Below the pieces are notes generated by a model, which did not search any database, had not been told where the DNA came from, and worked only from the letters and a program-made list of their open reading frames with translations. From a virus, in IMG/VR virus record IMGVR_UViG_3300046558_000224, positions 1 through 24,206 of that record: DNA of 24,206 nucleotides; one strand, 5' to 3'. Positions 1 through 24,206 of the stretch are shown here, in pieces. Position 1 is the first letter of the stretch. Every line of letters starts with the position of its first letter. A program made the position numbers and the translations under genes.

Positions 1-52
1 TTAAATACTTTAAGATGGTTAGATACCCTTTTAAATATACTTTATTGTTCAT
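1..52 (-). CDS. partial tail-region gene, 5' end only
   Basis: An ATG at 52 overlaps the last base of the stop codon of the upstream gene (TAATG). It follows a G-rich ribosome site (GGGGG, six bases upstream). The frame stays open to the window edge and reads MNNKVYLKGYLTILKYL. Only 17 codons are visible, so function cannot be assigned. Its position after the J-like and distal tail protein genes would suit another baseplate or tail-fibre protein. Confidence 0.55.
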   Translation of the reverse strand, partial: MNNKVYLKGYLTILKYL

Positions 53-957
53 TATATTCCCCCTAAAATATTATTTCCTCCTATACCAGAGAATCCCATG
101 AGAAAATAAGTATTAGCATTGTCTGTAATTTCAATATAATCATTATATGTCTCCATTATTTTTATCAATAAAGCTATTCCAGCCGCTTTAGTATTTCTTA
201 GAATATCTTTTACATCTTCTACAGAAATATTACTGATTGAAAAGTTAAATGGAATCTGAACAGTTATAGAAGCAGTATTAGTAATATAATGTTCTTCAGG
301 ATTTAAAATATTTCTCATATCTAAAATTGATGTAATAATTGATGTTGTAATAATTTTACCAATCATAACTTGAGTAGTTGTTAATGTAGATGTAGTTTCA
401 TAAGAAAAAATTCCATTACTATTTAGCTTAATATAAGTGGTAGAATTACTAGATAATAACTTAGCAGTATCATTAGATGTAATTCTGATTCCATTAATGT
501 ACCCTGTACCAGCTTTAATTTGGATATTTAATCCACTTATTATTTCTATTGTAAATCCATTCAATATGCCATTATCAAAGCTAACATGGCCTTCTCCAGG
601 TTTATAATGCTCTATAATGACAGGCTCTACTCCAAGATAATTAGTAACTACTTGTTTAATAGAAGAAATAGTGCCTCCACCTACAAAAGAAGGCACTTTA
701 GACTTAATTCTACTTCTAAAATTAGTATCATCTTCATTAATAAATCTTTTTAAATTTAATAACTTACCAATTTTATCTAAATCACTTTTTTTTGCAAAAT
801 CCACAAATTTAGAATTTTTTACTTCATTAGCATAAGAAACAAATGTATCTAATTCTTTACTTATTGCACTTAAAATTTTATATAAGTTACTATTTGTTTC
901 TTTATTATAATGGTCTGGCATATTATCTAAAATAAAATTAATTTTATCCATTATCAC
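52..957 (-). CDS. distal tail/baseplate protein (gpI/XkdU position)
   Basis: A 301-aa protein directly downstream of, and overlapping by 4 nt, the J-like baseplate gene. This is the position of P2 gpI or PBSX XkdU, which complete the baseplate wedge and often connect to tail fibres. The first ~100 residues (INFILDNMPDHYNKE, then a helical stretch ending near a GGGT turn) resemble the N-terminal part of such tail proteins. Residues ~110-200 look beta-rich, and the C-terminus ends in a glycine-rich GFSGIGGNNILGG stretch. A shorter start at the second Met (residue 3) is possible because both Met codons are close together. The general role is inferred from position and N-terminal resemblance; the exact family is not certain. 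Confidence 0.6.
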   Translation of the reverse strand: MIMDKINFILDNMPDHYNKETNSNLYKILSAISKELDTFVSYANEVKNSKFVDFAKKSDLDKIGKLLNLKRFINEDDTNFRSRIKSKVPSFVGGGTISSIKQVVTNYLGVEPVIIEHYKPGEGHVSFDNGILNGFTIEIISGLNIQIKAGTGYINGIRITSNDTAKLLSSNSTTYIKLNSNGIFSYETTSTLTTTQVMIGKIITTSIITSILDMRNILNPEEHYITNTASITVQIPFNFSISNISVEDVKDILRNTKAAGIALLIKIMETYNDYIEITDNANTYFLMGFSGIGGNNILGGI

Positions 958-2033
958 CGCTCCACTAATTTAGTTCCTAAAATTGCAATACTATTTACAT
1001 CTATAGTAGTATTTGAAGTAGGAGAATTAATTATAACATCTATAATATTATCAGAACTTGCTAATATTTTACTAGATAGTTGATTAACAATAAAAGAATC
1101 TCCAATTTTTAATAAGTTGAAATAATCATCAATTGCTTTACTTGCTGCGTCTAATGAAGATTGTGCAATATTTATATCTTTAATATAAAGAAAAACATTT
1201 ACATTAATAGGCACAGTTACAGGCTCAATAACTTTAAAATCTATACCGCCTGCTTTTATTTCTTCAATTACTGTTTCTAATTCTGTTATTTTAGATGAAG
1301 CCATTGGTATTACATCACCTAAAACTAAAATATCCATAGTTCCAATACCTCTAGCCATGTCTAACACTTTAACAGATTTTACACCAGCAACTCCAGATAA
1401 TTTATTAGTTATGGCATTTATTGTTCCTAACCCTGATGCTTCCAATTTACCTATTGTTCTTACTTTTAAATTATCATCTGTTTCTTCATCTTCTCCGCCA
1501 ATTATAGATTCTGTATTAATAACAGATTCTATTCCAATTGGTGGGTCATTAATAACGTTTATTTTATTTGCAATAGTATTAGAAATTAATCCAGGTTCTA
1601 CAGATTGAACATTAGCATAAACTTCTGTTTGACCTGTTAATAATGTAACACTTTCTGTTGTTTCATATCGAATTATTTCTCCATCTATATTTGGAAGAGT
1701 TTCTACTAAAGTTCCAATAGGTATTATATAATCTGAAGCTGCTGGTGTTTCTCTATAAAATTTAACTCGCCCAGTTGCATATTGTGCAGGAACTCTTTCC
1801 ATACCCATTATTTTTACTAAATTTGTTAAATCATCATCAGCAGCTGTGTCTATAAAAGAATTTTCATAAATTTGCCCCATATACCAATATTGCAAATCTA
1901 ATTCTTCCATTATTGCTTCAATTATAGTCCTTAAAGGTTCTCCATCAGAAAAGTCTAATTCTGGAATACTTTCTAATATAGTACTTGTAACATCTTCAAC
2001 CATCTGTTCTTTATCTTTAGCTTCAAACTCCAT
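954..2033 (-). CDS. baseplate J-like protein (Mu gp47/XkdT family)
   Basis: A 359-aa protein with the typical opening of Baseplate_J proteins: an acidic helical N-terminus, then SDGEPLRTIIEAIMEELD, DTAADDDLTNLVKIMGMER, and a GTLVET/GLISNTIANKIN beta core around residues 95-165. It forms the baseplate wedge that joins hub to periphery in contractile tails. The length is close to PBSX XkdT. The start is an ATG preceded by AGAGGTGAT six bases upstream. It follows the gp25-like gene and overlaps the next gene by 4 nt, as in the conserved gp25-J-I order. It acts in the assembling virion in the host cytoplasm. Confidence 0.9.
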   Translation of the reverse strand: MEFEAKDKEQMVEDVTSTILESIPELDFSDGEPLRTIIEAIMEELDLQYWYMGQIYENSFIDTAADDDLTNLVKIMGMERVPAQYATGRVKFYRETPAASDYIIPIGTLVETLPNIDGEIIRYETTESVTLLTGQTEVYANVQSVEPGLISNTIANKINVINDPPIGIESVINTESIIGGEDEETDDNLKVRTIGKLEASGLGTINAITNKLSGVAGVKSVKVLDMARGIGTMDILVLGDVIPMASSKITELETVIEEIKAGGIDFKVIEPVTVPINVNVFLYIKDINIAQSSLDAASKAIDDYFNLLKIGDSFIVNQLSSKILASSDNIIDVIINSPTSNTTIDVNSIAILGTKLVER

Positions 2034-2046
2034 TTAAATATCACCT

Positions 2047-2391
2047 CTATAATGTAAAATCTAAATCTAAAACTTCATAGTTATTTAATTTAATTTCTGC
2101 ATCAACTTTATATCTTCCAAAAGAATCTTTAGATAATGAAGCTATTTCAACATCTATTATTCTTTCGTCGTCCATTAACGCATCTTTTAAGTAATCAAGA
2201 ATTGTTTTTTCATTTTGTTTTCCTATAAATTTTGGATGTCCATAATCTTCATTATAAAATAATTCACCTTTTTGAGTTTTTAACCTTAAATTTAAAGATT
2301 GTGCTAAAGCATCCATATCTTCTATTAATATTATTTTTCCTAATGAATCTAAAACAATATCTCCATTATTATCTAATTTTATGCTACTCAA
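2047..2391 (-). CDS. gp25-like baseplate wedge protein (XkdS/DUF2634-like)
   Basis: A 114-aa protein with the T4 gp25/XkdS pattern: QSLNLRLKTQKGELFYNEDYGHPKF at residues ~31-55, then DYLKDALMDDERI and a C-terminal beta hairpin. Despite the old lysozyme label for the family, it is a structural wedge component. The start is a TTG whose TTGA overlaps the stop of the upstream gene by 4 nt; AAGGGTG lies seven bases upstream inside that gene, indicating translational coupling. It sits immediately before the J-like gene, as in PBSX and Mu-type phages. Confidence 0.85.
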   Translation of the reverse strand: MSSIKLDNNGDIVLDSLGKIILIEDMDALAQSLNLRLKTQKGELFYNEDYGHPKFIGKQNEKTILDYLKDALMDDERIIDVEIASLSKDSFGRYKVDAEIKLNNYEVLDLDFTL

Positions 2392-2792
2392 TCTAATGCA
2401 CCCTTGGTAATATTACCAGTATACAATATATTTCCTTCAACTTCTACATTACCTTTTATTCTTACTTTACCATCTTTTAATAAAATATAAGAACCAGATT
2501 TACAATATACAATTGCTTCTCCTGGATTTAATTCTACAGGACTATTGTTTTCTACTCCAATAAGTGACGCACTTTTTAAAGTATTATTAAATAAAATCTG
2601 CCCATTTTGTCCCGCTAATGGCAATGAAAAGAAACCATAAGGAGAAATAATTTTAACATCTCTAATTTCTTCTTCATCAGATAACATAACATACGCTACT
2701 TTTTTAGATTTTAAAATAGACGTTATACTACCCATCATAGATACTCTAAAATTTTTTATAGACTTTTCTACTATATCTTTAATATTTTTCAT
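2388..2792 (-). CDS. Mu gp45-like baseplate spike protein
   Basis: I place the start at the ATG at 2792 because AAGGAG precedes it by six bases; a Met 13 codons further upstream lacks a ribosome site and would overlap the hub gene. The resulting 134-aa protein has the Mu gp45 layout: a YGFFSLPLAGQNGQ segment, LIGVENNSPVELNPGEAIVY, then a beta strand region (SYILLKDGKVRIKGNVEVEGNILYTG, described by positions ~95-125) that resembles a short beta-helical needle. Such proteins form the membrane-piercing central spike under the hub. It is short for the family. The stop overlaps the next gene by 4 nt. Confidence 0.75.
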   Translation of the reverse strand: MKNIKDIVEKSIKNFRVSMMGSITSILKSKKVAYVMLSDEEEIRDVKIISPYGFFSLPLAGQNGQILFNNTLKSASLIGVENNSPVELNPGEAIVYCKSGSYILLKDGKVRIKGNVEVEGNILYTGNITKGALD

Positions 2793-2802
2793 TTTATTCT
2801 CC

Positions 2803-3819
2803 TTATAATTCAGGTAATTTAGGAATATCATTATAATTAAAGTTTACTTGAATATTTGGCATTAATTTAAGAGTAATATCTGTAATGGAACCGGAATCTA
2901 TACTTTTACGATAATTAACGCTATCAACTAATAGATATGCATCAAAATTTATTTTATCTATTTTTACTCTAGCACATTTATTAATATAAATAGGTTTCTT
3001 TGTTGGAGTAGATATTTTTACAATTAAAGCATTTTTATTAATATTATAAAATTCTTCTTTAGCTCTTTTTTGTGCATCAGAAACTTTTTCTATATCTGAT
3101 TCATTTAATATCTTTCTTTTTCTTGTCTTTAAACTATTGTCAATATAGGAGCCTTTAATCTGTTTCTTATCGCTACCACCATAGACTATAACTTCGTTAG
3201 TAATATCGTTACTAATAGTAATTTGACAATCTAGCATTTTTATTCCATACGGACTAGTATTACTAAAATAATAAGTGTAATCTTTAGTAGATATTGGTTT
3301 TTTAACATCAAGTCTACCTTCTTTTATATTATAAATTGGCTTTAAATTTCTTTCTTTAGCTAATCTTTCAACTATACCATATTGATTTTCTCCAGCTGAT
3401 ATTGTTATTTTTTTAAATGCAGAATTACTATCACAATCAAATTTTACACCATAACCTGGCAAAACTTTAGACATATAATCTTTAAGTCCTAATTTATTAT
3501 ATGTTTTAGGTAAAGCATCATTATCCAATAATATTGCTAATTCATCTCTTCCTGTAATTCTAATATTATTACTATCTTTTGTATATTCTACATCTAAATC
3601 GTCAATGTAACCTTCTATTGCTAATTCTTCATTAATATAAAATAATATTTTATCGCCAGAAGAAATAACATCAGAAACTTGATAATCTGGATTACCAGTA
3701 ACTACTTCAAAAGCGTCTGCTGGTACATCCATAGAAGTTTCAATATTAAATGTTTTTAAATATACTATATCATATATATTACCTGTTTTTTTAGAATAAA
3801 CTCTAAGTTTTTCTGACAT
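2803..3819 (-). CDS. baseplate hub protein (XkdQ/gpD-like)
   Basis: A 338-aa protein in the slot of PBSX XkdQ or P2 gpD, between the LysM protein and the spike. The N-terminus (KKTGNIYDIVYLKTFNIETSMD, then ADAFEVVT around residues 36-43) and the VTGNPDYQVSDVISSGDKILFYINEELAIEGYIDD module resemble the hub family beta domains. The middle contains ITGRDELAILLDNDALPKTY, typical of these proteins. The hub trimer caps the tail tube and holds the spike. The start is preceded by GAGGTGA four bases upstream. Confidence 0.85.
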   Translation of the reverse strand: MSEKLRVYSKKTGNIYDIVYLKTFNIETSMDVPADAFEVVTGNPDYQVSDVISSGDKILFYINEELAIEGYIDDLDVEYTKDSNNIRITGRDELAILLDNDALPKTYNKLGLKDYMSKVLPGYGVKFDCDSNSAFKKITISAGENQYGIVERLAKERNLKPIYNIKEGRLDVKKPISTKDYTYYFSNTSPYGIKMLDCQITISNDITNEVIVYGGSDKKQIKGSYIDNSLKTRKRKILNESDIEKVSDAQKRAKEEFYNINKNALIVKISTPTKKPIYINKCARVKIDKINFDAYLLVDSVNYRKSIDSGSITDITLKLMPNIQVNFNYNDIPKLPEL

Positions 3820-3828
3820 ATTGTCACC

Positions 3829-4623
3829 TCAATAAGGTATATATAATTTCCATCCTATTTTAAGTGAGCTAGGATTTTTTATTATGTTTTTATTAGCATC
3901 TGCTATTTTTTTCCATTTAGTTGTTGTACCATAATAAATTTTAGAAATTTTTCCTAAAGTATCACCAGATTTAACAACATAATATCTTTTCTTTTTATCG
4001 TCACTTTCTTCTACTATACTAAACATTTTTTCCCAAGTTTTAGGGCCAACAATGCCATCAACAGTTAATTTGTTTTTCTTTTGATATACTTTAACAGCTG
4101 CTTCTGTTTTAGGACCAAATACTCCATCTTTTGTTACACCAACAACCCCTTGAACTAATTTAACATTTTCTCCTTTTGAACCTTTTTTTAAAACTCCAGG
4201 ATATTTATATTTAAGAACGGTTTTACCATTGCTACTAGGCTTTTTAGTTGGTGTTTTCTTAATTATTATAGGCATATCTTTGTGTTCTATAAATTCAAAA
4301 TCATATTCTACATAATTTGGAGTTGGTTCTTCTTTAGATGTTAACTTAGATAATCTTACTGTAAATTTACCATATTTAGGATGAATTAAAGTGCCAACTT
4401 TATTATTTACAGAATAACTAGATAAATTTTTAAAATAAGAGTATGCATTAGAACCGTAAAATACACCAGAGCCTGAAAATATTCTAGGAGATAATCCTAA
4501 TTCTTCTGTTTCTGCTCCATCTACATCTGGAAATTCATGTCTAATTATTTTATTTTCATAACTTATAATAAATGTAGATGGATTATGCGGCCATGTAAAA
4601 TTTATAAATTTTAAATTTGCCAT
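3829..4623 (-). CDS. baseplate/tail LysM protein with added peptidoglycan-binding domain (XkdP-like)
   Basis: A 264-aa three-part protein. Residues 1-~114 form the tail-associated N-domain (FTWPHNPSTFIISYENK, IFSGSGVFYG). Residues ~141-201 are a PG_binding_1 domain (GSKGENVKLVQG, DGVFGPKTEAAVKVYQ, DGIVGPKTWEKMF). Residues ~213-262 are a C-terminal LysM domain (YVVKSGDTLGKISKIYYG, KIGWKLYIPY). The protein likely sits at the hub and binds cell-wall glycan. XkdP-like proteins usually end in LysM; the additional PG_binding_1 domain between the N-domain and LysM is less usual. No catalytic lysin domain is seen. GGAGG lies upstream of the ATG. Confidence 0.87.
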   Translation of the reverse strand: MANLKFINFTWPHNPSTFIISYENKIIRHEFPDVDGAETEELGLSPRIFSGSGVFYGSNAYSYFKNLSSYSVNNKVGTLIHPKYGKFTVRLSKLTSKEEPTPNYVEYDFEFIEHKDMPIIIKKTPTKKPSSNGKTVLKYKYPGVLKKGSKGENVKLVQGVVGVTKDGVFGPKTEAAVKVYQKKNKLTVDGIVGPKTWEKMFSIVEESDDKKKRYYVVKSGDTLGKISKIYYGTTTKWKKIADANKNIIKNPSSLKIGWKLYIPY

Positions 4624-4627
4624 AATT

Positions 4628-7423
4628 TTACCTCCATCCTAAACGTCTCTGCATAATAGCATTTTTTCTATCCCATGCAGTTTCACCAGTATTTGTTCCT
4701 TCTCTTTTTGTAAAACTTGTAGAACCAGAAGTTGTTACTTTAGCTTGAGGAACGCCAGTTACATTAACTTGAGGTGGCTGTACAATAATACTTAACGCAT
4801 TATTTAATTTTATATTTTGTAATTTATTATTTGCTTGACTAAATCCATCTAAGATAGATGTATTAATATTAGCTGTACCTTCTTTAGCAAAATCCATAAT
4901 TTTTTGATTGTTTGCTTCTTTTTCTTTTGGATTAACTTTTTCTGGTGATATTTTATTAACAAGTGTTATTAAATCTTTTTTTACAGCGTCCCAACTACCA
5001 GATGAATATCTACCGCTTGTTAAATCACTACCGCTAGTACCTTTTGGAGCAGGTGTAGGTTTAAAGAAATTAGATTCTGGAACTATTTGTGTTTCTCCAG
5101 GTTTTTTTGGCCCTTTATATTTTGAAGGGTCTTTTAATATTTTACTCATTTCATCTACTTTTTTATCAGTTTTAGGTCCTAATTTTTCTACTTGTTTCTG
5201 AACTGGATTTTTACTAATTGCTTGATTTACTTCTTTTGGATGAGTTAATATATATACAGCGCCAGCAATTGCTACAGCATAACCGCCCCATTTTAAAGCA
5301 GAAAGCGCTTTAGAACCAAAACTTGTACCAGTAGCAACAACTGGAGGTACACCGCCAGCTCCTCCTGGTACTCCACCACCACCATTAACTGTAGCCCCAT
5401 AAACATTAACTATATTTGCTTTTATAGCCATATTTTTACCTAATATTTCTGATAATACATTACCTTTACCTTTATTTCCTGTAAAAAGTCCTAAAATAGA
5501 TTGAGTTAAAGATGTTGCTATTTTTGTACCTTTCATTGCAAGAGATACTCCTCTTACACCTAATTCAATTACTTTTATAACTGCTCCAGTAACCATTAAA
5601 GCAATTCCGCCTTTTACTAATGTTGCTACTAATTTTGCTGGGTCTTGTAAATCTTTAGGTAATTTTTTAACTGCATCGTCAAATTCTTTATTTGCTTTAA
5701 AAATATCTTTAATGAAACTAATACCATTTTTAACGATATGCCATGGGAATTCAATTAAATTATCGCCCCAATCAGCTTTAATAAGGTTTTTATTGGCAGC
5801 ACTACCTATTTGCTTTGCAGTAGAAGGGAGAGTTTTAGAAATTTCTACTCCATTAATAACACCATTACCTAATGTATTAACTACTTGAGCTGTAGTAGTA
5901 TGCCCTTCCTCTTTAAACTTAGTTACTGTTTCCTCTAATGATTTTCTAAATTTTTGAATTGGACTCTCATATTCATAATTTTCTGCATTAAGATTACCAA
6001 ATTTTTTATTTCCACCTGTAGGTGGTGAGAAATTCCTTGTTAATTGTTCTGCACCAGTTTTAATAAGTGGAACAATACCATCTAATAATTTAATTTGAGC
6101 AGATTCCCAAGCTCCACTTAATACGTTTAATTGAAATTTACCAGATTGAGCAATAATATCATGAGTCTTATCTACTGCTCCATCTGAATGCTTTACATCT
6201 TTAAACATTTCTTTTAAGGCATCTGAACCATAATATACTTTACCAGTTTTTTCTCCATCTTTACCAATTTCATCATATTTAGATTGTAAACCCATAAGAA
6301 TAGGAGCTGTACCTGCTGCTCCAAATACTTTTGATATTAATGGCATGGCTTTTTGTGAATCCCAAAAGTCTTTAGGAGCTACTCCACCATTTTTACCTAA
6401 ATAGTCTTTAAAACCTTTTTCGTCTTTAACTTCTTTTCTATATTTAGGATTTATAAAGCCTTTACTAATCATAGCTTTTTCCATATCTGCAATTAAATCT
6501 GGAAATTCTTTTAATTGTCTTGTATCTTTATTAAAAATAGCATCTGTTACACCTAAACTTGAAAAATATCCTCTTGTTCTTTTATAAAGAACATCATCAT
6601 TACCTATTTTAGATGCACTAGTCATTGCATGAAGAAAGTCCTGGGAACCTTGCGCTGCTGACATACCTTGGTCTCTCATTGTCATTAAAGCAACTAAAGA
6701 TGAATCTAATGACTGACCATACATGTTTGCACGACCAGCTAATTCACCTATTGCATGGGGTAATTCTTCTGTTTGTAGTAATGATTTATTTAATGCAATA
6801 GTTAATTTATCTGTAATTTGACTAGAATTTTGCATACTAATATTAAAACCTTTTGCAGCAGCAATAACCATTTCAGCAGCATCTTGTGGAACAGCATCTA
6901 CTGCTTCAGAAAAATATGCTGTTGTTTTTAACATGGACTTCATATCTTTAGAATTATTAATACCACCTTGACCTAATAGAATTCCTATATCTGCTAAGTC
7001 TGTTGGTTTATATGAAGTTTTATATGTTAAATCATTTAAAATATAATCAGAAACGTTTTTTCTAACTCCATTATTTGTTTCCATACGTGATTGCATTACT
7101 CTTGTTTTATAATCATAGTCTAAAGCTTTATTTGTTCCTTGAATTGCTAATCCGCCTACAACTGCTCCACCAATCATTGTAATATTTCTTAAATTTCTCT
7201 GTAGCGCAGCAGTATGCATATTAAACATCATTAATGATTTAGACATTTTATCCATTCTACCAATTACAGAATCTAAGTTGCGACCAAATGCACCAAGAAA
7301 ATTATTTGCACTACCAAATCCTTTTCCCATGTGATTCATCGTATTTTGAATGCCTCTTAGCGAACTTGAAGCTAAATCTTTAACTCCAACAACTATACTA
7401 ACTTTGTGATTAGAGCTTGTCAT
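4628..7423 (-). CDS. tail tape measure protein
   Basis: I place the start at the ATG at 7423, preceded by AGAGGTGA; an upstream Met seven codons earlier has no ribosome site. The 931-aa protein is the longest in the window. It follows the chaperone pair and carries TMP hallmarks: long helices, SAAQGSQDFLHAMTSA, an N-terminal NMYGQSLDSSLVALMTM segment, and a conserved LNVLSGAWESAQIKL motif. Hydrophobic segments lie near VKGGIALMVTGAVIKVIELG and YAVAIAGAVYILT. The C-terminal third is Gly/Pro/Lys-rich and probably flexible. It fixes tail length; the residue number would suggest a tail of roughly 140 nm by the usual ~0.15 nm per residue rule (inference). Confidence 0.93.
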   Translation of the reverse strand: MTSSNHKVSIVVGVKDLASSSLRGIQNTMNHMGKGFGSANNFLGAFGRNLDSVIGRMDKMSKSLMMFNMHTAALQRNLRNITMIGGAVVGGLAIQGTNKALDYDYKTRVMQSRMETNNGVRKNVSDYILNDLTYKTSYKPTDLADIGILLGQGGINNSKDMKSMLKTTAYFSEAVDAVPQDAAEMVIAAAKGFNISMQNSSQITDKLTIALNKSLLQTEELPHAIGELAGRANMYGQSLDSSLVALMTMRDQGMSAAQGSQDFLHAMTSASKIGNDDVLYKRTRGYFSSLGVTDAIFNKDTRQLKEFPDLIADMEKAMISKGFINPKYRKEVKDEKGFKDYLGKNGGVAPKDFWDSQKAMPLISKVFGAAGTAPILMGLQSKYDEIGKDGEKTGKVYYGSDALKEMFKDVKHSDGAVDKTHDIIAQSGKFQLNVLSGAWESAQIKLLDGIVPLIKTGAEQLTRNFSPPTGGNKKFGNLNAENYEYESPIQKFRKSLEETVTKFKEEGHTTTAQVVNTLGNGVINGVEISKTLPSTAKQIGSAANKNLIKADWGDNLIEFPWHIVKNGISFIKDIFKANKEFDDAVKKLPKDLQDPAKLVATLVKGGIALMVTGAVIKVIELGVRGVSLAMKGTKIATSLTQSILGLFTGNKGKGNVLSEILGKNMAIKANIVNVYGATVNGGGGVPGGAGGVPPVVATGTSFGSKALSALKWGGYAVAIAGAVYILTHPKEVNQAISKNPVQKQVEKLGPKTDKKVDEMSKILKDPSKYKGPKKPGETQIVPESNFFKPTPAPKGTSGSDLTSGRYSSGSWDAVKKDLITLVNKISPEKVNPKEKEANNQKIMDFAKEGTANINTSILDGFSQANNKLQNIKLNNALSIIVQPPQVNVTGVPQAKVTTSGSTSFTKREGTNTGETAWDRKNAIMQRRLGWR

Positions 7424-7519
7424 AATGTCACCTCTTAATTGCATTAAATAATTATCTATAATAAATAATATAAAAATTTAAGGTATTTATTCAGATTAAA
7501 TAATGTAGAAGCTATAGAT

Positions 7520-7555
7520 ATAAATAAAACCCTAGAGATTATCTAGGGCTATTTT
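7520..7555 (-). terminator. intrinsic terminator between chaperone genes and tape measure gene
   Basis: A perfect 7-bp stem, CCCTAGA with TCTAGGG (7530-7536 / 7542-7548), has a 5-nt loop. In the leftward direction a TTTT-rich tract follows. It sits just after the stop of the frameshift extension (7555) and about 100 nt before the tape-measure start. The plus-strand side also has T residues, so it may work both ways. I see no convincing promoter in 7424-7519. Confidence 0.75.
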
Positions 7556-7839
7556 TATTCTGCATTATTTTTTAATTTTTCAAATAATTCTTCGTCAAAG
7601 TTAGGATTAACTTCAACGTCTAATAAAGCATTACAACTTGTACATCTATCTTCTTTTGACTTTTCTTGACAGGATTTACAAACTTTTTCAAGTTGTTCAT
7701 CATTATCTATTGACATATGAACCATCATCCATACCCATTGACCATCAGTCATTGCCTCTATACTAGGGTCAGTAGGAAGTTTCTTAAAGCGATTAAGGAC
7801 GGACCACTTAAATCGTTCAACTGAATTTTCTCTAGCGTT
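7555..7839 (-). CDS. -1 frameshift extension of the tail assembly chaperone (GT-like C-terminal domain)
   Basis: This frame is open from the slippery site to 7555 and encodes 94 residues. The only in-frame Met (ATG at 7752) has GAGG just two bases before it, so separate initiation is unlikely. Fused after codon 128 of the upstream gene it gives a 222-aa product. The junction region reads ERFKWSVLNRFKKLPTDP and then MTDGQWVWMMVHMSID, a pattern typical of C-terminal halves of XkdN/GT-type tail chaperones. Two CxxC pairs (CKSC and CTSC) suggest a small zinc knuckle. In lambda the GT extension recruits the tape measure while the G part binds tube subunits; I infer the same division here. Confidence 0.8.
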   Translation of the reverse strand, partial: NARENSVERFKWSVLNRFKKLPTDPSIEAMTDGQWVWMMVHMSIDNDEQLEKVCKSCQEKSKEDRCTSCNALLDVEVNPNFDEELFEKLKNNAE

Positions 7840-8222
7840 TTTTTTAGTTCCTCAAATGTTTCTTCAGAAACTGCATTAAGAAATGGACTGGATTCCTGAG
7901 TTAATAGACTGTATTCAACCATAAAATATTGGATTTCTGAGTTATCTAGTGTTCCGTAGAATTCTTCAAAAGAATCAGCTAGAGTCTTTTTATTATCATC
8001 TTTATCTCTCAAAGCTTTGTAAATTATATAAGCTTGGTTTACAATAGATACATCATCTTCATTTGTAATACCTTTTTGTTTAATAAAATCTTCAGCTTTA
8101 ATCTGCGCATCGGATAATTCATTAGATGGTAAAATAACTAGCATAACTTTTTCTTCTACTCCAGGAAAATTAACTAATTTATTATTTTTTTTGCCTTGCT
8201 TTAATCTTTGTAAGGTATTCAT
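7758..8222 (-). CDS. tail assembly chaperone, short form (XkdN/gpG-like)
   Basis: A 154-aa mostly helical protein located between tail tube and tape measure, the fixed place of tail assembly chaperones. The start has AGGAGG seven bases upstream. Residues 1-128 are shared with the frameshifted form. The last 26 codons are specific to the unshifted product, which stops at 7758. The sequence (NELSDAQIKAEDFIKQKG, NQAYIIYKALRDKD, YFMVEYSLLTQESSP) fits the XkdN-like family. It keeps the tape measure soluble during tail tube assembly and is absent from the finished virion. Confidence 0.85.
   Translation of the reverse strand: MNTLQRLKQGKKNNKLVNFPGVEEKVMLVILPSNELSDAQIKAEDFIKQKGITNEDDVSIVNQAYIIYKALRDKDDNKKTLADSFEEFYGTLDNSEIQYFMVEYSLLTQESSPFLNAVSEETFEELKKTLEKIQLNDLSGPSLIALRNFLLTLV
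7839..7845 (-). other. programmed -1 ribosomal frameshift site
   Basis: The coding strand has eight consecutive A residues (7838-7845). In the chaperone frame they read CTA AAA AAA ACG, giving the slippery heptamer A_AAA_AAA. A slip of -1 gives AAC GCT AGA GAA and continues into the open frame ending at 7555. A_AAA_AAG and A_AAA_AAA are classic bacterial -1 sites. I see no strong downstream pseudoknot, and no Shine-Dalgarno stimulator was confirmed. Confidence 0.8.
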
Positions 8223-8241
8223 TTTTTATTCCTCCTATTAT

Positions 8242-8625
8242 CTATCTCTTATCTTCTCTTCGTTTGCTTGCTCTAATTGAAATATTTTCAGCAATTATGT
8301 CGTTTAATGAGCCTTCTTCTTCAATACCTGTAATTGAACATGCAGAGTAAACAATGCGTTTATTAGGCTTAACAATAACAAATTCAAAATTGTCAATAGT
8401 ATAAAAACTAATATTATCCGCTAATGCAGCATCAGTAACATATGCTTTAGTAATACGGATAGTATATTGCTTTTTGCCAGTAGTATATCCTACAGCGTCT
8501 GCTGAACCAAAAGCATCAACTTCTTTATCTTCTTTAGAATATGAAGTATTATAACTTTGAACAACTGCAACTTTTATGCCATTTAATTCAAAGTATACGT
8601 CTTTACTAGTAGGTAAAACTGCCAT
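8242..8625 (-). CDS. tail tube protein (XkdM-like)
   Basis: A 127-aa beta-rich protein directly downstream of the sheath gene, 14 nt away, and preceded by AAGGAGG. The N-terminal part (SKDVYFELNGIKVAVVQSYNTSYSKEDKEVDAFGS) and the central GKKQYTIRITKAYVTD strand pattern fit the small tube proteins of PBSX-like tails. About 128-150 residues is the usual size. It polymerises into hexameric rings inside the sheath. The C-terminus (SIRASKRREDKR) is basic. Confidence 0.85.
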   Translation of the reverse strand: MAVLPTSKDVYFELNGIKVAVVQSYNTSYSKEDKEVDAFGSADAVGYTTGKKQYTIRITKAYVTDAALADNISFYTIDNFEFVIVKPNKRIVYSACSITGIEEEGSLNDIIAENISIRASKRREDKR

Positions 8626-8639
8626 TTATTTCAACCTCC

Positions 8640-9725
8640 TTAAATTACTAAGTGACCAGTTAAATTAATAATATTCAATGGTCCTGTAACATCATATTTA
8701 AATTGTACATCATTTCTTAATGGATTAGATGGATTAATTGCAATTTCAACATCGTCATCAACAACTTCTTCTAAATAATCTAATTCTTCATATGTTAATA
8801 ATTTAGTAAGAACTCTTGAACGAATAGCATCTCTTGTATCTTTGCTTTGTTTTGACCTTCGGAATCTTTTAGCTAAATCTAAACGTAAATCTTTAAATAT
8901 ATAATCAGAAATTCTAACAGTTGTAATTTCTTGCCATACAGTATCAGCTGCTCCAAGTGAGTCTTTTGTATAAGTTGTAATACAACGTACAATACTAATT
9001 GTTCCATTATTAATTTCTAATGGAATAATACCTGCATCAATTAAAGTTTCCATTTCAGTTACTTTTAACTTTTTAGCTAATCCATAAAAACCAACTAATT
9101 CTACTCCAGTTAAAGGCATTGATGGGTCTTGTTCTTTAGCTAATTGACCGGCAACAGCAGCTGCAGTATAATACCCAGGTACTTCTACACCAGCATTATC
9201 TAATGGATTAGGATATGCCATTAACATTCTTCCAGAATTGATTGCTACAGCAGATGTAACTGCAGCAGGAATATCTGTATTAGTATCTATTCCAATAACA
9301 GCAGTACGTTCTTTTCTATCAGTAGAGGCTGCAACAACACTAGTTTTAACATCCGTAAATACTGTAGGATTCATAGAATCAACAATAACAATGTCAATTG
9401 CTTCTTCTAATTCCGAAATCTCTAATGCTTTTTTATAATCTGGATTTTCAGCTATTGTATCATCTACACGAACTACAATAAATTTAGTACCGCCATTATC
9501 AATAGCAGTTCCCATCAATTTGACAATATTAGAAGTTGCACCATATTTTAACTTTGCGTCATCAAAAGATGTTGGAGCATAAGCTTTATTTGTTAATTGT
9601 AATGTAGTATCATCTATTACGCCTTTTGCAATAATACAAATAACGTAGTCATTAGCGCTTAAAGTTTTTAATGCAGCACTAGCATCTATTTCTGAATAAA
9701 CTCCAGGAATTTTATTACTTGCCAT
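8640..9725 (-). CDS. tail sheath protein (XkdK-like)
   Basis: The ATG at 9725 is the likely start: GAGGTG lies about seven bases upstream, while a TTG one codon earlier is possible but weaker. The 361-aa product begins with ASNKIPGVYSEIDASAAL, the standard N-terminal linker of contractile sheaths (PGVY). It continues with a beta/alpha core (DVVIVDS-type strand IDIVIVDSMNP, RKERTAVIG) and a C-terminal domain containing RISDYIFKDLRLDLAKRFRRSK and NDVQFKYDVTGPLNIINLTGHLVI. The sheath contracts to drive the tube through the envelope. It is somewhat shorter than PBSX XkdK. Confidence 0.92.
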   Translation of the reverse strand: MASNKIPGVYSEIDASAALKTLSANDYVICIIAKGVIDDTTLQLTNKAYAPTSFDDAKLKYGATSNIVKLMGTAIDNGGTKFIVVRVDDTIAENPDYKKALEISELEEAIDIVIVDSMNPTVFTDVKTSVVAASTDRKERTAVIGIDTNTDIPAAVTSAVAINSGRMLMAYPNPLDNAGVEVPGYYTAAAVAGQLAKEQDPSMPLTGVELVGFYGLAKKLKVTEMETLIDAGIIPLEINNGTISIVRCITTYTKDSLGAADTVWQEITTVRISDYIFKDLRLDLAKRFRRSKQSKDTRDAIRSRVLTKLLTYEELDYLEEVVDDDVEIAINPSNPLRNDVQFKYDVTGPLNIINLTGHLVI

Positions 9726-9736
9726 CAAATTTCACC

Positions 9737-10321
9737 TCAATTATTATTTCTATCAATACTTCCAATTTCAGAAATATCATAGATTATTTTATATTGCTGT
9801 ATTGCTGTCATTTTTACATCATAAATTGTATGAAAATCTGATGTAATAACATTAGGCATTAAATTATTATTTTTAATATCACCATATTCATAACTTAATG
9901 TTCCAACAGATTGTTGCTTAATAATACCACTATCTGTATAAGAATTCAATGGTATTCCTTGCTCTCCATTTTTTAAAATATCATCTAAAAGAGAACACCA
10001 TTTATGAATTTCTCCTCTTGTATTAGAGTATACATTTATTTGAACCATATACTCTAGTAATACACCTTCAAATTCTAAAAACGTATTTTCCTCAATTTTA
10101 TCATATAAAAAATTACCAAAACCAATAGACTTATTTTTTCTATGCAGTATTTCTATAGATATAGATGGGGATAAATAAGGCATATGTTTATCGGAATAGG
10201 ATTGATAAACATTTATGGATTTATTATGAACTTTTAGATTTTTTATATTCTCTGAAAAAAAGTTTATTAAAGACATTAATGTATTATAATCCATTAATTC
10301 TATAATAGGAGTTTTATCCAT
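9737..10321 (-). CDS. neck/tail terminator candidate upstream of sheath
   Basis: A 194-aa protein of mixed alpha/beta character, located between the gp10-like tail completion gene and the sheath. The start has AGGAGG upstream. This slot commonly holds the tail terminator or neck protein (the XkdJ position of PBSX-like phages). Residues ~60-75 (SPSISIEILHRKNKSIGFG) and ~100-112 (LEYMVQINVYSNTRGEIHKW) look like beta strands as in small terminator folds. I do not recognise a specific family, so the role rests on synteny. Confidence 0.5.
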   Translation of the reverse strand: MDKTPIIELMDYNTLMSLINFFSENIKNLKVHNKSINVYQSYSDKHMPYLSPSISIEILHRKNKSIGFGNFLYDKIEENTFLEFEGVLLEYMVQINVYSNTRGEIHKWCSLLDDILKNGEQGIPLNSYTDSGIIKQQSVGTLSYEYGDIKNNNLMPNVITSDFHTIYDVKMTAIQQYKIIYDISEIGSIDRNNN

Positions 10322-10331
10322 TTCACACCTC

Positions 10332-10802
10332 CTAAATAACTCTTCCTATATGCTTTGACATAATATCTACTACATTGTCTGTTTCTTGCCATAATGTTAA
10401 ACGCATATAACTTCTTGGTGGTATATTTTTATATCCATATTCATGAACAGCTGCATAAACATTATCTGAAAAAACTTCTACTTCTAAATTGCCTGCTTTT
10501 ACATCATTTTGTATACTATTTTGTAATCTACCAAATAGTACTAATGGGTCATCTCCTCCAACAGACGCTGTTCCTTTTGCTCCACCACCTAAACTTCTTC
10601 TTTTATACTTAGCAATAACAGACGCTCTTTTTAATTTAGGCCAAGATACTTGATAGGTACCAAATTTATTCTTAATTTCTTTTTCTAAATGGTCACCTAT
10701 TTCATTTAATCCTTTTATTGCTTGAGGTTTAATCTTGCTAGATATTCTACCTAAATACAAAGCTAATTCTTTATCGCCAATTATTTTAAACGTTATCGCC
10801 AT
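10332..10802 (-). CDS. HK97 gp10-like / Mu gpG-like tail completion protein
   Basis: A 156-aa protein. It has a helical N-terminus (LGRISSKIKPQAIKGLNEIGDHLEKEIKNKF), a basic central part with SWPKLKRASVIAKYKRRSLGGG, then DPLVLFGRLQNSIQ, and the family signature VYAAVHEYGYKNIPPRSYMRLTL near residues 115-137. The HEYG...PPRSYMR motif is typical of gp10/gpG-type virion morphogenesis proteins, which act in joining head and tail. The start overlaps the previous gene by 17 nt, with GGTGA six bases upstream. Confidence 0.85.
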   Translation of the reverse strand: MAITFKIIGDKELALYLGRISSKIKPQAIKGLNEIGDHLEKEIKNKFGTYQVSWPKLKRASVIAKYKRRSLGGGAKGTASVGGDDPLVLFGRLQNSIQNDVKAGNLEVEVFSDNVYAAVHEYGYKNIPPRSYMRLTLWQETDNVVDIMSKHIGRVI

Positions 10803-11199
10803 CTGTAATCACCGGCCTTAAGCCTATATGAACTTCTCCAATAAATTCTCTATAAAATATAACTTCATATAGCTTATTGTTATCTAATCTTTCTACTAAA
10901 TAATTAGAAACGTCATCTAATTGAATCATTAGGTTATCATTTATTTTGCATTTATAATCGTGAACACTTATTGTGCCAATTTCTTTCCATTCTTCGCTTT
11001 GTTTAAATGCTTCAATTTCTCCTTTAGTTTCCACAATAGTTATCCATTCTTTTGGGCCATACCATTCTCTCAATATAGAATTATAATTTGTTTGTTCATT
11101 TAAAGGTTTAAGTTTTTTAATTCTTATTTCTGTGCCTAATTCACCTAAATTAATTTCATGTATTTTCTTTATCATCCTATCATATTTTTTTCTATTCAT
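10786..11199 (-). CDS. head-tail connector (stopper-like) candidate
   Basis: The ATG at 11199 is chosen because AAAGGAG lies seven bases upstream and because it forms an ATGA overlap with the preceding stop. A Met eight codons earlier has no ribosome site. The 137-aa product has a basic helical start (NRKKYDRMIKKIHEINLGEL), a beta-rich middle and a C-terminal RPVITDGDNV. Position between an adaptor-like gene and the gp10-like gene fits the head completion/stopper slot (XkdH-like). Sequence alone does not settle the family. Confidence 0.5.
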   Translation of the reverse strand: MNRKKYDRMIKKIHEINLGELGTEIRIKKLKPLNEQTNYNSILREWYGPKEWITIVETKGEIEAFKQSEEWKEIGTISVHDYKCKINDNLMIQLDDVSNYLVERLDNNKLYEVIFYREFIGEVHIGLRPVITDGDNV

Positions 11200-11816
11200 G
11201 GAGTTTCTCCTTTTGGAGGCCATGATAAATCATAATCTAAGTTTTCTAATAAATTATTTGCTCTCTTTCCATAAGCTTTAATTACTTTACTTTTAAATGT
11301 TTTTTCTGTTTCTTTAAACAATTTTAAATACTTTTCAGAAATTAAACTTTCATCTATAATTTTTTCACCAGAACTAAATTTAATTAATTCAGCTGTTTTA
11401 GAAGCCATTAATTTATAACATAAAGCTTCACAATAGAGGAAATAAATGTCAATTTCCCTTTCATCAATTTCATCAGGATTAAAATATCGACTATATGTTA
11501 TCTTAAGTGTCTCTAAATCTACATCAGGTAAATCTTCTAAAATTATTTGAGTTAGATTATCAATGAATCTTAAAGTTAAATTTTGTCCTTTTAATAATAC
11601 TTTTTTTACTTTATAAGCATCAGTTGGTAAATCATAAAATTCTTCTGTTTTATCATATGGAATTTCTACATATTTAATAATATTTTTAAGCCTGCTATAC
11701 ACAGATGCAGAACTACTTAATATTGTTTTTAGCTCATTATCACTGATATTAGGTTCTTCAATATTAGTATCTCCAATAACATTTCTCAATTGTAGTACTA
11801 ATTCTTGGATAATCAT
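11196..11816 (-). CDS. head-tail adaptor (gp6-like) candidate
   Basis: The ATG at 11816 is chosen: GGGGTGAT precedes it, and the 17 upstream codons lack a ribosome site. The 206-aa product is helical (MIIQELVLQLRNVIGDTN, then YSRLKNIIKYVEIPYDKTEEFYDLPTDAYKVKKVLL). A C-terminal helical part contains DIYFLYCEALCYKLMASKTAELI. This shape matches phage head-tail connector/adaptor proteins that ring the portal, usually encoded soon after the capsid gene. The stop overlaps the next start as ATGA. Confidence 0.6.
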   Translation of the reverse strand: MIIQELVLQLRNVIGDTNIEEPNISDNELKTILSSSASVYSRLKNIIKYVEIPYDKTEEFYDLPTDAYKVKKVLLKGQNLTLRFIDNLTQIILEDLPDVDLETLKITYSRYFNPDEIDEREIDIYFLYCEALCYKLMASKTAELIKFSSGEKIIDESLISEKYLKLFKETEKTFKSKVIKAYGKRANNLLENLDYDLSWPPKGETP

Positions 11817-11905
11817 ATTTATCACCCCATAAAAATATTCTGTATATATGTATATTATACAGAACATAATTTATTATCCATTATAATTATAATGTCTATT
11901 TATTA
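11817..11905. promoter_or_regulatory. AT-rich gap with a weak inverted repeat
   Basis: An 89-nt non-coding gap in an otherwise tightly packed operon. It contains a palindromic element with 8-bp arms TCTGTATA / TATACAGA and a 9-nt spacer at about 11839-11863. In the leftward direction a TATAAT hexamer lies in this repeat, but no good -35 is seen. It could be an operator, a weak promoter or a processing hairpin; I cannot choose. Confidence 0.25.
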
Positions 11906-12163
11906 CTATTTTTTTTTCTTCAATTTATTATCTATCTTTTTATCATCTTTTTTATTTAAATCTTTATTAGGTGATTCTTTTAACTCAGGTTTCACTACAT
12001 TTTCTAATTTTTCTTCAACTAAAATAAAAAATTCTTTTTGAACACTAACATCACTTAAAATTAATAATTCTTCGCCTTCTTTAAAAACTTCTTGTTCATT
12101 ACCTAACTTATATGGCATATTACCAAGATAAATTACTTTATTTCCTTTTTTTAATTTTAACAT
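11906..12163 (-). CDS. small lysine-rich protein after the capsid gene, unknown
   Basis: An 85-aa protein with a good AGGAGG site before its ATG. Residues 1-~52 alternate short beta-like segments (KKGNKVIYLGNMPYK, EELLILSDVSV, EFFILVEEKLE). The last ~30 residues are almost only K, D, N, E and P and end in KLKKKK, so they are likely disordered. Small proteins with a compact N-domain and charged tail are common just after phage capsid genes. A role as capsid decoration or accessory protein is only a positional guess. Confidence 0.6.
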   Translation of the reverse strand: MLKLKKGNKVIYLGNMPYKLGNEQEVFKEGEELLILSDVSVQKEFFILVEEKLENVVKPELKESPNKDLNKKDDKKIDNKLKKKK

Positions 12164-12176
12164 AATTTCCTCCTAT

Positions 12177-12209
12177 AAAAAAAGAGGATAGCTATACTAT
12201 CCCCTTTTT
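12177..12209 (-). terminator. intrinsic terminator after the major capsid gene
   Basis: The 6-bp stem GGATAG / CTATCC (12186-12191 / 12197-12202) has a 5-nt loop and A/T flanks that extend it. A run of seven T residues follows in the leftward direction. It lies between the capsid stop (12228) and the next gene start (12163); only about 13 nt separate it from that ATG, leaving no space for a new promoter. Confidence 0.8.
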
Positions 12210-12227
12210 ATTCAATTAATTATTTAA

Positions 12228-13166
12228 TTAAGCAGTTAATGTAAATGTAGCCAATGCTTCTCCAACACCAATTTTCATTGCAGCACGTTGGCGAACAACA
12301 TAAACTTCTTTGTCAGTATTAGGGTCATATACTGGGCCACGGAACATCATTGGAATATAAACTTTGTAAACTCCGAAAGTACGTCTCTTACCAACAATAC
12401 CTTTATTGGCAGCCATGTTATTAGATTCAAAAACTTCTAATCCACGAATCTTACCCATGAAACCAGTTTGTTGAAGTTGAGTAGAGCCATATTTATCAGC
12501 ATGAACGAATTCATCATTTTTAGCAAGATAACCAAAAATAATTGGGTCTACAAGAACGAAATCTGGGCGGTAGTTCTTTTTCTTAACGTTTTGAAGAGAA
12601 TCAACAATAGCCTCAACAATTTTACCAGCATATGTTTTTGCATCTTGTGCACCTTTAGGAACGTCTACGTTACCGGCAGCTGCTCCAGAAACCATAAGGG
12701 CCATTAATTTAGCATCAATTTCTTCTGTAATATCTTTAGCAAGATTAGCAATTGCACGAGCTACGATATTAAGATTTCCCGCATTTTGAGCATCTTCAAT
12801 TGCTTCAGCAGTTAAAGTAGATTTCAATTTATAACCTACAGCTTCAATTGTTACTGAGCTATAAGTAGTCTTACCAGACATAATAGTTCCGCCTTCAGTA
12901 ACTTCAGTAGTCGTAACTCCGCCTTCACGATTATAAACTTCAACTGGAGTTTTTTCTACTGGGCCACTCATTGTACCTACTTCGAAAAGTTGAGTTGCAA
13001 TAAGTTCTGCTGATGCTTTTTCAATCAAAGCACGATTAAATTTAGGTTGGTGTAATGCTAATGTAGCATCAGTATATTGTTCTTTATCGGCTGCTTCAGT
13101 AATTTCACCAATTGATTTTAATGTATTATAATGTTCTAATAATTGTTTAGCAAATTCTTTACTCAT
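12228..13166 (-). CDS. major capsid protein (HK97 fold)
   Basis: A 312-aa protein following the protease/scaffold gene, flanked by a strong ribosome site (AGGAGG) and by a terminator. Its order of elements fits HK97-type capsids: helical N-arm (SKEFAKQLLEHYNTLK), LIEKASAELIATQLFEVGTM, a beta hairpin with VTEGGTIMSGKTTYSSVTIEAVGYK (the E-loop region), a spine-helix segment (NLNIVARAIANLAKDITEEID), and the P-domain with RPDFVLVDPIIFGYL. The C-terminal part has FGVYKVYIPMMF and VVRQRAAMKIGVGEALATF. It forms the icosahedral shell. Codon use looks slightly richer in G+C than that of its neighbours, as expected of a highly expressed gene. Confidence 0.93.
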   Translation of the reverse strand: MSKEFAKQLLEHYNTLKSIGEITEAADKEQYTDATLALHQPKFNRALIEKASAELIATQLFEVGTMSGPVEKTPVEVYNREGGVTTTEVTEGGTIMSGKTTYSSVTIEAVGYKLKSTLTAEAIEDAQNAGNLNIVARAIANLAKDITEEIDAKLMALMVSGAAAGNVDVPKGAQDAKTYAGKIVEAIVDSLQNVKKKNYRPDFVLVDPIIFGYLAKNDEFVHADKYGSTQLQQTGFMGKIRGLEVFESNNMAANKGIVGKRRTFGVYKVYIPMMFRGPVYDPNTDKEVYVVRQRAAMKIGVGEALATFTLTA

Positions 13167-13193
13167 TTATATAAGCCTCCTATTATCTTTAAA

Positions 13194-13760
13194 TTAAGAT
13201 TCCATTACCATTTTACGGAATGCTTCATCTTCTTCATCAATTTTGCCATGATTTTCGCCAGTATAACCTTGACTAGATAAATCAACACCAGTTGATTCTT
13301 TAATAACCATATTTAAAAATTCTACTTCTTCTTTAATCTTAGCATCAATTTCTTCAACTGATTCAAGAACAGAAACTTTAACTTTAATTTTTTCTTTAAC
13401 AGAATCAGCAAATTTCAAAGCAGAAATTGATTCAGAAACATGTGCTTCAAGTTTAGCTTTTTCTGCAGCTTTTACAGCAGCTTTTTCTGCTTCCTTAATT
13501 TCTTTCAATTTTCCTTGAGCTTCTTCCAAAGATTCTTTAACTGTTTTCAAATCTCCTTCAATAGCATCTTTTTCACCAGTAACAGTATTTAAAGATTCTT
13601 GAAGTGTTTTATTTGTTTCTGTTAAATCATTAACAGATTCTTTTAAATCATTCACCTTAAGTTCTGATTCTAAAACAGGTTTAAATTCTAATTGTAAAAA
13701 TTCAACTAAATCATTTCTATGTTTTTTAAGCTCTTCTAACGTAATTTTAGAGTAATCCAT
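13194..13760 (-). CDS. scaffolding protein from a nested in-frame start
   Basis: Within the protease-scaffold gene, an ATG at 13760 (codon 187) is preceded by GAGGAGG with a 5-nt spacer, one of the strongest ribosome sites in the window. It would yield a 188-aa protein starting MDYSKITLEELKKH. The product is a long coiled coil (ESVNDLTETNKTLQESLNTV, EAQGKLKEIKEAEKAAVKAA), typical of phage scaffolds. This is the lambda C/Nu3 arrangement: the same frame gives a protease-scaffold fusion and free scaffold. The strong site is visible; use in vivo is inferred. Confidence 0.7.
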   Translation of the reverse strand: MDYSKITLEELKKHRNDLVEFLQLEFKPVLESELKVNDLKESVNDLTETNKTLQESLNTVTGEKDAIEGDLKTVKESLEEAQGKLKEIKEAEKAAVKAAEKAKLEAHVSESISALKFADSVKEKIKVKVSVLESVEEIDAKIKEEVEFLNMVIKESTGVDLSSQGYTGENHGKIDEEDEAFRKMVMES

Positions 13761-14318
13761 TTTATCCTCCTCATCTTTAACAATTTCTGCTTCATCTATA
13801 GAGATAAAAACACCTGAATTTTCAGATTCTAGAATATCTAATACTCTAGCCCCTTTAACGCCAGGATTGGTAACTAAGTCAACACCCATTAATTCCATCT
13901 CTAGTACATCATTAACAATTTGGCCATCAATATTCACTTTTTTCATTTTTGCTTTTGAAGCTCTAATAGAAAGCCCTTCTACAAATTTACCACGGATAAG
14001 TTCTTGCACGTCTTTTCCAATAGAGGTATTAGCAATTTCTGCTTCAATTATAGCATTATTACCTTCCATATAAATGTCTGTAATCTTACCTACAGTAGTT
14101 AATGTTTTATTAGATACCATACCTGGATGGTCTGCCATAACACTTAATGGATAAGAACCAGTCGATTCCAAAATAGTTTTAATGCTTTTAACAGTATTCT
14201 CAACTAATGTTCCGCCATATCTACGACCATTACCCGAGATACTATCTTTAATCATTGCAATGCCTTTAAATTTAAAAGCTTTATTTTCAGCACTTTCGCA
14301 TATAATATCAAAATGCAT
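13194..14318 (-). CDS. prohead protease fused to scaffold
   Basis: A 374-aa protein. Residues 1-~165 are a prohead serine protease of the S78/gp21-like type: MADHPG carries the likely catalytic His64, and FVEGLSIRAS carries the likely Ser117; VDLVTNPGVKGA follows near 146. Residues ~187-345 form a Glu/Lys-rich coiled-coil scaffold. The C-terminus (EDEAFRKMVMES) may bind capsid protein. The protease matures the procapsid and degrades scaffold, then itself. GGGGTGAT precedes the ATG, within the end of the MuF gene, which stops only 3 nt upstream. Confidence 0.87.
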   Translation of the reverse strand: MHFDIICESAENKAFKFKGIAMIKDSISGNGRRYGGTLVENTVKSIKTILESTGSYPLSVMADHPGMVSNKTLTTVGKITDIYMEGNNAIIEAEIANTSIGKDVQELIRGKFVEGLSIRASKAKMKKVNIDGQIVNDVLEMELMGVDLVTNPGVKGARVLDILESENSGVFISIDEAEIVKDEEDKMDYSKITLEELKKHRNDLVEFLQLEFKPVLESELKVNDLKESVNDLTETNKTLQESLNTVTGEKDAIEGDLKTVKESLEEAQGKLKEIKEAEKAAVKAAEKAKLEAHVSESISALKFADSVKEKIKVKVSVLESVEEIDAKIKEEVEFLNMVIKESTGVDLSSQGYTGENHGKIDEEDEAFRKMVMES

Positions 14319-14321
14319 TAT

Positions 14322-15173
14322 TTAATCACCCCATCTTTCTAAATATGGTATTAAGATACAACGGCATCTTGAATGTAATGGAGGAGGAGTTATATCGTCA
14401 ATATGATAAATTCCATGACCTAAATCTCCACCAGATGCAGCTTCTTGGCAATATTTACATAGCCTTTCATCTCTAACTTCAACCCATTTAACCATTAAAC
14501 CAGAAAAATTATCTCTTTTAGCAATTAAATATCTCATTAATATGCCATGATTTAATGCTCTATTGGTTTCATTTTGAGCAGTCATATCAGTCCTATTGTT
14601 AATATTTTTAAAACTAGGATTTATATACTTACCTATTGCGGCACCTGTTAAAATAGTATTTATTGTAGAATTTTTTTTAGTATCTTCGTCTTTTTCTACG
14701 TCTTTATTACCTAAGCGTTTATTTGATATATATATACTAGTTATATCTCTATTTAAATGATTCAATATATCTTGATGCTGATTATCAATAACTCTATCAG
14801 CGTATAATAATAAAGAAGCTAATACTTCATCATATTCTGAATTACCAGTATTACCATCATATGGGTCAATTGGTTCATTTGAGAGTGACAATATCTTCTG
14901 AGCCTGTTCAATACCTACTCTATAATCATCTCTAATAAAATTATCAACATATAAAGATTGTTCATTTTTATATTTATCTACTATAGGTTTTATTTCATTT
15001 TGAATAAATGTAGGTAGGAAAGAAATACTAATATTACCTGCTAAAACTAAAACAGCTAATATTTCTTTAAACATTTTTTCATTTTTTTGTACCATTTCTT
15101 TCTTTCTTTTTTCTTCAATCTTTTTTCGCTTCTCCATAAAAGATAAGGCTTCATTTTCCATATTTAATATCAT
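14322..15173 (-). CDS. MuF-type minor head protein
   Basis: A 283-aa protein between portal and protease, the standard place of SPP1 gp7/Mu gpF-like proteins that enter the procapsid with the portal. The C-terminal MuF signature is clear at residues ~230-275: WVEVRDERLCKYCQEA, then HIDDITPPPLHSRCRCIL, with a C-x2-C and a CRC that may bind a metal. The N-terminus is a charged helix (EKRKKIEEKRKKEMVQK) followed by a hydrophobic stretch (EILAVLVLAGNISISFL). The ATG shares one base with the portal stop (TAATG), so translation is probably coupled. Confidence 0.88.
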   Translation of the reverse strand: MILNMENEALSFMEKRKKIEEKRKKEMVQKNEKMFKEILAVLVLAGNISISFLPTFIQNEIKPIVDKYKNEQSLYVDNFIRDDYRVGIEQAQKILSLSNEPIDPYDGNTGNSEYDEVLASLLLYADRVIDNQHQDILNHLNRDITSIYISNKRLGNKDVEKDEDTKKNSTINTILTGAAIGKYINPSFKNINNRTDMTAQNETNRALNHGILMRYLIAKRDNFSGLMVKWVEVRDERLCKYCQEAASGGDLGHGIYHIDDITPPPLHSRCRCILIPYLERWGD

Positions 15174-16543
15174 TATTTTTTACCATCCTGGAACTTAGTT
15201 TTCTGATTTTCTTTACCAGAGTCTGTCCTTCCTTGATGTTTTACTTTTTCTCTATTGCTTTGCATAATAGAATTAGGGTTTACAAATTTAGTTTGGTCAA
15301 ATTGTAGAAAATCATATTTCTTCATTTCCTGTTCTATTCTATGCATTTCATCTTCAAAATTATAGCCCATCTCATTTGTAGAAGTTTCTTTAGAAATAAA
15401 TCCGCCATTAGATTGAAGAATAAGTCTTTCAATTTTAGAGTTCATATCTTCAATTGTTTTTTCTTTCCATAACAATTCATAATTAATATTATTTGGGTCA
15501 ATTGCTTTTAATTTTAAGCCTAAATCAAATACATGACGAACTTGTTCACCTATTACTTCACAAATCTCATTAAGTAATCGAATATAAGCAACTTCTTGAC
15601 GCTCAAGAGTAGCTTTATTTGTATCTTCTCCAATACCTAATAATCCTTTAGGAGTTCTTAAACCTACAAATAGAGCATTTTCTAAATGCTTAACGTCTGC
15701 AATTTCAGATACGCCATCATCTGACTTAAGCACTTCAATCTTCCACTTACCATTAGAATAGAAATCTGTACGTACATTCATAGCTGTAGATTTATTCATT
15801 TCTATATATTCATCTACTTCTTCTGGCTCTAATGGCTCTTCTGGAGATGCACCATAATGATGAAGTTTTAATCCAGCTCTTGTTCTACGACGAATAACTA
15901 AATCTTCTTCAGTCATTTTTAATTTCTTATATAATAATCTAACTCCCCTTAACATAGATGTACCATACATTTGACCTGTGAAGTTATTCCATCGCATATG
16001 AAGAATTTGCCATGGTTCAAATTCAGTTATAATTTGACCTAAATCGTCTCTTTGAACAAATTTAACTAAATTACCAAATTCATCTTCTTGCCTTTCAACT
16101 GTTCTAGCAGGTAATTTTTTTAAGTCGACTATTTCATTAGTATTAAAATCTATAATAACTTCTAGAAATACATCACCTAAAATAAGTAATTCTTTTGCTA
16201 TTGGTGAAACTTTACCTCTTAACTTTGTACTTTTTACAATATTTTCCATAATTTCTTCTGCATCTTTTAATAAAGATTCACTATCAGTTTTTACATTATT
16301 AAATTTTAATGTAAATGCACCGTTAGTAGCAGAACCTGCAGTAGTATCAATTGCAGCAGAGATTCTAGCATCTTCATTATACATTATCCAACACTCTTCA
16401 TACATTTTCTTTCTATCATTTTCAATAGCCATTTGGCCATATAACAAATTCATTTTATTTGGATAAGTCTTACCTTTACCTTTTGCGTCAGTTGAGGCAA
16501 AACTCTTAAAAAAATCTGTTATTTTACTAAAAGGATTTGCCAT
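15173..16543 (-). CDS. portal protein
   Basis: The ATG at 16543 is chosen, with AAGGAG ten bases upstream; an upstream Met 15 codons earlier would start inside the terminator hairpin. The 456-aa product has portal features: NDRKKMYEECWIMYNEDARISAAIDT near the N-terminus, then LLILGDVFLEVIID, KLPARTVERQEDEFG, EPWQILHMRWNN, and RRRTRAGLKLHHYGASPEEPLEPEEVDEY. A late HVFDLGLKLKAIDP and the helical stem region follow. It resembles the T4 gp20-like portal group (inference). The dodecamer forms the DNA entry vertex and docks the terminase encoded just upstream. Confidence 0.9.
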   Translation of the reverse strand: MANPFSKITDFFKSFASTDAKGKGKTYPNKMNLLYGQMAIENDRKKMYEECWIMYNEDARISAAIDTTAGSATNGAFTLKFNNVKTDSESLLKDAEEIMENIVKSTKLRGKVSPIAKELLILGDVFLEVIIDFNTNEIVDLKKLPARTVERQEDEFGNLVKFVQRDDLGQIITEFEPWQILHMRWNNFTGQMYGTSMLRGVRLLYKKLKMTEEDLVIRRRTRAGLKLHHYGASPEEPLEPEEVDEYIEMNKSTAMNVRTDFYSNGKWKIEVLKSDDGVSEIADVKHLENALFVGLRTPKGLLGIGEDTNKATLERQEVAYIRLLNEICEVIGEQVRHVFDLGLKLKAIDPNNINYELLWKEKTIEDMNSKIERLILQSNGGFISKETSTNEMGYNFEDEMHRIEQEMKKYDFLQFDQTKFVNPNSIMQSNREKVKHQGRTDSGKENQKTKFQDGKK

Positions 16544-16562
16544 AATATCATGCTCCTTATCT

Positions 16563-16590
16563 AAAAAATGGGTGCCCTTTATGGACACCC
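16563..16590 (-). terminator. intrinsic terminator in the terL-portal gap
   Basis: The 8-bp stem GGGTGTCC / GGGCACCC (16583-16590 / 16570-16577, one G-U pair) has a 5-nt loop, followed leftward by ATTTTTTAG. This is a textbook Rho-independent terminator. It ends only about 20 nt before the portal ATG, and the portal ribosome site follows its T run directly. The rest of the gap, 16591-16676, is AT-rich with no clear promoter. Confidence 0.85.
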
Positions 16591-16676
16591 AAAGAGGAAT
16601 GGAAATAAATACCTTACTTAATTAATAATGATACTTTTACAATAGTTTATACTTAAAGTTTTAATTATTTAATTTC

Positions 16677-18383
16677 TTAATCTAATTTAAACAATTCTGA
16701 CCAATCTTGAGTTTGTATTTTAATTGTACTCTTTACTTTTGACTTTCTTCTCTCAAAAGCTAGAAAAGCATATGCTAGACTTTGAAACCCATCATCCGGA
16801 TTACTATGCAAATATCTTGTATAACCAGTATTTCCTGATGTAGGTTCTACCCATTCTGCTTCTAAAGAAGTTAGGTGGTCGAATAACCAACTTAATCTAT
16901 CAGTCACTTGAATTGTTAATTTATCGTAAGGTATGATTATTTTTTGTTTATGAAACATATCAATTACTTTTTCTATTAAATAACTCCTATCTACTGTATG
17001 GATTCGTGTCTTTCTATCCCACCTATAAGGAGTTTTTAATGCTAATACATATTGGCAAGCAGCAACAGTATGTGGCATTTCTACTAATAATTCTTCAAAT
17101 TGTCGTCTTGCATCACCAATGTCTATTACTGTATTTTCTACATTATATAATTTAGCTAATTTATAGATATCGCTTAATACTTTACCATAACCAGTAGTAC
17201 TATATTTTTTTACATATCTATAAACAAGTTTATCTTCTCCATCAATTTTTTCTGTTCCAATAATTGTAATAACAGAGAAAGAATTATTTCCCGAACCCCA
17301 GTCGACTCCCATATAATTAGGGCCTTTATGGCCTTTATCAGGTAAATGCATAGTTGCATTTGTACAATCCATAATATTCTGCATATCTAATGTTTTACCA
17401 TAGACATTATGAAAATCGCCAAGTACTTCATTTTTAAATTTCTGTTCCGAATAGGTTGCTCTTTTATAAAGAATTGCATCTGCACTAATCCAAGAACACA
17501 TTAATTGTGTTATATGATAACCTGACATTTTTGCTTCAATCTTATTTTCTGCTATCCATTCACCTTTACTTCTATCTAATTCTGTCTTACATTTATAACA
17601 GCCAAAGAAAGCTGGTTTATTTTCATCAAGTTTAAAAATATTATTCATTGTTATTTTTTGTTTATGCATACACTTAGGATTTGAACATTCTACATACCAT
17701 TCTTTTTTATCAGAAAATTCCCATAATTTATGAAATTCAGAACCACTATTTTTTGGTGTGCCAAAATGATACATTTGACCTCCACCATGAGCATGCCCTA
17801 AACACTCTGTTACAGTTTCTCTGGCAGATGATGTCATATCTTGTACTTCATCGGCATAAACCCTTTGTGCTGCAATACCACGAATAGCATCACCTTCTGC
17901 CCAACAACTATATAGGTACATATTACATTTAGAATCAAATTGAATAAAAGATGCAGTATCTTTACCTTTCTTTAGTATAGAATCTTTTAAAACTCCACCT
18001 TGTGAATCTCTCATAGCATTTTTTACACGCTCAGATGAAAAACGAGAAACCTGTTCTTGCCTTGGAGCAGTATACAATGCTGTTAAGCCTTCATTTGTAC
18101 ACATATCTGCTAAAATTTTATTTCTACACATCGTAGATTTTTCAACCTGACGACCAGTAACTACTACTACTCGAGGATGTTTATCACGATACATTTGAAA
18201 TAAATAATTTCTATATTCTCCCTTCTCAGGTTTATTAAATCTAAAAGGGGTAATTCCATCTTCTCCATCAGGGATTGTTAAAAATGCTTCACAGAAAAAA
18301 ACAGGGTCTGTCATAACATCCGGATTGCCTTCTATTGCTTCTTCTGGAGAATTATAATATTTTCCTTCAAATTCAAATGCCAT
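16677..18383 (-). CDS. terL: terminase large subunit
   Basis: A 568-aa packaging motor. ATPase: Walker A-like TGRQVEKST (residues 76-84), Walker B RVYADEVQD (~174-182, D178/E179) and coupling motif HFGTPKNSGSE (~206-216). A zinc ribbon is formed by C233, C238, C262 and C265, as in several GpA-like terminases. The RNase H-like nuclease contains GVDWGSG (D361), VIDIGDARRQ (D421/D424) and NPDDGF (D530/D531). The Walker A has Glu where the usual second Gly before Lys is expected. The start shares one base with the preceding stop (TAATG), indicating coupling to the 87-aa gene. It packages DNA at the portal. Confidence 0.93.
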   Translation of the reverse strand: MAFEFEGKYYNSPEEAIEGNPDVMTDPVFFCEAFLTIPDGEDGITPFRFNKPEKGEYRNYLFQMYRDKHPRVVVVTGRQVEKSTMCRNKILADMCTNEGLTALYTAPRQEQVSRFSSERVKNAMRDSQGGVLKDSILKKGKDTASFIQFDSKCNMYLYSCWAEGDAIRGIAAQRVYADEVQDMTSSARETVTECLGHAHGGGQMYHFGTPKNSGSEFHKLWEFSDKKEWYVECSNPKCMHKQKITMNNIFKLDENKPAFFGCYKCKTELDRSKGEWIAENKIEAKMSGYHITQLMCSWISADAILYKRATYSEQKFKNEVLGDFHNVYGKTLDMQNIMDCTNATMHLPDKGHKGPNYMGVDWGSGNNSFSVITIIGTEKIDGEDKLVYRYVKKYSTTGYGKVLSDIYKLAKLYNVENTVIDIGDARRQFEELLVEMPHTVAACQYVLALKTPYRWDRKTRIHTVDRSYLIEKVIDMFHKQKIIIPYDKLTIQVTDRLSWLFDHLTSLEAEWVEPTSGNTGYTRYLHSNPDDGFQSLAYAFLAFERRKSKVKSTIKIQTQDWSELFKLD

Positions 18384-18646
18384 TATACATCATCTTCCTC
18401 TACTTCATATATAGAAGTATCAATATTAGCTCCATCCATGTATGCCTCGCCTTCTATTTCAAACTTAACATAATGTCCATTTCTATCAATATCACTAACT
18501 ATTTTAATAGAATCAATTTCTATTAAAAATAATTGATAAAATGCTAACCTTAAAATTTTTTGGACTTCTTGAGTAGAAAGAGTTGGAAAATCCTTAGACC
18601 ATTCTTTATTTAATGTTTCTCGCCAGTTATTTTCTTGTTCATTCAT
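18383..18646 (-). CDS. small acidic protein between terminase genes, unknown
   Basis: An 87-aa acidic protein overlapping the candidate small terminase by 8 nt and terL by one base, with AAGGAG upstream. Residues 1-~40 are helical (NNWRETLNKEWSKDFPTLSTQEVQKILRL); residues ~40-87 form probable beta strands (IEIDSIKIVSDID, HYVKFEIEGEAYMDG) with an acidic end EVEEDDV. I do not recognise the family. Tight placement between small and large terminase suggests a packaging accessory protein, by context only. Confidence 0.65.
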   Translation of the reverse strand: MNEQENNWRETLNKEWSKDFPTLSTQEVQKILRLAFYQLFLIEIDSIKIVSDIDRNGHYVKFEIEGEAYMDGANIDTSIYEVEEDDV

Positions 18647-19184
18647 TATCTTCCAACTCCTTTTTCTTTTTCTTCATAGAGCTTAATAATTTAGCTACAC
18701 TTGAATCGTCTCCAACACCTTCTTTATCTTTTAATTTCTCTAAAGTTTCTATTGTAGCTCTTATTTCTTGCCATATACCTCTAGCAGCATGAGATGCTAC
18801 AATAGGTTCATAATTTTTAAGCTTATCCAAATATTCAATCATATCATTTACATTATTATATAATAATGCAACATGGTTTACTGCTCTAACTTGAGCCAAA
18901 TGCATATTTCTTTGTGTTTCCATTAAAGATTTTTGTTTTTCAAAATCTTCTTGCTCTATTACTTTTAATTCATCTTGTTTCTCTTTAACAACTTGCCCAG
19001 CCAGTACATCAGTATTAAAGAAATTCTTTTTATATTCATTAATAGTTGCATAGCTAATCTCTTCCCCACGTGCCTTAAGCCAATTTGCAATGCTTCTAGG
19101 AGATTGACCAATAGCAAGACGTTTTTCCACTTCATCTTTATAAGGCGAACTAAACACCTTATTTTTACTTGGGTCTTTACTCAT
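18639..19184 (-). CDS. terminase small subunit candidate
   Basis: A 181-aa protein just before terL. Residues ~15-50 resemble a helix-turn-helix (YKDEVEKRLAIGQSPRSIANWLKARGEEISYATINEYKKNFF), the usual DNA-recognition part of small terminases. The rest is long helix (EKQDELKVIEQEDFEKQKSLMETQRNM, RATIETLEKLKDKEG) that could oligomerise, ending in a Lys-rich stretch (MKKKKKELEDNE). The arrangement HTH plus coiled coil plus terL neighbour supports a TerS role: recognition of the phage DNA and loading of TerL. The start follows directly on the previous stop. Confidence 0.7.
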   Translation of the reverse strand: MSKDPSKNKVFSSPYKDEVEKRLAIGQSPRSIANWLKARGEEISYATINEYKKNFFNTDVLAGQVVKEKQDELKVIEQEDFEKQKSLMETQRNMHLAQVRAVNHVALLYNNVNDMIEYLDKLKNYEPIVASHAARGIWQEIRATIETLEKLKDKEGVGDDSSVAKLLSSMKKKKKELEDNE

Positions 19185-19466
19185 TTACATCACTACCCTA
19201 ATTTTATTATGGTCTCCTTTAACTAATTGAAGTATAAGGTTATATTGTTTAAGTGTGCATTCTTCTGTTAAATAGACTAAATCTGGACTTCTTCCTCTTA
19301 AACTATTTTCATTCATTAAAGATGCTGGTTTAACAATAAATGTATCGCTTTCATAAGCACTATTTTTTTGATTTAAATAAGGCATTAATGGTAATAATTT
19401 ATCTTCTATAAACCATACAGCTCTATTATGATTTTCAAATATTACTAAAATTTCTTCTTTTTTCAT
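19185..19466 (-). CDS. 93-aa alpha/beta protein with ATPase-like strand, unknown
   Basis: The ATG at 19466 is chosen because AGGTG lies six bases upstream; a GTG three codons earlier overlaps that ribosome site. The 93-aa protein alternates strands and helices: EEILVIFENH, RAVWFIEDKLLPLMPYL, DTFIVKPAS, LRGRSPDLVYLTEE, LKQYNLILQLV and IRVVM. The RGRSPDLVYLTEE segment looks like the Walker B strand region of terminase-type ATPases, yet no P-loop exists. It lies between phoH and the candidate terS. Function is unknown; a regulatory or vestigial ATPase-like domain is only a suggestion. Confidence 0.65.
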   Translation of the reverse strand: MKKEEILVIFENHNRAVWFIEDKLLPLMPYLNQKNSAYESDTFIVKPASLMNENSLRGRSPDLVYLTEECTLKQYNLILQLVKGDHNKIRVVM

Positions 19467-19479
19467 TTCTATCACCTAC

Positions 19480-20787
19480 CTATAAAATATCAGCCGCCAT
19501 ATCTGCTAATGGAGAACGAACTCCTTTAATTAATTCCATATGTCCTGCAAGACTTTTATCTTTAAATTTCTCAATTGTATATGTTAATCCATTATTAAAC
19601 TTATCCAAATATGGGACATCAATTTGTGAAGTATCTCCCATAATAACAATTTTACTGCCTTCACCCATACGAGTTATAATAGTTTTAATTTCATGTTTTG
19701 TAGTATTTTGCGCTTCATCAAGAATAAAAAATTGTCCAGGTAATGAACGTCCACGAATATAATTAATAGCATCAATTTGTAATTCATCTTGGAAACCTTG
19801 TAATGCATCTTTCATTTTAAGTGCATCGCCATAAATAAATTCCATTGCGTCAAAGAAAGATTGAACATATGGTGCTAATTTTTCAGTTTTATCTCCTGGA
19901 AGAAATCCTATTCCTTTACCCATATCAATTGTTGGAGTAGAGCATGTTATTCTTTTATAAAAATGATTGCCTTGTTCATCTCTTAAATCATGCACTAAAG
20001 CAAATGCTGCTGCAAGAGAAATTAATGTTTTACCGGAACCAGCTTTACCAGATAAAGATACTAAAGGTATTTCTGGGTCTAATAAAAGATGGAATGCCAT
20101 AATTTGTTGTATATTTTTAGGGTCTATTCCATATATATTATTTATTTCATGTATTAATTCTATACATAATCCTCTTTTATCAACTTTACCAATCAAATAT
20201 CTAGAAGGGTTTGAATATGGTCGTAATACTATGAACATATGAGGATATGATTTAATATAATTAAAATGATTCAATGAAAGAAATTTTTCACTAAATAATG
20301 TATTTACTAATTCATCCTCTACATCTAACTCTAAATATCCCTTATAGAAATCATCTGAAATATTCTCATTCAATTCTTGGGTTAAACCAGTAGCCTCTAT
20401 GTTAGCTAAATTTCTAGCTTTAATCCTAACTCCCATATCATTAGAAAGAAGTACTACTTTAGAATTTTCATTTAAAGATTTAGCAGTATGAATAATAACA
20501 TTGTCATTTGTTCTACCACCAAGATAAAATAGGTCGCTATCTTGATATGATTCACCTGTAAACATTATATGGCAATTTTTCTCAGTCATATAGTTTTCTT
20601 CATGTAACTTATCCAAAAATCTATTAAATATTCTGACTTGCATTCCTAATTCTTTGTCAGTTTTATATTTATCTAACTCCTCTAATACTACTCCAGGAAT
20701 ATAAATATTACAATTTTCAAACTTATTTAAAATGTATGGCTCGTTAAATATAATGTTTGTATCTAATAAATAGTCTATTTGAGTCAT
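19480..20787 (-). CDS. phoH: PIN-PhoH protein (YlaK-like)
   Basis: A 435-aa two-domain protein. Residues 1-~135 form a PIN nuclease domain: acidic residues in DYLLDTNIIF (D9), VVLEELDKYK (E36/E37), TNDNVI (D95) and LLSNDMG (D117). Residues ~220-435 form the PhoH P-loop ATPase: Walker A SGKAGSGKT (246-254), LPGDKTEKLAPY, RGRSLPGQFFILDEAQNTT (Walker B near 353-359) and VIMGDTSQIDVPY. PIN-PhoH proteins are thought to unwind and cut RNA; in phages the role is uncertain. It opens the packaging-structural operon, with GGGAGG before the ATG and a hairpin in its leader. Confidence 0.93.
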   Translation of the reverse strand: MTQIDYLLDTNIIFNEPYILNKFENCNIYIPGVVLEELDKYKTDKELGMQVRIFNRFLDKLHEENYMTEKNCHIMFTGESYQDSDLFYLGGRTNDNVIIHTAKSLNENSKVVLLSNDMGVRIKARNLANIEATGLTQELNENISDDFYKGYLELDVEDELVNTLFSEKFLSLNHFNYIKSYPHMFIVLRPYSNPSRYLIGKVDKRGLCIELIHEINNIYGIDPKNIQQIMAFHLLLDPEIPLVSLSGKAGSGKTLISLAAAFALVHDLRDEQGNHFYKRITCSTPTIDMGKGIGFLPGDKTEKLAPYVQSFFDAMEFIYGDALKMKDALQGFQDELQIDAINYIRGRSLPGQFFILDEAQNTTKHEIKTIITRMGEGSKIVIMGDTSQIDVPYLDKFNNGLTYTIEKFKDKSLAGHMELIKGVRSPLADMAADIL

Positions 20788-20812
20788 AGAATCCTCCCGA
20801 GAAACAAAAATA

Positions 20813-20834
20813 AACCTTAATATATTTTAAGGTT
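20813..20834 (-). terminator. terminator-like hairpin in the phoH leader
   Basis: A perfect 8-bp stem AACCTTAA / TTAAGGTT with a 6-nt loop is followed leftward by TTATTTTTG. The stem is AT-rich but the shape is that of an intrinsic terminator. It lies 26 nt before the phoH ATG. If the promoter at 20900-20929 is real, this hairpin is in the transcribed leader and could act as an attenuator. Confidence 0.55.
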
Positions 20835-20893
20835 CAATAATATAATTTATTTTAATTGTATTATTATTCCATATAATGTTTTCTAACTCATTA

Positions 20894-20929
20894 AATTGTA
20901 TTATAAAATATACAATTCTAAATTTTCAG
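20894..20929 (-). promoter_or_regulatory. candidate leftward promoter with overlapping operator
   Basis: Leftward, CTGAAA (20924-20929) and TATAAT (20900-20905) are separated by 18 nt. The -10 lies in an inverted repeat with 8-bp arms AATTGTAT and ATACAATT (20894-20901 / 20910-20917). A third copy of AATTGTAT is at 20854-20861, extended to an 11-nt direct repeat (AATTGTATTAT) that is shared with 20894-20904, 40 bp apart. This would drive phoH and the packaging genes. The -10 is perfect; the -35 matches in 4 of 6. Confidence 0.45.
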
Positions 20930-20967
20930 AAAATTTTTGAAACTATAGGAATTTAATGAAGAAAAAG

Positions 20968-20976
20968 TGATATAAT
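20968..20976 (+). promoter_or_regulatory. candidate extended -10 promoter for the PC4-like gene
   Basis: TGATATAAT gives an extended -10 (TGn upstream of a perfect TATAAT) on the plus strand. The -35 region is poor, as is common for extended -10 promoters. Transcription would begin near 20983, leaving a leader of about 270 nt before the ATG at 21257. It diverges from the candidate phoH promoter 40-70 bp away. Confidence 0.55.
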
Positions 20977-20993
20977 TATCCTAGATAGATAAA

Positions 20994-21202
20994 AAGAGTT
21001 AACACCCTAGCCCTTTGCATTTATTTGTCCTTTGAAAATCAAATATATTACATACGGCTAGGATATATTGGGTGTTAATATATTCAGACAATAACATTTT
21101 TGTGTCTTCACGGACTCTTAAAAAATCGTTATTTCTTATGTAGTTTACTACATTATAGAGATTGTTTACAATCTCTAAACCTCGTAGAGAGTATAAGAAT
21201 AA
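20994..21202 (+). ncRNA. candidate structured RNA leader, two folded domains
   Basis: Domain 1: P1 AAGAG/CTCTT (20994-20998 / 21115-21119); P2 TTAACACCC/GGGTGTTAA (20999-21007 / 21070-21078); P3 TAGCC/GGCTA (21008-21012 / 21056-21060), with a 9-nt one-sided bulge; a hairpin TTTGA/TCAAA (21031-21043); and a hairpin AGACA/TGTCT (21086-21107). Domain 2: closing stem TTATTTCTT / AAGAATAA (21029+100 region, 21129-21137 / 21195-21202), enclosing ATGTAG/CTACAT (21138-21153) and TAGAGATTG/CAATCTCTA (21156-21177); both hairpins have a TTTA loop closed by G-C. No known riboswitch, tRNA, tmRNA or 6S consensus is recognised. It could be a cis-regulatory leader or a stable small RNA. Confidence 0.6.
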
Positions 21203-21256
21203 ATTAATTAAATACTATATTATTATTATTATATTATATAATATAAAGGAGTTATT
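21203..21256 (+). promoter_or_regulatory. AT-only stretch and ribosome site before the PC4-like gene
   Basis: The stretch is nearly pure A/T, with ATT repeats (~21228) and a perfect palindrome ATATTATATAATAT (21231-21244). AAGGAG at 21246-21251 is five bases before the ATG. The palindrome ends one or two bases before the ribosome site and might modulate its access. Confidence 0.5.
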
Positions 21257-21475
21257 ATGAATAATTTCTGGGAAATATATGATTTAAAAAATATTATTAA
21301 TATTTCAAATAATAAAGAAATAAGAATTGCTTTTGTTAAAAAAGATAATACTATTGGTATAGATGTAAGGGGTTACTATAAAAAATCTGGAGAATGGAAT
21401 CATGGAAAAGGAATTACAGTTCCTGTAGATAAATGGGAAGAATTTCAAAAAGTAATTTTTGATATAAAAAAATAA
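21257..21475 (+). CDS. PC4/YdbC-like single-stranded DNA-binding protein
   Basis: A 72-aa protein and the only plus-strand gene in the window. The C-terminal two thirds match the PC4 (transcription coactivator p15) fold: strand EIRIAFVKK, strand NTIGIDVRGYYKKSGEW, then HGKGITVPVDKWEEFQKVI, matching the family pattern of v.iREyY...Ge..pgrKGIsL....W..l. PC4-like proteins bind ssDNA as dimers; bacteriophage T5 encodes one linked to recombination-dependent replication. The first ~20 residues are a short N-extension. AAGGAG lies five bases before the ATG, and a terminator follows at once. A role in replication, or in transcription or control of its own leader, is inference. Confidence 0.85.
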   Translation: MNNFWEIYDLKNIINISNNKEIRIAFVKKDNTIGIDVRGYYKKSGEWNHGKGITVPVDKWEEFQKVIFDIKK

Positions 21476-21499
21476 GAGCCAAAAAGGCTCTTTTTTTAT
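21470..21499 (+). terminator. bidirectional terminator between PC4-like and RNase HI genes
   Basis: The stem AGAGCC / GGCTCT (21475-21480 / 21486-21491) has an AAAAA loop. It is flanked by an A run on the left and seven T residues on the right, so both RNA strands get a hairpin plus U tract. It closes the convergent PC4-like (plus) and RNase HI (minus) transcripts and overlaps the PC4-like stop codon. Confidence 0.9.
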
Positions 21500-21933
21500 T
21501 TTGTTACTAATACTTTTCCTTCTTCTAATGATTTACCTTGTTTAGCAGGTTTATCTGCTAGATTTAATTCTCTAGGAATATATATTAATTCTACTTTAAA
21601 ACCTTCATTTTTTAACCATTCTAATCTTTTATGGGCTTTAGATAATAAATATTTTAATTTATCATCTTTACATTTCCAAACTTTATTAACCTGTTGAACC
21701 ATTAAATTTGAGTCGGAATGAATAATAGCATCTTTAATATTTTCATCCCTAATTAACAATAAACTTTCTAATAAACCTTCATATTCTGCCTCATTATTAC
21801 TTCTATTTCCAATCCCTTTGGATAAGATTAAAGGTGTTTTGCCTTGCCATTCAATTACTACTCCTACTCCAGCTTTTTGATTAGGAGTACCATTACCAGT
21901 ACATGCACCATCTGTAAAAATTCTAATTGCCAA
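21496..21933 (-). CDS. rnhA: ribonuclease HI
   Basis: The likely start is a TTG at 21933, giving M-AIRIFTDGACTGNG and 145 residues. It has AAAGGGG about nine bases upstream, whereas ATG codons further up lack a proper site. Catalytic residues of the RNase H fold are present: Asp8 (FTDGACTGNG), Glu50 (NNEAEYEGL), Asp74 (IHSDSNLMVQQV) and Asp127 (NLADKPAKQG). It removes RNA from RNA-DNA hybrids, probably replication primers or R-loops. The 5' end overlaps the 47-aa gene in another frame by 11 nt. It ends against the shared terminator. Confidence 0.9.
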   Translation of the reverse strand: MAIRIFTDGACTGNGTPNQKAGVGVVIEWQGKTPLILSKGIGNRSNNEAEYEGLLESLLLIRDENIKDAIIHSDSNLMVQQVNKVWKCKDDKLKYLLSKAHKRLEWLKNEGFKVELIYIPRELNLADKPAKQGKSLEEGKVLVTK

Positions 21934-22066
21934 AACCAATTTCCCCTTTCTTATTTTCATCTCCATATTTAATAGTAATTTCAATATTATTATTAGTACT
22001 ATTAATATTTACATAATTTGCATCTGGAAAATTTTGTTTAATAAATTCTGTTATTTTATCTTTCAT
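21923..22066 (-). CDS. 47-aa small protein upstream of RNase HI, unknown
   Basis: A short frame starting at an ATG at 22066, two bases after the stop of the preceding gene (TAA TAATG), and ending at TAG at 21923, inside the RNase HI start region. The product begins MKDKITEFIKQNFPDANYVN and ends KYGDENKKGEIGFGN; it looks like one helix followed by strands. Its own ribosome site is weak (GTGAAAG), so reinitiation after the upstream gene is likely. The tight fit between two genes and full use of the gap support reality. Function unknown. Confidence 0.6.
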   Translation of the reverse strand: MKDKITEFIKQNFPDANYVNINSTNNNIEITIKYGDENKKGEIGFGN

Positions 22067-22068
22067 TA

Positions 22069-22320
22069 TTATTCTTTCACTACTTTCATAGGTTCTAATG
22101 TATATGTTTTATTAACAATAGAATTAATATCTAATGTTAAACTATCCATTTCTTTTTGTTTACTATTATAATATTCTAAAACAATAGTTAAAGGTTTTAC
22201 TGCTGTAATAATACATGGAGTATTGATGCCATAATAACCATTGCCTCTCATTTCTGTTAACCAATAAGCTTGTCCAGGTTTAATATTTTCAGTATCAAAT
22301 TGTGGTTTATTTACTATCAT
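22069..22320 (-). CDS. 83-aa hypothetical phage protein, beta-rich
   Basis: The ATG at 22320 is chosen, with GAGAGG ten bases upstream; a TTG three codons earlier sits too close to it. The 83-aa product has a small beta-barrel-like pattern: KPGQAYWLTEMRGNGYYG, NTPCIITAVKPLTIVLEYY, then SLTLDINSIVNK. The KPGQ...G motif resembles small RNA- or ligand-binding barrels, but no family is certain. It overlaps the end of the previous gene by 14 nt. Confidence 0.6.
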   Translation of the reverse strand: MIVNKPQFDTENIKPGQAYWLTEMRGNGYYGINTPCIITAVKPLTIVLEYYNSKQKEMDSLTLDINSIVNKTYTLEPMKVVKE

Positions 22321-22567
22321 AATTTTCAATCCTCTCTAATAGTTTTTCTACTTTATCCCAATCTAAATATCCTATAACATCATCTGTAATTTCAGTATCA
22401 TATGTTAAACTCCAATCAGTTCCATTAAATTCTAATACTGCAAGTTCCCAAAGACCTCTATTTCCACCATATGAATACATATGACTTACTACACTCGCAC
22501 CATAATTATTTTCAAATTTATAAACTTTTTGTGTACCGCCATTAAGGTTTCTCTCAAACAATATCAT
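22307..22567 (-). CDS. 86-aa conserved phage protein, unknown
   Basis: An 86-aa protein with VYKFENNYGASVVSHMYSYGGNRGLWELAVLEFNG, then DWSLTYDTEITDDVIGYLDWDKVEKLLERI. I recognise this layout (ENGYGAS...SYG...G.WELAV...LtYDT.ItdDViGyL) as an uncharacterised family common in phages of Firmicutes. The first half is likely beta sheet and the last 20 residues one helix. It overlaps the SpoIIID-like gene by 14 nt, so the two are translated together. No function is known to me. Confidence 0.75.
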   Translation of the reverse strand: MILFERNLNGGTQKVYKFENNYGASVVSHMYSYGGNRGLWELAVLEFNGTDWSLTYDTEITDDVIGYLDWDKVEKLLERIENYDSK

Positions 22568-22835
22568 TTTTTTTCTTCCTTTCCGCTATTTTTTTTGTTG
22601 CTTCTCCTCCACGAATATGCCTTACTGCAGTATTAAGTTTAAGTTTCTCCTTTACTTTTTGGAATAGATAAGGGTGAATTTCTTCTAGTCTATATAAATC
22701 AAGATGAACAGTAGTTTTGCTATAACCAGTTAATTTTGCAACACTTCTAACTGTAGCATCTCTTTTAATAAATAAAATTCCATGTTCAATTGCTCTTTTT
22801 TTTATTGCATCAGATTTTTTTTCTTTTACCATCAT
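22554..22835 (-). CDS. spoIIID: SpoIIID-like DNA-binding regulator
   Basis: A 93-aa protein, the same size as Bacillus SpoIIID. The helix-turn-helix lies at residues ~28-46 (TVRSVAKLTGYSKTTVHLDL), matching the SpoIIID TVR.iAk..GvSKsTVHkDL pattern. The helix IHPYLFQKVKEKLKLNTA follows, and then the second DNA-contact element VRHIRGGEATKK (71-82), equivalent to IRHLRGGEATK. In the host SpoIIID controls mother-cell genes during sporulation. Here it is encoded near a SigF/SigG-like sigma factor. GGGAG lies eight bases before the first ATG. Targets in the phage or host are unknown. Confidence 0.88.
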   Translation of the reverse strand: MMVKEKKSDAIKKRAIEHGILFIKRDATVRSVAKLTGYSKTTVHLDLYRLEEIHPYLFQKVKEKLKLNTAVRHIRGGEATKKIAERKKKNDIV

Positions 22836-22849
22836 TTAAATTTCTCCCT

Positions 22850-23029
22850 TCAAAAGTAACCTAATTTAATTAAGGCATTTCTAACTTTATTTAAATTAAT
22901 AACTTGAACAGCAATTTCAGAATCACTTTTTTTCGATATAGCATTTTGTAATTTTTCTAGGTGGATATTCATGTATCCATAATAAGATTCAATAGCAAGT
23001 TGTTTTTTATTAACTGGACCTCTAGACAT
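22850..23029 (-). CDS. 59-aa small helical protein, unknown
   Basis: A short frame with an ATG at 23029 and GAGGGGTGG a few bases before it, ending at TGA 22850. The product starts MSRGPVNKKQLAIESYYGYM and ends VINLNKVRNALIKLGYF; it is nearly all helix with basic and aromatic residues. It fills the gap between the 78-aa protein and SpoIIID-like genes, and its stop is followed at once by the ribosome site of the SpoIIID-like gene. Function unknown; a small phage regulator is possible. Confidence 0.7.
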   Translation of the reverse strand: MSRGPVNKKQLAIESYYGYMNIHLEKLQNAISKKSDSEIAVQVINLNKVRNALIKLGYF

Positions 23030-23041
23030 ACTACCACCCCT

Positions 23042-23278
23042 CTAAATTTTTAGATAATATGCTAAAATATTATGTTCAAGATTGACTCCAAAATATCCTA
23101 TAATTTTATTATCTAAATCAGAAATTATTTCATTTTCTAATTCAATAATTCCAAAAACAGTACCATTTGCGTAATGTTCTTTAGCATATTCAAATGTATA
23201 ATGGCCTAAAGGAACTTCTTCAATGCGAATAATTTTACTCTTCTTAAATTGTTTAAGCAAATTGTGGCTGATTTTCAT
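23042..23278 (-). CDS. 78-aa hypothetical protein overlapping the sigma gene
   Basis: The ATG at 23278 is chosen, with GAGGT eight bases upstream; a Met five codons earlier has no ribosome site. The 78-aa product (KISHNLLKQFKKSKIIRIEE, then HYTFEYAKEHYANGTVFGIIEL, EIISDLDNKIIGYFGVNLEHN) combines a short helix with strands. It overlaps the 3' end of the sigma factor gene by 26 nt, suggesting coupled translation. I do not recognise it; an anti-sigma or sigma partner is conceivable only from overlap. Confidence 0.6.
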   Translation of the reverse strand: MKISHNLLKQFKKSKIIRIEEVPLGHYTFEYAKEHYANGTVFGIIELENEIISDLDNKIIGYFGVNLEHNILAYYLKI

Positions 23279-23975
23279 TATTAAGTACCTCATAGTATTT
23301 TTTGGCTTTATTAATTGCTCTTCTATATATTCTTGATACTTGAACTTGAGATATACCTAACTTTTTAGCAATTTCTTTTTGGGTAACTTCAGCCATAGTA
23401 TAATAAAATATTTGCCTTTCTCTGCCATCTAATATTGAAAGTACTTCTTTAAGTTCTTCATTTTTAATAATTTTTTCTTCAAAATATGCATTTTCATCTG
23501 CTATAATATCTGATAAGTACATATCTCTATTATTACCATATGCTTTAACAGGTATTTCTGTACTTATTAATTTAATTTCTAATAATTCTAGAGCAATTCT
23601 AGAATCTGATAAGCTTAATTCAAATTCTTTATAAATATCTTGAACTGTAGGTAATTCTTCGCCATCTTGTATTCTTTTTGCAATTACTTTAGAAGCCTGT
23701 TTAGCTTTTCTTGGTACTTTTATAGAGCCATGATTTTCTCTTACAGAATTTATTATTTCTCCAGTAATAGCAGGAACGGCATAGGTAGAAAATTTAAATC
23801 CTGTTGAAGAATCAAAATTTTTACTGGCTTTCCAAAGACCAATCATACCCATCTGTTCCATATCTTCTCTGTCAATAACACCTACATCATTTATGTTACT
23901 AGAATTATTTAACATTCTACTTACTACAAAGAATACAAGTTTTTTATTACTTTCAAATAATTCATCTGGGCTCAA
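23253..23975 (-). CDS. sigma-70 family factor, SigF/SigG/SigB-like
   Basis: A 240-aa sigma factor starting at a TTG with AAAGGAGG eight bases upstream. Region 2 spans ~7-80: DREDMEQMGMIGLWKASKNFD, then FKFSTYAVPAITGEIINSVREN (the SigF/SigG-type 2.3-2.4 pattern STYAVP.I.GEI). Region 3 spans ~85-135 (IKVPRKAKQASKVIA, LPTVQDIYKEF). Region 4 spans ~175-228 (LDGRERQIFYYTMAEVTQKEIAKKLGISQVQVSRIYRRA). Region 1.1 is absent, as in this group. It probably directs phage late promoters or host sporulation-type promoters. A typical anti-sigma gene is not visible nearby. Confidence 0.9.
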   Translation of the reverse strand: MSPDELFESNKKLVFFVVSRMLNNSSNINDVGVIDREDMEQMGMIGLWKASKNFDSSTGFKFSTYAVPAITGEIINSVRENHGSIKVPRKAKQASKVIAKRIQDGEELPTVQDIYKEFELSLSDSRIALELLEIKLISTEIPVKAYGNNRDMYLSDIIADENAYFEEKIIKNEELKEVLSILDGRERQIFYYTMAEVTQKEIAKKLGISQVQVSRIYRRAINKAKKYYEVLNNENQPQFA

Positions 23976-24006
23976 TTAATATTCCTCCTTTATTAAAATC
24001 TTTTTA

Positions 24007-24051
24007 TTATTTAATTAGATTATAATATTTTAGGAATATCAATTTTTCCAA
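24007..24051 (-). CDS. possible 14-codon leader peptide before the sigma gene
   Basis: A TTG start at 24051 is preceded by AAGAGGTGA with good spacing. The frame encodes M-EKLIFLKYYNLIK and stops at TAA 24007, 31 nt before the sigma start. The ribosome site is strong for a non-coding stretch. It may be a leader peptide or a chance site in AT-rich DNA. Confidence 0.3.
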   Translation of the reverse strand: MEKLIFLKYYNLIK

Positions 24052-24139
24052 GGTTTCACCTCTTAATTTTTATGGCATTTTAATATTTTCTATTAATTTA
24101 ATTATATATATAATGAATAAATTAATATAAAAGTTTCAC

Positions 24140-24174
24140 TAAGTATTTACTTATGTCTACTTTTGTCATATAAT
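24140..24174 (+). promoter_or_regulatory. candidate rightward promoter with operator-like repeats
   Basis: TTTACT (24146-24151), a 17-nt spacer, and a perfect TATAAT (24169-24174) point right, out of the window. An inverted repeat TAAGTA-TT-TACTTA (24140-24153) overlaps the -35. The tandem 10-mers TACTTATGTC and TACTTTTGTC (24148-24157 / 24158-24167) fill the spacer. The rest of 23976-24206 is very AT-rich, with no gene other than the possible leader peptide. Confidence 0.45.
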
Positions 24175-24206
24175 ATTAATATAATTAATTTTATAATGAA
24201 TTTAAT

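Follow-up and report, generated by a model that had tools for sequence, protein, structure and literature searches.

Part of the intergenic region between the PhoH and PC4-like genes of this phage probably specifies a stand-alone structured non-coding RNA of ~210-230 nt, read from the plus strand, which belongs to a family found at one place in the genomes of a small group of related phages, a sparsely sampled lineage, and is independent of PC4. The DNA analysed, here called the window, is a virus record of 24,206 bases that derives from a phage, and the comparisons take in the window and the related viral contigs L003, L004 and L016. Conservation of the core and helices of the RNA, and its independence of PC4, are shown by these comparisons, while its transcription and its action in trans are what we infer from them. 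The features of the locus are collected in Table 1.

Table 1. Features of the RNA locus in the window
Feature	Coordinates	Strand	Remarks
Extended -10 element TGATATAAT (TG-A-TATAAT)	20968..20976	+	GATATAAT at the same place in L003 and L004
Structured ncRNA, probable extent, 3' end approximate	20983..21210	+	Fold z -3.65; homologues in L003 and L004; no common small ORF
5' domain: P1 (10 bp) and P1b apical arm (5 bp), 9-nt one-sided 3' bulge	20998..21079	+	Same plan in L003 and L004
Conserved core GACAnTAAyAT...GGnCT...AAAA...GTTATTTCTT	21087..21137	+	Alignment and profile search
P4 hairpin ATGTAG-TTTA-CTACAT	21138..21153	+	Directly 3' of core; pairing kept in L003 and L004
P5 closing stem TTCTT(AT)/(AT)AAGAA	21133..21199	+	Encloses P4 and second TTTA hairpin; weaker support
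Second hairpin TAGAGATTG-TTTA-CAATCTCTA, 9 bp	21156..21177	+	Retention in L004 not clear
PC4-like gene, 72 aa	21257..21475	+	Pfam PF02229, E 8.7e-9; adjoins RNA in window only
Bidirectional terminator, PC4/RNase H junction	21474..21492		First terminator-like site downstream of RNA

The RNA is located in a 469-nt gap separating gene-sized ORFs (20788-21256), with PhoH (minus strand) on one side and the PC4-like gene (plus strand) on the other. Relative to it, the PhoH/packaging/structural operon is oriented divergently and the RNase H-SpoIIID-sigma genes convergently. The minus strand of the phage carries portal, terminase and tail genes, and other genes encode a PIN-PhoH protein, which resembles the RNA helicase PhoH2 family with a score below the family cut-off, an RNase H, a SpoIIID-like regulator and a SigF/SigG-like sigma factor. 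This gene content makes an endospore-forming host probable. The regulator and sigma genes occupy 22554-22835 and 23253-23975 (minus strand), both scoring below curated cut-offs, and in L016 two sigma-like genes stand in tandem; the presence of sporulation-type regulators in a phage suggests that it interferes with host sporulation.

Queries with the PhoH protein retrieved two close contigs, L003 (87% identical) and L004 (83%), and the terminase query a third, L016 (78%). These were the only close kin found with the TerL and PhoH queries, the remaining matches being at ~40% identity or less, bar one partial PhoH match. Exact-pattern scans of a bacterial and archaeal genome collection gave no relative, the PC4 protein query found none in IMG/VR or among named phages, and blastn of the RNA region against phages and plasmids returned only short chance matches. 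The certain members of the family are three (window, L003 and L004), two of them from the same metagenome. Both L003 and L004 carry, at the corresponding intergenic place and on the same strand, an element that shares the plan of the window RNA; the two are 76% identical over 200 nt, and their likeness to the window is weaker. Local alignment of the window with L003, over ~70 nt, scored above all 500 of 500 shuffles. A profile built without the window found its best place in the whole window at 21088-21139 (plus strand), with an E-value of 0.31 over 24 kb and both strands, a match that is weak by itself and depends in part on synteny, its place and strand being exactly the syntenic ones. When IMG/VR was scanned with the motif AAAAN{3,4}GTTATTTCTYATG, 56 matches were obtained, of which only that in L004 was a true one, the others being mostly coding and devoid of P4. 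Indeed, among 55 unrelated viral contigs with the motif GTTATTTCTyATG, a hairpin of at least 6 bp after the motif was present in none.

In all three phages the structure begins soon after the -10 box GATATAAT, and in the window the extended -10 promoter reported upstream in an earlier note was found as described; from its position, transcription of the RNA is expected to start near 20983. The stems described in that note were likewise all recovered, where it had placed them, by pairing the letters. Its 9-bp P2 corresponds to P1, in which GTTAACACCC (20998-21007) pairs with GGGTGTTAAT (21070-21079) over 10 bp; its P3 with a one-sided bulge is P1b, formed by TAGCC/GGCTA (5 bp, 21008-21012 with 21056-21060) and bearing a 9-nt 3' bulge (21061-21069); and its pair of hairpins sharing a TTTA loop, inside one closing stem, is present at 21133-21199. 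A helix as long as P1 of the window arises in 16 of 400 shuffles and is, on its own, mildly unusual. The arms of P5 occupy 21133-21139 and 21193-21199, and alternative folds exist for this stem.

The predicted folding energy of 20983-21215 is -49.6 kcal/mol versus -35.6 +/- 3.8 for dinucleotide shuffles (none of 300 as good), and the z-scores of this region and of its counterparts in L003 and L004 are -3.65, -4.77 and -4.36, respectively. Extension of the fold over the AT-rich tail to 21260 gives a z of -2.57, with 1 of 200 shuffles as good. The reverse strand folds comparably well (z -3.23), and folding energy therefore cannot pick the strand; the plus strand was chosen because of the promoter and because G-U pairs, which occur in P1 and in the L003 pseudoknot, would turn into A-C mismatches on the opposite strand. 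In the window, L003 and L004 no small ORF common to the RNA homologues was found, nor a clear terminator of the RNA's own on the plus strand 3' of it.

Aligned with each other, the three RNAs show a conserved core flanked by a bulged helix on its 5' side (P1/P1b) and by a hairpin on its 3' side (P4), the letters of the stems having been replaced and the predicted pairing kept. The common core comprises ~52 nt (GACA-n-TAA...GGnCT...AAAA...GTTATTTCTyA), and the most conserved stretch of the RNA, GTTATTTCT, is positioned between hairpins. P1 extends over 10 bp in the window, where its letters are unrelated to those of the other two, over 13-16 bp in L003 and over 15 bp in L004. P1b, inside it, is flush on the 5' side and has a 3' bulge of 9, 7 and 7-8 nt in the window, L003 and L004, respectively. 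Between L003 and L004, inspection of P1 by hand revealed double changes, steps from G-U to A-U or G-C and a one-base-pair indel. P4 is a hairpin of 6-7 bp at a fixed place 3' of the core, with the sequences ATGTAG-TTTA-CTACAT, AAAGAAG-TTTA-CTTCTTT and ATGATT-AAC-AATCAT. Counted by hand over the three sequences, its six inner pairs are kept in 18 of 18 cases and four of the six positions display double changes, and thus the compensatory base changes in homologues by which the earlier note proposed to judge the structure do occur. Hairpins like P4 appear in shuffles of the three RNAs at frequencies of 0.003, 0.03 and 0.001, which we combine as a chance of ~0.003 x 0.03 x 0.001. The 5' arm of P5 includes part of GTTATTTCT, and its counterparts are TTCTTAT/ATAAGAA in the window, TTTCTC/GAGAAA in L004 and ATTTCTT/AAGAGAT in L003.

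L003 and L004 contain in addition a pseudoknot, in which the bulge of P1 (ATAGGGC or ACAGGAC) complements the loop of the next hairpin (GTCCTAT or GTCCTGT). Within the consensus AYAGGRC/GTCCTRT one pair carries a double and another a single change, and a complement of this length is found in 0.3% and 1.1% of shuffles of the two RNAs; the hairpin concerned is absent from the window RNA. Helices with compensatory changes, the mark of a conserved structured ncRNA, are accordingly seen in P4 and, between L003 and L004, in the pseudoknot and P1, in a set of three sequences, too few for significance of the R-scape type. P1 was misaligned in the automatic alignments, and for this reason the RNAalifold consensus was poor.

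It could be argued that these inverted repeats do not act as RNA at all, and that the region between the divergent promoters is a DNA-level regulatory or replication site with many such repeats. The spacer is AT-rich, it has an inverted repeat (AAATTTTC-A-GAAAATTT) immediately upstream of the element and both strands fold well, as such a site might do. The arms, however, change their letters while keeping their pairing, whereas an operator recognized by a protein would keep its letters. The G-U pairs, moreover, suit only one of the strands, a conserved -10 box precedes the element, and its GC content is locally 0.30, compared with 0.10-0.18 in the adjoining spacer. We consider this explanation extremely unlikely.

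The earlier note had presented the RNA as a structured leader of the PC4-like gene. A real and conserved structured RNA is indeed present; the leader role, however, is not supported by comparison with the relatives. In L003 the RNA is followed directly by the convergent RNase H gene, and in L004 by an unrelated 131-aa ORF and then RNase H; neither has PC4 at this site. Within the L003 contig a single PC4 gene was found, at a distance of 81 kb; its leader is short and plain and lacks such an RNA. The L004 contig (45.6 kb and possibly a fragment) yielded no PC4 match. In L016 PC4 directly follows the promoter as the first gene and precedes a GC-richer non-coding stretch of 330 nt. Thus, with the RNA occurring without PC4 (L003 and L004), PC4 without the RNA (L003) and the order reversed (L016), the two are uncoupled in both directions, as far as the gene maps of these contigs reveal, and the RNA is not consistently upstream of PC4 as a cis-regulatory leader would be. 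In the window itself the RNA and PC4 are probably on one transcript, because there is no terminator-like site between the two. This arrangement, with the RNA placed after a promoter and before a gene that has a good ribosome site (AAAGGAG), is what a cis-acting 5' leader controlling PC4 in the manner of a riboswitch, a protein-binding leader or an attenuator would require, and the AATAAC of the RNA could pair with the GTTATT of either the core or the PC4 start. The conserved structure, however, contains neither a terminator nor a sequestered ribosome site and, together with the uncoupling, this makes such control unlikely, if still worth bearing in mind. The question to be asked of the RNA is therefore which partner it has, not how PC4 is controlled.

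The 330-nt stretch of L016 (3770-4095, minus strand), in an AT-rich genome, has a GC content of 0.33-0.42, against 0.03-0.25 around it, and could form many helices. It has no Rfam match, and no tool supported its being a tRNA, tmRNA, intron or other known RNA. It contains ACTGAAAAGTTCGATTTTTCTCATAATT, close to GCTGAAAAGTTGTTATTTCTCATGATT of L004 in a weak 3' similarity that 8 of 500 shuffles equalled, and a hairpin follows; its fold z of -1.7 is non-significant and the three-sequence profile missed it. That the stretch is a counterpart of the window RNA, or another RNA, is possible only. Parallel divergence in L016 was also considered as a link between PhoH and the RNA, and was set aside as weak, given that other small genes diverge as much.

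The earlier note could assign the RNA to no riboswitch or phage RNA class, and a scan of 4227 Rfam families, including riboswitches and phage RNAs, bore this out, with no match at the gathering score and only chance-level matches at a relaxed E-value. ARAGORN found no tRNA or tmRNA in the region, and the literature available to us in part contained no report of a phage RNA of this sort located next to PhoH or PC4. The window RNA thus appears, with moderate confidence, to represent a new family within phage-borne structured ncRNAs of a known general kind; the confidence is moderate because the members are few and the 5' domain of the window differs from that of the other two. GOLLD and others have been described from phages or related bacteria. 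The structured ncRNAs of phages and Bacillota include GOLLD, ROOL and OLE (PMC12286853). Like these the window RNA is structured, intergenic and without a protein product; they are, however, several hundred nt long, compared with ~220 nt here, and Rfam matched it to none of them. Riboswitches and other 5' leaders share with the window RNA a location between promoter and gene but, in contrast to them, the RNA is unlinked to that gene in the relatives and matches no riboswitch or leader in Rfam.

A further parallel is the pRNA of phi29, which is also phage-borne, of similar size and engaged in loop-loop pairing, and the RNA might similarly serve genome packaging or assembly. PhoH, a putative TerS, TerL and portal adjoin it in all three phages, and loop-loop pairing is predicted in L003 and L004. 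The phages, however, have a conventional large terminase, whose relatives are found in phages with no known use of an RNA of this type, and phi29 pRNA works with a different ATPase. The RNA also points away from the packaging genes, there is no sequence or Rfam match to pRNA, and the loop pairing is, as far as visible, within one molecule and confined to L003 and L004. A packaging role is thus very unlikely.

The stand-alone RNA that we favour would be transcribed from the extended -10 promoter, with read-through into PC4 in the window and possibly subsequent processing. It would act in trans, the core GGnCUnCUnAAAA...GUUAUUUCU being offered to a protein partner in a compact fold, pseudoknotted in two members (L003 and L004). 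It is conceivable that the segment GUUAUUUCU instead functions as the seed of an antisense or base-pairing regulatory RNA, in keeping with the position of the most conserved stretch between hairpins. The 12 neighbouring gene starts compared across the three phages, however, include no consistent target, and the conservation of the core, at ~52 nt, exceeds the length of a seed; we judge this alternative improbable. Because the core shows no consistent pairing with those gene starts, a protein partner appears more likely than base-pairing with neighbouring mRNAs. Candidates are the divergent PIN-PhoH2-like RNA helicase/nuclease and other RNA-binding proteins of the phage or host. In a bolder and tentative extension, which is possible though less than probable, the RNAs would form a new trans-acting phage family that binds a phage or host protein (for example the adjacent PIN-PhoH2-like protein, or the host transcription or sporulation machinery) and is important in infection of spore formers, with the L016 stretch as a larger, diverged member. 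Phage RNAs with a conserved fold have seldom been studied, and some have unusual roles, as part of a packaging motor or in RNA-only assemblies; the present case offers a compact RNA whose core is defined, whose fold can be tested and whose gene neighbourhood is fixed.

Several observations concern the surrounding genes. The 5' UTR of PhoH contains a hairpin, AACCTTAAAATATATTAAGGTT (20813-20834, minus strand), immediately upstream of the ribosome site. L003, L004 and L016 retain this hairpin, with altered pairs in its stem (CTTAA/TTAAG, CTTAT/ATAAG and CTTAC/GTAAG), and it is perhaps a stabilizing or regulatory 5' stem of a late message. Between the divergent promoters, 20905-20942 comprises AATTGTATTATAAAATAT and the inverted repeat AAATTTTC-A-GAAAATTT; this stretch, which is conserved in L003 and to some extent also in L004 and L016, could be the site of the PhoH promoter (minus strand) and of an operator. 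Directly upstream of the terminase gene of L003 a 278-aa ORF with a DUF4379 treble-clef domain (6409-7245, plus strand) is inserted, in a position like that of a homing endonuclease; it is absent from the window and L004. In another phage contig (L007, 3000-4400) PhoH, read by eye, is apparently split by an intein-like insertion: its match begins only at residue 302, and the upstream frame is endonuclease-like in look.
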